Positions 1-64,000 of a stretch of DNA of 64,000 bases are shown here, in pieces. The translations under genes were made by a program, and so were the position numbers. Below the pieces are notes generated by a model. That model did no database searches. It was not told the origin of the DNA and saw nothing but the letters and a program-made list of their open reading frames with translations. Positions within the stretch are counted from its first letter, which is position 1. Each line of letters opens with the position of its first letter. The stretch covers positions 1 through 64,000 of the forward strand of contig NZ_AJLL01000077.1 of the NCBI RefSeq assembly GCF_000317225.1, read 5' to 3'. Source of the DNA: Fischerella thermalis PCC 7521 (GTDB taxonomy: Bacteria > Cyanobacteriota > Cyanobacteriia > Cyanobacteriales > Nostocaceae).

Positions 1-24
1 TCTTCTCTAGTTTGTCAGATACAT

Positions 25-60
25 AAAAAGGCCCCCTCCCAACTGGAGGGGCTTTTGTTT
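25..60. terminator. Strong bidirectional terminator hairpin 3' of the cpc cluster
   Basis: The arms GCCCCCTCC (31-39) and GGAGGGGC (45-52) pair around a 5-base loop. They are flanked by a T-rich run on the right (53-60) and an A run on the left (25-29), so the hairpin can terminate transcripts in both directions. It lies about 260 bases past the cpcG4 stop and is a good candidate for the end of the long leftward phycobilisome transcript. Confidence 0.75.
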
Positions 61-323
61 TAAACGCAGAGTGACGCAGAGTAAACGCAAAGGAACACGG
101 AGTTTTTTTTACAGAGAATTTGCGATGAATTGATGAAACACTCTATCAACTGTGTGCATCTGTGTACCCTGCGGGAAGCCGCTCCGCGTCTACGATTTCA
201 ACCCAAATATAAAATTACTGGGTCTTATTTCCATCTAACGCAATGCTCAGGCACTAAATTAGCAGGGAAACAAGACCCAGTATAAATTTGATGTATTTAC
301 TCCAAGCGATCGCAGTAGGAATT
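61..323. other. Gene-free stretch with dispersed cyanobacterial repeats
   Basis: No coding region is visible. It contains degenerate copies of an ACGCAGAG-type repeat (61-100), seen again near 17620, and a GC-rich GGAAGCCGCTCCGCGTC segment (174-190) of a kind common in Nostocales intergenic DNA. A HIP1-like site (GCGATCGC) is at 307. It is probably the 3' untranslated part of the cpc transcript. Confidence 0.5.
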
Positions 324-1085
324 TTAGCGTCTACTACGATTTGGTACTAAGCTCATGTAATCAAGCTCAGCCGCACGAATGTTTTGCGCGTAGTTGCCCT
401 TAGCATTAATTGAGGCTGCCATATCGGCATACTTACGTGGATCACCTTCTGCCAGTCGCCGTTCTTGGAACTTGCGGCTGTAGAATTTCTCTAAGGTGAA
501 GCGCCAATCTGTGGTAACAGTACCAGCACTTTCTTGGAAATCTTCGCCGTAGCGAGGTGTTACCAAGTTGTGGGGACGATCTACCAAACGCTTACGCTGG
601 TAGGGTACGGTGTTATCACCAAATGCTTCGGTATATTCATCACTATCTAATAAGGCATCAACGAAACCATCAAAACCTTTAGTGGCGATGACAATAGACC
701 AAGCAATTTCTTCTTCTTTGTTGTAAGCAGAACGACCTAAAAAGCGCTTGAGGCAAATGTCTACAAGACGGTAATTATTGTTAACTGAAACAACCAAGCG
801 GTAGAAGGCTTCAGACTTGGCCAAACCACGAATGAAGTCGCGTACAGTCAATGAGCCGTTTTTCAGTTGAGATTCGATGTGCTTTTGGCGGTTGAACTTG
901 AGAATCTCGTGTTCGCTGAAAACTTGGCGATAAGCTGCCCAAATGATGTCTTGCATGTCAGAAAAAGAACTGACATCTTCTAGGCGGTAAATATACGGTG
1001 TATCTTCGTTGAGGTCAGCCTTCCCAAAGCTTTTGACTCGATGATTTTGGCTGCTGGGTTTGTATTCAAGTAATGGCAGTGCCAT
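324..1085 (-). CDS. cpcG4: Phycobilisome rod-core linker CpcG4
   Basis: This 253-residue protein attaches phycocyanin rods to the allophycocyanin core on the stromal face of the thylakoid. It has the CpcG start [17 protein letters not shown], then one phycobilisome linker domain at about residues 20-170 with the family motifs [18 protein letters not shown] and [12 protein letters not shown], and a hydrophilic tail without a membrane segment. I place the start at the ATG at 1085; an in-frame TTG two codons earlier is less likely, because GGGGA lies about 9 bases before this ATG. It is the last gene of the cluster and one of four tandem cpcG paralogues. In Anabaena sp. PCC 7120 the same four-gene order closes the cpc operon. 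The symbol follows position and has not been confirmed by a tree. Confidence 0.93.
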
Positions 1086-1202
1086 TTGCAATTTTCCCCT
1101 TTAATTATCAACAGATTAAACAGAGCTTGCTCTTGAAAACTGAATGAGGTCTGATTTATAAATCAATCCTCTTTCATTTTTTAGTTAAGTTTCTGCATTT
1201 TG

Positions 1203-1937
1203 TTAAAAAGCAGAACTGTTTACAAACCAGTTTAGTATGAGCAAGAAAGCGATTATTCCAGACAGGCCGATAATTACGGCTGATATTGTCCTCCAATCCA
1301 CTTGCTTGGGGTATGGCGATGGAGCCAAAAACCCATACCATTCAGTATGATGTATCCAACTGGTCTGAACAATACCCGCGCGATCGCGATAATCTTCACC
1401 GTAACGCGGGGTAAAGCTGAATGGTCTATCTGTTGACATTCGTTTGCGTTGATAAGGTACGGTATTATCACCAAAAGCTTGTTCGTACTCTTCACTATCA
1501 ATTAACGCATCTACGAATCCTGACCAACCGCGAGTAGCGATTTGAATAGACCAAGCAATTTCTTCTTCTTGATTGTAGGGAGCGCGACCCAACAATCGCT
1601 TTAAACAAATTTCTACCAGCCGATAATTATTATTAGCTGCAACTACTAGCTGATAAAATCGTCCAGATTTTGCCAAACCACGAATAAAATCACGTACCGT
1701 GATGGAGCGATTTTTCAGTTGTGTTTCTAAAGCAATCTGACGATTAAATTGTAAGATTTCCTGTTCGTTAAATACTTGACGATAGGCTGCCCAAATCAGT
1801 TCTGCAATTTCACCACTGGAATTTGTATCTTCGAGACGGTAGATATAAGGACTATCTTCATTTAAATCTGCCGTTCCAAAACTACAAACTCGTTGATTTT
1901 GAGTGGTGGGTTTGTATGTATGTATAGGTAGTGCCAT
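1203..1937 (-). CDS. cpcL: Membrane-anchored rod linker CpcL (CpcG3)
   Basis: This 244-residue CpcG-type linker has a normal N-terminal linker domain (motifs [39 protein letters not shown]). Its C-terminus is a hydrophobic helix of about 20 residues ([18 protein letters not shown]) followed by a short polar end, unlike its three neighbours. In the family, this architecture defines CpcL (CpcG2 of Synechocystis, CpcG3 of Anabaena), which anchors a core-less phycocyanin rod to the thylakoid and feeds photosystem I. The start is the ATG at 1937, preceded by AAGGTG at about 9 bases; an in-frame GTG four codons upstream is less convincing. It sits third in the cpcG series. Its function is inferred from the tail and position. 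Confidence 0.93.
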
Positions 1938-2078
1938 ATTTCCATTCACCTTTTACATAACTTGCCACATTAGAAGGTTGTGAGATTTACACTTTAGAAA
2001 ATTCTCAAAAGCAAACCTTGCAACCTTCTAAACTGTGTGAAACAATGACTGGATTTAGCAGACCCACTCTTAATTTTT

Positions 2079-2140
2079 TGTTGTTAGTTGTTTGTTGTTA
2101 GTTGTTGGTTGTTAACCACTAACTACTAACTACTAACTAC
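2079..2140. repeat. Tandem TTGTTAGTTG / ACTAACTACT hairpin repeat between cpcG2 and cpcL
   Basis: A left arm of tandem GTTGTTAGTTG-type units is followed by a right arm of repeated ACTAACTACT units, so the transcript can fold into a long AU-rich hairpin directly after the cpcG2 stop. This is the same repeat class as in several other spacers of the window. Confidence 0.7.
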
Positions 2141-2146
2141 TTTAGC

Positions 2147-2890
2147 TTAACGCACAGGAAAACTTGCACTAGGACTGATAGAAACAGGGATACCTCGCGG
2201 TTTTTCCTGCCGTGTTGTGTCCGGGATTTGAATGTTGGCAGTGCTAACTGGTGTGTAAGAAACTGTTTTGATATCAATAGACTTCGCCATATCCAAGAAG
2301 TTATTAATATCACCCCATTTATAGCGCTCAGTTTCTTGTTTATCACGCCAGTAATCACCGTAACGAGGTGTTACCAAATTAAATGGTCTGTCTTTAAAAC
2401 GACGGCGTTGGTAGGGAACAGTGTTATCACCAAAATTGATTTGATACTCTTCAGAATCTACTAGAGCATCAACAAAACCGCTAAAACCTTTGGTGGCAAT
2501 TGTAATTGACCAAGCTATTTCTTCGTCTTTGTTGTAGGGCGCACGACCTAAAATGCGTTTGAGAGTAATTTCTACAATGCGGTAGTTAGAGTTTGTCTCT
2601 ACTACTAGACGACGATAAGCTTCTGATTTTGCCAAACCCCGGATGAAGTCACGCACAGTAATTGCCCGATTCTTCAACTGGGATTCTAAATTTTTTTGGC
2701 GATGAAACTGGAGATTTTCGTGTTCGCTAAATATTTGCCGATACCCAGCCCAAATTAATTCTTTGATTTCGCTTTCGGTGGGAGAATCTTCTAGACGATA
2801 AATTCTGGGAGTATCTTCGTTTGGTACTTCGTAACCAGGAACACGCTGGTTTTGAGAACTGGGTTTGTATTGGAGTAGTGGTATTGACAT
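2147..2890 (-). CDS. cpcG2: Phycobilisome rod-core linker CpcG2
   Basis: This 247-residue CpcG linker joins phycocyanin rods to the core. It starts MSIPLLQYKPSSQNQRVPG and carries the linker-domain motifs [30 protein letters not shown] and [18 protein letters not shown] at about residues 20-165. A polar C-terminal extension follows and ends in a Ser/Pro-rich tail; no membrane helix is present. The start ATG at 2890 matches the paralogues. It lies between cpcG1 and cpcL, with repeat-filled spacers on both sides. Numbering by position follows Anabaena sp. PCC 7120. Confidence 0.93.
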   Translation of the reverse strand: MSIPLLQYKPSSQNQRVPGYEVPNEDTPRIYRLEDSPTESEIKELIWAGYRQIFSEHENLQFHRQKNLESQLKNRAITVRDFIRGLAKSEAYRRLVVETNSNYRIVEITLKRILGRAPYNKDEEIAWSITIATKGFSGFVDALVDSEEYQINFGDNTVPYQRRRFKDRPFNLVTPRYGDYWRDKQETERYKWGDINNFLDMAKSIDIKTVSYTPVSTANIQIPDTTRQEKPRGIPVSISPSASFPVR

Positions 2891-2989
2891 TGTTAATTGG
2901 TAATTGGTGATTGGTAATTGGTGATTGGTAATTGGTGATTGGTAATTGGTGATTTCTTATTACCCATTACCCATTACCTATTACCCATT
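2891..2989. repeat. Tandem TTGGTAATTGGTGA repeat with complementary TTACCCATTACC arm
   Basis: About four 14-base units (TTGGTAATTGGTGA) at 2893-2953 are followed by an arm of repeated TTACCCATTACC units at 2959-2989 that can pair with them. The whole cpcG1-cpcG2 spacer is made of this element. The cpcG2 ribosome-binding region must therefore lie within or beside it, which may modulate cpcG2 translation. Confidence 0.75.
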
Positions 2990-2991
2990 TT

Positions 2992-3831
2992 CTAGGTTGT
3001 TTTGTTACCAGGAATGTAACGATAAGGTAAAGCAACTTGTGCGGGTTTTACGGTTGGAGGCGGGGTAGTAGATTCGCGGCTGGTGTCAGGAATCTTGATA
3101 CTAGAGGCAATATTTCTCGCGCGATCGCTTGAGCGTTGATATTCTGCTCCACCTGGTGTGACACTGGCAGCCATTGACAAGAAGTTGGCTGGAATGGCTT
3201 GACGAACTCCTCGTTGCACAGCTTGTCCGGAGCGAACGACTTGATAGAAGGAACGCCCGCCGAGATACTGTTCAATTAAGCGACCGCGCCAGTAATCGCT
3301 GTAGCGGGGGTTGACTAAGTTAAAGGGTCTGTCTTTAAAGCGTCGGCGTTGGAAGGGTACGATGTCGTCACCAAAGTTTTGACGATACTCTTCAGAATCT
3401 ACAATGGCGTCGATAAAACCATGCAATCCTTTGGTCGCAATGACAATTGACCAAGAAATTTGCTCATCTTTACCGTAGGTAGCCCGTCCCAAAAACCGCT
3501 TGAAGCTGATGTCTACTAAACGATAATTAGAATTGGTTTCTGCTACTTCATCACGATAAACATCGGATTTACCCAATCCCCGAATAAAATCTCGGACGTT
3601 AATAGCCCGATTTCTTAACTGCGATTCTAGGAAGGGTTGACGATATTTTTCTAAAATTAGGTGTTCGCTAAATATTTGCCGATAAGCTGCCCAGATGATG
3701 GCATCAATATCAGCATCGGAGGTAGCGTTTGCTAACCGATAGATAGTAGGTGTGTCTTCGCCAGCTACTTCGTAGCCATCGACACGCTGATTTTGGGTAG
3801 TTGGAGTAAATTCAAGTAATGGTATAGGCAT
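2992..3831 (-). CDS. cpcG1: Phycobilisome rod-core linker CpcG1
   Basis: This 279-residue linker is the longest of the four CpcG paralogues. It opens [19 protein letters not shown] and has one linker domain ([48 protein letters not shown]). The C-terminal extension of about 100 residues is rich in Arg, Ser and Pro and soluble in character, as expected for the end that docks on the core. It follows cpcF. The family assignment is firm; how the four paralogues divide the rods among them is not visible in the sequence. Confidence 0.94.
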   Translation of the reverse strand: MPIPLLEFTPTTQNQRVDGYEVAGEDTPTIYRLANATSDADIDAIIWAAYRQIFSEHLILEKYRQPFLESQLRNRAINVRDFIRGLGKSDVYRDEVAETNSNYRLVDISFKRFLGRATYGKDEQISWSIVIATKGLHGFIDAIVDSEEYRQNFGDDIVPFQRRRFKDRPFNLVNPRYSDYWRGRLIEQYLGGRSFYQVVRSGQAVQRGVRQAIPANFLSMAASVTPGGAEYQRSSDRARNIASSIKIPDTSRESTTPPPTVKPAQVALPYRYIPGNKTT

Positions 3832-3870
3832 CTTGAAATTGTTACCTTGTTTTAGGGTTTCGCAGAGACT

Positions 3871-3935
3871 GGTTAATAGTTGTTTGTTGTTTGTTGTTTG
3901 TTATTAACAATTAACAATCAACCACGAACTAACAA
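3871..3935. repeat. GTTTGTTGTTTG / AACAATTAACAATC hairpin repeat between cpcF and cpcG1
   Basis: A T/G-rich arm of repeated TTGTTTGTTG units faces an A/C-rich arm of AACAATTAACAATCAAC units, giving a potential AU-rich stem between the two cistrons. Confidence 0.6.
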
Positions 3936-4553
3936 CTAACCCAATACTTGTTTTTGAGCTAACTGCACGCGGGCTCGAAGTGAGTCTTCGGTATCATTAG
4001 CTAAGATTTCTGCAAATTTTGCTAAAATTTGCTGTTGCAATTCGGGTATTTTTGCTAGACTTTGCAAACCAACAACGGCGGCATAACGAATTGACCAATC
4101 AGGGTCTTGAGAAATAAACATTAGGGTTTGCAATGCTTTTGCTTGCGCTTGTTGGCGTTGTGGGTTTTCCAGTTTGTGAAAACGCAAATTTCCCAAACCT
4201 TTGGCGGCGGCGCGACGAACGCTAGGAGCAAAATCGCTAGCAGCTGATGCTAATAATACATCTAGGGCACGGGGATCTGCGATCGCTGCTAAAGCACGAA
4301 TTGAATAAGCCCGTGCGCCATAGTTGTAGTCGTCAATTTGTTCTAGCAACTGTGGTACTGCTACTTCTCCTAACTGAGTTAATCCAGTTACTGCTGCTAT
4401 TGCTGCGGCTGGATTGTTATAACCAAACACGGCAATTAATGTGGGAATTGCCGCTTCGTCTTGCGCTGCTGCTAATTTTTGTACTGCCGCTATCATTCGT
4501 GCTGGCGAGTCTGCCTCTACTACGGCACGAATTAATTGTTGGGTGTTAGTCAT
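3936..4553 (-). CDS. cpcF: Phycocyanobilin lyase subunit beta CpcF
   Basis: This 205-residue HEAT-repeat protein is built of alpha-helical repeats throughout (for example AAAIAAVTGLTQLGEVAVPQ and the SVRRAAAKGLGNL, WSIRYAAVVGLQSL repeats). With CpcE it forms the heterodimeric lyase that attaches phycocyanobilin to Cys84 of CpcA. The start ATG at 4553 gives MTNTQQLIRAVVEADS. It lies directly after cpcE in transcription order, separated by a repeat element. Paralogy with PecF is clear, but it lacks the His-Cys pair of PecF, in agreement with a simple lyase rather than a lyase-isomerase. Confidence 0.93.
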   Translation of the reverse strand: MTNTQQLIRAVVEADSPARMIAAVQKLAAAQDEAAIPTLIAVFGYNNPAAAIAAVTGLTQLGEVAVPQLLEQIDDYNYGARAYSIRALAAIADPRALDVLLASAASDFAPSVRRAAAKGLGNLRFHKLENPQRQQAQAKALQTLMFISQDPDWSIRYAAVVGLQSLAKIPELQQQILAKFAEILANDTEDSLRARVQLAQKQVLG

Positions 4554-4560
4554 TGGTCAA

Positions 4561-4695
4561 GAGTTAGTAGTTAGTAGTTAGTAGTTAGTAGTAGTGGTTC
4601 TTTGACCAATAACCACTAACCCTTCGGGTTCGTCAGTCGCTCATGGGGGAGACCCCCTGCGTTCCCGTCGCTGACTCACCACTAACCACTAACCA
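4561..4695. repeat. Composite repeat: TTAGTAG tandem units with an inserted GC-rich hairpin
   Basis: A tandem TTAGTAG array (4563-4592) and a matching ACTAACC array (4675-4694) enclose a GC-rich element with GGGGG-AGA-CCCCC at its apex (4646-4658) and partly paired flanks (GTCAGTCGC and TCGCTGAC). It looks like one interspersed element nested in another in the cpcE-cpcF spacer. Confidence 0.65.
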
Positions 4696-4699
4696 ATCA

Positions 4700-5530
4700 C
4701 TACAAAAGTGAATCCATCAAGTTCATTACCCGAATAGCATCCTCAGAAAGAGAGGAAACATCTAACTCCTGTTGAAGTTGATGTTCCAGTAAACCTTTGA
4801 GGGCTATCAGTTTGAAGCTATTTTCGACTTTGGCGTTCGCGATCGCATCTGCTGCTGGTAAATAACCTATGGCACCCAAATCTCCTAAGGCAACGCGGCG
4901 CAATTTTAAGTCGTTGCTGTCCAAAACTTGCACTAAACGCTGTCCATATTTGGCGTCTTGTGTCAGCTGGTACATTGCTCTTGCTGCTGCACACTGCACT
5001 CGTGGTACTGGATGGTCAAGGAAAGGTTCTATTAGGGAAATAGCCTCAGTTGCACCAATAGCTCCCAAGGCTTCTAATACTGCTTCGTAGGGCTGGGTCA
5101 AGTGTGGCCGTCCTGGTACTGGCACGGCTGCTGCTACTCCACCATTGAGCAATTGCATCAGTGCTGGGGCAGCAGCTATGTCTTTTAGTGTTGCTAAGGA
5201 TTGGGCAGCGGCTTCGCGCACATAAAAATCAGAGCATTCCAAGGACTTAATTAAACTTGGTACGGCTCGCATGTCGCCCAATTTTCCTAATGCTCTTGCA
5301 GCATTACGGCGTAGAGGATAGCCGCCCATTTCTGTTCTGTCGGCTTCATCTTCTAATGCCACAATCAGAGCATCTACAACAGCTTGATCCCGGACGCGGT
5401 TTTTACCTAGCCACCAAGCGGCATAATAGCGGAGACTTAAATCTGGAGATTGCAGGTTAGCGATCGCTTGCTCTTTTGTTAAGGGCGGAGCATTTTCGGC
5501 AGAATATGCTTCTGCACTTGGTTCAATCAT
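4700..5530 (-). CDS. cpcE: Phycocyanobilin lyase subunit alpha CpcE
   Basis: This 276-residue HEAT-repeat protein, with CpcF, attaches phycocyanobilin to Cys84 of the phycocyanin alpha subunit. The diagnostic N-terminal segment LRYYAAWWLGKNRV and GGYPLRRNAARALGKLG are present at about residues 35-90, followed by further HEAT units (VQCAAARAMYQLTQDAKYG, LRRVALGDLGAIGYL). I chose the ATG at 5530 (MIEPSAEAYSAENA); an in-frame TTG two codons upstream is possible. Only 16 bases separate it from cpcD, so the two are probably translated together. It is homologous to pecE in the same cluster. Confidence 0.94.
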   Translation of the reverse strand: MIEPSAEAYSAENAPPLTKEQAIANLQSPDLSLRYYAAWWLGKNRVRDQAVVDALIVALEDEADRTEMGGYPLRRNAARALGKLGDMRAVPSLIKSLECSDFYVREAAAQSLATLKDIAAAPALMQLLNGGVAAAVPVPGRPHLTQPYEAVLEALGAIGATEAISLIEPFLDHPVPRVQCAAARAMYQLTQDAKYGQRLVQVLDSNDLKLRRVALGDLGAIGYLPAADAIANAKVENSFKLIALKGLLEHQLQQELDVSSLSEDAIRVMNLMDSLL

Positions 5531-5546
5531 TGCCAAAGCGTTAGTT

Positions 5547-5786
5547 TTATTCCGCTGTCGTTAAAGGCTCGATTTTAACGATTCTGCCGCCCATACGAGT
5601 GATCCGCTGCATTTCTTCATTCATGCGGTTGTATGGCACAGTCATGAATACACTGCCACTGTTGCGGATGTTGTAGTTATTTTTGTCGTTTTCTTCGTTT
5701 TGCCGCAAGCCTACGACTTCATAACGAAACATCCGGCTGTTTGCACTAGAAATGCCATTAGCACCAACTGTGGTTTGACCGAACAT
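5547..5786 (-). CDS. cpcD: Phycocyanin rod-capping linker CpcD
   Basis: This 79-residue small linker terminates the distal end of phycocyanin rods and so sets rod length. It consists of a single CpcD domain: MFRYEVVGLRQ near residue 19, then VFMTVPYNRMNEEMQRITRMGG and IVKIEPL at the C-terminus (listed as separate segments of the same domain). The same fold occurs as the C-terminal domain of CpcC and PecC in this window. It lies between cpcC and cpcE in the canonical order. Confidence 0.94.
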   Translation of the reverse strand: MFGQTTVGANGISSANSRMFRYEVVGLRQNEENDKNNYNIRNSGSVFMTVPYNRMNEEMQRITRMGGRIVKIEPLTTAE

Positions 5787-5827
5787 TTTTGTTAACCTCT
5801 CCTGTAAGATTAGCTTTTGGGCAATTG

Positions 5828-5960
5828 TTAAGGAGTTAGGAGCTAGGAGTTAAGAATTAGGAGTTAAGAATTAGGAGTTTTGAAGTTTATATTTTCTTCA
5901 ACCCATAACTCATAACTCATGACTCATAATTCTTAACCCATAGCTCCTCACTACTAACTT
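5828..5960. repeat. AGGAGTTAAGAATT tandem array with ACTCATAACTC complementary arm (cpcC-cpcD spacer)
   Basis: Three to four units of GGAGTTAAGAATTA (5831-5878) are followed, after a short AT loop, by CATAACTCATAACTC units (5903-5935) and TTAACCCATAGCTCCTC, which together can form a long hairpin. It is followed by an unrelated GC-containing segment near 5965-6000. Confidence 0.65.
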
Positions 5961-6049
5961 TTATACGGGTGTTCGCGCAGCCTCTCCCTTTAGGGAAATG
6001 ACGTTGAGAGAGAAGTATTTGGTATCAAATCGATGAATTACCACCAATC

Positions 6050-6916
6050 TTATGCTGGGGTGACACTAACGATTTTGCCGCCTTGACGGACAATTTGCTG
6101 AATCTTGTCCGAAAGACGCTCGTAAGGTACAACCACGGCGTAGCTACTACGGCGTACGCTGGGGAAGCCAGGATTGCGCTGTCCGGTAACTTCGATGCGA
6201 TAAACGCGATCGCTCTCTCCTACAGCATTTCCCATGTTTTTTCTGGGAGTCACATCCGCGCTTGCACGGTAACTCCAGTTAGCATTGCTACCAGATGGTC
6301 CAACAACTGAGGAAGTGCTATTGGTTGCTAGTTCACGGGCAAGACGAGTTTTAGTGCCTTCTACTTGGGCGCGATCGCTGTTGGCATAACCCCGATACAA
6401 ACGGAACATCCGAGTAAAGCCAGCTGTTTTTTGTCCGGTTTGAATCTCAAAACCGCGATAGTAGGGGACAATGTTGTCGCCGAAGTTATTCAGATATTCA
6501 ATTGAATCTATGTAGGAGTCAATTTCAGTATCGTACCCTTGGTTTTGGTACAAGTCTAAGTGGAAAATCACCTCAGACTCATCGTAGGGAGCGCGACCCA
6601 ATAAATGCTTGTAGTTGAGTTCAATAAACCGGGTTTGGAAGCTGTTGTAGAAAAATTTCTTCTTGTAGAGTTCTGACTTAGCAACGCTACGCACGAACTC
6701 CCGCACTGTCAGGTTCCCGTCCCGCAGGAGTGATTCTGCACTCTTCAAGCGTTCTGATGCCATGATGTAGTCATTACCCAATACTTGCCGATATACGGCT
6801 CGAATTACTGCTTCTACATCATCTCTGCTTGCATTGGGGCGTAACTCAACTTTAGCTGCGCTTGTGCTGCTAAAGGCTTCTGTTCCTAGCCTGGATGCTG
6901 CTGCTGTAATCGGCAT
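6050..6916 (-). CDS. cpcC: Phycocyanin-associated rod linker CpcC
   Basis: This 288-residue rod linker (about 32 kDa) joins phycocyanin hexamers within the rod. An N-terminal phycobilisome linker domain (about residues 20-180; [51 protein letters not shown]) is followed by a flexible Ser/Asn-rich link and a C-terminal CpcD domain (about 232-288; [39 protein letters not shown]). It follows cpcA across a hairpin that probably reduces read-through, in line with the lower amount of linkers than subunits in rods. Confidence 0.94.
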
Positions 6917-6998
6917 TATTTTCCCCCTATTTATTCACACGCTTAACTTCTGCGTGTCTGAAATAAATATTTTTTTATCAATCCCCAGATAAAACTAT

Positions 6999-7055
6999 GC
7001 CCGGAGCTAGATCCAACTGCTTGGTGATCCCACACAGCTGCATCCCTCTCCGGGC
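6999..7055 (-). terminator. Attenuator hairpin between cpcA and cpcC
   Basis: GCCCGGAG (6999-7006) and CTCCGGGC (7048-7055) are perfect inverted arms with smaller internal pairing. They lie just past the cpcA stop, and a TAGTTTTATC stretch follows on the transcribed strand. Hairpins at this place in cyanobacterial cpc operons are known to make cpcBA transcripts more abundant than the full-length message; the role here is inferred. Confidence 0.65.
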
Positions 7056-7066
7056 CGGATCGCTAT

Positions 7067-7555
7067 CTAGCTAAGAGCGTTGATCGCGTAATCAATGTAG
7101 GTGTTGGCTTCGTTAGCAGCTTGACCACTCAAACCGTGGTTAGCTTTGATGTACTTCAGAGCTTCTACATACCAGCTGGGAGACAATTCAAAAGCACTGT
7201 TGATTTCATCCAAACCAGCAATTAGGTATTCATCCATTGGACCAGTACCACCAGCAACTAGGCAGTAGGTTACCATCCGCAGGTAGTGGCCGATGTCACG
7301 AGCGCACTTTGATTTACCACGAGAATCAGCAGCGTACTGAGGGCCACTCATTTGGGTAGTGTAGGGGAATTTTTGGTATACAGCTTGAGCTGCACCATCA
7401 ATCAAGCGCTGAGCGTTGGAGGTCAAAGCACGAGCAGCTTCCATGCTAGCGGTAGCACGCTCTAAACGACCACGAACAGCCTGAAGTTCGGTGTTGCTGA
7501 GAAAACGTCCTTGGGTATCAGCAGCTGCGATTGCTTCGGTAATGGGTGTTTTCAT
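7067..7555 (-). CDS. cpcA: C-phycocyanin alpha subunit CpcA
   Basis: This 162-residue phycobiliprotein of the globin-like fold carries one phycocyanobilin, absorbs orange-red light and passes energy towards the core. The chromophore-binding Cys84 is in [13 protein letters not shown]. The family ends are intact: [20 protein letters not shown] at the start and [14 protein letters not shown] at the end. It follows cpcB by 78 bases and forms alpha-beta protomers with it. CpcE/CpcF, encoded downstream, are its lyase. The upstream sequence AAGGAGATTTAACATC gives a clear ribosome-binding site. Confidence 0.98.
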
Positions 7556-7633
7556 GATGTTAAATCTCCTTAACGTTTCGTAATTTTTTGCCTGGATACC
7601 TAGCTTTTTGGTTCTGGGCTTTTTTTATGTTTA

Positions 7634-8152
7634 TTACGCAACAGCAGCAGCAGCGCGATCAAAGTAGCTAGCTACTTCAGACATTAACTGACTGCAATCA
7701 CCCTTGGTGATACCATTGGGGTCGTTAGCAATGTTGATCGCAGCTTCTTTCATTTTCTGAACACCAACTGCTACAGAAGAACCGGGAGTTCCCAGAGCTT
7801 GGTAGGTTTCGCGCAAGCCATTTAAGCAACGATCGTCAAGAACGCTTGCGTCACCTGCGAGGATAGCGTAGGTAACATAGCGCAAGATGATTTCCATATC
7901 GCGGAGGCAAGCAGCCATGCGACGGTTGGTGTAAGCGTTTCCACCAGGAGAAATCAATTGAGGTTGCTCTTCAAACAAAGAACGAGCAGCGTTGGTAACG
8001 ATGGTGGAAGCATTGCTGGTGATGCGGTTGACTACATCCAGGCGCTTGTTGCCGTCCTTAACTAGGTTGGTCAGAGCATCGAGTTGCTCGTTGTTCAGAA
8101 ATTCGCCTCTGGAGTCAGCTTGAGAAACCACCTTGGCAAATGCGTCTAACAT
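7634..8152 (-). CDS. cpcB: C-phycocyanin beta subunit CpcB
   Basis: This 172-residue phycobiliprotein carries two phycocyanobilins. Cys82 lies in [12 protein letters not shown] and Cys153 in [11 protein letters not shown], and both are present. Asn72, the residue methylated in beta subunits, is also there (PGGNAYTN). A good ribosome-binding site (AGGAG) lies 8 bases before the ATG at 8152. It is the first gene of the cpc part of the cluster, behind a 680-base leader. Together with CpcA it makes the bulk of the rod. Confidence 0.98.
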
Positions 8153-8831
8153 GGAAGATTCTCCTAATTCCTTAGTTGAGTGCTGTCTTGATTAAAACTG
8201 GAATTGTTTTATCAATTTGGATTGGTCTGTAACAGACGTTAAACAAGGGCGTTTCTCTTTTGCTCTTCACTTTTCTGCTCTGCAAACAGAATCAGAAAAA
8301 TGAGAAACTGGGGTGATTTTATGAGAAACTGGCAAACTTTACGAATTGATTGCCACCTTTAACTTTTGCCTGTTAATTAACCCCTCCAGCTTATGTTTAT
8401 ACAACGCTACAGGGGCATTATTTGTTACAAATTATGAATAAATGAGATATACCAATAAGAAAAGCCTCAAAACCTTTACATGCAAGGACTTTAACTGAGA
8501 AATAGTGCTTTTTTTCTTAACGCTACTTCACAAAACAGCAAGATAAGACGCAACTTTTCTTTGCTTAGATTTTCTTAATTTTTGCTCATTATCTATACGA
8601 AACAACCTATTCAAGTTCTACATGACTTTGATAGATACATCCTTATATGTTAAGAATTTTTAACAAAAAAATTCTAAATATTGCTATTAGTTGCAGAAAT
8701 TTGTCGCCACAGATGAAGATAAGGAGTTGGAAGTAATTGAGTTTTGAAAGCAGAACAAGCAGGAGGAGAGTTGGGGTAGCAAAAAAATTAATTCCTCTCA
8801 TCCTGCTAATTTATATATTTCCAGTCCGTAG
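8153..8831 (-). promoter_or_regulatory. cpcB leader: cpc leader and promoter region, with hairpin 3' of pecF
   Basis: This 680-base AT-rich stretch separates pecF from cpcB and must hold the cpc promoter(s) and a long 5' untranslated leader. Directly after the pecF stop, CTCTCATCCTGCT (8795-8807) pairs with AGCAGGAGGAGAG (8758-8770), giving a long stem with a large loop that could end or process the pec transcript. I cannot assign a specific -10/-35 pair with confidence. Confidence 0.6.
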
Positions 8832-9461
8832 TTAATCTGGCAGATTTTTTGTCGCAGCCATTGTAATGCGCGATCGCACTACTTTGTCTGTTTCTTGATT
8901 TAGTGACGTCTGTAAGGCAGTATGAGCTGCTGGTGTGCCAATTTCCTGTAGAGAAACTGCAGCAGCATAACGTAGTCCCCAATCTTCTGGAGTCAGTAAA
9001 GCCCAAGTGAGTTTTTCGACAGCATAGCGGATGACTTCCGGTTGCTTAGCAGTCCTCCCTATCTTTCCTAATCCGCGTGCGGCAATCCGACGGACATTTC
9101 CTTGGCAGTGGTTAGCTACTTCTGTGCCAACAACTTCTGCTAACAAATCAACTGCTCGCTCGTCACCAATTAGTGCTAGAGCCTGAATAATATAAGCCTG
9201 CACGCCCTGATCAGGAGAATTACGGAAAGCAAAAATCAGTGGTTCTACGCTTGCAGGTGCTAGCTTTACTAATGCTTCAACTGCCGCTTTACCCACAGAA
9301 GGGTGATGATGGCTAAAAGCTTGAATTAAAGCTGAAATCGCCTTATTTTCCGTAATTTCCCTAGCTGATAGAGCAGCAATTGCAGATATCGCATCAGTTG
9401 GTAGCGAAGCATTATTTAATTGCGAAATTAGTTGCTCGGTATTTACATTCTGTGTATTCAT
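8832..9461 (-). CDS. pecF: Phycoviolobilin lyase-isomerase subunit PecF
   Basis: This 209-residue HEAT-repeat protein, with PecE, binds phycocyanobilin to Cys84 of PecA and isomerises it to phycoviolobilin. The motif NHCQGNVRR contains His118-Cys119. The equivalent His-Cys pair in Mastigocladus laminosus PecF is essential for isomerisation, so this copy looks active. HEAT units run through the protein (VGKAAVEALVKLAP, VRRIAARGLGKIG, LRYAAAVSLQEIG). It lies after pecE and ends the pec genes. Confidence 0.94.
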   Translation of the reverse strand: MNTQNVNTEQLISQLNNASLPTDAISAIAALSAREITENKAISALIQAFSHHHPSVGKAAVEALVKLAPASVEPLIFAFRNSPDQGVQAYIIQALALIGDERAVDLLAEVVGTEVANHCQGNVRRIAARGLGKIGRTAKQPEVIRYAVEKLTWALLTPEDWGLRYAAAVSLQEIGTPAAHTALQTSLNQETDKVVRSRITMAATKNLPD

Positions 9462-9489
9462 GATTGTTAAAGATTGCAGACATAAAAAA

Positions 9490-9545
9490 GGTGTAATAGG
9501 TAATAGGGAAAAACCATCAATTACCTATTACCTATTACCGATTCC
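9490..9545. repeat. AGGTAATAGG / TTACCTATTACC inverted repeat between pecE and pecF
   Basis: TAATAGGTAATAGGGAA (9494-9510) faces ATTACCTATTACCTATTACC (9520-9539), an intercistronic hairpin of the same style as the other spacers. Confidence 0.65.
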
Positions 9546-9550
9546 CTACC

Positions 9551-10324
9551 TCAAAGTTGAATTAACAAATCATCAATTGCCCGAAAAATGAACTCAGTTG
9601 TTTCCTTGTCAGCTCGTTCGTTATCTAATAGGGCTTCCAAAATGCGTTTCAAATTTAATAACTTTAAACTGTTAGGAACCCGAGCAGCTAAAATCGCAGT
9701 TATTGCTTGACGATGACCAACGGCTCCTAAATCAAATATGGCTGCCCAGCGCAAATACATATTGTCATGATTCAAATTATTAATAATACGTTCTATGTAC
9801 TGGGGTTCTTGGGTTAAAACAAACAAATAGCGTGCCGCAGCACATTGTACTCGCTCGGAAGTGTGATTGAGAAAGGGTTCTATTTGAGGACGAGCAGACC
9901 ATACTTGTAAAGTCGCTAGCGCTTCTATCAAGGCTTCTAGCGGTTGCTGTTGATGAGATTGTAGCAGTTTCAGCAATGGCTCAACAGCCCGCTGGTCGCC
10001 AATCGCTGCTAAAGCTTGAATAACTGCTTCCCGCAGGTGCAGATCATCATCACATGCAAGTGCAGCAATTAACGCTGGTACTGCTTGTGGATTCTTTAAT
10101 TGCCCTAAAGCACGTGCAGCTTGACGACGTAGGGGATAGCCTCCTGATGGAATGCGATAGCGTTCATCAAACAGGGCTTCACACAACGCTGTACAACTTG
10201 CTTGCACTTGATGTTTTCCTAACCACCAAGCAGCGTAATAACGAATTTGGTTATCTTCGCTCTTTAGTGCTGCGATCGCTGCTTCTTTTGAAAGAATGGG
10301 TTCGGCAGAATATGCAGCAGTCAT
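9551..10324 (-). CDS. pecE: Phycoviolobilin lyase-isomerase subunit PecE
   Basis: This 257-residue HEAT-repeat partner of PecF corresponds to CpcE in fold and motifs: IRYYAAWWLGKHQV near residue 30, GGYPLRRQAARALGQL near 70, VQCAAARYLFVLTQEPQY near 170. The longest open frame begins 21 codons upstream at 10387, but that extension overlaps a low-complexity GGGGA-type repeat and resembles no CpcE/PecE N-terminus. The ATG at 10324 (MTAAYSAEPILSKEA) matches the CpcE pattern, so I use it, although no strong Shine-Dalgarno sequence precedes it. Confidence 0.92.
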   Translation of the reverse strand: MTAAYSAEPILSKEAAIAALKSEDNQIRYYAAWWLGKHQVQASCTALCEALFDERYRIPSGGYPLRRQAARALGQLKNPQAVPALIAALACDDDLHLREAVIQALAAIGDQRAVEPLLKLLQSHQQQPLEALIEALATLQVWSARPQIEPFLNHTSERVQCAAARYLFVLTQEPQYIERIINNLNHDNMYLRWAAIFDLGAVGHRQAITAILAARVPNSLKLLNLKRILEALLDNERADKETTEFIFRAIDDLLIQL

Positions 10325-10339
10325 AAGCAAGTCAAAAGT

Positions 10340-10472
10340 TAAAAGTGAGAGATATGGGGAGGCGGGGAACTCACCGGCATAAAGCACCTGGCGTTGGGGA
10401 TTAGGGGCAGTGGGGAGGTAGGAAGAATATATTTATTTATCCCCCCATCTCCCCATCACCCTATCCCCCCAT
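10340..10472. repeat. Low-complexity GGGGAGG / CCCCATC inverted repeats in the pecC-pecE spacer
   Basis: Purine-rich GGGGAGGCGGGG-like units (10354-10424) are followed by pyrimidine-rich CCCCCATCTCCCCATC units (10441-10472), able to form a long GC-containing hairpin between pecC and pecE. The element has also been read into the artefactual N-terminal extension of pecE. Confidence 0.6.
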
Positions 10473-10475
10473 CTT

Positions 10476-11315
10476 CTAAGAGGCTGGCGTAATCTTGACT
10501 ATCTTACCGCCACGCTTGTGAATTTCTTGGTAGGTAGCTGAGAGTCGCTCATAGGGTACGGTGTAAACTTGTCTGCTACGACGCACTGCAACTTTTGTGT
10601 TCAATCCACCAGCGATCGCTTCGATGAGGAACATGCGATTATCTCCCAATACAGGAGAACTAATCAAAGTTGGTGCAATTGATGTAAATCCAAGTCCTGG
10701 GGATGATGGTGGCGAAATCATGTTGGACATGTTCATCGCGATTTTCGAGCGTAAGCGCGAACTTTTACCACCAAATTGAGCGTTGTCGCTGTTACCTCTG
10801 CCACGATAAAGCTCGAATATACGGTTAAATCCTACCGTTTTCATACCAGGAATTGACTGAAATCCCCGGTAATAAGGAACAACATAATTACCGAAGGCAT
10901 TGTCATATTCAGAACTGTAAATGTACGATTCTATTTCGGCATAGTAACCGCTAGAAGCGTAAAGGTCTGTGTGGTATGCAATTTCTGATTGATCGTAGGG
11001 TGCGCGTCCCAACAAATGCTTATAGTTCAATTCAATGAACCGCACTTGGGAGTTTTTGTAAAAGAAACATTCTCTGTAAAACTCAGATTTTGCCAAAATT
11101 TCCACAAATTGTTTAACGCTGATTTTGCCGTTACGTAGCATTGCTTCAGCGCTAGTAAATCTCTGGCTAGCATACACACCTTGGCGACCAAAAATTTGCT
11201 CATAGGCAGCTCGAAATACTAGCTGCAATTCATCTTCAGTCCAATTTTGGCGCAGTTCTATTTTTTTGCCGATCTCATCTCTAATTGCTAGACGTTCTGC
11301 GACTGAAGTAGTCAT
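10476..11315 (-). CDS. pecC: Phycoerythrocyanin-associated rod linker PecC
   Basis: This 279-residue rod linker places the phycoerythrocyanin hexamer at the distal end of the rod. It has an N-terminal linker domain (about residues 20-180; [48 protein letters not shown]), a Ser/Pro-rich hinge and a C-terminal CpcD domain (about 225-279; [40 protein letters not shown]). The architecture is the same as CpcC. Its place after pecA identifies it as the PEC linker. Confidence 0.94.
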
Positions 11316-11398
11316 CTTGACAATCGCTCCATATTTGCGAATTTTTTATTGTTTCTTTTCTCAAATACAACGAATGGCTAATTGCTAATTGCACTCTT

Positions 11399-11490
11399 GC
11401 TAGTTGTTAGTTGTTGGTTGTTAGTTGTTGGTTGTTAGTTGTTCCAGACAACAAACAACTATTAACGATCAACAATTACTAACTACTAAC
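11399..11490. repeat. TTAGTTGTTGG tandem array with ACTAACTACTAAC arm (pecA-pecC spacer)
   Basis: At least four units of TTAGTTGTTGG occupy 11402-11442. The facing arm holds ACAACAAACAAC and ACTAACTACTAAC segments (11448-11490), so a long hairpin can form between pecA and pecC. Confidence 0.7.
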
Positions 11491-11547
11491 CAGTCTCGAT
11501 TAGCCATTAGCCATCAAAGAAGGACAAAGGACACTTGCTGTGTGGAT

Positions 11548-12036
11548 TTAGCTCAATGCATTAATTGCATAGTTGATATAGGTGTTGGCTTCACCAGCAA
11601 CATCACCTGTCAAACCATGATTGTCACGGACAAATTCTAGAGCCGCTACGTACCAGCTGGGAGACAAGCCAAGAGCGCTGTTGAATTCTTTTAAGCCTGC
11701 AACTACGTACTCATCCAAGGGGCCAGTGCCACCAACTACGCAGCAATAGCTGATAGTACGTAAGTAATGGTCAATATCACGTACGCACTTAGATTTACCT
11801 TCTGGGGTAGAAGCGTACTGAGGCCCTTGCATTTGGGTGGTGTAGGGGAATTTTTGATAAACGTGATTGGCTGCTGCTTCTGCCCATTTTTGGCCGTTGT
11901 TAGCAAATGCTTTAGCTGCTTCTAAGCCAGCACGAGCGCGGTTAAAACGACCAAATACTGCTTGGAGTTCAGTGTTGCTCAGATAAGAACCGCGAACATC
12001 AGCAGCGGCGATCGCTTCAGTTAATGGGGTTTTCAT
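11548..12036 (-). CDS. pecA: Phycoerythrocyanin alpha subunit PecA
   Basis: This 162-residue phycobiliprotein binds phycoviolobilin at Cys84 ([13 protein letters not shown]), which is installed by PecE/PecF; it extends rod absorption to about 570 nm. Against CpcA in the same window it has the PEC-type changes [16 protein letters not shown] and [15 protein letters not shown]. The ends ([20 protein letters not shown] and [13 protein letters not shown]) are intact. A hairpin lies in the pecB-pecA gap. Confidence 0.96.
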
Positions 12037-12133
12037 GATTTAATTAATCTCCAAAAATTGCTAACTAAAAGAACTCAAAAAAGTCTTGCCAAAAATTTAT
12101 GAAAACAAGTTGTACATGCAACTTTTATATTCA

Positions 12134-12174
12134 TATCCTTTGCAATTACAAATGACCCAGGCAGACAAAGGATA
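12134..12174 (-). promoter_or_regulatory. Perfect 9-bp inverted repeat in the pecB-pecA spacer
   Basis: TATCCTTTG (12134-12142) and CAAAGGATA (12166-12174) are perfect inverted arms around a 23-base loop between the two subunit genes. It may stabilise or balance the subunit transcript; no T run follows, so termination is unlikely. Confidence 0.5.
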
Positions 12175-12209
12175 CTTACAAAAAGTGCAATCTACAACCA
12201 AAAAAATTT

Positions 12210-12728
12210 TTAAGCAACCGCCGAAGCAGCGCGGTCAAAATAGCTGGCAACTTCAGACATTAACTGACTGCAATCACCTCTGGTAATGCCATTAGGATCG
12301 TTAGCAATTTTGAGGGCAGCTTCTTTCATTTTTTGAATTCCAGAAGCTACAGCATCACCTGGAGTACCAAGAGCTTGATAGGTTTCACGTAAACCATTCA
12401 AGCAGCGATCATCCATCACACTGGAATCACCTGCTAGTACAGAGTAGGTAACGTAGCGCAGAATAAATCCTAAATCGCGGATACATGCAGCCTGATTACG
12501 ATGATGAAAGCAAGCACCACCAGGATTGAAGACTTGGGGGCGTTCTGCTACTAAAGCACGATAAGCATTAGCAACAATGGAGGAAGCATTGCTGGTGAGT
12601 CTATTAACAACGTCTAAGCGCTTGTTGCTATCAGCAACCATTCCTTGCAGAGCGTTGATTTCGTCACCGCTTAAATAAGCACCTTTTTTATCAGCTTGTT
12701 CAACTACTCTGGAAAAAGCATCAAGCAT
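12210..12728 (-). CDS. pecB: Phycoerythrocyanin beta subunit PecB
   Basis: This 172-residue beta subunit carries phycocyanobilin at Cys82 ([12 protein letters not shown]) and Cys153 ([11 protein letters not shown]). At position 72, where CpcB in this window has the methylatable Asn, PecB reads PGGACFHH, with Ala72 and an extra Cys73. AGGAG lies six bases upstream of the ATG at 12728. It is the first gene of the pec-cpc cluster, so its upstream region should contain the main pec promoter. Confidence 0.96.
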
Positions 12729-13385
12729 TTTTTTCTCCTAGTGTTCACAGCAGCAAATTAAAGCCATTAAATCAGCTTGTTTTGGTAGAAGCAATCAGAT
12801 ATTCCAGACAAATAGGCATGAAAATTTCTAGCAAATATTGCACATAAAAATCAAATTAATATGATTTATACGCGCAAATATTTAGCACGAGAAATCTTTA
12901 TTGTCTTGATATTTTTAAATTGCTTTCTGACCTAGTTCGTATTTTATATTTGGCTTGCAGCCTTTTTTTATGAACTTTATTTAATAAGTGTAAAAATCTA
13001 GATTATTTAGTGAAACCTATGAATCGGCAGGCTTATATACTTATGACTTAAATCCTTGCTTTACATTATGAAATTTTTGTTAATCTAACTTCATGTTTTT
13101 GTTCCATAGGATTAATAGTAGTAAAAGTTACATTGAATGTTATTTTGGTCTGAAAAAAAATAAAGTTTTTCTATCTTTCTTGAAGAAGATGCAATTAAAA
13201 AATCTGCATTGTATGTAACGATTTTATTGATTTTTTATTTCAGCCAAAATACTTAAAATCTAAATCTGGAATTTTCTCAAAAATAGTGGTTAAAAGTAAA
13301 CATCTCACAAGTTTACTGAAGCTTTGATGAATGATAAATATGTAAAGTTATGTAAAGATGAGTAAAGAAGATTCGTAAAGATTTC
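12729..13385 (-). promoter_or_regulatory. pecB leader: pec promoter and leader region
   Basis: This is 657 bases of strongly AT-rich DNA between rluD and pecB with no credible ORF. It should hold the pec promoter and leader. Light- or nitrogen-dependent regulation is likely from knowledge of the family, but I could not find a convincing NtcA palindrome (GTA-N8-TAC) at promoter spacing. Confidence 0.5.
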
Positions 13386-14333
13386 TCATTTGTAATTTTT
13401 ATCGGCAGTGGTCACCCGTCTTTTCAAAACTTCTAAGAGAGTCTTGAAGGTTTGAGGAATAGGTGCAGTGACTTCGATCCATTCTTCAGAGACCGGATGC
13501 TGTAACCTGAGTCGCCATGCATGGAGTGCTTGTCCCGGTAAATTCACACCCACCGAACGGCCAGAACTATAAACAGGATCGCCGACGATGGGATGACCTA
13601 TGTGGGCGCTGTGGACACGAATTTGATGGGTACGTCCGGTTTCCAATTGAAAGTGCATTAATGTATAGTTGCCCAGACGTTCAAGTATTCGCCAATGGGT
13701 AGTTGCAGGTCTTCCACCTTTTTCTGGTGAGACAACAGCCATTTTTTTTCGATCTACTGGATGGCGACCGATGGGTAAGTCAATTGTACCGTTTTCAGTT
13801 TTTGGGACACCGTAGACAACACCTAGATATTCTCGTTGTGCAGTTTTAGCTTTGAGTTGTGCTTGGAGATGCTGATGGGCAAATTCAGTTTTAGCAATTG
13901 CGATCGCCCCTGTTGTATCTTTATCTAATCGATGCACAATTCCTGGACGCTGCACACCCCCTATGCCGGGTAAATTGGGACAATGAGCTAAAATGGCGTT
14001 AACCAATGTGCCATCGGGATGACCGGGTGCAGGATGGACAACTAAGCCCGCAGGTTTATTGAGAATTAATAGTTGGTCGTCTTCGTAGAGAATGTCTAGG
14101 GGAATGTCTTGTGCTGTCAGTTCGAGAGGTTCTGCTGGGGGAATTTCTAAGCAAATGCGATCGCCCTGTTTCACACTAGTCTTTTTCGATGTGCAAATTT
14201 TGCCGTTGAGTTGAACCTGACCCTGTTCAATTAATTGTTGGACGCGGGAACGAGATAAGTCTGTCAATCTTTCGGTCAGGTAGCGGTCAAGGCGTTCTCC
14301 CTGTTCTTCTACTTGTAAACTAATTTCGGTCAC
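13386..14333 (-). CDS. rluD: Large-subunit pseudouridine synthase, RluA/RluD family
   Basis: This 315-residue enzyme converts specific uridines to pseudouridine in 23S rRNA. An S4 RNA-binding domain (about residues 12-70; RLDRYLTERLTDLSRSRVQ) precedes the catalytic domain. The active-site motif HRLDKDTTG contains the catalytic Asp, followed by GRTHQIRVH and HIGHPIVGDPVY. It starts with GTG (MTEISLQVEEQG). It is upstream of pecB in the same direction and without an obvious terminator. Which uridine it modifies cannot be read from the sequence; the RluD name is a family-level assignment. Confidence 0.88.
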   Translation of the reverse strand: MTEISLQVEEQGERLDRYLTERLTDLSRSRVQQLIEQGQVQLNGKICTSKKTSVKQGDRICLEIPPAEPLELTAQDIPLDILYEDDQLLILNKPAGLVVHPAPGHPDGTLVNAILAHCPNLPGIGGVQRPGIVHRLDKDTTGAIAIAKTEFAHQHLQAQLKAKTAQREYLGVVYGVPKTENGTIDLPIGRHPVDRKKMAVVSPEKGGRPATTHWRILERLGNYTLMHFQLETGRTHQIRVHSAHIGHPIVGDPVYSSGRSVGVNLPGQALHAWRLRLQHPVSEEWIEVTAPIPQTFKTLLEVLKRRVTTADKNYK

Positions 14334-16240
14334 AGTTGTATTAGTCTAATCTCCAGTTTTTGTAGTTTAGCTTTTCTGGAGAATAGCAGAAAGTTTTGTG
14401 AGGTGGTTGACTGATAACTTTATCATTCTTCTTGTCTCCCTTACGCTTGACACTTTGCTCAATTTTCATAGTGGGGGGTGAGAGCAATGCTGGTATTGCA
14501 CCCATTGTCATAATCTAATTTCAAGTTTATTGTTGTTGGACAAGAGAAAATATATGCAGTTATTTTAGATGTGGATAATGTTGAATAACTGAGTTTCGCA
14601 TCTTACATGTTTCTTGACTAGATTTTGTATAAGAAACTGCTTTTCAAAAGGCGAATATTTCATGCCCATATTTGAGCTAATTTAGCTCTTAATTTGCTGC
14701 GTCGTTATTTTGACTGCGCTGCACTATTACTATATGGGCAGTCAAAAAATACTATTAAAATACACTATTTATATGATGCTATCCGGATAAACTTTAATTT
14801 TTAAATCTAAGTGATAGTTCTTAGTTTTATCTTTATTGATTGAAAACAAACCTTCTATTTGTATCAAAGATACCTAAATCAACTATCCAGCTTTACTCGG
14901 TTGATTTGATGGCTTGGATAGGAAGCTTGAGTTTGTGACTTTTTCTTTAGTTACTACTGATGCTTGTGAACGCACTAACTTCAGTTGTAGCTTTGTAACC
15001 ACCAATAGCTGTGCAAAAAATTAAAATTAACACAGTTAAGATAATGCCATTTTGGCTAAATAAAATCCTATCAATAGGCTTATAATGCATACATCATTAC
15101 AATTACCTTAGTATTTCTCTGTTTCTCAACATGAACTATCAAGAGTATTTATTTGGTTATAATTGCTGAGCAGAACAAAGTTCCAAAATATATAAATGTA
15201 TCAGCAAAAACAAAATGAGAAAGAATTAATTGGTAAGAAACTAATAAAATCATGAATGCAATAAATACAACAAACTCAAACATTAAATTAAGTTGTACAT
15301 TTTTGTAAACTTAAGTATCGATACTTGCAACGAGAAACTTTATAGATAAATCTTTTGTTACTCATGACAATAACTTCTATTTCACAATATCTTTACTTCT
15401 TCATAGGATTTTTCATGCTTCTTTTATTTTTTTTGTTGAAATTAGAGTAATCTAAAAGTAAGGAAGATAATTTTATTTTTAAATATGGAGTAAATTACTT
15501 GAGTTACACCACAATCATCAAATTTAATAGTTGTAATTCACTACGGTAGCTACTCATCCAGTTCATCAGGGCAAACTTTCTTTTCATTAAGACAATACTT
15601 TAGAGGGTGTTTTCAAACATATGAAGAAATTGCCTTCTTGGGAGCCAATCACTACTCCATCTTTTACTCCACCATTAAAATTCATGCAAAATGTGGGTGA
15701 AAGGTAAGCAAGTTTACCCTTAAAGGTTTCCTCATTAAGTACACCTGACGTTTAAAGGATAGGGTGAAAGGCATAATTTTTTACATTATCCGTGTCATCT
15801 ATAGCCTTCAGCCATTTTTGGTGAATGCGATCGCAAAATTAGTGACGATGAAATCTCAGTATTGACAAAATGCCCTACACTCTGCTCAAAAATGATCGAT
15901 TTTGGGCTAGTTAATTACTAAGTCACATTACTTATCAAATTTATGGATTAAATCTTTAACAGCCTGCTTGTATGCTACCTGCGATTCCATTTTGCTTCAA
16001 AAACCAACAACAGAGTCTGTACAAAGCACTAAATCACCTTAATATGGCTGTGTTAGCAATTTTTGCTATTGTTTTTTGAGACGAATTATCTACTTTAGGC
16101 ATTTTTTATCTTTTTATGTGGGTATATGCACCCACGCCATAAGCTAATGTTAAGTAAGTGCAATATGCAGGCGCTGTTTCATGGCAACAAGTAGAGCCAT
16201 TTGCATTTGTCAATTTTGAGTTTATTTGAGAGCCGTAGCC
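14334..16240. other. 1.9-kb AT-rich gene-free region upstream of patA
   Basis: No ORF of normal size or recognisable family exists on either strand. Visible items are a tiny ORF at 15621-15707 (+), 28 codons starting MKKLPSWEPITTPSF with a poor ribosome-binding site, and a hairpin GTGGGT-ATATGC-ACCCAC at 16118-16135, about 105 bases before the patA start. The length fits a regulatory region for divergent rluD and patA, or the decayed remains of a gene. Confidence 0.5.
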
Positions 16241-17446
16241 ATGAAGATACTCCCTATTAATAGATACAGGTTTTATCAATCGTTACAGCCGTTATTTCTA
16301 CTGAAGAAAATAACTAGTAAATCCACTGCTGGTTGTTTACAAGTTTTTACCGCTTCTGGTTCTTGGTCAATCTATGTGGAGGAGGGTAAATTAATTTATG
16401 CGTGCTGTACAGAAAAAATGTTTGAGTTGCTTTACAAGCACTTGCAGCGTTTAAGCCAAAAAATACCTACTCTCCACAATGGCATCAAAGAGCAATTGCG
16501 GGCAATTTTTGAAACCGGGATTGAGAATCAAGCAATACCCAATCCTGACTATCTAGCTATTTGCTGGTTAGTTAATCAGAAATATATCACCCCAGCTCAA
16601 GCCGGAATCTTGGTGGAACAATTGGCGCTAGAAGTTTTAGAGTCGTTTTTATTGTTAAAAGAGGGGAGTTATGAATTTGCTCCTGAAAGCTTTTTGGATG
16701 AAATGCCCAAGTTCTGCCATTTAGATGTGCGTTTGCTGGTGGAACGTTGCCAAAGGCGATCGCCTAGCTATGCATCCATCCCCAGTGGTAAATCAGAAAG
16801 ATCCAGTGCTGATGCAGCGCCACCGCAGCCAGCTTCTTTGGAAAGACGCCATCTCAATCATCAATCAGCTTCGGAATTTGCAGCTAACTGCCCACAACAA
16901 ACTCCCCAAAGGACATCCAAGGGGGAAAGTACACCCAATTCTGGACAGCAACAGCATCTCCATGTTGTCCCCCCAAGCCAGCAACCTTTGCCTAAACCAA
17001 GGTTGAATAATGTCTTACCTCATCCTGTTAATACTAATAACAGTAATCGTCCACAAATTTCTCGACCAAATGTTGATAAAAAACTCTACACAGTTTTTTG
17101 TATTGATGACAGTCCTGCTGTCGTAAATGCCATCAGTAAATTTTTGGATGATCAAATGTTTTCTGTTGTGGGTATTAACGATCCACTCAAGGCTTTAATG
17201 CAAATTATTCGTCTCAAACCAGATTTGATTTTACTAGATATTGAAATGCCAAACTTAGATGGTTATGAATTGTGTTCATTGGTACGGAAACATTCTCATT
17301 TTAAAGATACACCTATAATCATGATTACAGGTAGAACAGGTTTTATCGATAAAGCTAGAGCCAAACTTGTGAGGGCATCAGGCTATTTGAGTAAACCTTT
17401 TACACAGGCAGACTTACTTAAAGAAGTATTTCAACACATTAAGTAG
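16241..17446 (+). CDS. patA: PatA-like PATAN-domain response regulator
   Basis: This 401-residue protein has an N-terminal PATAN (DUF4388-type) domain at about residues 1-175, a Pro/Gln/Ser-rich linker (about 180-275) and a C-terminal receiver domain (about 280-400). The receiver keeps the acidic pair (VFCIDDSPAVV), the phosphoacceptor Asp in LILLDIEMPNLDGYE, the Thr of IMITGRTG and the Lys of YLSKPF. In Anabaena sp. PCC 7120, PatA is needed for intercalary heterocysts and its gene lies next to the pec-cpc cluster in this divergent orientation, so both domain order and synteny support the name. I use the ATG at 16241; an in-frame TTG five codons earlier is weaker. The following MCP-like and CheA-like genes suggest a chemosensory-type pathway. 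Confidence 0.82.
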   Translation: MKILPINRYRFYQSLQPLFLLKKITSKSTAGCLQVFTASGSWSIYVEEGKLIYACCTEKMFELLYKHLQRLSQKIPTLHNGIKEQLRAIFETGIENQAIPNPDYLAICWLVNQKYITPAQAGILVEQLALEVLESFLLLKEGSYEFAPESFLDEMPKFCHLDVRLLVERCQRRSPSYASIPSGKSERSSADAAPPQPASLERRHLNHQSASEFAANCPQQTPQRTSKGESTPNSGQQQHLHVVPPSQQPLPKPRLNNVLPHPVNTNNSNRPQISRPNVDKKLYTVFCIDDSPAVVNAISKFLDDQMFSVVGINDPLKALMQIIRLKPDLILLDIEMPNLDGYELCSLVRKHSHFKDTPIIMITGRTGFIDKARAKLVRASGYLSKPFTQADLLKEVFQHIK

Positions 17447-17770
17447 GTGTAAAAAATTTAAGTATGAATTGTAGATGCACAGGCTATTGTGTCATCTTCT
17501 ATTTTCTGTAACATCCAATAATGATTACAAGGAGATAGGAGGCATAAAAAATAAATTATGCCTATATTATTGCTTTTTGTCATACTTGACTGATAGGGCT
17601 TTGCGTGAAATGGTAATGTAAACGCGGAGAAACGCAGAGTTTTTCTACATATAATTCGCTACGACTAGTAACTTTCACAATTGCTTTTTAAGCCCTCAAG
17701 TTTATCTGTAAAAGTCATCCAAAATCCAAAATCCAAAATCGCTTCACCCTCTGAGTATAGAGATAACTTA
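17447..17770 (+). other. Intergenic region between patA and the MCP-like gene
   Basis: It has no gene. It carries a fragment of the ACGCGGAGAAACGCAGAG repeat (17620-17640) and three tandem CCAAAAT units at 17718-17738. The open frame of the next gene runs back to a TTG at 17681 through the latter repeat, which is why I place that start downstream. Confidence 0.5.
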
Positions 17771-20700
17771 ATGGTTAATAGAATTAATTCAGAACCAAAA
17801 AACAGTAGTTATCATCGGCGCACATTTAGACTTACTTCCGAAACCGAAACTGTACTTCAGCGTAGAAATTATTCTCTCTATTCTCCGATTAATAGTGTTA
17901 TAGCATGGGCGAAACAAGTTAGTTTCCGTACCAAAGCGATCGCTTTTGCTGTTGCTATTTCCACATTACCAACGTTGGGAGTGGGAGCTATGACATATTA
18001 CTTAGTAAATCAATCTCTCACTAAAGAGATTAGTAATATTAAACAAGGCAGCGCTCGCAATTTAGCAGACCATGTTGAGCGATTTATGCTGAAACGGTAT
18101 CAAGAAGTTCAGCTATTCGCTAAACAAAAATTTCTTACTGATGCTAAACTTCGAGACATTTTAGTTACTGAAGATAAAGCTGCACGGGTTAATAGCTGGC
18201 AAGATATTTATCAAGTCTATGAAAGTATTGCTGTTGTGGATCTCAGTGGTAATGTAGTTTTACAAACTCAAGGTGAAGCAATTCCTAACCAAAAAAATCA
18301 GGAGTCTTTTCAAGCAGTTCTGAGAACAAATGAACCATATATTGGTCAGCCATTGGTAGGTACAAGTGTAAAACAATCGAAAATTCATTTGGCTGCACCA
18401 GTGAAAGATAGTGTGACTAATAAAACTATTTATATTATCCAAGCGGTTATACCTATACAATCATTGGCGCAAACACTCAATAAGCTTTCCGGAATTAAGG
18501 ATGAGTACCAGTTAATAGATTCTGCGGGCAAGATTTTTTTGGCAACAGATGAGAATCATTTGGGTAGAGATGCTCAAAAAGTTATTCCCAAATGGCAGGA
18601 ATTACAAACATCAAAGAAAGTAGTCACACGTATACTGCGAGATCGAAAAGGTAAAGCTGAAGATTTAACAACCTTTGTTCCTTGGCAAAAAACAGCAGGT
18701 TTACCGGATTTAAATTGGCAATTAGTCTTGAGTACAGACAAAGCGATCGCCTTGGGTACACAAAGACAATTATTGTTGACATTGGCGATTGGAACGATTG
18801 TGACGGCGTTTTTAGTGGGTGCGATCGCTGCTATTTTAGCCAATCGTCTCACCCTACCGATTCAAACTGCCACGATGGTAGTGAAGAAACTGGCGAGAGG
18901 TAATTTTGACACACGTATTACTGTCAAGGGAGAAGATGAATTTGCTACTTTGGGAGCCAGTATTAACCGTATGGCTGACCAACTGCAAGACTTGCTGAAC
19001 AAACAAAAAATCGAGGCTGAACGCCTCAAGATGTTTACAAACATTTTAACGGCGATTCGTCAGTCACTCAATTGTGAGGATTTATTTAATACTACGGTTA
19101 CAGAAGCCAGACAAGCACTAGGAGCCCATCGAGTGGTTGTCTATCACTTTAATGCTCACGGTAGGGGACAAGTCATCGCCGAATCTGTCGCGCCTGGATT
19201 ACCGGTAACTTTGGGTGACACAATTGAAGACACTTCCATTGCTAGGCAATTAGTGGAAACCTACACGACTAATGGCATTCTCATCGCCAATAACGTTTTT
19301 GAGACAGACTTGGTTCCCGAACATCTAAAATTGATGGAAAGGCTGCAAGTCAAGGCGATATTAGCAACACCCATTCTCAAAGATAATCAAATTTTTGGAT
19401 TTTTGATTGCCCATTACTGCTGGGCTCCCCATGTTTGGCAACCTTTTGAAATCAATTTCTTGCGACAGTTAGCAGTTCAAGTTGGATTGGCTTTAGAACG
19501 AGTCCATTTACTGGAAGTCAGCCAGGTACTCAAGGACTTTGCGATTCATTTATCTGCAACTCTTAATTCCCAAGAAATCTACAACTTGGCAGTTCAAGAC
19601 ATCCGTAAAGCCTTAAAGGTGGAGCGTGTAGTCATCTGTAAATTTGATGAGAAATCCCAAGGTAGTATTTTAGCTGAGTCGGTAGTTGAGGGTTTACCTG
19701 GTGTAGAAACAAGATTTCATCAAGCTGTTGTGCAAGATTACATAGAAAAGTATCGCCAAGGTGGTGTACTGGCTGCTAACAATATCTACCAAGCAGGTTT
19801 TTCAGAAGTTTATGTCAAACAGCTAGAATCCTTTGCAGTCAAAGCCCACTTACAAGCACCAATTTTATTGGGGGGTAATTTACTAGGCTTGTTGATTGCT
19901 CATCAATGTACCAGAACTCGTGTCTGGCAACAAGCAGAAATTGAGTTATTTGAGCAATTTGCGAGATTGGTGGGACTGGCTTTAGAAAGAGCTAATCTCC
20001 TAGAACAAAGTGAAAGAGCTTCCCAGCAGCAACGTCAACAAGCAGAACAACTGCAACAACAGTTAAACAGACTCTTAGATGATGTAGTGGGAGTTAGAAG
20101 AGGCGATTTAACAGTACACATCGAAGTTAACAAAGGTGAAATTGGAGCGATCGCAGACTTTTGCAACTTCATTGTTGGAAGGTTGCGGGAGATTGTCGTA
20201 CAAGTTAAAGCAGCCGCTACCCAATTGAATACAGCGATCGCGGAAAATTCCGGAATCATCAGCCAACTAGCTATTGACACATTCAAGCAAACACAGGAAA
20301 TAGATCGTTCCCTGGATGTTGTTGATCAAATTCGGCTTTCCATCAAAGGCGTAGCCAAAAATGCCAGATTAGCTACAGCAGTTGCGCGCACAGCCTCCCC
20401 TACTGCTGAAATTGGTGACGCTGCGATGGATCTCACTGTCGAAAATATCTTTAGCCTGCGGGAGTCGATGGGAGAAACAGCTATAAAAATTAAGCGTCTA
20501 GGGGATTACTCGCAACATATTACTCGTCTAGCTTCCTTAATTAAACAAATCTCCCTACAAATCAACTTATTAGCGATCAACGCTGGTATCGAAACAGCGC
20601 GTGTGGGTGGAGACAGTGACAGTTTAATTTCTTTTTCTGAAGAAGTAGCTGCACTGGCTACCGAAAGTGCTACAGTTACAGGTGAAATCGAAGGAATCGC

Positions 20701-21034
20701 CGCCAATATTAACCTGGAAGTTAGCGAAGTAGTCAAGACAATAGAATTAGGAAACGCCCAGGTAATAGAAGTAACTCGTCTGGTTGAAGATAGCAAACAC
20801 AGCTTAAATCAAATGCTCAATGTTTGTTGCCAAATTGACGAATTAGTACAATCAATCTCTCTCGCTTCAGTATCTCAAGTGCAAACTTCTAAAGAAGTAA
20901 TTAATTTAATGAAAGAAATTGCGAAAGTGTCTGAAATGACTGGCGGTTCCTATCGCAAAGTATCCGCATCTCTTCAAAGAACATTAGAGACTTACCAGCA
21001 GTTACAAGCAAGTGTTCGTAGTTTCAAAGTTTAA
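17771..21034 (+). CDS. Membrane MCP-like sensor: extracytoplasmic domain, HAMP, two GAF domains, divergent signalling domain
   Basis: The protein has 1087 residues from the ATG at 17771. A transmembrane helix (about 55-78) and a second (about 334-357) enclose a Cache/PAS-like extracytoplasmic domain. A HAMP domain follows (to about 410), then GAF1 (about 430-580), GAF2 (about 595-745), a second HAMP-like segment and a methyl-accepting-type helical hairpin (about 820-1060). The hairpin tip reads INLLAINAGIETARVGGDSD and lacks the usual EAARAGExGRGFAVVA-type core. Neither GAF domain has the Cys-His of bilin-binding PixJ-type domains, so light sensing by bilin is not supported. It lies between patA and a kinase-less CheA-like gene, as in pil/pix-type loci, which argues for a shared pathway. 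Confidence 0.85.
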   Translation: MVNRINSEPKNSSYHRRTFRLTSETETVLQRRNYSLYSPINSVIAWAKQVSFRTKAIAFAVAISTLPTLGVGAMTYYLVNQSLTKEISNIKQGSARNLADHVERFMLKRYQEVQLFAKQKFLTDAKLRDILVTEDKAARVNSWQDIYQVYESIAVVDLSGNVVLQTQGEAIPNQKNQESFQAVLRTNEPYIGQPLVGTSVKQSKIHLAAPVKDSVTNKTIYIIQAVIPIQSLAQTLNKLSGIKDEYQLIDSAGKIFLATDENHLGRDAQKVIPKWQELQTSKKVVTRILRDRKGKAEDLTTFVPWQKTAGLPDLNWQLVLSTDKAIALGTQRQLLLTLAIGTIVTAFLVGAIAAILANRLTLPIQTATMVVKKLARGNFDTRITVKGEDEFATLGASINRMADQLQDLLNKQKIEAERLKMFTNILTAIRQSLNCEDLFNTTVTEARQALGAHRVVVYHFNAHGRGQVIAESVAPGLPVTLGDTIEDTSIARQLVETYTTNGILIANNVFETDLVPEHLKLMERLQVKAILATPILKDNQIFGFLIAHYCWAPHVWQPFEINFLRQLAVQVGLALERVHLLEVSQVLKDFAIHLSATLNSQEIYNLAVQDIRKALKVERVVICKFDEKSQGSILAESVVEGLPGVETRFHQAVVQDYIEKYRQGGVLAANNIYQAGFSEVYVKQLESFAVKAHLQAPILLGGNLLGLLIAHQCTRTRVWQQAEIELFEQFARLVGLALERANLLEQSERASQQQRQQAEQLQQQLNRLLDDVVGVRRGDLTVHIEVNKGEIGAIADFCNFIVGRLREIVVQVKAAATQLNTAIAENSGIISQLAIDTFKQTQEIDRSLDVVDQIRLSIKGVAKNARLATAVARTASPTAEIGDAAMDLTVENIFSLRESMGETAIKIKRLGDYSQHITRLASLIKQISLQINLLAINAGIETARVGGDSDSLISFSEEVAALATESATVTGEIEGIAANINLEVSEVVKTIELGNAQVIEVTRLVEDSKHSLNQMLNVCCQIDELVQSISLASVSQVQTSKEVINLMKEIAKVSEMTGGSYRKVSASLQRTLETYQQLQASVRSFKV

Positions 21035-21429
21035 TTCAGAAAGCAGAGTACGGAGGGAGGTAGAGGAGGCGCGGGTTCGCTACCGATGGGCGAACAGGGA
21101 TCACCGTTGTAGAAGGACTCTCTGCCTTCTGAATCTGAATATTTTTTTGGTATTTAATTTTATTTTCCTACTTAAATAAACTAGATAAACTCTTCATTAA
21201 GAAAAATAAATTTTAGAAATAATTAGAATTGAACAATATTTGACAGTTTCATTATTGATTACTAATTTATAATTGAATGATTTCTGATTAAGCAAACAGA
21301 AGTACCTGAACTTATATTAACACTCAAAAATCTCTTACTTCTGCCTTCTGCTTTCTACCTTAACCCAACGACAAAATTTATGTTGGGCTACTTATTCCCT
21401 TTCATTTGGTATCAAAAATAATTCCAACT
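21035..21429 (+). other. Intergenic region between the MCP-like and CheA-like genes
   Basis: There is no gene. A GC-rich purine segment (21050-21108) precedes 200 bases of AT-rich DNA. A repeat segment TTTATGTTGGGCTACTTA (21377-21394) recurs at 56699-56716. No terminator is clear. Confidence 0.45.
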
Positions 21430-22689
21430 ATGTTAAAAGATAGGGAACTAGAGAACCAGATAAACTTTCTGGAAGAAGCTAATGGTAATTTGAATACCCT
21501 AGAATCTATATTCTTGGAACTCAAATCTAACCATCACAGCTATTTGCAAAATATTGATATAGCTCTCAAAGTTATTCATTCCATCAAAGCTGGTGCAGAT
21601 ATTATAGGTTTTCCTTTACTGAGTGATTTTGCTCACCGTTTAGCAGATGCGCTACAAGATTTTAAAAAACAGACAAACTTTTTAGAAATTGACACCGAAT
21701 TACACAGTTTACTTCTATCTAGCGTTGAATGGTTACGCCAGATAGTAAAATTACTTTCTGTTGGCTATGTTATAGATGAGCAATGGTTAGCAAGTTTTTG
21801 TTTTCCAGTGTTTGACGGGCTGAAAAAGCGTTTGTCTCAGCAAATTGGGACAAATAACCCAACACAGTACTCACCAACTCAAGAACTGGAAGACATTATC
21901 CTATTAATTTTCCAAACTGAAGTAGAAGAATACTTACAACACCTAAAATATTTATTAGCTAAAACAGATAAGTCTACTTTAAAAGCAGAAGTTATCATGA
22001 TAGCTACTCAATTAGGTGATTTGGGTGAGTTACTTCATTTAAAAGCTTTTACCCAGCTTTGTCAGTCAGTCATGCAAAATTTAGAAGCAGCTGTATCTAA
22101 TGTGGATGTGACAGAAATTGCTAAATTAGCATTATTGACATGGCAGCGATCGCAAACATTGATACTGACAAAGCAACTTGCAAATTTGCCAACGGAAATT
22201 GCTGCCCAAAATCTCAGCGAATCTTTTGTCAAAGCACCATTTCATCTCTCGAGCAAGCGAGTCATGCTAGTAGAATGTAATAGTATGCTCGTGGCATTAC
22301 CAACAAATATAATTGTAGAAACATGTTTGTTGGAGCAACTTGATAGTGAATTTTTGCACTGGCAAGGTTCAACAATTCGCTTAATTAAGCTTGAGCAATA
22401 CTTACAATCTTATAACTTACATCCCGCAATATCATCTTCAGACACTCTGCCACAAATCGATACTGCGAACGTATTAATCATTAGAGATAACAATCAACAA
22501 GTTGCAGTACAAATAGATCATTTTTGGGGTGAAATAGAAGTTTCTCTTTATCAAGTTGAAGCTAACACAACTCTACCTACTGGCATTAGTAACTATACAA
22601 TTTTGGATAATGAGCAAATAGTACCTGTGCTAAGTACTAGCGATTTGCTGAACTGGATTACTACTAATCAATTATCAAAGGCTACTTGA
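21430..22689 (+). CDS. CheA-like protein with Hpt and CheW-like domains but no histidine-kinase core
   Basis: This 419-residue protein starts at the ATG at 21430 (a TTG eight codons earlier is possible). An Hpt domain lies at about residues 1-115, with the phospho-acceptor His50 in KVIHSIKAGADIIGF. A second Hpt-like helical segment at about 155-240 has no such His (IATQLGDLGELLHLKAF). A CheA regulatory/CheW-like beta domain occupies about 273-419 (SSKRVMLVECNSMLVALP, VLIIRDNNQQVAVQIDHF). The dimerisation and ATP-binding domains (N, G1, F and G2 boxes) are absent. It could therefore accept or relay a phosphate and bind receptors, but cannot phosphorylate itself. Its context with patA and an MCP suggests an adaptor or phosphotransfer partner to the PatA receiver. 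Confidence 0.75.
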   Translation: MLKDRELENQINFLEEANGNLNTLESIFLELKSNHHSYLQNIDIALKVIHSIKAGADIIGFPLLSDFAHRLADALQDFKKQTNFLEIDTELHSLLLSSVEWLRQIVKLLSVGYVIDEQWLASFCFPVFDGLKKRLSQQIGTNNPTQYSPTQELEDIILLIFQTEVEEYLQHLKYLLAKTDKSTLKAEVIMIATQLGDLGELLHLKAFTQLCQSVMQNLEAAVSNVDVTEIAKLALLTWQRSQTLILTKQLANLPTEIAAQNLSESFVKAPFHLSSKRVMLVECNSMLVALPTNIIVETCLLEQLDSEFLHWQGSTIRLIKLEQYLQSYNLHPAISSSDTLPQIDTANVLIIRDNNQQVAVQIDHFWGEIEVSLYQVEANTTLPTGISNYTILDNEQIVPVLSTSDLLNWITTNQLSKAT

Positions 22690-22709
22690 TCTACATATAG
22701 AATTTATTA

Positions 22710-22766
22710 GATCCTCGACTCTTTAAAAAAGTCGGGGATCTGACCCCTCGCAACTTATAAAGTTGC
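22710..22766. repeat. Two hairpins between convergent genes; copy 1 of a 45-base repeat
   Basis: GATCCTCGACT (22710-22720) pairs with AGTCGGGGATC (22730-22740), and GCAACTT pairs with AAGTTGC (22750-22766). They lie between the stops of the CheA-like gene and cobA, and may terminate both. The block, including the trailing TGACCCCTCGCAAC, recurs at 24350-24394. Confidence 0.75.
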
Positions 22767-22769
22767 TCA

Positions 22770-23561
22770 TCACAAACGAAGACCAGATAAAATTTTGTGC
22801 ATATGCACCACCGCCCCAATCACCACAATTGCAGGTGCTTCAAATCCAGTTTGCTCAACCTGCTCTATAATTGTCCCTAACTCACCAATCAACTCTTGTT
22901 GGTCTGATCTTGTACCCCAACGTACCAAAGCAATAGGAGTTTCCAGACTCAACCCCGCCTTCACTAACTCCTGGACAATATAAGGCAAATTGTGAATCCC
23001 CATGTATATCACAATCGTCTCCGAACCGTGAGCGATCGCACTCCAATTCACAGTCGGTCGATACTTACCAGCCGCCTCATGACCTGTAACAAATGTCACT
23101 GAAGAACTATATAATCGGTGCGTCAAAGGAATACCTGCATAGGCTGGAGCCGCTATCCCCGATGTAATACCCGGCACAACTTCCACATCTACTCCCGCTT
23201 GTAATAATTCTTCCATCTCTTCGCCACCGCGACCAAAAACAAACGGATCACCCCCCTTCAACCGAACGACAACCGCGTGTTCCTGTGCTTTTTCAATCAT
23301 TAACTGCGTTGTTTCTTCCTGAACTAGTGAATGACGTCCCCGCCGCTTACCAGCATTAATTTTTTCCGCTTGGGGATTAATCATTTCTAGAATTGCTGGA
23401 CTCACCAATGCATCATAAATCACAACGTCTGCACACTCCAACAACCCTTTACCCTTGAGTGTCATCAACCCCGGATCTCCTGGACCAGCACCCACCAAAT
23501 AAACCTTTCCCAAACAATTCTTCCCCTCTTCCTTCGCGTCCTTAGTGTCTTCGCGGTTCAT
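22770..23561 (-). CDS. cobA: Uroporphyrinogen-III C-methyltransferase
   Basis: This 263-residue enzyme (SUMT) transfers two methyl groups from S-adenosylmethionine to uroporphyrinogen III to make precorrin-2 for sirohaem and cobalamin. The motifs are [18 protein letters not shown] (SAM loop), [18 protein letters not shown] and [20 protein letters not shown]. The ATG at 23561 overlaps the sirB stop by four bases (ATGA), so the two are translationally coupled. The first 13 codons ([13 protein letters not shown]) read through a sequence resembling a common GAAGACACTAAG intergenic repeat; a TTG at codon 17 (LGKVYLV) is an alternative start closer to the family N-terminus. Confidence 0.93.
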
Positions 23562-24277
23562 TCTTTAATCAAATCCCAAACTAAATCAGCTAACTCTGCA
23601 CTTGCTCCTAAAGGTTCTGCCAGCTGCAAATCCACCCCAGGAAACTGTAATTGTAACTTTTCTATTACCTGAGCGATCGCATCAGTTATTCCACCTGCAA
23701 ATAAAAAGTATGGCAGAATTGCAATTTGCCTATGTCCAATATTAATCAACTCTTTGACTTGCACTTCTAAACTGGGAGGTACAGACCAGTAAGCAGTCAC
23801 TGCATCTAAATTTTTCGCTATAGCTTCCACTCGTAATTGTGAACCCTGGCGGCGACTACCATGCGCTACAAGAATCCTCGCCGTCGCCATCGTCGCAGCG
23901 AATTGCTTGGCTAAAAAATTCTCCAAACCACAGTGACTACCTAAATGTGGTTGTAACTCTATCAAAATATCTTCACCGAGAGCCGCTCTTGCCAGCCTTA
24001 CTTCATTAGGAATATCATCCATGACATGTACCCCTGGTAGCAAAAACAGTGGTACAACTTTGAGATCAACCTTCTCCCAAGCAGCACAATTGTTAACGAA
24101 CTTGATTATTTGCTCATGTAGAGGTTCTGGCTTAAGTTCTAAACACGCTGTACCAACTCTAATTTCAACTTCAAGACTTCGCGCTTGATCAATTACAAGC
24201 TTTGCCAACTCCTGCATGGCAACTTCTGGACGTGGATCTCGGCTACCGTGGGATACTAGTAAACATGCAGACACCAT
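23558..24277 (-). CDS. sirB: Sirohydrochlorin chelatase, CbiX/SirB family
   Basis: This protein has 239 residues with two chelatase halves. The first starts CLLVSHGSRDPRPEVAMQEL with the metal-binding His; the second starts ARILVAHGSRRQGSQLRVEA. LFLLPGVHVMDDIPNEV carries a further conserved His. It inserts Fe(2+) (sirohaem) or Co(2+) (cobalamin) into sirohydrochlorin, directly downstream of the CobA reaction, in keeping with the overlapping cobA. The start is the ATG at 24277 (MVSACLLVSHG). Iron or cobalt specificity cannot be decided from sequence alone. Confidence 0.88.
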   Translation of the reverse strand: MVSACLLVSHGSRDPRPEVAMQELAKLVIDQARSLEVEIRVGTACLELKPEPLHEQIIKFVNNCAAWEKVDLKVVPLFLLPGVHVMDDIPNEVRLARAALGEDILIELQPHLGSHCGLENFLAKQFAATMATARILVAHGSRRQGSQLRVEAIAKNLDAVTAYWSVPPSLEVQVKELINIGHRQIAILPYFLFAGGITDAIAQVIEKLQLQFPGVDLQLAEPLGASAELADLVWDLIKE

Positions 24278-24349
24278 TAGCAAGGAAAAATTTAAAATAT
24301 ATAGTCAAATATCTTAGCAAATTTTAAAAATTATTTTTATCGACTGTGA

Positions 24350-24395
24350 GACCCCCGACTTTTTTAAAAAATCGGGGGTCTGACCTCTCGCAACC
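24350..24395. repeat. Hairpin repeat, copy 2 of the 45-base element
   Basis: GACCCCCGA (24350-24358) and TCGGGGGTC (24372-24380) pair around a T6/A6 stretch that also pairs. The trailing TGACCTCTCGCAAC matches the copy at 22710. It lies between the Mn catalase stop and the sirB start and may act as a terminator for the catalase gene. Confidence 0.75.
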
Positions 24396-24477
24396 CCTCA
24401 GAAATAATTGACACAGATTACTAACAGTTGATTGTTGGTAGAAAAATTGTTTTTCCAACCAACAAGTAACTAACAAA

Positions 24478-25167
24478 TTAAGATTGCTTTTCTGCTAAAG
24501 GATCAGCAATGTAACGGAAAGTTGGCTCTGAATTCCAAGGTCCACGTTCATCTTTGCCATTTGTGGACAAGTTATAGTAAATATCAACAGTACTATCAGG
24601 TTGAATATTACCAAAAAATGGATCTGTTAATTTCCCCAAAGAATCTAATGCTTTCATAAACATTTGGGTGTGAGATATTTCTCTTGTCAGAAGATGAACA
24701 AGAGTATTTTTAGTACCTTCATCTGGTGCTAATTTAATCAATTCTTCGTAAGTTTGACGTGCGCCAGCTTCAGCAGCAATATCTGCTCTTAAATCGCGTA
24801 CGACATCACCACCTTCATTGACGTAATTAGCATTCCAAGCAACACCTTGGCTATCTAGTAAGTGTGGTCCCATACCCCGTACAGCGAATAAAGTGCTTTT
24901 ATAAGCTTCAGTTTGGTCGACGTTTTTGGTATGCGCTTCAATTAGTTTACCCACCATTTCTAAATGACCAAACTCTTCAATGGCAATATCTTGCAGCATA
25001 TCCCTAATTCCAGAATGCTCACAGTGGAATGACTGAGTCCAGTATTGCAAAGCTGCTGTTAATTCACCTGTTGCACCACCAAACTGCTCTAAAAGCAATT
25101 GAGCAAAACGTGGATTGGCTTCTTTAACATCAACGACATGAATTGTTTCTTTTTTGTGGAAGAACAT
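24478..25167 (-). CDS. Manganese catalase
   Basis: This 229-residue non-haem catalase of the ferritin-like superfamily disproportionates hydrogen peroxide at a di-manganese centre. Family motifs with the metal ligands are visible: the early Glu in GATGELTAALQYW, then IAIEEFGHLEMV (ExxH), AAEAGARQTYEEL and REISHTQMFMKAL (ExxxH-type). AGAGGA lies about 9 bases before the ATG at 25167. It stands alone on the minus strand upstream of sirB. The length is typical of the shorter cyanobacterial forms. Confidence 0.9.
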   Translation of the reverse strand: MFFHKKETIHVVDVKEANPRFAQLLLEQFGGATGELTAALQYWTQSFHCEHSGIRDMLQDIAIEEFGHLEMVGKLIEAHTKNVDQTEAYKSTLFAVRGMGPHLLDSQGVAWNANYVNEGGDVVRDLRADIAAEAGARQTYEELIKLAPDEGTKNTLVHLLTREISHTQMFMKALDSLGKLTDPFFGNIQPDSTVDIYYNLSTNGKDERGPWNSEPTFRYIADPLAEKQS

Positions 25168-25692
25168 CTGTTAGTTTCCTCTCTTAAGATATCTACTTTG
25201 ATCACAAACTATTAGGGATTAAGTATTGTGCAAAAACTTAATATTTATGGCATTTTTTGACAATACTTTTCTCTAAACATTAGATAATAGCTAGCTGCTA
25301 AAGATTCACAACTAACTACTAGTGTTCATCAGAAAAATGATGTTTTTTTGATCTGATAACTTGCACCAAAGTCAACAAGAGCCAGAGGCTTTAGTTATTT
25401 TGATCAGGTTAAACCTGGTAATCAGGATTGGGAGGCTCAGCTTCCTTGCTGTTGCAGATGTTGCAAGATGTAAATTGACGCTACTCTTTTTAAAAATGCT
25501 AAACATAACAGCAAATTTTTACCTTCACCTAAAGAAAGACTTGCTGTTTTATTATTTCTAACCAAAGCTTTATTTGCTTATCAGAAAAATTTAACTAAAA
25601 TTAGAGTCTTATCCTCCATTTAAAGCAGATAGTAAAACGCGATCGCTCACAGCTACTTTTGTGAAAAAGCCACAACAGACAAGGAAAGATAT
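25168..25692. other. Gene-free stretch upstream of Mn catalase
   Basis: It is AT-rich, with a HIP1-like GCGATCGC at 25640 and no convincing ORF; a 66-codon frame on the plus strand has no family resemblance and no ribosome-binding site. It should contain the catalase promoter near 25190-25320. Confidence 0.45.
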
Positions 25693-26109
25693 CTATTGCT
25701 GTTCAGCTTTATAAGTGTAAAACTGGTTAAAAGCTCCTAGTGTCTCAAATTGATAACCAGGTGTAGAAGGCAAAATAGAATCAAGTCTGAGTGCAGGTAT
25801 CAACGAATTTACATTTAAATCCGTACGGTAAATACTAAAAACGATAAAATCTTGGCGTACGGTACTATCAGCTATAATCTCTCGTAGTCGCGGCTGGGCA
25901 GAATCTACAACTTGCCTGCAATTAAACTGTATAACGTTTTCTATAAATTTTGGGGTTTTTTTGCAGACATTCGTGTTCAGATATTCTGTCAACCTTCGTG
26001 CTGCGTACTCTTCATATTCAACCTGACTGGGATTCGTCTTAGCCATAGCTACTCCCAAAGCAGCTAGACCAAAAACTCCCACATATGCCATAATAGTTAA
26101 GGCTTTCAT
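25693..26109 (-). CDS. DUF4359-like secreted or membrane-tethered small protein
   Basis: This 138-residue protein has an N-terminal hydrophobic segment (IMAYVGVFGLAALGVAMA, about residues 6-23) that is a signal peptide or anchor. The rest is a conserved cyanobacterial domain with two Cys (NVCKKTP and FNCRQVV) that could form a disulphide, and the late motif FIVFSIYRTDLN. It resembles the DUF4359 family of unknown function. It is a single gene, divergent from tRNA-His. Confidence 0.7.
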   Translation of the reverse strand: MKALTIMAYVGVFGLAALGVAMAKTNPSQVEYEEYAARRLTEYLNTNVCKKTPKFIENVIQFNCRQVVDSAQPRLREIIADSTVRQDFIVFSIYRTDLNVNSLIPALRLDSILPSTPGYQFETLGAFNQFYTYKAEQQ

Positions 26110-26219
26110 TTGCTAAACAGTGATTTGCTGTAGTTTCTAGACTCTAGATTAGTTGAGTCCGTTCCTTGGAAAAAAATTGGATCAATTTCCCAGGGAAGTG
26201 CTATAATAGGAAACGCAAT

Positions 26220-26293
26220 GGCGAGCGTAGCCAAGTGGTTAAGGCAGAGGATTGTGGTTCCTCCATTCGTGGGTTCGAGTCCCATCGTTCGCC
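26220..26293 (+). tRNA. trnH-GUG: tRNA-His (anticodon GTG)
   Basis: The cloverleaf is complete. The acceptor stem pairs GCGAGCG (26221-26227) with CGTTCGC (26286-26292, one G-U). The anticodon stem GAGGA/TCCTC encloses the loop TTGTGGT with anticodon GTG, and the T arm is GTGGG-TTCGAGT-CCCAT. G at 26220 can pair with C at 26293, the extra G-1:C73 pair that identifies tRNA-His. No CCA is encoded. Confidence 0.95.
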
Positions 26294-26603
26294 CTTAATT
26301 TTCAGCCAATGTATATGCCCGGTAATGGTAAATCTCAATGGTTTACCAGCCGAGATTAGTTAAGCTATCAGATTTTATGGTTGGTGTCTAGGCGTTTGGT
26401 GTAATTGTTTCCAAATCAAAGTTTTCTGACTGTAAGGCATAATAGGAACTGGAATTATCTAATTTTTTACTCTTAGCCGAATTGATTCTACCTGATCCAC
26501 GTTCTAGCATTAGTGATCATTCACCTCAAAAGATAATTGCTGAATCTAAGGACAAATGAGGACTCTAACGAGTTAGCTTTATTTGTGACGACTCGCTTGC
26601 TTT
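26294..26603. other. Gene-free stretch after tRNA-His
   Basis: This is 310 bases of AT-rich DNA without a recognisable gene, terminator or repeat. Confidence 0.4.
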
Positions 26604-26942
26604 TTAATCTTCATCAAGAGCAGGAAAATATTCCTCAAATTGCCACAATTCATTTCTATTTTCAAAAAACCAAATCCGAGTTGCTGGAGTTAACTTACTC
26701 CAAATAATTTCAGGGGAGATATGAGGAGATGCATATTGATATTCCTGACCAAGAGCTTGGAGATTTTCTGTAACATCATCAGGGATACCAAATTCTTGCC
26801 AATCAACTTTTCTATATATTCCAGACACACCTCTAGCAGGATCAAAAATTAATTGTGCAGCTCTAATTAAGTCCGCAAAGTGTACTGGCTTGAATTTGTT
26901 GATTTCCTGAATTTCAATTGATTCGTTGTTTTCGGGAGACAT
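26604..26942 (-). CDS. Small hypothetical protein
   Basis: This 112-residue acidic protein is not one I can place in a family. It is soluble in character, Trp- and Glu-rich (VDWQEFGIPDDVTENLQALG, TPATRIWFFENRNELWQFEE), with no signal peptide or membrane segment. Codon use and continuous amino-acid-like composition favour a real gene, though no clear Shine-Dalgarno sequence precedes the ATG at 26942. It is one of three consecutive small minus-strand genes. Confidence 0.6.
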   Translation of the reverse strand: MSPENNESIEIQEINKFKPVHFADLIRAAQLIFDPARGVSGIYRKVDWQEFGIPDDVTENLQALGQEYQYASPHISPEIIWSKLTPATRIWFFENRNELWQFEEYFPALDED

Positions 26943-27051
26943 CGTGACTGGAGTGGTGAAAATTAACTATTTGTTGGATTTACTTTAACGAAACTCCTAC
27001 ACCGATGCCTCTAGTTTAGCGCATAGCAACAAATGTGAGCGTCGCTCACCT

Positions 27052-27465
27052 CTAAGAACGCAGCTGTGCAAGCATTAGCGCCGGATTACCATAAGCACGT
27101 GTTGTTTGAATCTTGCTAAAATTGTTAATTTCAAACACTGTTATTCCTTCAAATGTCGCTGATTTGTCAGTTTTGCTAATTCCCTGCATAGTCCACTTAA
27201 CAGCTACTTCATTACCTGCAATAAAAATATGCTCAGTTGTCGCTTCTAATTGATTAAAGACTGTTTTTAACTGACTGATAAATGCACGAAAATTTTCATG
27301 AATTTTTGTTGTTGGTTCTCCAACTGGGTCATAGCTGACAGCATCTTCTGCAAAATTTTCAATCCAATCTTCAGTATTTATGGCAGCAATATTGCTAAAG
27401 TAGTTAGCAATTAAATTGGTGATTTCTTCTTTTGTTATAATGTTTTTTCTAGATTTTCCGTTCAA
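27052..27465 (-). CDS. NTF2-like / SnoaL-like protein
   Basis: This 137-residue protein has the cone-shaped NTF2-like fold pattern: an N-terminal helix with ITNLIANYFSNIAAINTEDW, then DAVSYDPVGEPTTKIHENF, and strands ATTEHIFIAGNEVAVKWTMQ and SATFEGITVFEINNFSKI. The family includes small isomerases, hydrolases and ligand-binding proteins; no function can be fixed. No ATG is in frame near the N-terminus, so the start is a TTG at 27465, which makes the exact start uncertain. Confidence 0.7.
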   Translation of the reverse strand: MNGKSRKNIITKEEITNLIANYFSNIAAINTEDWIENFAEDAVSYDPVGEPTTKIHENFRAFISQLKTVFNQLEATTEHIFIAGNEVAVKWTMQGISKTDKSATFEGITVFEINNFSKIQTTRAYGNPALMLAQLRS

Positions 27466-27577
27466 AGATTTACTAAATATTACTAATGCTTTTTATCTCT
27501 CGGCAATAAATGTTTTTAGTGTAAAATTAGTAAAATCATAGCTGTCATAATTACGACTAGTTTGAGTGCTTTAGTTA

Positions 27578-27940
27578 CTAATTTCTAACTAGGACTGTAA
27601 CCGCAGCCACAGCTATCAACATTTCGTCATTTTTATCATTGAGTTCGGGGATGGCTCTACCTTGCACAACCATTCCCCCTTGTTCAACTGTCAAGGATTT
27701 ACGACCAAAAGGTAGTACAGCTAGTACCTCTTGTTGACGGACTTTTTCTGGGTAAGGTACTGCAACTTGCACTTCTACAATCATTTCATTGGGGTGACTC
27801 AAGCCCGCTACCTCCCAAACACCAGGTAAAGCATTGTTGGCGATCGCATTTCTCACAGCCCTGGCTGCTGCTACTGTTGGATCTTGTCCATGCTGATCTA
27901 TCCCCATCCCCATTTCGATAATTAACCGTTTACGTGCCAT
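27578..27940 (-). CDS. Lin0512-family conserved protein
   Basis: This 120-residue protein starts MARKRLIIEMGMGIDQHGQD and matches the Lin0512 family of unknown function (IEMGMGxDxHGQDPTxAAxRAVR near the N-terminus, then LPFGRKSLTVEQGGMVV). I use the ATG at 27940, which has AGAGGT seven to eight bases upstream, rather than the longer frame from 27979. The fold is small and compact; no catalytic role is known to me. Confidence 0.8.
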   Translation of the reverse strand: MARKRLIIEMGMGIDQHGQDPTVAAARAVRNAIANNALPGVWEVAGLSHPNEMIVEVQVAVPYPEKVRQQEVLAVLPFGRKSLTVEQGGMVVQGRAIPELNDKNDEMLIAVAAVTVLVRN

Positions 27941-28099
27941 AGTTACCTCTGATACTGTTTTTGGATTGTAGAAGCTCATACAACTGGGCGGGAAAGATGC
28001 TAGCCCACAACTCGATAAAACATAAGAAAAGCTTATACAAGCTATTGAATATTCTTTGTCAAGTCTAATTGACCTTTTGTAACAATTAAGTTTATATTT

Positions 28100-28195
28100 A
28101 TTTACATAAATTAACTTTTTTAAATATCAATATCTCCCATCGACATTTGGATTCCTCATGGTCGCCTCGGTGTTTTGTACCGAGGCTTTTTGTTT
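28100..28195 (+). ncRNA. Possible small RNA ending in an orphan terminator
   Basis: GCCTCGGT (28164-28171) and ACCGAGGC (28179-28186) form a perfect 8-bp stem followed by TTTTTGTTT, a textbook plus-strand terminator. No plus-strand gene precedes it (both neighbours are minus), so a short transcript starting in the AT-rich stretch near 28080-28140 is implied. The terminator is clear; the 5' end given here is a guess. Confidence 0.4.
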
Positions 28196-28262
28196 ATACA
28201 AAGGTAAGGGGTAGAAGGAACAAAATAAGTTAGTTGGGCATTGAGCGTGGGAAAGTGATGAG

Positions 28263-28345
28263 TCAGTATATTAATTACCAATTACCAATTACCCATTACC
28301 CATTACCGACCCCAACGGATAGTATAAGTATTCAAGCGCACATGA
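28263..28345. repeat. Interspersed repeat (ATTACCCATTACC plus ACGGATAGTAT...AAGCG-ACATG)
   Basis: Tandem ATTACCAATTACC/ATTACCCATTACC units (28268-28305) are followed by CGGATAGTATAAGTATTCAA and GCGCACATG. The same arrangement occurs at 43610-43690, and an inverted copy lies near 58160-58215. It sits directly 3' of murJ. Confidence 0.6.
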
Positions 28346-28347
28346 TA

Positions 28348-29964
28348 CTATCTCTTCAAAAACCGTTGACGTAGACGAAAAACAAAAAGATTTACCTCTT
28401 GTAACTTCATGGCTGCAACGATCGCACCAAAAACACCCAAACCAACTAAGCCACATACAGCTAATTGCAACAGTTGAATTAGTAAACCATTTACACCAAG
28501 AAAACGTTGACAAATTACAAGACTACCGTAACTAGCAAAACCTCCGACCACGCTAGCACCAGTCAAACCCAAAATTGCTACACTCCATTCTCCCCAAGGT
28601 AAACCTTTCAACCTGCGATCGAGTAACCATAAAAGCATCAATGTGGAACTCAAATTCACCCCTACGGTTGCTAAAACCAAACCAGGCGCACCAAAAGATT
28701 TGATCAAAATCCAATCTAAGAAAATATTCACAAAGATGTTAAACAGGCTGATGCGAAAAGGTGTATCTCCATCGCCCAAGGCATAAAATACTCGTACTAG
28801 GACATCACGTCCCAAGTAAACAAACATTCCTATACCGTAAGCAACCAACAAGGAAGATACCATATCCGAGGCAGCTTGATTGAAAGCTCCGCGCTCATAG
28901 ACTACGCGTACAATTGGGTCGGATAGAGCTATCATCAAAGCACCCAAGGGCAACATTGTAAAAGCGGAAAGGATGAGTCCTTGGCGAATACGTAATTTTA
29001 ACTCAGGCCAATCATTGGGATCGGTAAGTCGAGAAAATATTGGTAGCAGCGGAACCAAAATGACATTAGAAATGACTCCCAAGGGAGTTTGTACTAGTAA
29101 ATTGGCATAATTCAAGCCAGAGGCAGCAGCAGGAATAAAAGAAGCAAAAATAGAATTTATCTGCCAGTTAATGTAGAGCATCCCAGAAGAAAAGGTAGCT
29201 GGGAGCATGATTTTCATGACTTCTCTGACTCCCGGCTGATTAAAATCAAATCGTAGGTGGAATGAACCCATACCAATACGTGCTTGTGCTACCAGTTGCA
29301 CCAGCCATTGCAGTAACGCACCTGCTAGGGTTCCAATCGCTAATACTGCGCCACCATACATAAGATATTCTGGGGAATAGATTTTATTACCTAGTTGTAA
29401 CCCCAGAAAAGCCATCGCAATTACAACTGTAATGCTTGATAACAGAGGACTAATCGAGGGTAGCCAGTACTGGTTTGCAACATTGAGTGTGCCAAACCCA
29501 ATACCAATCAGCCCAGCTAAAATAGCCATTGGTGACATGATCTGGAGTTGTAGAGTTGCGATCGCTTTTACCAACTGTCCATCTGCGCGTTGATCTAACC
29601 CTGGTGTTGTCAACTCAATAATATTTCCGGCAAAGATGATCAAAAAAATCGTCACAATCAACAGCACACAACCAACAAGGGTAGTCATCGTTTCTACCAA
29701 AGGTGCGGCTTCTTCTTTCTTGCGCTTGGCTAAAACACTGACGATCGCACTGTAAAAAGGCCCATTAATTCCACCAAGCAAAATAAGCAGAAACCCAGGA
29801 ATAATGTAAGCGAAGCTATAGGCATCAGCAACAGCACCAGTACCAAAAGCTGCACCAATTGCCACCTGTCGCAATAAACCAACAACTTTACTGATGATTG
29901 TAGCAATAGCAACAATGCCAGCGATTCCAGCAAGGGAACGAGAAACTTTTTGTTCTTCTGTCAC
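28348..29964 (-). CDS. murJ: Lipid II flippase MurJ (MviN family)
   Basis: This 538-residue polytopic membrane protein of the MOP exporter superfamily, with about 14 hydrophobic helices, moves lipid II across the plasma membrane for peptidoglycan synthesis. The N-terminal family sequence is clear (SLAGIAGIVAIATIISKVVG, LLRQVAIGAAFGTGAVADAY), as are ARIGMGS and ERGAFNQAASDM further on. It starts with GTG (TEEQKVSRS). Together with the LCP protein and PBP1A in this window it belongs to the cell-envelope genes. Confidence 0.92.
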   Translation of the reverse strand: MTEEQKVSRSLAGIAGIVAIATIISKVVGLLRQVAIGAAFGTGAVADAYSFAYIIPGFLLILLGGINGPFYSAIVSVLAKRKKEEAAPLVETMTTLVGCVLLIVTIFLIIFAGNIIELTTPGLDQRADGQLVKAIATLQLQIMSPMAILAGLIGIGFGTLNVANQYWLPSISPLLSSITVVIAMAFLGLQLGNKIYSPEYLMYGGAVLAIGTLAGALLQWLVQLVAQARIGMGSFHLRFDFNQPGVREVMKIMLPATFSSGMLYINWQINSIFASFIPAAASGLNYANLLVQTPLGVISNVILVPLLPIFSRLTDPNDWPELKLRIRQGLILSAFTMLPLGALMIALSDPIVRVVYERGAFNQAASDMVSSLLVAYGIGMFVYLGRDVLVRVFYALGDGDTPFRISLFNIFVNIFLDWILIKSFGAPGLVLATVGVNLSSTLMLLWLLDRRLKGLPWGEWSVAILGLTGASVVGGFASYGSLVICQRFLGVNGLLIQLLQLAVCGLVGLGVFGAIVAAMKLQEVNLFVFRLRQRFLKR

Positions 29965-30295
29965 AAACAGTACCCAATAACCAAAAATGGCCCATACTTG
30001 AAAACATTTAACCGAAAATTCGCTACTTTGTCAGGGTATTTTTGATCAAAGGGACTAAAATTGACCTTATGCTCTTCCAGCATCACTCATAATATCTACA
30101 ACAAGAATGACATTGTTATATAAATCTTAATTAGTGGCGTGTCTAGGCAAAAATAGCATAATCTTCTTCTATCTGGTGTGTTCTCTGTGTCTGGTGCTGT
30201 TGATTAATACACTAATTGAAGCCAATTGCGCCGCTACAGTGATTTTATTTACACTTTAGAAACAACCTCTTTTTTGCTTGCAGGCGATTTATTGT
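29965..30295. other. Gene-free stretch upstream of murJ
   Basis: AT-rich DNA with no ORF of note; it should hold the murJ promoter. No repeat or hairpin stands out. Confidence 0.4.
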
Positions 30296-30415
30296 TTACA
30301 CATGAGAACAATTCTTCTTGGCAAGAATAGCTGGTTTGGCATTTAGCATTATCCATAAAAATGCAAGAGCCAAAATCAAAATTAAGCCTAACAAGCGCAG
30401 CAAAATTTTTGACAT
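30296..30415 (-). CDS. Possible 39-residue single-helix membrane peptide
   Basis: The frame reads MSKILLRLLGLILILALAFL, then WIMLNAKPAILAKKNCSHV and stop: a basic N-terminus, one hydrophobic helix of about 22 residues and a polar, Lys-rich tail. This is what small thylakoid or plasma-membrane peptides look like. It lies alone between the LCP gene and murJ. There is no good Shine-Dalgarno sequence, and I do not recognise a family, so it may be chance. Confidence 0.3.
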   Translation of the reverse strand: MSKILLRLLGLILILALAFLWIMLNAKPAILAKKNCSHV

Positions 30416-30423
30416 AACAGCAG

Positions 30424-30485
30424 TGTTGTTTGTTGGTAGTTGGTGGTGATTCCAAACAACCATCAACTACTAACAACTAACAAAT
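30424..30485. repeat. TTGTTTGTTGGTAG / CAACTACTAACAAC hairpin 3' of the LCP gene
   Basis: GTTGTTTGTTGGTAGTTGG (30425-30443) faces CCATCAACTACTAACAACTA (30461-30480). It begins immediately after the LCP stop on the transcribed minus strand and could stabilise or end that message. Confidence 0.65.
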
Positions 30486-30487
30486 GA

Positions 30488-31927
30488 CTACTTCCAATCT
30501 TTTCCAATTCTAATAGTGAGATCAGATTCTAAGTCACCCGTTGCTGAGACTTCAATAGTTCCCAAACCCAAGATTTTTTGCAGTTGTTCTGCGGCTTGGC
30601 GGTTGCCTTTCTGGGCAATAATTTTAGTTTCACTACGCCCGTCAGGCCAATCTGAAATAGCATAAACGTTTTTGAAGCCTTTGCTTTTAAGAGAGTTGAT
30701 TACCTTGTCAGTTAGCTGGGGTTGATTGGAGGCATTTTGAATAGCAATTTTTAGACTAGGTAGCGATCGCGTATCTGGTTTCAAACCACCTATACTTACT
30801 CCAGTATAGTTATTTAGCAGGTCAACTTTTCCAGTTAAATTCAACCAATAACTATCCGGGTCTGCACTTAAACGACTAAAAATACCTGGTAGCATGGTCA
30901 TTTGGAAATTATCCCGCTCCATGTTCAAAGAGAAGTTGACCAGTGCCATCATCTCTTCGACTTTCAGGTTTGTGTCAAAGTACTTGCCCATAATGTGGAC
31001 TAACTGTGGCAACCTGGGTAAAACCGTGGGACTAAACAAACGTTCGCGTAACCCCATCAGCAATGCTTGTTGTCGCTGTACTCTTGGGAGATCTCCGGTG
31101 TTCGCTTCACGGTAACGCACAAACTGTTCAGCTTGTTCACCGTTGAGAGTTTGCCAACCACTGACTAAATTAATTGAAAACTTGCCAGCAGAGTCTTTGT
31201 ATTCCATTGGTTTGGGGACGAACACTTCTACGCCACCCAACTGATCTACTAACTGCCGTAACCCACTAGTAGAAATACGGATGTAGCGATCAATGGGTGC
31301 ATTACTCAGAGTCCGACTGACAACCCGCGCCGCCAAAACTGGCCCCCCTTGGGCGTTGGCTTGGGATACTTTAGTTAATTCCTTTGATTCTGGGATCGCA
31401 ATCATGGTATCCCTGGGAATCGAAAGCACCCGTATGGTGTTGTTTTCTGGGTTTAGCCTTACCAACAACATCGTATCGCTGCTACCAGCATAACTTTCTG
31501 GAGAACCATCAACCTTACCACGGACTGGTTCGATACCCATAATCAGAATATTCATTGGGCGTGTGAGCTTATATTGAGAAATATTGCTCCAAATCTCCCC
31601 TGGTAATGGCGTTTTTTCTGCGTCTGGTCCGCCCATGCCTAATTCTTCATCTGTTCGATCTATATCGCTCCAGAGCGGAGTCCAAAGCGCTAAAGTCGAT
31701 ACTAATAACCCTGAAAGTGTGATCCCTACAACTATTGTCAACAGCCAAAATAGCCACCGAGGCATTGCCAAACCCAACCTTTGATAAAGTTGGCTGGGTA
31801 TGGAACCTACAGATTCTACAAACTGAGATGATACATTCGCTTGTTGTTGTGGGTTTGCCTCATCAGTAGATTTTTGTGCTTGTTGAGATTTACCCTGATT
31901 TTTGATCTGTGCTACTTGTTTAACCAC
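30488..31927 (-). CDS. LytR-CpsA-Psr (LCP) family protein with LytR_C domain
   Basis: This 479-residue protein has a cytoplasmic, Gln-rich N-terminus, one transmembrane helix (about residues 58-85; WLFWLLTIVVGITLSGLLVS), an LCP catalytic domain (about 130-300) and a LytR_C domain (about 385-479; LKIAIQNASNQPQLTDKVIN). LCP motifs include NILIMGIEP, SDTMLLVRLNP, VLSIPRDTMIAI and RYREANTGDLPRVQRQQ with the conserved Arg residues. In Gram-positives such enzymes attach anionic glycopolymers to peptidoglycan. In cyanobacteria a related role in attaching surface polysaccharide is likely but inferred. It starts with GTG and is divergent from manC. Confidence 0.9.
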   Translation of the reverse strand: MVKQVAQIKNQGKSQQAQKSTDEANPQQQANVSSQFVESVGSIPSQLYQRLGLAMPRWLFWLLTIVVGITLSGLLVSTLALWTPLWSDIDRTDEELGMGGPDAEKTPLPGEIWSNISQYKLTRPMNILIMGIEPVRGKVDGSPESYAGSSDTMLLVRLNPENNTIRVLSIPRDTMIAIPESKELTKVSQANAQGGPVLAARVVSRTLSNAPIDRYIRISTSGLRQLVDQLGGVEVFVPKPMEYKDSAGKFSINLVSGWQTLNGEQAEQFVRYREANTGDLPRVQRQQALLMGLRERLFSPTVLPRLPQLVHIMGKYFDTNLKVEEMMALVNFSLNMERDNFQMTMLPGIFSRLSADPDSYWLNLTGKVDLLNNYTGVSIGGLKPDTRSLPSLKIAIQNASNQPQLTDKVINSLKSKGFKNVYAISDWPDGRSETKIIAQKGNRQAAEQLQKILGLGTIEVSATGDLESDLTIRIGKDWK

Positions 31928-32045
31928 AAACTATCTCCCCACTCATCCACTCCCTAAACCTAATGTTAATCCAAGCAACCAATCTTGCCAGTGAAGAAGA
32001 CCACAGTACACTTAGTAGTGTTCTTAAGTAAGTTTCTATGACAAC

Positions 32046-33110
32046 ATGACTAGAGCATTGTTCCCTGTAATTCTTGCTGGTGGTAAAGGTGAACGCTTTT
32101 GGCCCCTAAGTCGTCAAAATCGACCCAAACAATTTTTAAACCTAGATGGTAGCTCTAGAAGTCTTCTACAAGCAACGGCTGATCGGCTGCTACCACTAGC
32201 AGGCGGTTGGGATCGCTTGTTGGTGATTACTTCTAGTCAGATAGCCCAAGGAGTTAAGGAACAACTGCCCGAACTACCACCAAATAACTTGCTAGTCGAG
32301 TCTCAAGGAAGGGACACAGCCGCCGCAGTTGCTTGGACAAGCTTGGAAATCAACAAGCGTCACGGGGATGACGCTATTATCGGCTTTTTCCCTGCTGACC
32401 ACTGGATTGCTGACCAAGATGTTTTTGCACACACAATAAATGCAGCAATTGAACTCGCAGCAAACACAGCAGCAATTGTTACACTGGGGATCAAGCCCAC
32501 CTTTCCATCAACTGGCTACGGTTACATAGAACAAGGTGAAAAGATTGGTTGCTTTAATGACTTGCCAGCTTATCATGTCAACCGCTTTACTGAAAAGCCT
32601 GACCGTCAAACGGCAGAAAATTTTCTCGCAACGGAACGTTTTAGCTGGAATAGCGGGATGTTTATTTTCCGGGCGGGTGTTGTTCTTAAGGAACTGCATA
32701 TCCACGCCCCAGAAATTATTGAACCGTTGATACAGCACGGTCCTGATATCTATCCCCAGTTACCTAAGAAGAGTATAGACTATGCGCTCATGGAAAAAAC
32801 GAATTTGACACATGTCTTACCAGTAGATTTTGGCTGGGATGACTTGGGTGATTGGAATGCGATCGAACGTTTATTAAAAAAAGAAGATTCCCCAAATGTA
32901 GAACTAGGAACTCATGTGGGGTTAGATACTAAGGGTGCTATTGTTTATACTAACAATGCTGATGAGGTAGTTGTCACTATTGGTCTAGAAGATGTAGTAA
33001 TTGTGCGCGATCGCAATGTTACTCTTGTTGTCAAAAAAGACCGTACTCAAGAAATCAAGCAAATCCTGAAAACTTTACAAAGTGATCCCCGATTTACGGA
33101 ATTGTTGTAA
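32046..33110 (+). CDS. manC: Mannose-1-phosphate guanylyltransferase
   Basis: This 354-residue nucleotidyltransferase makes GDP-mannose from GTP and mannose-1-phosphate for surface polysaccharides and glycosylation. The signature LAGGKGERFWPLSRQNRPKQ is at residues 10-29, FFPADHWI near 115 and RFTEKPDRQTA near 180. There is no C-terminal cupin isomerase domain, so it is the single-function form. It is divergent from the LCP gene across about 120 bases that must contain both promoters, which fits a shared role in surface polysaccharide. The name is at family level. Confidence 0.88.
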   Translation: MTRALFPVILAGGKGERFWPLSRQNRPKQFLNLDGSSRSLLQATADRLLPLAGGWDRLLVITSSQIAQGVKEQLPELPPNNLLVESQGRDTAAAVAWTSLEINKRHGDDAIIGFFPADHWIADQDVFAHTINAAIELAANTAAIVTLGIKPTFPSTGYGYIEQGEKIGCFNDLPAYHVNRFTEKPDRQTAENFLATERFSWNSGMFIFRAGVVLKELHIHAPEIIEPLIQHGPDIYPQLPKKSIDYALMEKTNLTHVLPVDFGWDDLGDWNAIERLLKKEDSPNVELGTHVGLDTKGAIVYTNNADEVVVTIGLEDVVIVRDRNVTLVVKKDRTQEIKQILKTLQSDPRFTELL

Positions 33111-33174
33111 TAGGGTTGATGGTTGGCAGTTGGTTGTTGTTTGGAACTACCAACCATCAACCACCAACAAACGA
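33111..33174. repeat. Hairpin repeat between convergent manC and M1 peptidase genes
   Basis: GGTTGATGGTTGGCAGTTGG (33115-33134) faces CTACCAACCATCAACC (33147-33162), forming a stem that fills the whole 64-base gap. It could act on both converging transcripts. Confidence 0.7.
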
Positions 33175-35769
33175 CTACTTCGCCTTCGCTTCTAAATTTT
33201 CCAAACGACTTCTCAGTTCTTGATTTTGTTGTTTGAGTTGATCAAGTTCCTCGCGCAGTTGTTTGACTGCACTGTCTGTGCCAATATTCTTTTGCACTTT
33301 GGCAATTTCTTCTGCCGCATAGCGACGTACGCGCCCATCTGCTGTTTGATCGCCAAGGGATTGCAAGATACTGATGGCTTTGGGAGTTTCCATATTTCCC
33401 AAGGCTGTTACTACCGCTACTTGAGTTAAGAAGAATCTTTCTTTAGCCAGTTCTGCTAAATGGTCTAAGATTCGCTCTATATTGGCAGGAGTTTGACCAA
33501 CAGAGACTGTACCTAATGCCCGAATTGCTGTCAAACGCAAAGGCTGGGGAACGCCTATTTTGGTGTATTCTAAAATCAGATTTAAGGCTGCTTCGGAAGT
33601 TTTGAGTTTTGCTAAACCAGCAATCGCCCCACTGCGTACGACTTCATTCCAACCAGCTTTTGCTTCTAAAACTGTTTTTAGCAGTTTCAAAACTTTTTCT
33701 TCTTTGGGTTTTTCCTCCAAACTGGCGGCTGCAATTGTACCAACTGCGCGGGCTGCGGCTGCTTCTACATAGTAGCTGGCATCTCCATTCTCAACGACTT
33801 CTTTGATAGCCTTATAACTGGCGTAGGTTTTGATTTTTGCCAGTGCTTCTATTACAGCTCGACGTACATTAGGGTTGTCATCTTTTAACCCTAGCACTAA
33901 AGCATCAAAGGTTTGGTCTAATTTGATTTCTGCGATTTGAGCAGCTACTTCTGCGCGCACACCCCAAAAAGGATCTTTTTGTAGTGCTGTTTCTAGTGCT
34001 TTGAGGACTTCTAATCCTCCTTTTTTCGCCAAGGCTTCCGCTGCATAAATGCGCGAAATTGGATTGGGATCAAATTCTAACTGTGCTTTTAACTCTGGTA
34101 CTGGGTACTCCAAAGCAACAGTTTTCAAGAAATTATTCCCCACATCAAAGCTGACAAACAGCGGTTTCTCTTCTAGTGGAAAATAGAAAGCTTGTTCACG
34201 TTCGTGAACCCGTACCTTGAAAATTTTTAATTCTGCAGTAGCACCATTTTTGGCATAACCAAAACCAATGGGAATTCGCAGGTCAAATAAATCACTGCTA
34301 CTACCATTCTTATCAGATGATGCTTGGGTTTGAGTCACCGTCACCTTAGCCAGGTTAGCATCCCCATCCCAAGAGTATGCCACTTTGAAATCAGGGTGCC
34401 CACCTCGGTAAACATACTGATCAAACAGGAATAATAGATTACGCCCTGTCGCCTTTTCGATCGCCCGGAGTAAATCTATTGTTTCTACGGTTTTATGGGC
34501 ATTATCCTGGACAAATGTCTGCATAGCTTGCCAAAACATTTCGTCGCCCAACTCCGTACGGATCATGTGATATACACAAGACCCTTTTTCATAGATGTGG
34601 CGGTCATAAAGTTCGATCGCTTCTCGGTAGACGTGTGTCACCATCGGGCGGCGATAGCGCCCACTATCTTCTGCTAGATAGCTGCGGGCTTCTCCTAAGC
34701 GGTAGTAAGCTGCTTCATCTGCACCATACTCATGCTCTGTCCACATTACCTCAGAATAAGAGGCCATGCCTTCTTTTACCCAAGCATGTGACCAGTGCTT
34801 GATGACAACTAAATCACCAAACCATTGGTGTGCTAGTTCGTGGACTACTAAACTTTCTGTGTTGCGGTTATCTAATGCTGCTCTGGCATCCAGCAAACAT
34901 CTATCTGTTAACAGTGTGGTGGAAGTGTTTTCCATGCCACCAAAGATGAAATCATCAACGCAGACTTGGGCATACTTGGGGTAGGCGTAGACATAGCCAT
35001 ATTTTTCACTGAGAAACTCCATCATTCGGGGAGTTTTGCCCATACTGCGTTTGGCATCTGCTTCCCGTCCCTTTTCTACGTAGTATGTAACAGGTATTCC
35101 GTTCCATTCATCGCGAATTTCCGCAAAGTCACCTACCGCCAATGTCATCAAATAGGTAGGATGAATTTGCTGCTGCGACCAGTGATATATTTTGTAATCA
35201 CCGTCTACTTCTGTAGCAATGAGTTCACCATTGGAAATGGCAATCAGTGGTTTGGGAACACGGACACGAATCTCGGAAGTAGACAACTGTCCTGGGTAAT
35301 CAAAGCAAGGAAACCAGAAGCGTGAGTCTTCATCTTCACCCTGTGTCCAAACTTGAGTGGGTTTGTGGGGATAATGTTTATTTGGTTGGATGAAGTAGAT
35401 CCCCCGTTGGGGCTGTTGCACAGAGTAGGCGATCGCGATCGCCAGTCGTTGATGAGTAACGGTGGGTGAATGTAGTTTAATCGACAGTTTTTCACCGTCG
35501 TAGTCAAACTTCTGCTGTACCTCATCCACAAAAACAGATTCAATGTTCAAGTTAACAGCATCCAAGATTAAACGGTCAATTCCGTTACGGATGGGCAATA
35601 AAGTAATACGGCACTTACCTTGAAGGCTTTGGTTGGGAATATCTAAATCGAGATCCAGAAAAATATGTTCAACCTGTCCGGAGCGATCAGGGTTATAGTG
35701 TGGTTTTGCCCCTGGCAGTTCAAAAGATTTGTAACGGTGATTTTCTGTATCAAAAAAATAATAAGACAT
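33175..35769 (-). CDS. M1-family zinc aminopeptidase fused to HEAT repeats
   Basis: This 864-residue protein has the M1 beta-sandwich N-terminal domain, then the catalytic domain with GGMENTST near residue 277 and the zinc motif HELAHQWFGD near 310. The downstream Glu in WVKEGMASYSE is the third zinc ligand, and a Tyr-containing segment follows. After about residue 560 come armadillo/HEAT-like repeats (ISRIYAAEALAKKGG, VRRAVIEALAKI, VRRYAAEEIAKV) and a final coiled coil (QLREELDQLKQQNQELRSRL). It removes N-terminal amino acids from peptides; the HEAT part may bind a partner. It converges with manC. Confidence 0.9.
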   Translation of the reverse strand: MSYYFFDTENHRYKSFELPGAKPHYNPDRSGQVEHIFLDLDLDIPNQSLQGKCRITLLPIRNGIDRLILDAVNLNIESVFVDEVQQKFDYDGEKLSIKLHSPTVTHQRLAIAIAYSVQQPQRGIYFIQPNKHYPHKPTQVWTQGEDEDSRFWFPCFDYPGQLSTSEIRVRVPKPLIAISNGELIATEVDGDYKIYHWSQQQIHPTYLMTLAVGDFAEIRDEWNGIPVTYYVEKGREADAKRSMGKTPRMMEFLSEKYGYVYAYPKYAQVCVDDFIFGGMENTSTTLLTDRCLLDARAALDNRNTESLVVHELAHQWFGDLVVIKHWSHAWVKEGMASYSEVMWTEHEYGADEAAYYRLGEARSYLAEDSGRYRRPMVTHVYREAIELYDRHIYEKGSCVYHMIRTELGDEMFWQAMQTFVQDNAHKTVETIDLLRAIEKATGRNLLFLFDQYVYRGGHPDFKVAYSWDGDANLAKVTVTQTQASSDKNGSSSDLFDLRIPIGFGYAKNGATAELKIFKVRVHEREQAFYFPLEEKPLFVSFDVGNNFLKTVALEYPVPELKAQLEFDPNPISRIYAAEALAKKGGLEVLKALETALQKDPFWGVRAEVAAQIAEIKLDQTFDALVLGLKDDNPNVRRAVIEALAKIKTYASYKAIKEVVENGDASYYVEAAAARAVGTIAAASLEEKPKEEKVLKLLKTVLEAKAGWNEVVRSGAIAGLAKLKTSEAALNLILEYTKIGVPQPLRLTAIRALGTVSVGQTPANIERILDHLAELAKERFFLTQVAVVTALGNMETPKAISILQSLGDQTADGRVRRYAAEEIAKVQKNIGTDSAVKQLREELDQLKQQNQELRSRLENLEAKAK

Positions 35770-36389
35770 TGATGCCTACTGACCTTTTAATCCTGATAAC
35801 TCTAAATGGATTTAGTTAACAAAAAAGAAAAGAAGTAAAAAAAATGAAAAATTGCTACATAGTACACTTTTCCCAAATCGACCCTTGATGCTCCCTGTTG
35901 TCATTTAGTCGAGAGTGTCCTACGCTCTATTCGGTTTTCATTGAGTAAAAATACTCCAAAGCATTTATATAGCTTTAGGATAGCTTGTTGCTGTTGTTAA
36001 TATTAATTTTTTTCGATGAAGAACAGAAAATTTCTTAAATTTTATCTTCATAATTGTGTGGGAGATTTAGATTCATTGACAATTTAAGTTTTTTTATTTA
36101 CTGCTCAATCAGTAAATTCAACTAAGAGGGTAGATAAAAGCAATAAGACTAAGCACCCAAAACAAATTCTTTGTCTTGATGACAAATTCATAAAAATACA
36201 ATAATAGAATAAAAATACCTAAAATAAAAACTTGATGTTTTGAATTCGTGATAAATTAACAGCCGCAGTTGTAGTAAAAAGTCATGGGTATATGGGTATA
36301 GGGGTGTTAGAGTATCGGTGAAAATTAATTTAAAATTTATTTAATCATTTAAAAATCTTAGAATTGGTATAAGAGAACTCAGAATTACA
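35770..36389. other. Gene-free divergent promoter region between M1 peptidase and rsmB
   Basis: This is 620 bases of AT-rich DNA with no ORF and no strong hairpin. It should hold both divergent promoters. Confidence 0.45.
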
Positions 36390-37865
36390 TTGCAACATCA
36401 AAAATCTGGAAATCAAAATATTTCACCCCGGCAACTAGCTTTTATTGCCTTGCGAGAAGTCCACAAGGGAGCTTATGCTGATGTGGCACTAGACCGAGTG
36501 TTAGCAAAAGCAGACATAGCAGATAGTGAAGTTGGTGCAAAGATGGTTAGCGATCGCCGTTTAGTCACAGAATTAGTCTACGGCTGCACCAGAAGACAGC
36601 GCACTCTCGATGCTATTGTCGATCAACTTGCCAAAAAGAAATCCCATCAGCAACCCAAAGACCTCCGCACAATCCTACATTTAGGCTTATATCAGTTGCT
36701 GTATCAAGAACGAATTCCTCCTAGTGCGGCTGTGAATACCACTGTGCAATTAGCTAAGGAAAATGGTTTTGCAGGACTGGCTGGTTTTGTGAATGGTTTA
36801 TTGCGGCAGTTTCTTCGCGTCATGGAAGAGGAGGTGGGGAGAACCGGAGGTGGGGTGACTGGAAATACAGATGAAATATTCTCTGCGTCACCAAGTCTTT
36901 CTTTCCTTACATCTTTCTTGCAGCTACCAGAAAACCCAGTGGAACGTTTGGGTATTCTACACAGTTTTCCTGACTGGATAATTCAAGTTTGGATAGACCA
37001 ATTTGGGGTGATGGAGACAGAAAAACTGTGTATCTGGATGAACCAAACCCCAGCAATTGATTTGCGGGTGAATCCCCTTCGCGCTGATTTAGAAACAGTA
37101 GAAGCAGCATTGCAGGCGGCTGGTATTTCTTGTCAACGTCTTTCCCACCTCCCACAAGCTTTACGGTTGTTGAGTCACCCTGGTCAAATTCAAAATCTGC
37201 CTGGCTTTAATCAAGGTTGGTGGAGTATCCAAGATAGTAGCGCCCAACTGGTCGGTCATTTCCTTGATCCCCAAATAAAAGAAGTAGTGATTGATAGTTG
37301 TGCTGCACCCGGTGGTAAAACCACTCATATTGCCGAGTTAATGCAGGATATGGGGAAAATTTGGGCGTGCGATCGCACTGCTTCCCGGATGCGGAAACTT
37401 CAAGAAAATATGCAACGGCTTCATCTCAAATCTATAGAAATTTGCATTGGTGACAGCCGCAATTTATCTCAATTTCGTAACTCTGCTGACCGTGTTTTAC
37501 TTGATGCTCCTTGTTCTGGTTTGGGGACTCTACATCGTCATGCTGATGCGCGCTGGCGACAAACACCAGACTCAGTCAAAGAACTTTCCGTCCTGCAAAA
37601 AGAATTGTTATCACATACAAGCACTTTTGTCAAGGAAGGAGGGGTACTAGTTTATGCTACCTGTACATTGCATCCAGCGGAAAATGAAACCGTCATAGAA
37701 TCATTTCTCACAGAAAACCCTGATTGGAAAATAGAGACTCCTTCTGGAAATGTATCTTTTCATAGGTATTCCACATCACAAGGCTGGCTGAAAATTGTAC
37801 CTCATCAATATGACATGGATGGCTTTTTTATAGTCCGTTTAAGAAAAACCAATGATTCAGGGTGA
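36390..37865 (+). CDS. rsmB: 16S rRNA m5C967 methyltransferase RsmB
   Basis: This 491-residue protein has an N-terminal NusB-like RNA-binding domain (about residues 10-150; ISPRQLAFIALREVHKGAYA, RRQRTLDAIVDQLAK) and a C-terminal Rossmann methyltransferase domain (about 230-490). Catalytic motifs are the SAM loop SCAAPGGKTTHIAELM, the motif IV Cys in DAPCSGLGTLHRHAD and the motif VI Cys in YATCTLHPAENE. A Gly-rich insertion (about 148-175) separates the two parts. It methylates C967 of 16S rRNA. No ATG fits, so the start is TTG at 36390. Confidence 0.92.
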   Translation: MQHQKSGNQNISPRQLAFIALREVHKGAYADVALDRVLAKADIADSEVGAKMVSDRRLVTELVYGCTRRQRTLDAIVDQLAKKKSHQQPKDLRTILHLGLYQLLYQERIPPSAAVNTTVQLAKENGFAGLAGFVNGLLRQFLRVMEEEVGRTGGGVTGNTDEIFSASPSLSFLTSFLQLPENPVERLGILHSFPDWIIQVWIDQFGVMETEKLCIWMNQTPAIDLRVNPLRADLETVEAALQAAGISCQRLSHLPQALRLLSHPGQIQNLPGFNQGWWSIQDSSAQLVGHFLDPQIKEVVIDSCAAPGGKTTHIAELMQDMGKIWACDRTASRMRKLQENMQRLHLKSIEICIGDSRNLSQFRNSADRVLLDAPCSGLGTLHRHADARWRQTPDSVKELSVLQKELLSHTSTFVKEGGVLVYATCTLHPAENETVIESFLTENPDWKIETPSGNVSFHRYSTSQGWLKIVPHQYDMDGFFIVRLRKTNDSG

Positions 37866-37922
37866 ATACTGTTAGCAGTTGTAAGATTTCAAGGAGGGCA
37901 GAGTCAACTATAGGAGGCTGTG

Positions 37923-38348
37923 ATGTCAGTGAACTCCAGTAACGTCAAAAACTTAGTTAAAATTCTGATTGGAGCAGCTTGGATAGATGGCAGAATCCAA
38001 GCTGAAGAAAGGCAATATCTGCATCAAATAGCTCAAGAGAAGGGGGTAGCCAGCGATCCAGATATTAAGCCCTTATTGTACGAATTAGTTCCCGTGAAGC
38101 CAATCGAATGCTACGACTGGGTAAAGGAATATTTAGGTGAACACCCGAGTATGGAAGATTGCCAAAATCTGATTCAAGCCATCAGTGGTTTAATTTATAG
38201 TGATGATGAAGTGGCAATAGAAGAAGCAAAACTGCTGATGAAATTACAACAATTACCCACCCAAGAGCAATCAACCCAAGCCGGATTAAATGCCCTTCTC
38301 AAACAAATTCAAAAGCTTTACCGTCGTTGGGTTGAAATTCAAAATTAA
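37923..38348 (+). CDS. TerB-like (tellurite-resistance family) protein
   Basis: This 141-residue all-helical protein has TerB-type repeats with acidic metal-binding-like motifs (AAWIDGRIQAEERQYLHQIA, SGLIYSDDEVAIEEAKLL). TerB proteins are cytoplasmic or membrane-associated stress proteins of unclear biochemistry; a role in tellurite resistance should not be assumed. The start is the ATG at 37923, five bases after a perfect AGGAGG; a GTG one codon earlier is too close. It follows rsmB by 57 bases and could be co-transcribed with it. Confidence 0.82.
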   Translation: MSVNSSNVKNLVKILIGAAWIDGRIQAEERQYLHQIAQEKGVASDPDIKPLLYELVPVKPIECYDWVKEYLGEHPSMEDCQNLIQAISGLIYSDDEVAIEEAKLLMKLQQLPTQEQSTQAGLNALLKQIQKLYRRWVEIQN

Positions 38349-38361
38349 TCATTTTCAAAAG

Positions 38362-38427
38362 TCCATTGTCAAGTGTCTATAGTCAAGATTTTTCACTATT
38401 GACCATTGACCATTGACCATTGACCAA
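38362..38427. repeat. CATTGTCAAGTG / TTGACCATTGACC repeat between convergent genes
   Basis: Three tandem CATTGACCATTGACC units (38403-38426) and the partner arm CCATTGTCAAGTGTC (38363-38377) can pair as a hairpin between the TerB-like and Psb35-like genes. Confidence 0.6.
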
Positions 38428-38431
38428 ATGA

Positions 38432-38653
38432 CTATTTCGGTTTACCTAAACCAGGTGTTTCGTCTTTGTCAACTTTGGGGACAAAGTCAGGGCGTTCTTT
38501 ATCTTCCCAGCCTACGGGGCGCTTGGAATTATACCAAGCAATTGAACCAATTGTGACAGCAGCAATAAAGCCAATTACATAGACCGCAGTAAAAGCCAAA
38601 GGGAAATGAGGTTCATTAGCTGCTTGTGCTGCTGCTTGCATTAATAAATTCAT
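38432..38653 (-). CDS. Small thylakoid-type membrane protein, Psb35-like
   Basis: This 73-residue protein has one transmembrane helix (about residues 18-42; LAFTAVYVIGFIAAVTIGSI) followed by a conserved polar tail WYNSKRPVGWEDKERPDFVP and a Gly/Lys/Pro-rich end. The tail matches my memory of the cyanobacterial Psb35-related family, in which the founding member binds near CP47 with Hlip proteins and stabilises photosystem II during assembly or stress. The identification rests on recall of that tail and length. It stands alone on the minus strand. Confidence 0.65.
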   Translation of the reverse strand: MNLLMQAAAQAANEPHFPLAFTAVYVIGFIAAVTIGSIAWYNSKRPVGWEDKERPDFVPKVDKDETPGLGKPK

Positions 38654-38815
38654 GAGTATAATCTCCTAGAATAAGTAACACTACTTAAAAACTTATAAAA
38701 AGAGCATACCACCCACATCCCCCACAAGTCAGAGGGGAGGGGAGGAAATTGGTACAGTAGTCAGTGGTTGTTTAATACTTACTCCTCACACTCCCCATCA
38801 CCCCATCACCCCATT

Positions 38816-41287
38816 TCACTGTGAGGAACTTGGCTTGAGTCTTTCTCGCCAAGAAGATGTGGGTGTGGAACTAGAAGAAGTGTTAGTAGATGGCGTATAC
38901 CTAATTCGAGGGATTACAGGGGTAGAGGAATTTGAATATTGTCTACGTCGCCGTGATTGAGATGGCGAAGCACTATCAGAAGCTGATTCGTGACTACGAT
39001 AGCGACGCTGATAGCTTCTTTGGGAACTGGAGTCGTCAACTGCTTGCTGTTGTTGATAGCGGCGTCTGCGTTGTCTTGGGGTTTGTTCTTGCTGTTGTTC
39101 TTGTTGTTGATAATTAGTTCTTCTGTATCTTCTTCTGCGGGACGATCGCCCTTGGTTATTATTGGAATCTACCTGTTGAGTTTGCCCATCAGAATTCTCT
39201 TTGTTAGAAGGAGCAGGAGGATTAACAATTTTTTTAGGTTTGACGCGTTGTGCTTTAATGGTACCTTTGCGACCTTCTAATTTCGGTCGTTCAGGAAATT
39301 TTTCGACTGGTATTCCTTCTGTTGCTTTTTCCATGAATTCCCGCCAGGTATAAGCAGCTGTACTGCTACTACCCGCAGTTGGTTTGTTGTCGTCGTTACC
39401 TAACCATACGCCTGTTACTAACTGGGGTATGAAGCCAATAAACCACAAATCTCGAGCTTCATCGGTAGTACCAGTTTTACCTGCAACAGGTCTATCATTT
39501 AATTGAGCAGCAGCGCCTGTACCTGCACTGACCACATTACGTAACATCCAGGTCATAATTGCGGCACTTTCTGCATCTAAAGCGCGCTTTGGCTGAAAAT
39601 TATCTCTCCAAATTACCTGCCCTTGGCGATTAAGAATACGGGTGATGCCGTGGGGTTCTACGTGTAATCCCTGAGTAGCAAAGGAACCATAAGCACTTGT
39701 TAGTTCCAGTAAATTTACTTCGTTTGAGCCAAGAGCTAGAGAATACATCGGCTTGAGTTCCGATTTAATTCCCATATCATGAGCAAGCTTAATTGTTGGC
39801 TCAAATCCTATATCCATCAATACTTTCACCGCAATAATATTTATTGACTTGGTGAGAGCATCTCTCATATTCATCCAGCCGTAGAAATTCTCACTGAAGT
39901 TTTTCGGCTCGTAATCATCTACAATTAGGGGTGCATCTTCATAACCATCATAGGGATTTTTGCCAGTAGCGATCGCTGTTGCATACACAAATCCTTTAAA
40001 AGTCGATCCTGGCTGCCGTTGTGCCTGAGTAACACGATTAAATTGGTTTTTGCTAAAATCTTTTCCCCCAACCATTGCTTTGATTTCACCAGTACGGGGA
40101 TCGATCGCCACCAAAGCTCCTTCCTTAAAGTTTTCCCAGCGACCTTGATTACGTAAAGTTTTATCTACCGCTTCTTCTGCCATCTTCTGCCAAGACAAGT
40201 TTAGGGAGGTTTCCACCGTTAAACCGCCTGCATTCAAAACCTCTGGGGAAACATATTTAGGCAATTCTTTCTGGATATAACTAATAAAGTAGGGAGCTTC
40301 AACTTGCCAGCGTTTGGGTTGACTTGGCTTCACGACTAATTTTTCGCTAACTGCTATATCTTTCTCAATTTTGGTGATATACCCGTCTTCATACATCCTT
40401 TGCAAAACCAGATTCCGCCGCTGTTGGGCAGATGCTAAATTTACTTGGGGTGAAAAACGGTTTGGGGCTGGAGGTAAAGCAGCTATCGTTGCCATTTCCC
40501 CCAAAGTGAGTTCATGTACTGGTTTACTGAAATACACCCATGCTGCATCTGCAATTCCGTAGGCTCCAGAACCTAAATACACTAGATTGAGATAACGCTC
40601 TAAAATCTGCTCTTTAGACAATTGGTCTTCGATTTTCTGTGCTAGACGAGCTTCTTTGAGCTTACGCCAAATTGTCCGCTCTTGTTTGAGAAAGAGAATT
40701 CGTGCTAGCTGTTGGGTGATGGTGCTACCACCTTCGACGACGTTTTGCGATCGCAAATTATTTAAAACTGCTCTCACAATTCCTTGGGCATCAACACCAT
40801 CGTGTTTGTAAAATCTTCTATCTTCTGAGGCAATAAAAGCTTTTTTGAATTTATCTGGTATTTCCTCTAGTTTCAACTGTTCTCTGGTTGCTTCTCCCTG
40901 CTGTTGCAAAATCGTCCCATCGGCAGCTTTGATGGTTAATGTTTGCTCTCTGACAACAGCAGTAAGTTCAGTTTTATTTGGTAATGTCTGGTCTATTGAC
41001 CAAACTCCATAACAAACAGCAGCGACACCGCCGCTGACGCCCAAGCCAGCCCAAAACCAATAACGACGGTATAGCGGTTTGTGACTACCAGGGAACTTGG
41101 CAACTACCTGAGTGAATATCTGCTTGGCTTGCTCCAGTTTTGTTGGTGGTCGGTTGTCATCATGGTTTTGTTCACTTGTGGATTCCTCTTGTGCTTGGGT
41201 ATCACCTACTGCCGACCCCGATTTTGCTGTTTGAGAATCACTCAATTTTGTAGTTCTTTCTTTAAACCAGGAGGTAAACTTCCCCAC
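38816..41287 (-). CDS. Class A penicillin-binding protein (PBP1A type)
   Basis: This 823-residue bifunctional peptidoglycan synthase has one transmembrane helix (about residues 72-95), a GT51 glycosyltransferase domain (about 135-300; EDRRFYKHDGVD with the catalytic Glu, GGSTITQQLARILFL, RKLKEARLAQKIE) and a transpeptidase domain (about 380-670). The transpeptidase motifs are STFK near 430 (catalytic Ser), SIN (TKSINIIAVKV) and KTGTTDEARD near 602. The last about 130 residues are low-complexity, rich in Arg, Gln and Ser, and very basic, which may bind peptidoglycan or teichoic-like polymers. It starts with GTG. Confidence 0.93.
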   Translation of the reverse strand: MGKFTSWFKERTTKLSDSQTAKSGSAVGDTQAQEESTSEQNHDDNRPPTKLEQAKQIFTQVVAKFPGSHKPLYRRYWFWAGLGVSGGVAAVCYGVWSIDQTLPNKTELTAVVREQTLTIKAADGTILQQQGEATREQLKLEEIPDKFKKAFIASEDRRFYKHDGVDAQGIVRAVLNNLRSQNVVEGGSTITQQLARILFLKQERTIWRKLKEARLAQKIEDQLSKEQILERYLNLVYLGSGAYGIADAAWVYFSKPVHELTLGEMATIAALPPAPNRFSPQVNLASAQQRRNLVLQRMYEDGYITKIEKDIAVSEKLVVKPSQPKRWQVEAPYFISYIQKELPKYVSPEVLNAGGLTVETSLNLSWQKMAEEAVDKTLRNQGRWENFKEGALVAIDPRTGEIKAMVGGKDFSKNQFNRVTQAQRQPGSTFKGFVYATAIATGKNPYDGYEDAPLIVDDYEPKNFSENFYGWMNMRDALTKSINIIAVKVLMDIGFEPTIKLAHDMGIKSELKPMYSLALGSNEVNLLELTSAYGSFATQGLHVEPHGITRILNRQGQVIWRDNFQPKRALDAESAAIMTWMLRNVVSAGTGAAAQLNDRPVAGKTGTTDEARDLWFIGFIPQLVTGVWLGNDDNKPTAGSSSTAAYTWREFMEKATEGIPVEKFPERPKLEGRKGTIKAQRVKPKKIVNPPAPSNKENSDGQTQQVDSNNNQGRSSRRRRYRRTNYQQQEQQQEQTPRQRRRRYQQQQAVDDSSSQRSYQRRYRSHESASDSASPSQSRRRRQYSNSSTPVIPRIRYTPSTNTSSSSTPTSSWRERLKPSSSQ

Positions 41288-41487
41288 GTCAGTTCCTCAC
41301 TTTCAGTAGTTCCAACCTAACCACCACGAAATTTTCAGATTGGTACACAACGTTTGTGTTTGTACAGTATCCTAATAAATTATTCACTTAATTCACTATA
41401 TAACAAATAAGATTTCTTAAGACTAAGATTAAAGATATTTGCGAGATTTATACTTGCTGTTCAGTAATATTTGGAGTCGGAAAATAG

Positions 41488-42036
41488 TTGAAAATTTTTG
41501 CCAACAGCAAACTACAGCCACAGACAACAAACGATGCCAGCCAAGATGAGTGGAAGCCTGTTGCAGTAGCTTTAGGTAGTAACATTGGAGATTCTTATAC
41601 AATTTTAGAGACGGCTATCAAAAATTTGGCTCAAATACCAGGTATTATCTTAGAAGCGAGATCCAATTGGTACAAAACTAAAGCTATAGGCCCACCACAA
41701 CCAGATTATTTGAATGGTTGTGTGATCATGCAAGTCAATATGACACCAGATTTATTATTGGCAAGCTTGCTAGAAATAGAAAACAAGTTTGGACGTATCC
41801 GGAAAGAGCGTTGGGCCCCTCGAACATTAGATTTAGATTTGTTGTTATATGATGACTTAATTTTGCATACATCAAACTTGCAAATTCCCCATCCGAGAAT
41901 GCGGGAACGTGCTTTTGTCTTAGTACCGTTAGCAGAAATAGCTCCAAATTGGGTAGAGCCAGTCACCAGACGCTCAATTCAAGAACTAGCGAAAGATGTA
42001 GACTGTTCTGAAGTGCATTTGTTAACGAATATATGA
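41488..42036 (+). CDS. folK: 2-amino-4-hydroxy-6-hydroxymethyldihydropteridine pyrophosphokinase
   Basis: This 182-residue enzyme of folate synthesis transfers pyrophosphate from ATP to the hydroxymethyl pterin. Motifs are VAVALGSNIGDSY at about residue 26, then RWAPRTLDLDLLLYDD with the two Mg-binding Asp and IPHPRMRERAFVLVPLAEIA. The start is a TTG at 41488, preceded by GGAG about 12 bases away; the first 20 residues are not part of the family fold, so the real start could be slightly later. It is 62 bases upstream of the NUDIX gene. Confidence 0.9.
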   Translation: MKIFANSKLQPQTTNDASQDEWKPVAVALGSNIGDSYTILETAIKNLAQIPGIILEARSNWYKTKAIGPPQPDYLNGCVIMQVNMTPDLLLASLLEIENKFGRIRKERWAPRTLDLDLLLYDDLILHTSNLQIPHPRMRERAFVLVPLAEIAPNWVEPVTRRSIQELAKDVDCSEVHLLTNI

Positions 42037-42098
42037 TTTTACACCCTTAACCCATCAACCTTTTTCTTGCGACTTTAATTAAACTAAAAAACTTAACT

Positions 42099-42665
42099 AT
42101 GCCATTAGGTAGAGAATTACCCCAACTACTAAAACAACGTCTGTTCTACAGAGGACGTAAGTTTGATTTTGAGGTCAACCGCTTGCGTTTGCCTAACAAA
42201 TCAGAAGGAGAGTGGGAGTGCATTCGTCACCCTGGAGGTGCTTTAGCTGTACCTATAACGCCAGAGGGAAAACTGGTTCTCGTACGTCAGTATCGTTTTG
42301 CAGTTGGGGGAAGATTGTTAGAGTTTCCAGCAGGAACTGTGGAAGCGAACGAAGATCCCTTGGATACAGTGAAGCGCGAAATAGAAGAAGAAACTGGTTA
42401 TCGCGCTCATAAGTGGCAAACCTTGGGAGAATTTTTTATTGCTCCTGGATATTCTGATGAAGTTATTTATGCTTTTTTGGCTCAAGATTTAGAAAAGCTT
42501 GAAACACCACCAGCACAAGAAGAAGACGAGGATATAGAAACAGTTCTACTGACTCCACAAGAGTTGGAGAAAGCGATTCTACAAGGTGAACCTATAGATG
42601 CTAAATCGATTTCTAGCTTTTTTCTAGCTCGTAATTTCCTTTTGGGTGACAAAAAAGATAAGTAG
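42099..42665 (+). CDS. NUDIX hydrolase, ADP-ribose pyrophosphatase type
   Basis: This 188-residue protein contains the full Nudix box (G-x5-E-x7-REVEE-x-G pattern: GTVEANEDPLDTVKREIEEE followed by TGY) at about residues 90-112. LVRQYRFAVGGRLLEFPAG just before it is typical of ADP-ribose pyrophosphatases. It probably hydrolyses ADP-ribose or related sugars to AMP and sugar phosphate. It follows folK and may share its transcript. The substrate is inferred from the subfamily pattern. Confidence 0.87.
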   Translation: MPLGRELPQLLKQRLFYRGRKFDFEVNRLRLPNKSEGEWECIRHPGGALAVPITPEGKLVLVRQYRFAVGGRLLEFPAGTVEANEDPLDTVKREIEEETGYRAHKWQTLGEFFIAPGYSDEVIYAFLAQDLEKLETPPAQEEDEDIETVLLTPQELEKAILQGEPIDAKSISSFFLARNFLLGDKKDK

Positions 42666-42850
42666 TGATGCAAAATGTTAGATGCGATCGCTATATAGTA
42701 ATCCGATTTGTTGATACTCCCCAAATTGAGCAAGTTTCGCTACGCTCACCCCTGGCATCACCAAGTTATTCAGAGTGGAAATTCAACCTAGATTTAGTTG
42801 CAGCAATCATTAAACCTTGTGCTATATTGTATTTATTGTTGTAAACAACC

Positions 42851-42875
42851 CAGAGTTAATTAACTCTGCCTTTTT
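42851..42875 (+). terminator. Palindromic terminator-like hairpin
   Basis: CAGAGTTAATTAACTCTG (42851-42868) is a perfect 18-base palindrome followed by CCTTTTT. It may end the folK-NUDIX transcript about 190 bases past the stop, just before the structured region that follows. Confidence 0.5.
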
Positions 42876-42913
42876 GAGACTACGACCGCTTAGGCAACAA
42901 GGAGGTGATGCCC

Positions 42914-42985
42914 ATGACAGATAGTAGTAAATGCATGGGTCGTCAGGTTGCAGTAAGCCGGCTGTGTGCCGGGGCTGTTCTCTAA
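42914..42985 (+). CDS. 23-residue leader peptide with near-perfect Shine-Dalgarno sequence
   Basis: The peptide reads MTDSSKCMGRQVAVSRL followed by CAGAVL and a TAA stop. AAGGAGGTGAT (42899-42909) matches the 3' end of 16S rRNA over about 11 bases, and its GGAGG core lies 8 bases before the ATG. An earlier ATG (42908) overlaps the Shine-Dalgarno sequence and is too close. Such an optimal site on so short an ORF suggests strong translation or ribosome-based control of the downstream RNA structure. Two Cys (positions 7 and 18) are present. The function is unknown. Confidence 0.5.
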   Translation: MTDSSKCMGRQVAVSRLCAGAVL

Positions 42986-43087
42986 AAGTCAGCTTTAGTC
43001 TTATTGAGAGACTAAGTTACCTCAAGCAGCTAAGCTGATTGGGAGTTCCTTCCGGCAGTTAGGTTGTAACCTGAAGACCCAACTAGA

Positions 43088-43136
43088 CCGCTCTTACCTA
43101 GATCACCTGATCTAAAGTAAGAGCGGATAGTTTTTT
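43088..43136 (+). terminator. Strong terminator of the orphan transcript
   Basis: A 10-bp perfect stem CCGCTCTTAC/GTAAGAGCGG (43088-43097 and 43117-43126) has an extra inner TAGATCA/TGATCTA pairing and is followed by TAGTTTTTT. This is a classical Rho-independent terminator. Confidence 0.8.
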
Positions 43137-43794
43137 ATACAGATATTTTATAAGGGGACACGTTAGGAAAGGGGAACAGTTTGGACACGGGGATACAATG
43201 AATCAAGGTAAAATACTCTCCCCTTGCGTATCTTTATCTTTATAAATGCGTCACTACGTCTAAATTGTATGCGTGCCTGGTGTTTATCTGCCTGCTGCTA
43301 GCTGCTTTTTTAATGGTCAAACCATCACCATAATTGGCATAGCTACTGCTTGGTTTAAGTTTAAAAAATTATAAAAAACCATAATTGTGTATCAAATCAT
43401 GGGAACCCTACGCAATTAACTGCGTCTTAGCATAGGGTAAATAAAGCTCTATATTTTAACGGAAAAGCCAAAATATCGTACTTTGAGCACAGGTCACAAA
43501 AAAGTCAAAAATTCCTTTAGGTAAAATCTACTATTTTTCATCTTGCTAGTTCATTATAAATAAAATAGGAGTCCGGATCATCACTTTATATTCTCGCTGC
43601 AATCACAGTTATTAGGTAATAGCCCAATTACTAATTACCCATTAGCGATACGGACGGATAGTATTTAAGTATTTAAGCGGACATGTTTGAGTCTTTCTGG
43701 TTAGATAAAAGTGTAAAATTTAGAGTAGTGATTCCCGTGATCAACCTCCTCAGACACAAAATATTACTAACTCATCAAATTAGGAGTTGATGAT
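43137..43794 (+). other. Intergenic region before the pterin dehydratase gene
   Basis: It has no gene. Visible are a hairpin ACCCTA-CGCA-TGCG-TAGGGT (43405-43438) and, at 43610-43690, a copy of the interspersed repeat found at 28263 (TAATTACCCATTAGCGATACG, then ACGGATAGTATTTAAGTA and AAGCGGACATG; a few bases differ). The promoter of the next gene must lie after this. Confidence 0.5.
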
Positions 43795-44076
43795 ATGGCG
43801 CAGTTACTTACAGAAGCAGAAATTCAGGATTTAGCAAATAACCTCTCAGGCTGGACTGTAGAGGGTTCAAAATTGTGCTGTCAGCGTAATTTTAAAGATT
43901 TTTTACAGGCAATGGAGTTTGTAAATAAACTTGTTGAACCCGCCGAGTCAGCAGGACATCATCCAGATATAGAGATTTCTTATAACAAAGTTAGAATTAC
44001 ACTGACAACCCATGATGCAGGTGGTTTAACGCAGAAAGATTTTGAGTTAGCCAAGGAAATTTCTCAGATAAGTTAA
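43795..44076 (+). CDS. 4a-hydroxytetrahydrobiopterin dehydratase (pterin-4a-carbinolamine dehydratase)
   Basis: This 93-residue protein has the catalytic motif ESAGHHPDIEISYNKVRITL with the essential His pair, ending TTHDAGGLTQKDFELAKEIS. It dehydrates 4a-hydroxy-tetrahydropterin and is cytosolic. AGGAG sits about 9 bases before the ATG at 43795. The upstream hairpin-rich region and folK two genes away suggest pterin-related neighbours, but they are not an operon. In cyanobacteria lacking aromatic hydroxylases the family may do other pterin chemistry. Confidence 0.93.
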   Translation: MAQLLTEAEIQDLANNLSGWTVEGSKLCCQRNFKDFLQAMEFVNKLVEPAESAGHHPDIEISYNKVRITLTTHDAGGLTQKDFELAKEISQIS

Positions 44077-44494
44077 GTAATATCTCTTAGTAGGTGAAAT
44101 CAGAAATTACAACATACTTGTCTAAGTTTTAACAAGTAAATTGTGAATATGGTTTCTTAAGAGGGATCACCCTCATGATTTAGATCACTAAACTATGCTT
44201 GAAATTTCAAGATTAACCAAGGGAAATGTGACAGTTGTATATGCGAACTCTCACGTGTTGCCATCTGACTCAGATGTTTTACAATGACAAGCTATAAGGA
44301 TATGTTTTTGCGTAAGTTAATCACATAAAACTTAACTTTCTAGAATTTAATTTACTGCTTAGCTTGGCAAAAACAAAAATTGTCTTTAAATAGGGCAATA
44401 TGCCTCATCCACAGGTTTCACCAAGAAGTCGCGATTCGGCAATAGTTGCAGCAAACCATAATGTATAGAACGAGGTGTGAGGAGAACAGGAACG
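44077..44494 (+). other. Porin leader and promoter region
   Basis: This is 418 bases, AT-rich, without ORF. The gene that follows has a good ribosome-binding site (GAGGAGAACAGGAACG) near 44480-44494. No repeat or operator is evident. Confidence 0.45.
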
Positions 44495-46306
44495 ATGTCT
44501 AATATCTTGTGGAAATCATTGGTGGTCAGTCCAGCAGTTCTAGGAGCCACACTGTTGGTTTCAGCAACTGCGATCGCAGCTCCTAATAGCGCCACCCCTG
44601 AAGTCATCAAAGCAGATTTATCAACAAACCAACAACAAAGTAATTCCACACAAACAGGATTTACAGCTTCTGTTGGTACAACAGAAACACCACAACAGTC
44701 AGATATCCTGGCTCAGGTACAACAACAAACACAGGTACAACAGCTAGCTCAACTACAGCAGCAAACAGAAGTTAACGTCCTAGATCAAGTTAACCAATAT
44801 GGCAGCGAAGGGAAAACCACTAATTCCCAAGCGCAAGTGACATCGGTTTCTCAGTTCTCCGACGTACAACCAACTGATTGGGCATTCCAAGCACTTCAGT
44901 CCTTAGTTGAGCGCTATGGCTGTATAGCAGGTTATCCTAACGGTACTTATCGTGGTAATCGTCCTTTGACCCGTTATGAATTTGCCGCAGGTTTAAATGC
45001 TTGTTTGGATCGGGTCAATGAATTAATTGCCACAGCGACAGCTGAGTTAGTCACCAAAGAAGATTTGGCGACCTTGCAGCGGTTACAAGAAGAATTTTCC
45101 GCAGAACTAGCAACCTTACGTGGTCGTGTAGATGCATTAGAAGCACGGACAGCGGAGTTGGAAGCTAACCAGTTCTCAACTACAACCAAACTAGTTGGTG
45201 AGGCGATCTTTGCTCTCACTGATACTTTTGGTAATGATGATAATGCTGACAACAACACTGTTTTCCAAAACAGGGTTCGTCTAGATTTGCAAACCAGCTT
45301 CACAGGTAGAGATGTTTTACACACCCGTCTTGCAACTGGGAATGCCCAGAGATTAGACATTGGTGCTAACGGTAGTGCTGAAGGTCTGCAAACTTTTAAC
45401 CTCACTGGTGACCCCAATAACAGCAACGACGTCTTTATAGACTGGTTGTCATACTACTTCCCGTTGGGTGATCATGCCAGAGTTTATGTTGCTGCTACTG
45501 GTGGTATTTGGAGCGACGTTGCTGCTACCGTTAACCCTTACTTTGAAGATTACGACGGTGGTAATGGTGCGTTGTCTACCTTTGCTTCCGAAAACCCCAT
45601 CTTCCGTATTGGTGGTGGTGCTGGTGCAGCAGTTAACTTCGGTTTTGGCGAAAGACGCAGTTTCCTTCTACCAACTTCAGTCACAGTCGGTTACTTAGGA
45701 TCTCAGCCGAATAATCCTGGTGTAGGTTCAGGTATATTCAACGGTAACTATGCTGCTCTCGGACAGCTGAACTTTAATTTAAGCGATCGCTTAGCAATAG
45801 CAGCAACTTACGTTCATGGCTATCATGGTGCAGGTAGTTCTCTATTCGATGCGGGTTCTGTAAATAACTCTGTAGTCGGTACTGCTCAAGCTAATAACTT
45901 GAGTGTTACAGACGGATCTTCTAGTAATTCCTACGGCATATCAGCTGCTTTTAGACCCAGTGATAGATTGTCTGTAAGTGGCTTCGTTTCTTACCATGAT
46001 GTCACTGGCTTTGGATCTAACGATGACTTTGAAGCTTGGAGCTATGGTGTAGGAGTTGCTTTGCCTAACTTCGGAAAAGAAGGCAACGTACTGGGTATTT
46101 TCGCTGGTGCTGAACCCTATTCTCTCAACAGAGTTGCAGGCGTTAGAGATGGTGATGTACCGTACCACATTGAAGGCTTCTACAAATACCAAGTCAGCGA
46201 TAATATTTCCATCACTCCTGGCGTCATCTGGTTAACCGCTCCTGGTCAAAGTAGCGATAACGACGATGCCATCATCGGTACACTCAGAACAACCTTTAGC
46301 TTCTAA
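44495..46306 (+). CDS. SLH-domain outer-membrane porin (iron-uptake porin / OprB type)
   Basis: This 603-residue protein starts with a signal peptide (SLVVSPAVLGATLLVSATAI, cleaved near AIAAP). A Gln-rich segment follows, then an SLH domain (about 125-180; FSDVQPTDWAFQALQSLVER, YPNGTYRGNRPLTRYEFAAG) that binds peptidoglycan-linked polymer. After a coiled coil (about 190-225; LVTKEDLATLQRLQEEFSAE) comes an OprB-like beta-barrel to the C-terminal Phe (LRTTFSF). It is a major cyanobacterial outer-membrane porin, several members of which take up iron or other small solutes. The ATG at 44495 is preferred to a GTG six codons earlier. Confidence 0.92.
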   Translation: MSNILWKSLVVSPAVLGATLLVSATAIAAPNSATPEVIKADLSTNQQQSNSTQTGFTASVGTTETPQQSDILAQVQQQTQVQQLAQLQQQTEVNVLDQVNQYGSEGKTTNSQAQVTSVSQFSDVQPTDWAFQALQSLVERYGCIAGYPNGTYRGNRPLTRYEFAAGLNACLDRVNELIATATAELVTKEDLATLQRLQEEFSAELATLRGRVDALEARTAELEANQFSTTTKLVGEAIFALTDTFGNDDNADNNTVFQNRVRLDLQTSFTGRDVLHTRLATGNAQRLDIGANGSAEGLQTFNLTGDPNNSNDVFIDWLSYYFPLGDHARVYVAATGGIWSDVAATVNPYFEDYDGGNGALSTFASENPIFRIGGGAGAAVNFGFGERRSFLLPTSVTVGYLGSQPNNPGVGSGIFNGNYAALGQLNFNLSDRLAIAATYVHGYHGAGSSLFDAGSVNNSVVGTAQANNLSVTDGSSSNSYGISAAFRPSDRLSVSGFVSYHDVTGFGSNDDFEAWSYGVGVALPNFGKEGNVLGIFAGAEPYSLNRVAGVRDGDVPYHIEGFYKYQVSDNISITPGVIWLTAPGQSSDNDDAIIGTLRTTFSF

Positions 46307-46311
46307 TTTAG

Positions 46312-46378
46312 TGAGTTGTTGGTAGTTGGTTGTTGATTGGTAGTTTTTTCCAATGCTGAAGAAACAACCAACAACAAC
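46312..46378. repeat. GTTGTTGGTAGTTGG / CAACCAACAACAAC hairpin 3' of the porin gene
   Basis: The arm GTTGTTGGTAGTTGGTTGTTG (46315-46335, interrupted) faces GAAACAACCAACAACAAC (46361-46378). It comes directly before the terminator at 46390. Confidence 0.6.
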
Positions 46379-46389
46379 AAAAATATTTT

Positions 46390-46414
46390 CCCCGCCTCAG
46401 GGCGGGGTTTTTTG
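46390..46414 (+). terminator. Rho-independent terminator of the porin gene
   Basis: CCCCGCC (46390-46396) and GGCGGGG (46401-46407) pair around a 4-base loop, followed by TTTTTTGTG. It ends the porin transcript before the rrf2 gene. Confidence 0.85.
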
Positions 46415-46502
46415 TGTTTTTAATCGTAAAAATAACAAACCCCAGTGGAGAACCGGAGTATACTAAAAAAGTAAAAGGATCATTTCTTTCCCATTCTCGA
46501 CC

Positions 46503-46940
46503 GTGGAACTATCGTGTAAATCAGAATACGCAATTTTAGCCATGTTAGAATTGGCAGTCCACTACCAAAGTGGAGAACCGCTGCAAATTCGTCAAATTGC
46601 AGCACAACAGAATATACCTGATCGCTATCTAGAACAACTGTTAGCAATCTTGAGGCGTGGGGGTCTAATCAAGAGCCAACGAGGATCAAAAGGTGGTTAT
46701 TTGTTGGCACGAGAACCTTGGAAAATCACGCTTTTTGAAGTTTTGGGATGTGTGGAAGGCTTAGATAGGGTGCATACGTCTGAAGAAGATCAGCCTAAAA
46801 CTGTAGATGGTGCTGTTGTAGAAGAAATTTGGCAAGAAGCACGTCAAGCAGCAAACTCAGTTTTGCAAAAATACACACTTGCCGACCTTTGTGAAAAACG
46901 AGATTCCCGACGGCAGTTAGATATTATGTACTACATTTAA
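46503..46940 (+). CDS. Rrf2-family transcriptional regulator
   Basis: This 145-residue protein has the winged-helix DNA-binding domain (SCKSEYAILAMLELAVHY, then IAAQQNIPDRYLEQLLAILR, RRGGLIKSQRGSKGGYLLA) at residues 3-70. The three-Cys [Fe-S] ligand cluster of IscR is absent; Cys occur only singly, at about 5, 83 and 129. It is therefore more like CymR, a cysteine-metabolism repressor that senses through cysteine synthase, and cysK is the next gene. It starts with GTG. An 8-base palindrome AGTATACT (46457-46464), about 40 bases upstream, may be an operator; this is only a suggestion. Confidence 0.85.
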   Translation: MELSCKSEYAILAMLELAVHYQSGEPLQIRQIAAQQNIPDRYLEQLLAILRRGGLIKSQRGSKGGYLLAREPWKITLFEVLGCVEGLDRVHTSEEDQPKTVDGAVVEEIWQEARQAANSVLQKYTLADLCEKRDSRRQLDIMYYI

Positions 46941-46942
46941 TG

Positions 46943-47032
46943 ATTTTAATGATTTGTTGATTGTTGATTGTTGATTGTTGGTTGTTGTTTGTTGGTTGTT
47001 CCGATCAACTATCAACCACTAACCACCAACAC
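46943..47032. repeat. TTGATTGTTGATTGTTGGTTG array with complementary CAACCACTAACC arm
   Basis: Tandem TTGTTGATTGTTGA/TTGTTGGTTGTTTG units (46955-47000) face TCAACTATCAACCACTAACC (47004-47023). This hairpin is between the Rrf2 regulator and cysK. Confidence 0.65.
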
Positions 47033-47057
47033 AGTAGAATTGACCAAGGACAAAATA

Positions 47058-48017
47058 ATGCGAATTGCTCGTAACATTACAGAACTGATTGGGCGTACAC
47101 CCTTAGTACAGCTCAACCGTATTCCCCAAGCAGAAGGCTGTGTAGCCGAGATTGTCGTGAAGTTGGAAAGTATGAATCCAGCAGCATCAGTCAAAGATCG
47201 TATTGGGATCAGCATGATTAATGCTGCCGAAGAGGAGGGATTGATTACTCCTGGCAAAACAGTATTAGTAGAACCCACTTCTGGCAATACAGGGATAGCC
47301 TTAGCAATGGTAGCAGCAGCTAAAGGTTATCGGTTGATTTTAACAATGCCAGAGACAATGAGTGCTGAACGACGGGCGATGTTGCGGGCTTACGGTGCAG
47401 AACTCGAACTCACCCCAGGAATTGAAGGTATGAGTGGCGCGATTCGGCAAGCACAAGAGATTGTTGACAAACTACCCAATGCTTATATGTTGCAGCAATT
47501 TCGTAATCCTGCTAACCCGCAAATTCACCGGGAAACAACAGCAGAAGAAATCTGGGAAGATACTGAAGGTAAAGTAGATATACTTGTAGCAGGCGTTGGG
47601 ACTGGTGGCACAATTACGGGTGTTGCGGAAGTAATCAAAGCACGCAAACCAAGTATGAAGGCGATCGCAGTCGAACCAGCCAACAGTCCAGTTTTATCGG
47701 GAGGAAAACCCGGCCCACACAAAATTCAGGGAATTGGGGCAGGGTTTATTCCTCAGGTACTGAAAGTCCAATTAATTGACGAAATCATCACTGTTAGCGA
47801 TGATGAAGCGATCGCCTATGGTCGGCGTTTGGCAAGAGAGGAAGGATTACTTTCTGGCATTTCCAGTGGAGCTGCTTTGTGTGCAGCAATTCGTGTTGCC
47901 CAGCGTCCGGAGAATGAGGGACGCTTAATTGTGATGGTTCAGCCCAGTTTCGGGGAAAGGTATCTCAGTACACCTTTGTTTCAAGACTTAATAGAAGCCA
48001 GAGTAGGCAACATTTAA
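47058..48017 (+). CDS. cysK: Cysteine synthase A (O-acetylserine sulfhydrylase)
   Basis: This 319-residue PLP enzyme makes cysteine from O-acetylserine and sulfide. The lysine that binds PLP is in [18 protein letters not shown] (Lys near residue 43). [11 protein letters not shown] is the substrate loop, [13 protein letters not shown] the phosphate loop, and [13 protein letters not shown] lies near the end. I use the ATG at 47058 ([16 protein letters not shown]), preceded by AAGGA; the longer frame from 46968 runs through a repeat. It follows the Rrf2 regulator, which may control it. Confidence 0.94.
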
Positions 48018-48115
48018 ATGAGAACTTGTCCAAACTGTTAAAATTTTGAAGGCAGGTAAACTCAAGTTTTCACCTACCTTTCATCCCCGCGCTCTCTAGT
48101 GACGGGGCTTTCAGG

Positions 48116-48829
48116 ATGTTCTCTACAATGGTAAGTAATAACCACTACGAAACTCTTAAAGTAAATCCAGACGCCAGCCAAGCAGAGATTAAGCAAGCCT
48201 ATCGCCGTTTGGTCAAACAATATCATCCTGATAGTAATCAAAAAACGGCGGATAGTGAGCAAATTATCCGTATCAATGCAGCCTATGAAGTTTTAGGTGA
48301 TGCTGAGAATCGCAAAAGTTATGACCGACGAATTTATCACAAACTAAAGCAAAAATCCAGCAGCAGACAACAGCGCAGCACTGCTGCTGGGCAGCAATAC
48401 CAAACAAAAAGACAAACAGGACGAGACATTGATGAACAGATTGAAGAATGGCTACGTCAAGTTTATCAACCAGTTAGTCGCTTAGCATATGTGATTCTTT
48501 ATTCTTTGAAAACACAAATTGAAAAACTAGCAGCAGATCCCTTTGATAATGATCTTTTAGAAGATTTTCAGAAATACTTAAAAAATTGCCGAGAAGACCT
48601 GAAACAGGCACAAACCTCTTTTAGTTCCTTACCCAATCCCCCTAGTTTAGCAAGAGTGGCGGCTCATCTTTATTACTGCCTCAATCAAATTAGTGATGGA
48701 CTAGATGAATTGGAATATTTTCCCTTGAACTACGACGAAAGTTATTTGCACACAGGTCAAGAAATGTTTCGTATTGCCAAGGGATTGTACCGCGAGGCGC
48801 AAGAGTCGGTAGCAGTTTATAAGGGGTAG
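48116..48829 (+). CDS. DnaJ (J-domain) protein
   Basis: This 237-residue protein has an N-terminal J-domain (about residues 8-72) with HYETLKVNPDASQAEIKQAY and the essential HPD tripeptide (QYHPDSNQ), ending YEVLGDAENRKSYDRR. The remainder is helical, without the Gly/Phe or zinc-finger parts of classical DnaJ, so it is a type III J-protein that should recruit DnaK to a specific target. Either the ATG at 48116 or that at 48128 could be the start. It lies about 100 bases after cysK, past an imperfect hairpin near 48049-48081. Confidence 0.88.
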   Translation: MFSTMVSNNHYETLKVNPDASQAEIKQAYRRLVKQYHPDSNQKTADSEQIIRINAAYEVLGDAENRKSYDRRIYHKLKQKSSSRQQRSTAAGQQYQTKRQTGRDIDEQIEEWLRQVYQPVSRLAYVILYSLKTQIEKLAADPFDNDLLEDFQKYLKNCREDLKQAQTSFSSLPNPPSLARVAAHLYYCLNQISDGLDELEYFPLNYDESYLHTGQEMFRIAKGLYREAQESVAVYKG

Positions 48830-48879
48830 GTTGAAAATCCCGTATATTCATGTGTTGCATTCAGCAAACTTCTTGCAAA

Positions 48880-48960
48880 AAAAACAAACACAGATAAACA
48901 CCGACAAACACCGATAAAATCTGTGTTCATCTGTATGCATCTGTGTTCGCAATTCAGAAA
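48880..48960. repeat. CACAGATAAACACCGA / CTGTGTTCATCTGT dispersed repeat
   Basis: Direct repeats ACAAACACCGATAAA-like units (48882-48918) are followed by TCTGTGTTCATCTGTATGCA (48919-48938), partially complementary. Related segments occur at 54651-54680, and a fragment lies near 145-160. Confidence 0.55.
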
Positions 48961-49009
48961 TATCCTAATTTTTACAAGAAATTTAGTCTACTTTTAGTAG
49001 ACACCCAAC

Positions 49010-50071
49010 TCAAGAGTCACTAAACTGCTCAATAATTCCCCCACCCAAAACCTTTTCTCCTTCGTACCAAACCGCCGCTTGTCCAGGCGTAATGCTGAAT
49101 TGAGGTTCATCGAAAACGAGCCGTACACGGGAGTTTTCCAAGGGAATGACCGTAACTGGTACGGGGTGAGAACGATAGCGGATTTGCACTTCTGCACGAA
49201 TCGGACTTGCAGGTTCGGCGATCGCAAGCCAATTCACCCGATTTACATTACATTCTGGTTGAGTAGCCTTAGTGCGATCGCCTACAATCACTTTATTGTT
49301 AACTGCATCTAAAGCAATCACATATAGTGGTTCAGCAGCAGCGATTCCCAAACCTTTGCGCTGCCCAATCGTGTAATGATGGACACCATCGTGCTGACCT
49401 AGCACCTTGCCATCCATGTCAACAATATCACCTTGCTTGGGAGCAAGATACTTATCCAAGAATGCCCGCATAGAACCATTGGCTTCCACTAAACATAAGT
49501 CTTGGCTTTCCGGTTTGTCAGCTGTTTTGAGATTGTATTCACTCGCAATCCGACGAGTATCGCTCTTTTGCATTTCACCTAGAGGAAATACCGTACCTGC
49601 CAGTAAATCCTGAGACAAATCATAAAGAAAATAACTCTGATCTTTGTTGCGATCAATCGCCCGTAGGAGTTCGTAACGTCCAGTTGCTTCGTTATAGCGA
49701 ATCCGGGCATAATGACCTGTAGCAATGCGATCGCATCCCAAAGTTTCGCGGGCATACTGCAACATCGGGCCGAATTTCACTGTTTTATTGCACTGGGAAC
49801 AAGGCAGAGGCGTAATACCACTACTGTAACCAGCTACAAGGTAATCGACAATGTTTGTCTGAAAAACGTCCCGCATATCAACAACGTGATGGGGAACACC
49901 CAGCTGTTCACAGATAGAAGCCGCATCAATCATACCCTCAGAGCAACATTGACCCTTTCCTTTCATCAGCCAAAGGGTCAAACCAATCACTTCATAGCCC
50001 TGATTGTGCAAAATGGCGGCTGCGGTAGAACTATCAACACCGCCAGAAAGTCCTACTACGACTTTTTTCAT
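49010..50071 (-). CDS. mnmA: tRNA-uridine 2-sulfurtransferase MnmA
   Basis: This 353-residue enzyme thiolates U34 of tRNA-Lys, -Glu and -Gln. It has the N-type ATP pyrophosphatase P-loop [14 protein letters not shown] at residues 8-21, the catalytic Cys in [17 protein letters not shown] near 100 and the second in [12 protein letters not shown] near 195. [17 protein letters not shown] and a C-terminal beta-barrel ([19 protein letters not shown]) follow. The length is normal. It is a single gene facing the gene-free region to the right. Confidence 0.94.
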
Positions 50072-50763
50072 ATCCGTAAATATATTGCTAGGTTGTTCTT
50101 TCTAAACCCTTCAAAAATTATAGCGATTTTCTTTAGAATCTTTAGAAATGCCAGAGTTTACTATGCGAGATAGTTTGTCGCTGCGTAACAATCCTCAAAA
50201 AATTTTCTGAATTTTGGTTTTTTTACCTTTGTGTCTTAGAGCCTTGGTGGTTCAAAAGTGAAAATTTTTACCACAAAGACACTAAGACACCAAGAAAGAT
50301 ATATTACACCACCAAAGGCATAGGTGAGTCTGAGAAATTTGGCTACCAAACAAGCAGGAGGATTTGTATCAAGATTTTTGCGAAATTTTATCACTTCAAG
50401 CGAGGAACTTTTTGATTCTGACGAAAGTCTTTTTGTTGCGGCACTTCAACATCAAGTCAAAAGTTGATTTATTGGCGTAATTTCTACAGATAGCTCAATT
50501 TCAATATATGAATATGCCTATCTATAGATATAAATACCTATCTTTAGATAGATGTCAGCCATGTGATTTTACTTTTACCGTAAAAAATGTAAATCCATCT
50601 ACACACTCACTGGAGATGAGTTTTCAGTTCAGTTCGCCAAAGTTGCATAATTCGCAGCCAACGACGTGAAGTCAATTGCAGATATCAGGAGAAATTATCT
50701 ACATTCGATATCTCAAGATGAAGTCTCAGTAACAAGGCTTCTGACAACTGAACTCTAAATATT
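50072..50763. other. Gene-free region between mnmA and glycosyltransferase
   Basis: It holds an imperfect inverted repeat: CTTTGTGTCTTAGAGCCTTGG (50228-50248, given in part) faces ACCACAAAGACACTAAGACA (50269-50288), a common dispersed repeat of Nostocales. It also has tandem TATCTATAGATA/TATCTTTAGATA units (50518-50551). No ORF is convincing. The ends should contain promoters of both divergent genes. Confidence 0.5.
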
Positions 50764-51855
50764 ATGAAAATCGCACAAATAGCTCCATTATGGGAACAAG
50801 TTCCGCCTATTACCTACGGTGGAACTGAATTAGTCGTGAGTCGTTTGACCGATGAATTGGTACGCAGAGGTCACGAAGTCACTTTATTCGCTTCCGGTGA
50901 TTCCCAAACTCTAGCTCGTTTAGAAGCGGGTAGTCCACGTGCATTGCGCCTGGATAAAAGCATTAAAGAACCCGTAATGTACGAACTCATGCATGTTAGC
51001 AAAGTTTATCAACATGCTGCGGAGTTTGATATTATCCACTCCCACGTTGGGGCTTGGGCGCTGCCTTTGGCTAGTATGGTGTCAACACCAACGGTGCATA
51101 CTCTGCATGGTATCTTTACCCGCGACAACAATAAAGTATTTAGGCAACACCATACGCAACCATACATCAGCATTAGTGATGCACAACGACTGTTAAATAT
51201 CAACTACGTTGCCACAGTTTATAATGGTATCAGCATTGAAAAGTTTCCGTTTTTTGCTCAACCCCAAGATCCACCCTATCTGGCATTTTTAGGACGGTTA
51301 TCGCCAGAAAAGGGACCGCAACACGCCATTGCGATCGCCAAACAAACAGGTTGGCACTTAAAGATGGCTGGTAAGGTGGATGTTGTCGATCAGAAATTCT
51401 TTGAACAAGAAATTGCTCCCCAGATTGATGGTAAGCAAATCGAATTTTTGGGTGAAGTCAATCACGATCAAAAAGCTGAATTATTAGGAAATGCAGCGAT
51501 TACTCTGTTCCCAATTACTTGGTGTGAACCTTTTGGTTTGGTGATGGCTGAATCTATGGCGACTGGTACACCAGTAATTGCCATGAATATGGGTTCTGTA
51601 TCAGAGGTAATCGCGCATGGCGAGACTGGTTATGTCTGCCAAAGCTATGAAGAAATGGCGGCGATGATACCCAAAGCTTTGGAACTAAATCGTCAAAAAT
51701 GCCGAGAACACGTAGAAAATAAATTTAGCGTCGCTCAAATGGTTGATGGTTATGAAGCTGTCTACGAAAAAATCGTTGGAGAACGGAATTTCAGAAATTG
51801 GTTCAATACTATCCTGAGAAACTCTTTAGAATCAATTACATCTAGGGCTCGCTAG
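50764..51855 (+). CDS. Glycosyltransferase family 4 protein
   Basis: This 363-residue GT-B glycosyltransferase has an N-terminal acceptor domain (QVPPITYGGTELVVSRLTDE, DIIHSHVG, PTVHTLHGIF) and a C-terminal nucleotide-sugar domain with AFLGRLSPEKGPQHAI near 178. The EX7E motif EPFGLVMAESMATGTPVIAM near 260 coordinates the donor phosphate. It retains the sugar configuration. The donor and acceptor are unknown; surface polysaccharide or glycogen/sucrose-related roles are possible. Confidence 0.9.
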   Translation: MKIAQIAPLWEQVPPITYGGTELVVSRLTDELVRRGHEVTLFASGDSQTLARLEAGSPRALRLDKSIKEPVMYELMHVSKVYQHAAEFDIIHSHVGAWALPLASMVSTPTVHTLHGIFTRDNNKVFRQHHTQPYISISDAQRLLNINYVATVYNGISIEKFPFFAQPQDPPYLAFLGRLSPEKGPQHAIAIAKQTGWHLKMAGKVDVVDQKFFEQEIAPQIDGKQIEFLGEVNHDQKAELLGNAAITLFPITWCEPFGLVMAESMATGTPVIAMNMGSVSEVIAHGETGYVCQSYEEMAAMIPKALELNRQKCREHVENKFSVAQMVDGYEAVYEKIVGERNFRNWFNTILRNSLESITSRAR

Positions 51856-52013
51856 TATTTCTTAGCTTACCCCTTCTTAGGTAAAAGGGACAAGGAGGAC
51901 AAGGGACACAGGGGAGACAACTAGACAATCTTATTTCCTGATCCCTAATCCCCGATCCCCTTTTAAAGCGATAATGCTTGTAATACAGCGGTGCTGAGAG
52001 GGGAACAGCCACC

Positions 52014-54590
52014 ATGACATCACCAGAAACAGTGATCTGGCTACGAGAACGCACAGCTTTAGGAATTCTATCGCCTGAATCCTTGAGTGCGATCGCGCAA
52101 GCCCTCGAAGAAAAAGTTTTCCCAGCGAACCATAAAATAGCTACTGAAGCGACTGCTCCAGAGGCGCTTTATATTCTCTTGGAAGGTAAGCTCGAAAGTG
52201 AGAGCAGTAACAAAAATAACCCGAGTTTAACTGTTGGTTTTCTGCCTGGATCGATCATTCATTTACAAGAAATACTTTTAGATGAGTTAGCCCAACGCAC
52301 AATTAATACTGTGACAGAATGTCATTTTTGGGTTGTGCCTGCGATAGTATTTAAAGAAATAATTGGCAAATATCCGGAGATTGCTCAGTTTGTCTCCCGG
52401 ATGCTCGCTCAAGAAGTAGCACAGTTAGCCTCTGCTTTTAACTACGAACAGGAACGCTCTTTAGCATTACGCCCATATTTAGTTACCAAAGCCCGGCGTG
52501 GTATTGTAGGGACAAATCGCTATGCTGTGCGTCTACGAGAACAAATTCGCGAAGCTGCAAGCGATCGCACATCTGTATTGATTTTCGGCGAACCAGGGCT
52601 AGAAAAAGATAATGTTGCAGCCTTAATTCATTTTGGTTCCAAGTATCGCCGCGAACCAATTATCAAAGTTAACTGTGGCATCCTACAAACTAGTGGCGCA
52701 GAGTTATTTGGGCGTGCTGGTGGCAAAAGCGGACTTTTAGAATGGTTGGGAGAAGGTACTCTCATCCTCAACAATATCCAAGAAACTCCTCCAGAATTAC
52801 TCCCAAAAATTAAACAATTATTACAAGATAATACGTATATTCCCGTAACTCGCTCCGGCGAACCAGACGCTGAACCCCGCACCAGTCGCGCTCGCATTAT
52901 GATAGTTGCGGAAAAAGCTCAGCCGCAAATCGAACGTTGCGTTGACCGAATTATCAAAGTCCCGCCCCTACGGATACGCAAAGCTGATATTAATGCCCAG
53001 CTCGAATACTATATCAGTCTCTACACTCGTGCTAGAGGTATTCCCAAACCACATGTTACACCAGAAGCTCTACGTCGCTTGCAGTCCTATGACTTCCCTG
53101 GCAATTTAAAAGAGTTACAAAGCTTGGTAGAACGAGCAATTATGCAAGCAGGAGAAGCAAGGGAGCTAACAGAAGAGATTTTCTGGTCAGCAGAAACTAA
53201 GAAAAAGCGATTTCGGCTAAATCTTTTGAACGCTTATCCCCGTTTGCGAAAGTTTCTTCGCAGTCCGTGGTGGCCAGATCGGATTAATTATGGCTTTACC
53301 GTTGCTGCTTTTGCGTTCATCGTTGCAGTATTATTTGTCGGGCCGCAAACACGCGATCGCAATTTTGCTTTAAATTTATTCTGGGCTTGGTGGTGGCCTG
53401 TTTTTCTCTTCTTATTTCCCTTTCTGGGGCGGATTTGGTGTGCTGTTTGTCCGTTCATGATTTACGGTGAAATTACGCAGAAAATTTCAACACACTTGTT
53501 TCCTAAGCAACTCAAGCGCTGGCCACGAGAAGAAGCCGAAAAATGGGGCGGCTGGTTTTTGTTTGGCTTATTTACCCTAATTTTCTTGTGGGAAGAACTT
53601 TGGCAGTTGGAAAATACTGCTTATCTCTCCGGCTGTTTACTTCTGCTAATTACTGCTGGCGCGATGATTTTTTCTGCCATTTTTGAGAGGCGGTTTTGGT
53701 GTCGCTATCTTTGTCCCATCGGCGGGATGAATGGTTTATTCGCCAAACTCTCAATGACAGAACTCCGCGCCCAACAGGGTATTTGTTCTGCTACTTGCAC
53801 CACCTACCAATGTTACAAAGGCGGGCCACAAAAAGGCGAAGGCATGGAAACCAACGGTTGTCCTTTATACTCTCACCCCGCCCAACTAGAAGAAAACAGA
53901 GATTGTGTACTATGCATGACTTGTCTCAAAGCCTGTCCCCATCGCTCAGTTGAGTTTAATTTGCGTCCCCCTGGGATTGAATTGTGGACAACTCATGTAC
54001 CTCGCAAATATGAAGTCGCTTTGTTGTGTTTACTTTTGGGTGGAGTATATTTGCATCACCTGAGTGAGTTGCAATCCTGGCTAGGATTGCAAATAGATTT
54101 AAATCAGTTTTTCCCGCACTTAGGCTTTTCCCTACTAGCTTTGCTGATTCCAGCAGCCGTCACCTTCCTAGCCTACGGGTTGATTAAAATCTATTGCTGG
54201 TTGAATAACTATATCTCCTCTGCGTCCTCTGCGGTTAAAATCCCCAACCGAATTAAGGTGCGCTCATTTACAGAACTTGCCTATGGCTATTTACCGTTGG
54301 TATTAGGAGGTAACTTAGCTCATTATCTGCCCTTAGGCTTGGGTGAAGGAGGACGAATTTTACCAGTCTTTTTTGCAACTTTTGGTTTGGATGGTGGACA
54401 GTTGCCATTTGTGGTTGCACATCCGGCTGTAATAGCCTTTTTACAGGGAACAACTCTGATTTTTTCAGTACTGTTATCGATAGTACTTACACAAAAAATT
54501 GCTCGGCAACCATTGCGTGTAATGTTATGGCAACACTTAGCAGCGATCGCGTTGGGAGTAAGTATGTGGCAGATTATTGTGTCTCGGTAA
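52014..54590 (+). CDS. cNMP-binding domain, degenerate sigma54-type AAA domain and polyferredoxin membrane module in one protein
   Basis: This is an 858-residue fusion. (1) Residues about 18-135 are a CRP-like cyclic-nucleotide-binding fold (VFPANHKIATEATAPEALYI). (2) About 155-385 is an AAA domain like that of sigma54 activators, but Walker A reads GEPGLEKD, Walker B GTLILNNI (Asp/Glu replaced by Asn), and the GAFTGA loop is absent after ELFGRAGG. (3) From about 423 there are several membrane helices with a NapH/RdxA-like metal-binding core: CAVCPF, CRYLCPIGG and the 4Fe-4S motif CVLCMTCLKACPHRS near 632. There is no HTH domain. Cyanobacteria lack sigma54, so it is probably a membrane redox protein with a regulatory, non-ATPase cytosolic part. 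It precedes the channel gene by 232 bases. Confidence 0.85.
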   Translation: MTSPETVIWLRERTALGILSPESLSAIAQALEEKVFPANHKIATEATAPEALYILLEGKLESESSNKNNPSLTVGFLPGSIIHLQEILLDELAQRTINTVTECHFWVVPAIVFKEIIGKYPEIAQFVSRMLAQEVAQLASAFNYEQERSLALRPYLVTKARRGIVGTNRYAVRLREQIREAASDRTSVLIFGEPGLEKDNVAALIHFGSKYRREPIIKVNCGILQTSGAELFGRAGGKSGLLEWLGEGTLILNNIQETPPELLPKIKQLLQDNTYIPVTRSGEPDAEPRTSRARIMIVAEKAQPQIERCVDRIIKVPPLRIRKADINAQLEYYISLYTRARGIPKPHVTPEALRRLQSYDFPGNLKELQSLVERAIMQAGEARELTEEIFWSAETKKKRFRLNLLNAYPRLRKFLRSPWWPDRINYGFTVAAFAFIVAVLFVGPQTRDRNFALNLFWAWWWPVFLFLFPFLGRIWCAVCPFMIYGEITQKISTHLFPKQLKRWPREEAEKWGGWFLFGLFTLIFLWEELWQLENTAYLSGCLLLLITAGAMIFSAIFERRFWCRYLCPIGGMNGLFAKLSMTELRAQQGICSATCTTYQCYKGGPQKGEGMETNGCPLYSHPAQLEENRDCVLCMTCLKACPHRSVEFNLRPPGIELWTTHVPRKYEVALLCLLLGGVYLHHLSELQSWLGLQIDLNQFFPHLGFSLLALLIPAAVTFLAYGLIKIYCWLNNYISSASSAVKIPNRIKVRSFTELAYGYLPLVLGGNLAHYLPLGLGEGGRILPVFFATFGLDGGQLPFVVAHPAVIAFLQGTTLIFSVLLSIVLTQKIARQPLRVMLWQHLAAIALGVSMWQIIVSR

Positions 54591-54822
54591 TGGTAAGAAT
54601 TAATTATGTGTCATGGGGATTGGAGTTGTGAGAAATATCGTTTTTTTATCGAACACCGATGTACACAGATGAACACAGATAGGTTATTTGTTGGTGCTTG
54701 GGAATTAGCGTTTTTGTGTGATCGTGTTGTCAGCTACAGTTCGATTCTTGATAATCAGGCAAAAATTTAAATAATATTTCATTTTACTAATGCAGCTTTT
54801 CTGTACATCATGCTGCTGATTC

Positions 54823-56514
54823 ATGAAACCTCGAATCATTGTCTGTGGTTTAGGACGCACTGGATATAAAGTTTTTCGTTTGCTGAGACAACAAGGGGCG
54901 TTAGTCGTTGGCATTCATCATAAACCAGTTCCAGGCGAACGAGCAGGAGATGTCATTGTCGGCGATCTGCACGCAGCTAGCACTCTGAAAGCAGCTGGCA
55001 TTCAGCAGGCGCACACCTTAGTTATCGCTGGAGGTGACGATGCACTCAATTTGCGAATTATGATGCAAGCGCGGGTACTTAATCCGCGAATTCGGATTAT
55101 CAACCGCTTTTTTAACACCAGTTTGGGAGAAAGGCTGGATCACGCGGTTCCAGAACATTTGACTATGAGTGTTGCGGGATTGGCAGCACCCGTATTTACT
55201 TTTGCTGCATTGGGTAGCCAAGCAATTGGACAAATCAAGCTGTTTCAGCAAACTTGGCCGATTCACGAAGAGTATATAGATGAACATCACCCGTGGCGCG
55301 ATCGCAAACTCAGTGAGTTGTGGAACGATCAGACACGGATGCTGATTTACTACATGCCGGCAGAAGGCGAGGTGGATTTAGTCTCTGCTGTAGTCACGGG
55401 GCATAAATTAAAAGTAGGCGATCGCTTAATTGTGGGAACTCAGCCCCGGATGCGTTGTATTCGCAGATCAATGATTGCCAAACTGCTGAAAGTGTTTACC
55501 AGTCTACGCCAATTTCAGCAACATGCTCAAGCAGTGGTAGTCATGTCTATAGTGTTGCTGGTGATTATTGCGATCGCTACACTTATCTACACTTCCACTG
55601 AAAGAAGTGTTTCTATTATTGATGCTCTTTACTTTGCTGTGGGTATGATTACGGGGGCAGGTGGTAATGATCAAGTTGTTGAAAAAGCTCCTACGAGTGT
55701 GAGATTATTTACCGTATTGATGATGCTGGTAGGAGCTGCGGTCATAGGTCTTTTCTATGCCTTACTGAACGATTTTGTTTTAGGTAGTCGCTTCAAACAA
55801 TTTTTAGATGCAGCACGGATTCCCCATCGTCATCATTATATTGTCTGTGGCTTGGGAGGAATTGGGATTAAAATTGTTCAGCAACTCCACAGCAGTGGCC
55901 ATGAAGTCATCGTCATTGAACGTGATACCAATAATAGATTTGTCAACACAGCCCGGGGATTGGGTATTCCCGTCATTCACGGTGATGGTAGCTTTGCCGA
56001 AATTCTCAAAGTCAGTAATTTAGAGAATGCATCTGCACTGATTGCTGTCACTAACGATGATGCTACAAACATGGAAATTGCTCTCAAAGCCAAAGCCATC
56101 ACACCCAAAGTACCAGTGATTGTCCATTACGCCGATCCAGATTTTGCCCGCATGGCACAACAGGTCTTTGATTTTGAGGCTGTTTTAAGTCCCGCCGAAC
56201 TTGCTGCGCCAGCCTTCGCCGCCGCCGCTTTAGGTGGACGCATCCTTGGCAATGGGATCACCGCCGATAGCCTTTGGGTAGCTTTTGCAACATTAATTAC
56301 ACCTTCCCATCCTTTTTGTGGACAACGGGTGAAAAATGCAGCCATGGACGCGGATTTTGTGCCGTTGTATGTGGAGACAAATAACCAGGAAATTCACGGC
56401 TGGGATTTACTGGAAATCAACCTCTGTGCAGGAGATATTTTATACCTGACCATGCCAGCAAATCGTTTGCATCAGTTGTGGCGTTATACACCCTCACAGG
56501 TGATGGCGAGTTGA
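54823..56514 (+). CDS. Two-RCK potassium-channel-like protein (TrkA-N duplicated) with non-canonical filter
   Basis: This 563-residue protein has an N-terminal RCK/TrkA-N Rossmann domain (RIIVCGLGRTGYKVFRLLRQ). Two membrane helices (about 236-260 and 290-315) flank a pore-loop-like segment, and a second TrkA-N domain with TrkA-C follows (HYIVCGLGGIGIKIVQQLHS from about 337). The loop reads ITGAGGNDQV where potassium channels have TxGYGD, so selectivity may differ or be lost. GLGGIGIK and ERDTNN suggest NAD(H) binding. It may regulate or carry ions in response to nucleotide state. It lies downstream of the cNMP/AAA/ferredoxin fusion and may be functionally linked. Confidence 0.82.
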   Translation: MKPRIIVCGLGRTGYKVFRLLRQQGALVVGIHHKPVPGERAGDVIVGDLHAASTLKAAGIQQAHTLVIAGGDDALNLRIMMQARVLNPRIRIINRFFNTSLGERLDHAVPEHLTMSVAGLAAPVFTFAALGSQAIGQIKLFQQTWPIHEEYIDEHHPWRDRKLSELWNDQTRMLIYYMPAEGEVDLVSAVVTGHKLKVGDRLIVGTQPRMRCIRRSMIAKLLKVFTSLRQFQQHAQAVVVMSIVLLVIIAIATLIYTSTERSVSIIDALYFAVGMITGAGGNDQVVEKAPTSVRLFTVLMMLVGAAVIGLFYALLNDFVLGSRFKQFLDAARIPHRHHYIVCGLGGIGIKIVQQLHSSGHEVIVIERDTNNRFVNTARGLGIPVIHGDGSFAEILKVSNLENASALIAVTNDDATNMEIALKAKAITPKVPVIVHYADPDFARMAQQVFDFEAVLSPAELAAPAFAAAALGGRILGNGITADSLWVAFATLITPSHPFCGQRVKNAAMDADFVPLYVETNNQEIHGWDLLEINLCAGDILYLTMPANRLHQLWRYTPSQVMAS

Positions 56515-56860
56515 TCTGATTCAAAGATTAAGGAACGTCTTTTGAAGATCATAAACAAGTGTATTTAGACCAGAATTAGTAGAGGATAAGAGGTAATAAT
56601 AGATGATTCTGGTTATAGAAAAAGTGGCAATTTTACACAGTGATTTAGGAAGACAGTATATCGAAGAAATCCGCAATGGCTTAAACCAACGAAAAATATT
56701 TATGTTGGGCTACTTAATTCCTTATTTAGTATTTCCTTAGCAAAAAATATAGAGAAATTGATTTATATAAATTTTTTAAGAAGTTAATCCGCTGGGTCAG
56801 ACCAAAAATATGAATGTTTGTTAAGCTGAAGTCGCTCACCTTAGGAGTAGTTTCAGCAAG
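56515..56860 (+). other. Intergenic region with a possible 45-residue ORF
   Basis: A frame at 56603-56740 (+) begins MILVIEKVAILHSDLGRQYI with AGAGGT about 10 bases upstream. Its end runs through the repeat TTTATGTTGGGCTACTTA (56699-56716) shared with 21377-21394. I see no family match, and it may be a gene fragment. The promoter of the next gene should lie after it. Confidence 0.3.
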
Positions 56861-57697
56861 ATGCACTGGTTATTATCTGGCCCTTTGAGTGTAGAACAAT
56901 TAACGGTCAATATAGCAGATTTACCAGCATCATTAAAGGGTACGAAGCTGGTGCAAATGTCAGATTTACATTATGATGGTCTACGACTGTCAGAACAGAT
57001 GTTAGAAAAAGCGATCGCCATTAGTAATGAAGCAGAACCAGATTTAGTTGTACTAACTGGTGACTATATCACAGACGAACCAACTCCTATTCACCAGCTA
57101 GCATTGCGATTTAAAAACTTACAAAGTCGCCTTGGGATTTATGCTGTACTCGGCAATCATGATCTACGCTATCGTACCCATGATTCAAAAACAGAAGTAA
57201 CAAAAGTATTAACGGGTATTGGAATCAAAGTCCTTTGGAATGAAATTGCTTATCCTTTGGGGGAAGAACTACCTTTAGTAGGACTTGCTGAGTTTTGGTC
57301 ACGGGAATTTGATCCTACATCCGTGATGAACCAATTAGATTCCACAAAACCTTGCATTGTTTTGTCTCATAATCCAGACACTGCCGAAATTCTACAAAAA
57401 TGGCGAGTAGATTTACAACTATCTGGTCATAGTCACGGTGGTCAGATCATATTACCAGGTATTGGGCCAGTAGTAATTTACTATAAAAAACTTATTTGCA
57501 AAATACCCAGAAAAATAAGGCGATGGATACCATTTTTACGAGGTAATCCAGCGAAAGTCATGCGACATTGGGAATGGGCGCAAGGATTTCATAGAGTGGG
57601 AAAAAATCAGTTATACGTCAACCGTGGCTTAGGAACTTACCCTCCAGGACGTTTATTTTGCCCACCAGAAGTAACAGTTATTACTCTAGAAAATTAG
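56861..57697 (+). CDS. Metallophosphoesterase (YaeI-like calcineurin fold)
   Basis: This 278-residue protein contains the ordered metal-ligand motifs of the calcineurin-like superfamily: SDLHYDG (DxH) near residue 34, LTGDYITDEP near 65, VLGNHDLRYR (GNHD) near 99, VLSHNPDTAE near 170 and SGHSHGGQIIL near 190. It should be a di-metal phosphodiesterase or phosphatase, cytosolic or weakly membrane-associated because of the hydrophobic start. The substrate is unknown. It precedes a hairpin at 57706. Confidence 0.88.
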   Translation: MHWLLSGPLSVEQLTVNIADLPASLKGTKLVQMSDLHYDGLRLSEQMLEKAIAISNEAEPDLVVLTGDYITDEPTPIHQLALRFKNLQSRLGIYAVLGNHDLRYRTHDSKTEVTKVLTGIGIKVLWNEIAYPLGEELPLVGLAEFWSREFDPTSVMNQLDSTKPCIVLSHNPDTAEILQKWRVDLQLSGHSHGGQIILPGIGPVVIYYKKLICKIPRKIRRWIPFLRGNPAKVMRHWEWAQGFHRVGKNQLYVNRGLGTYPPGRLFCPPEVTVITLEN

Positions 57698-58335
57698 CCA
57701 AAACTAAACTACCGTTAGCTATGACCGAGCAACGTCACTAACTAGCGGTAGTTTATAAACATCCTTATAAATTTGTACGAGTTGAAATTCAGATAAAAAT
57801 AACTCAACTAAAGTGGACAGAATTCGCAACTAAACATCCTACAGTCTAGAGCATCCTCTATCAATTCCAGCTAGGCAGGCATTCTTGGCTGTGCGTTCAA
57901 AAACCTCCAAAACAACTAAACGAACTCAAGGCGAAAACACATTCAAAGGATGCAAGGACTTTTGAATTGTTGCGATTAGACTAGAGGCGGAGGCACAAGC
58001 TCTAATCTAGAAGCTGTGGTTGAAGTTTTTAACTTATCTGTGCCTACTTTTTAAACTAGCATCACTTTTCTCAGCAAAAACCTCTGTTTTATCAAATGTG
58101 ACTTGCAGTAATTTTTCGCAATAATTGACCACAGATTTTGATGTTATCAATAGTCTTTACTTCAATTCGTAATGTCCGCTTAAACACTTATGCTACGCCT
58201 CGGGATTGCTAATGGGTAATGAAGATACTGATGATTTTCCCATGCCCCATGCCCGAAAAATAGCTTTCTTGTTCTGCTTATTCCTCTTCCTTATTCTAGT
58301 TCTGTGGGGAGGTAAGGTTCAGGAAAGTAATAAGT
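57698..58335. other. Gene-free stretch with a 3' hairpin and a repeat copy
   Basis: AAACTACCGTTAGCT (57706-57720) and AACTAGCGGTAGTTT (57740-57754) form a near-perfect inverted repeat 9 bases after the metallophosphoesterase stop, probably its terminator. Near 58160-58215 lies an inverted copy of the interspersed repeat seen at 28263 and 43610. A 79-codon frame there is a repeat artefact. Confidence 0.6.
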
Positions 58336-58851
58336 TTAAGCGTACGGCGATTTATTTTCCAGCGTCCGTTTTGCCGAATTACATAAAGGCGACATGTAAT
58401 CTTTGTCAGATATTGAACCTGTACAAAAGCCTTCTTGAGTTCTAAGTTGCAAATAATTTTCTAAATCTTTTGTGCGTTGTTTAGTCAGTCGTTCCAAACA
58501 TTGATTGCGAAAGATTTCATAACCTGTCCCACCCCGAGATTCATAAACTTCAAAATCACAGGTGTTGTCACGAAATACAATCCATGCTTGTTGTCCTTTA
58601 ATAAGTCGTTGCTTTGGCTCTGTTTTAGTGATTGCAAGAACTTTTTGATAAACTTGATTGAGCTTTTTGTCTGCGGCTGCGTACGATTGTTGGGAACAAT
58701 ATCTCAGTTCTGGTGTCGCAGTGGCTTTCGAGCAGTCAATTGCTGGCTTTTGCGCGATCGCTTCAGTTGGTGTAGCTAAGCTAGGGATGACTAGAACTGA
58801 TAAAAATGCGATCGCACTCAAAATCAAGGCAATAAATAATCTCTTATACAT
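58336..58851 (-). CDS. Secreted LprI-like (DUF1311) protein
   Basis: This 171-residue protein begins with a signal peptide (KRLFIALILSAIAFLSVLVI, cleavage near AIAQ). The DUF1311/LprI domain follows, with conserved Cys (AIDCSKA, LRYCSQQSY, DNTCDFEVYE, RNQCLERLT), QQSYAAADKKLNQVYQKVLA and GQQAWIVFRDN. The name recalls a mycobacterial lysozyme inhibitor, but most members have unknown function and should not be assumed to inhibit lysozyme. It is a single gene on the minus strand. Confidence 0.85.
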   Translation of the reverse strand: MYKRLFIALILSAIAFLSVLVIPSLATPTEAIAQKPAIDCSKATATPELRYCSQQSYAAADKKLNQVYQKVLAITKTEPKQRLIKGQQAWIVFRDNTCDFEVYESRGGTGYEIFRNQCLERLTKQRTKDLENYLQLRTQEGFCTGSISDKDYMSPLCNSAKRTLENKSPYA

Positions 58852-59285
58852 ATGCTTTTAATGAAAAAATTCAAAATATTCTTTAATGCTCACACTGGCA
58901 ACTTTAATCATTAAGATGCTTGACCCAAGTTATTTTAGGTAATTTTATTGTATTAAAAGTCATAATAAATACTATATTACTGTTTCTAATAAACAGTATC
59001 TCCAAGCTGTATCATTTTTGTCAATATATAAATAACATAGCCCCTCTCCATATGTTGGAGAGAAGCTATGGCTGAGGGAATTTTAAGATAATTGGTTCAA
59101 GTTAGAGGATTAGGTATAACTCTTGAGATATAGCTGAGCGTAATTGCTTTACCGCTCTATAACTATCTACTAAACCATGGCAGTCCATTCCGGAAACTTT
59201 CCAAAAATTTTTGAACAGAGTCTTCAATTGTTGAAACTAGCTTGCAGTCTGGATTCCACAGTTTTACTTCCTAAACAAGTATTTG
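58852..59285. other. Gene-free stretch before the DUF262 pseudogene
   Basis: AT-rich, with no ORF, clear hairpin or repeat. Confidence 0.4.
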
Positions 59286-60261
59286 CTAAAGTGCAAAGAA
59301 ATGTGCAAAATTATCTGTCCGTAAAGCAACTGGATCTATAATGTGCGATCGCAAAATTTCATCCATCCGTTCCTCAGATATACCAGCTTCTTTCTGGAGG
59401 CGAGATAAATAGATACTGGGTGCATTACCACCAATAAATTTGTTAGTTCTAGATGATAAAGGAGTTTTGTTTACAACACTATCGTAAAGTTCGGGTTTAA
59501 TACCATTCTTGTCACACCAACTTCGAGGAAAAATATGATGAATATCAATAGATTCCTCAAAGTACTTCAAAGTGTCAATTTCAAAACCCGTAAGGAAATC
59601 GCATCCTCCATCTCGCAATAGCAAAGCAGACAAACCTTTATAAGCAGCACTGCGGCGTGTATAGAGTCTTACTAGTCGATTTGGAGCAAAATTAGCATCT
59701 TTGATTGTGTCAGGTTCAGAATCACCAGATTCAATCCATCTCAACACTTGCGTCAAGTCTTTAGCAATTCGGCTTTCAATCGCACTACTATAAAGCTCGC
59801 CAAAAACTCCACACCAATACCAACGTACCAACTTAGCACGTATTGGATCTGTATCACTGCGATCGCCTAATACTGCAAAGATAGCTGCCAGAACTGTTAG
59901 TTGTGGTTGATAAGGTAAATCTCTAGCAGAAAATATTTTTTGTGTATAGAGTAATTTGGCAGCTTTTTCAAATCCCTTAGTGACTTTATCAGCCCAATCT
60001 TTGTATTCTTCTAATTTCAGATTTAGAATATCTTTCAATTGGACGAGCCTCAAACCGCACATCAGGATTACCAGTTTCCAACATCATAACAACTCCAACT
60101 GGATAGGAGAGCGAAATGCTGGCTAATATGCTACGTATCTGCTCATCATCCCAAACCCAAGGACGCTGAAAATCGGGTAGCTGTGTTTTTCCATCCTTCA
60201 TACTTCGCAAAATATCAAAAAGTGCTTCAGTAGTATGGTCAAAACTTTTGATCGCTGGCAT
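59286..60261 (-). pseudogene. Internally deleted DUF262/DUF1524 (GmrSD-like) gene
   Basis: From 60261, a DUF262 N-terminus is open: MPAIKSFDHTTEALFDILRS, then GKTQLPDFQRPWVWDDEQIR and SYPVGVVMMLETGNPDVRFE. Near 60020-60040 the frame changes and the protein continues in another frame as the C-terminal part, with the DUF1524 HNH motif IDIHHIFPRSWCDKNG and TNKFIGGNAPSIYL. The normal middle, including the DGQQRLTSL motif essential for nucleotide cleavage, is missing, so about 200 residues have been lost in addition to the frame change. Full-length relatives are modification-dependent restriction or antiphage nucleases. It stands alone, not in a defence island. Confidence 0.8.
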
Positions 60262-60393
60262 ATCTTTGAAATATATATGAGAAAGACATGTTTTTAGCTT
60301 TCCCAAATTCCGCCTCAGCCTAACTTTGATCAACAAACATTAAGGCAGGTTACGGCTACGTCTAATATCAAGTCTGCTTAATTACCTATAATC

Positions 60394-60458
60394 AAAAACC
60401 TCACCCCGCCCTATCGGGTACTCCTCTCCGAACTCGCGGAGAGGGGCTGGGGGTGAGG
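60394..60458 (-). terminator. metH terminator hairpin (GC-rich repeat)
   Basis: CCTCACCCC (60399-60407) and GGGGTGAGG (60450-60458) pair, with inner CCTCTCCG/CGGAGAGG, followed on the minus strand by TTTTT (60394-60398). It begins two bases after the metH stop. Confidence 0.8.
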
Positions 60459-60460
60459 TA

Positions 60461-63400
60461 CTACGCACTAAAATACTTCGCTACTGGATGGTAACAAATA
60501 ATCGCCGTCGTAGATTGCTCCGGATACAACTGCTCACTCTCATCCATATACAAATTAATCCGCTTAGCCCCCAACAACTCCAGCTGCTTGTACTGATCCT
60601 GGATATTCGGACACGCTGGATAGCCAAAACTGTACCTTGATCCTCGATACCTCTGTGCCAACACATCCCGAATATTATCCGGTTCCTCAGCAGCAAAACC
60701 CAACTCCCGACGAATCCGTGCATGAGTCCACTCAGCCAAAGCCTCCGCCATCTGCACCGCCAAACCGTGGAAATACAAATAATCAGTATACTGATTATCC
60801 GCAAACAACTTCTGCGCGTACACAGTCGCCACTTCACCCACCGTCACCGCCTGCATCGGGAACACATCAATCACTCCCGACTCCTTCGGCGCAAAGAAAT
60901 CAGCAATACACAACCTCCTCAACGACTTCTGTCGAGGAAACTCAAAAGTTGCTCTTACCTCTGCGTCCTCTGCGTCTTGGCGGTTCCAATCATAAACATA
61001 CAAACTATTCCCCTCAGCCTGACAAGGAAAATACCCATATATCACCTGCGGCTGCAACAAATTCTCTGCAACAATCCGCTGCTTCCACTTCTCCAAAATC
61101 GGATACACCTTCTCATGCAAAAAAGCCTGATATTCCTCCTTAGATTGCTCCTTCGGCTTGCGAAACTGCCACTGTCCCGCAATCAAAGCTTGCAAATCCA
61201 AATACCAGAAAACCTCTTCCCAACTTATATCACTCGGCTGCAACAACCGAGTTCCCCAGAAAGGCGGCGTGGGACGTGGGATATCTACCGCCACCGCTTC
61301 TGAACGCCTGGTGTCCACTTCTGTTGCTTCAACAGCTGCTTTTACTTCAACTTCTTCTCTTACCACAGGTTCCTTATGTCCATTTTGGGGTGCTTGGGCA
61401 AACTCATCCAAGAATCCTTTCAAATCATCCCACTTACCAGCCGCTTTCGCTGGCATTAACTTGTCCATAAAGTGCAAATCTGAAAATGCATCCTTGCCAT
61501 ATACCACCTTACCTTTATAAGTATTCTGGCAATCTTCATAAACAAACTTGGGAGTCAGCGCTGCACCCCCCAAAATCACCGGAACAGTAATTCCCTTCTC
61601 ATTAAATACCTCCAAATTTTCCTTCATGAAGGCAGTGGACTTCACCAGCAACCCACTCATTGCAATACAATCAGCCTTGTGCTTCTCGTATGCTTCGATA
61701 ATGCTTTCCACCGACTGCTTAATTCCCAGGTTAATAACCCTGTAACCGTTGTTGGACAGAATAATATCTACCAGGTTTTTACCAATATCGTGAACATCAC
61801 CCTTAACTGTGGCAATAATAAATGTACCCTTAGCATTATCGCCAGCTGCTGATTTTTCCATGAACGGTTCAAGATACGCCACCGCCGCCTTCATGGTTTC
61901 GGCTGACTGCAACACAAAAGGTAGCTGCATTTGTCCAGAACCGAACAACTCACCTACCACTTTCATCCCATCTAGCAAGAAAATGTTAATAATATCCAAA
62001 GCCGGATATTTCTTTAACGCTTCGGCGAGTGCTATATCCAAACCAATGCGTTCACCATCAATGATGTGACGCTTAAGACGTTCTTCAATCGGGAGATTTT
62101 CATCAACACCTTTGTCGCGTTTTGTTGTCACCCCTTCAAACATCTTGGTTAATTCCGCCAAAGGATCATAAACGCAGACATCACCCTCAAATTTGCGCTC
62201 ATCGTAAATTAGCTGGCGACAGACTTGTTGATGCTTCTCCTCAATTTTTGCAAGTGGTAAAATTTTGTTAGCACTGACAATCGCCGCATCCATACCCGCA
62301 GCCATAGCTTCGTGTAAGAACATCGAGTTCAGTACTATCCTAGCTGCGGGACTCAGACCAAAGGAAATATTAGACACACCCAAGACTACATGACAACCAG
62401 GCAATTCCTGGCGGATGCGACGGATGGCTTCGATAGTGGCTTTGGCATTTTCTCGGTCTTCTTCAATGCCGGTAGAAATTGGTAAAGCTAAAGTATCAAA
62501 AAATATCTCGTGGGCAGGGATACCGTATTCCAAGGCTTGACGATAGGCGCGCTGAGCAATTTGGAATTTCTTGTCAGCAGTCCGTGCCATCCCCTCTTCA
62601 TCGATAGTACCAATAACTACACCAGCACCGTACTTTTTCGCTAACTCCAACACTTTCAAGAAACGCGGTTCACCATCTTCGTAGTTGGTGGAGTTCAACA
62701 AACACTTACCACCTGCTACTTTTAAACCCGCTTCCATCTTTTCCCATTCCGTGGAGTCGAGCATCAAGGGAAGTGTCACATTGTTGACAATGCGCGAAAC
62801 CAATTCGTGCATATCGCGGACACCATCACGTCCGACATAATCGACGTTGATATCCAGAATGTGTGCGCCTTCTTTGACTTGCGCCCTCGCCATTGATACC
62901 AGTCCGTCCCAATCTTCCGCATTCAGCAATTCGCGGCATTTTTTAGAACCACTGGCGTTGATGCGTTCACCAATAATTAAGAAAGAATTGTCTTGTTCGT
63001 AAGGCTGAATACTATAAATTGATGCTGCGGCTGGTTCTAGCTTTGGTTCTCTAACTTTTGGCTTGAGTTCTTTGGCAATTTCTGCTAATTGTTGAATGTG
63101 TTCTGGACGTGTCCCACAGCAACCCCCAATTACTTGGACACCCAAGTCTTCAACAAAATGCATCAATGACATCCGCAATTCCATTGGTGTCAAGCGATAG
63201 TGTGCTTGTCCACCGACGTTTTCTGGTAAACCCGCATTGGGAATACAAGAAACTACGAAAGGTGAATGTTCTGAAAGATACTTAATATGCGGCTTCATCA
63301 GGTCTGGTCCAGTAGCACAGTTCAGGCCCAGAATGTCTATTGGATAAGGCTCCAAAATAGTTAGTACAGCATTAATTTCCGTACCAACTAACATTGTCCC

Positions 63401-64000
63401 CATTGTTTCCATTGTCACAGAAACCATGAGAGGACGGCGATCGCCTTTTTTGGCAAAGACTTCTTCAATACCATTCAACGCTGCTTTGATTTGCAGCACA
63501 TCCTGACAGGTCTCGACAATAAATAAATCGACACCCCCATCCCACAACGCCTCTGCTTGTTGGGCGAAAGCATCTTTCATTGTGTCAAAATCAATGTGTC
63601 CCAGAGTTGGCAATTTGGTTGTCGGTCCCATTGAACCAGCCACAAACCGGGGTTTTTCTGGAGTAGAGAATTCTGCGGCGACGCGTTTTGCCAATTGGGC
63701 GGCAGTTTTGTTGAGGTAATATGCTTTGTCAGCAAGACCATATTCTGCCAATACTATAGATGTACCGCCAAAAGTATCAGTTTCGATCACATCTGCACCC
63801 GCAGCCAGAAAATCGCGGTGAACCTTAGCCACAGCCTCAGGTTTGGTATGAACTAGGTATTCGTTGCAACCTTCATATTCAGGGCCACCGAAATCTTCAG
63901 CGACGAGATTTTGCCTTTGCAAGTTAGTTCCCATCGCACCGTCGAAGACAATAACCGGACGCTCAGGACTGTGCAAACGTTCTAAAAAGGGATGAGTCAT
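60461..64000 (-). CDS. metH: Cobalamin-dependent methionine synthase
   Basis: This 1179-residue modular enzyme methylates homocysteine with methyl-tetrahydrofolate via methylcobalamin. Domains in order: homocysteine-binding (residues 1-330; [13 protein letters not shown], zinc Cys in LNCATG and [11 protein letters not shown]), pterin-binding (about 340-640; [20 protein letters not shown]), cobalamin-binding (about 660-890; [20 protein letters not shown], where the DxHxxG His ligates cobalt) and AdoMet reactivation (about 950-1179; [14 protein letters not shown]). The ATG occupies the last three bases of the window. Earlier in-frame starts cannot be excluded, but [20 protein letters not shown] fits the cyanobacterial family. 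Its cofactor links it with cobA/sirB. Confidence 0.96.

Follow-up and report, generated by a model that had tools for sequence, protein, structure and literature searches.

Membrane iron-sulfur proteins of the NapH, NosR and RdhC kind (Fer4_5, PF12801) carry two Cys-Pro motifs, several hydrophobic segments and two ferredoxin-like sets of four cysteines. In the accessible text of one study, the Cys motifs of NapH and NosR are given a role in partner binding or electron transfer, both motifs of NapH and the first motif of NosR matter for integrity or electron transfer, and the membrane part of NapH is proposed to oxidize quinol (PMC5928378). The NapH-like systems described in the available part of a survey of flavinylation gene clusters, which are rare in Cyanobacteria, have an FMN-binding domain (PMC8238504). 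The sigma54 activators NtrC1, NifA, FleQ and PspF have an AAA+ core with a lid, a P-loop lysine and an acidic residue after that lysine. VpsR of Vibrio cholerae, a soluble DNA-binding regulator, is a degenerate protein of this class (a bEBP) that has no GAFTGA motif and a Walker B that reads ND, and it keeps the motif GESGTGKE.

We analyzed a gene of Fischerella thermalis PCC 7521 in which these two kinds of protein are joined. Within the window (the whole 64,000-nucleotide stretch of DNA that was analyzed), the gene is a single uninterrupted ORF that starts with ATG and encodes 858 amino acids. The parts follow one another in the order CRP-like domain, sigma54-activator-type AAA+ domain and NapH-like membrane Fe-S module, and the Pfam models cNMP_binding, Sigma54_activat, AAA_lid_14 and Fer4_5 (the last in two stretches) all matched above their curated cut-offs (Table 1). 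By Pfam and hydropathy, the AAA lid runs straight into the membrane module, and a Pfam search at E up to 1 revealed no HTH in the protein. The gene was the only copy found in its own genome. Searches of phage and defence libraries returned resemblances to the AAA domain and the Fe-S parts only.

Table 1. Features of the fusion gene, with positions in the window and residue numbers of the encoded protein.
Feature	Position	Strand	Basis
Whole gene, CRP-like + pseudo-AAA+ + NapH-like Fe-S membrane module	52014..54590	+	ORF, Pfam
CRP-like beta-roll, residues 34-119, cyclic-nucleotide cassette partly kept	52113..52370	+	Pfam cNMP_binding E 2.7e-8, alignment
Sigma54-activator-type AAA+ core, residues 164-282	52503..52859	+	Pfam PF00158 E 3.8e-14; VIA-align Z 18.2 to 1ny5
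Modified Walker A GEPGLEKD, residues 192-199, K198 invariant	52587..52610	+	Alignment
Site of missing GAFTGA (L1) loop, residues 231-241	52704..52736	+	Alignment to NifA and FleQ
Altered Walker B GTLILNNI, residues 248-255, D and E each replaced by N	52755..52778	+	Alignment
Sensor I region, arginine-finger segment missing, residues 293-320	52890..52973	+	Alignment
AAA lid, residues 320-386	52971..53171	+	Pfam AAA_lid_14 E 1.1e-11
NapH-like membrane Fe-S core, residues 396-660	53199..53993	+	Pfam Fer4_5, TIGR02163-like match
First Cys motif CAVCP, residues 476-480	53439..53453	+	Cys in 99/99 rows
Second Cys motif CRYLCP, residues 563-568	53700..53717	+	Cys in 99/99 rows
Two four-Cys sets (591, 595, 600, 616; 631, 634, 637, 641), putative [4Fe-4S] ligands	53784..53936	+	Cys in 99/99 rows; Fer4 weak
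C-terminal hydrophobic module, residues 661-858	53994..54587	+	Hydropathy, conservation

Of 386 sampled genomes of the phylum, 105 contained a relative (E up to 1e-20); when a sister protein served as query and matches of any clade were counted, relatives turned up in 250 of 388 genomes of the class (E up to 1e-100). The closest named relative, among the best 80 of 510 confirmed stretches, a set that leans to close relatives, is that of Fischerella muscicola PCC 7414 (98% identity). Of the 149 loci with a match, 133 had all three parts in one ORF, as did 79 of the 80 named loci. The 16 remaining loci of the 149 had a missing N-terminal domain, a split protein or another protein altogether (L138), and the split ran over two ORFs in four loci (L099, L133, L135 and L137). 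The earlier note on this DNA had asked whether the frame might join two genes through a sequencing error and whether the fusion is conserved in cyanobacteria. The recurrence of the single three-part ORF in 133 loci rules out a chance frame or a sequencing error and establishes the conservation of the fusion.

For comparisons of residues, we used an alignment of 99 rows (45 focal-type, 2 tandem-AAA, 10 marine-type and 42 sister) that represent 94 genes, five of them entered twice; for the tandem-AAA lineage, which carries a doubled AAA domain, the second AAA copy was aligned. On a tree of the redox module, built by a quick method without bootstraps and with very long outgroup branches that leave the root unsure, the sister, marine and tandem-AAA groups each formed one clade (SH-aLRT 100). 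The "focal type" label requires three changes on this tree, one of which is forced by well-supported branches.

The AAA domain had been described as resembling that of sigma54 activators, and both sequence and predicted structure bear this out. Its Sigma54_activat (PF00158) match scored 53.1 bits against a cut-off of 20.2, and the nearest solved proteins by sequence were NifA, VpsR and FleQ. An AlphaFold model of residues 1-395, computed from 33 sequences, had a mean pLDDT of 75.2 and a pTM of 0.45; pLDDT was 64 in the P-loop block (191-200) and fell below 50 in residues 135-168. The best solved match of this model was the sigma54 activator NtrC1 (1ny5; Z 18.2, rmsd 5.0, 220 residues aligned), many other solved sigma54 activators matched at Z 15-18, and Foldseek likewise returned sigma54 activators as the best matches of the head. 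We conclude that the predicted AAA fold is of the sigma54-activator type.

The motifs GEPGLEKD and GTLILNNI read exactly as the earlier note had quoted them. Its statement that the domain has no ATPase motifs holds in part: the Walker B Glu and the arginine fingers are gone, but the Walker A lysine (K198) is conserved in 99 of 99 rows. Compared with NifA and FleQ, the focal Walker B reads NN in place of DE; over the alignment, Glu occurs in none of the 99 rows at this position and Asp in 29. The sigma-contacting loop is missing, as had been noted, since no GAFTGA follows LFGR, and a GAFTGA-like motif was found in none of the 99 rows. Likewise, the focal protein has no counterpart of the arginine-finger segment of NifA and FleQ, and a gap stands opposite FleQ R300 in 97 of 97 rows. 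At the P-loop, the lysine is followed by Asp in 57 of 57 focal, tandem and marine rows and by Thr in 41 of 42 sister rows, whose P-loop is of the classical type. As an acidic residue in this place is the rule in sigma54 activators (accessible text of PMC7175178), the true oddity of the focal Walker A is the Glu in place of Gly just before the lysine. Of the 45 focal-type rows, 30 have Glu at that position, the focal protein among them, 14 have Gly and one has Asp; judging from the sequence, the substitution could spoil nucleotide binding in the focal clade. Walker A is modified rather than absent, and residues that serve ATP hydrolysis and contact with sigma54 are lacking.

In place of the FleQ SD2 arginine 334 the focal protein has Leu, and sensor II varies. 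At FleQ positions 185, 186, 330 and 334, which are among the residues that receive c-di-GMP in FleQ, it carries A, L, Y and L, respectively; R144 alone has a counterpart, R162. With all four positions changed, we do not favor c-di-GMP reception of the FleQ kind.

Cyanobacteria had been said to have no sigma54, and as far as our searches reached this is so. A domain search of the F. thermalis genome found neither the DNA-binding nor the core-binding domain of RpoN, and the DNA-binding domain was found in none of five further genomes (four other carriers and G106). Across 194 genomes of the class there were four short RpoN matches of 33-41 residues, one of them above the cut-off, and no whole RpoN. 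The earlier note had named a closest homologue with intact Walker motifs and rpoN downstream as a result that would refute its reading; relatives with an intact P-loop do exist, but no RpoN domain was found in the three such genomes tested (G213, G286 and G157). PF00158 exceeded its cut-off at eight places in the F. thermalis genome, scoring 57 bits at the focal gene and 24-33 bits at the seven others. Because this model also matched in 14 of 14 control genomes, the seven weaker places are probably other AAA+ ATPases.

The N-terminal domain scored 34.1 bits against the cNMP_binding cut-off of 27.5, and cNMP domains were among the solved matches of the head model. The phosphate cassette of cyclic-nucleotide-binding domains has a signature of Gly-Glu and Arg. 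Focal Glu86 and Arg95 align with the cassette Glu and Arg, and the cassette Gly is replaced by Gln. Glu86 alone is present in 46 of 48 near relatives; the Glu and Arg together occur in 18 of these 48, in 13 of 45 focal-type rows and in none of the 42 sisters. A full CRP-like copy is missing from three of the 45 focal-type rows (L174-L176), from at least nine of the ten marine rows and from one of the 42 sister rows (L170). The earlier designation of this part as a "cNMP sensor" is stronger than these residues warrant. Since the cassette pair is patchy and the domain absent from some rows, cyclic-nucleotide sensing is not family-wide; on these residues, it would at best be a trait of some members.

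The C-terminal half had been called a membrane module with 4Fe-4S and NapH-like Cys motifs, an assignment that the Fer4_5 matches, a TIGR02163-like match and twelve invariant cysteines uphold. The NCBIfam NapH/MauN model (TIGR02163) matched residues 464-649 with 51.6 bits, below its cut-off of 213.05. All twelve cysteines, comprising 476/479 (CX2CP), 563/567 (CX3CP) and the two sets of four, are present in 99 of 99 rows, including the redox core of 42 of 42 sisters; seven of the twelve are common to all four far relatives outside the cyanobacteria. Single Fer4 models from Pfam matched the four-Cys sets weakly, below their cut-offs. With the exception of a small one at residue 80, hydropathy peaks start at about residue 431, and the region beyond that point probably contains several membrane segments. 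A search with the focal sequence for a solved structure of the redox module yielded nothing below E 0.12, and a model of the full-length protein had a mean pLDDT of 59.7, with the Fe-S core mostly below 50 and the C-terminal hydrophobic part mostly at 72-87. Unlike NapH, NosR and RdhC, the protein has CX2CP rather than CX3CP as its first motif, a long CRP-AAA head and a C-terminal hydrophobic module, and Pfam detected no FMN-binding domain in it. It was the only Fer4_5 protein found in its own genome. The redox module exists in a headless version in Deinococcus ficus (30% identity, 93% of the query covered), with more distant ones in haloarchaea and Sulfurovum.

We compared the rates of evolution of the parts in five pairs with relatives, for which dS was 0.41-1.5, the upper values lying near saturation. 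The redox core evolved slowest (dN/dS 0.035-0.07), followed by the AAA domain (0.05-0.10), and the CRP-like domain evolved fastest (0.12-0.18). A sixth pair, with L031 of the same genus, held too few changes to be used (AAA 0.31 on a dS of 0.018). Over 48 aligned sequences, the share of invariant residues was 158/265 for the redox core, 86/231 for the AAA domain, 50/198 for the C-terminal module and 12/140 for the CRP-like domain. The low dN/dS of the AAA domain indicates purifying selection, so the domain is unlikely to be a relic. The conservation and the low dN/dS also fit the proposal that this AAA fold has been repurposed.

Gene neighborhoods were compared between 42 sister loci (43 before we dropped L234, which lies on the same plasmid as L179) and 93 focal-type loci, which are mostly from Nostocales, comprise the 80 best named matches and include the two tandem-AAA loci. 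At least 2 kb of downstream sequence was available in 37 of the former and 87 of the latter. In 27 of the 42 sister loci but none of the 93 focal-type loci, the first, second or third gene downstream was a cysK on the same strand, and the gap was within 150 bp in 19 of the 27. These 27 loci span 10 coded families and two plasmids, although sister loci are related by descent and the counts are not independent; in the other 15 loci, one of which ends early downstream, cysK was absent from that place. Other genes found anywhere in the locus, given as sister versus focal-type counts, were rhodanese (16/42 vs. 0/93), psbA and petC (each 9/42 vs. 1/93), an SQR-like protein that scores below the cut-off of its model (8/42 vs. 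0/93), ArsR (7/42 vs. 6/93), TauE and hemN (each 5/42 vs. 0/93) and cydA and cydB (4/42 vs. 0/93). Genes were named after NCBIfam, Pfam or plasmid annotation of one or two representatives, and the names were extended to the rest by clustering; the clusters called TauE, cydB and, outside the plasmid, ArsR are ones that we take to be such. On plasmids of Pseudanabaena galeata and Aulosira laxa, the sister gene, cysK, petC and psbA occur together.

In Acaryochloris and Synechocystis, a psbA1-rhodanese-DUF2892-petC cluster is described as low-oxygen-induced, and its description in the accessible text makes no mention of a CRP-AAA-NapH-like protein (PMC5295598). In Synechococcus PCC 7002 treated with polysulfide, the available text reports induction of cysK2, rhodanese, tauE and pdo, with sqr going down (PMC12466478). 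Many sister loci hold genes of this kind, and the sister clade sits in a low-oxygen/sulfide gene setting; focal-type loci, in contrast, are largely without them. Carried over to the focal protein by homology alone, this setting may offer only a hint.

The focal clade's own neighbors gave less to build on. A gene that we take to be LtrA-like recurred in 28 of 101 loci and a TrkA-N channel gene in 17 of 101, mostly within Nostocales, and we drew no function from them. An Rrf2-cysK-DnaJ block lies within a few kb of the gene in the window, in L031 and in the far relative L177, where it has the opposite orientation; three loci are too few for an assignment of function.

Our preferred reading, to which we give about an even chance of being right, is that the protein transfers electrons in the membrane in the manner of NapH/NosR and that its non-hydrolyzing cytoplasmic head serves to gate or assemble the redox module. 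The membrane module would exchange electrons with the quinone pool, taking or giving them, by way of two putative [4Fe-4S] clusters facing the cytoplasm. The head, as its sequence suggests, would combine the CRP-like domain with a former sigma54-activator AAA+ domain that no longer hydrolyzes ATP; its kept P-loop most likely binds a nucleotide or a partner, and a switch between bound and unbound states or between oligomers could gate or assemble the redox module. The suggestion in the earlier note that the AAA fold controls a membrane redox chain is plausible on this view. The signal might also run the other way, with the membrane Fe-S module sensing redox state or sulfide and the CRP-like/AAA head serving as the output that docks cytoplasmic partners, as pseudo-ATPase scaffolds do. 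The head does resemble signalling proteins by Pfam and solved matches, the sister clade lies in sulfide/low-oxygen clusters, and CprC, a relative of RdhC, was itself first taken for a regulator, owing to its likeness to NosR/NirI (accessible text of PMC5928378). But the focal clade has no output partner that stays beside it throughout its range, the redox core changes more slowly than any other part, as expected of an enzyme or carrier, and the marine-type rows largely do without a full CRP-like domain. We consider a sensor of this kind the main rival, though rather unlikely, and prefer the gated or assembled redox carrier.

Loss of the catalytic motifs throughout, the fast evolution of the CRP-like domain and its absence from some rows of three groups, and the existence of headless redox modules in Deinococcus, haloarchaea and Sulfurovum would all suit a vestige or plain spacer attached to a redox module that works alone. 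Such a head should hardly show the low dN/dS and the many invariant residues of the AAA domain, nor an invariant P-loop lysine, nor a doubling of the domain in one lineage, and we regard this explanation as improbable. Less probable still is a sigma70-type regulator, in which the degenerate activator domain would act on transcription without ATP hydrolysis in the manner of VpsR or FleQ. The closest solved matches include VpsR, in which Walker B is likewise altered and GAFTGA is missing, and FleQ works at sigma70 promoters without ATP hydrolysis (accessible text of PMC10723142); against this, no HTH was found, the lid leads into a membrane module, and the membrane core is conserved far beyond what a regulator's anchor would need.

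Both halves of the protein are thus of known kinds. Among the open-licence papers searched, in the text available, we found none that describes a CRP-AAA-NapH-like fusion, its spread or the link between the sister gene and cysK, and all three are new as far as searched. A wider proposal, which we put forward only tentatively, is that a sigma54-activator AAA+ domain may have moved out of transcription entirely to become a non-hydrolyzing, nucleotide-responsive gate of membrane electron transfer and have spread among cyanobacteria, which lack sigma54, with the sister form, whose P-loop is classical, joined to cysK in a sulfide/low-oxygen programme.

The sister clade offers a concrete test bed, with its gene beside cysK and in clusters with psbA and petC, a type of cluster tied to low oxygen and sulfide in the literature. 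If the wider proposal is correct, a cytoplasmic ligand would tune the flow of electrons from or to the plastoquinone pool, all in one polypeptide chain, and the ATPase of a transcription activator would prove reusable for a purpose other than transcription, namely switching electron flow in the membrane. The protein would then be a widely conserved new component of the cyanobacterial quinone/redox network.

Sigma54-type AAA domains stand side by side in the tandem-AAA lineage (coded f55). The L248 protein carries two of them by Pfam, with the P-loop GEAGVGKV in the first and GEPGLGKD in the second, and the protein at a second locus, L249, resembles it. Among the marine-type relatives, the Asp of Walker B is retained in eight of the ten aligned rows, and the CRP-like domain is mostly or wholly absent from the members at L161, L163, L165, L166 and L178. 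The L138 protein of genome G106, counted among the matched loci, is another protein and not the focal fusion; in the one of its two AAA domains that was aligned, the Walker, GAYTGA and finger motifs are all intact. Neither of the two RpoN domains searched for was found in G106, a 98%-complete genome.

Features in the window and at related loci
Feature	Position	Strand or context	Basis
Tandem-AAA member	L248:7346-10708	f55	Pfam
Tandem-AAA member	L249:7643-11005	f55	Likeness to L248 in length and start
Two sigma54-type AAA domains, 660 aa	L138:952-2931	G106	Pfam
Rrf2 regulator, cysK, presumed DnaJ-like gene	window 46503-48829	consecutive
Potassium-channel-like gene	window 54823-56514	downstream of focal gene	two TrkA_N stretches and Ion_trans_2
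Two overlapping ORFs	window 59286-60336	minus	upstream ORF GmrSD_N-like (PF03235)

The second overlapping ORF had no Pfam match, and the pair is possibly a single broken restriction-type gene. By clustering, the same Rrf2-cysK-DnaJ-like trio, whose third gene we take to be DnaJ-like, also lies close to the family member in L177, the locus of a far relative. Genes from the cluster of the potassium-channel-like gene recur close to focal-family members, at 17 of the 101 loci.
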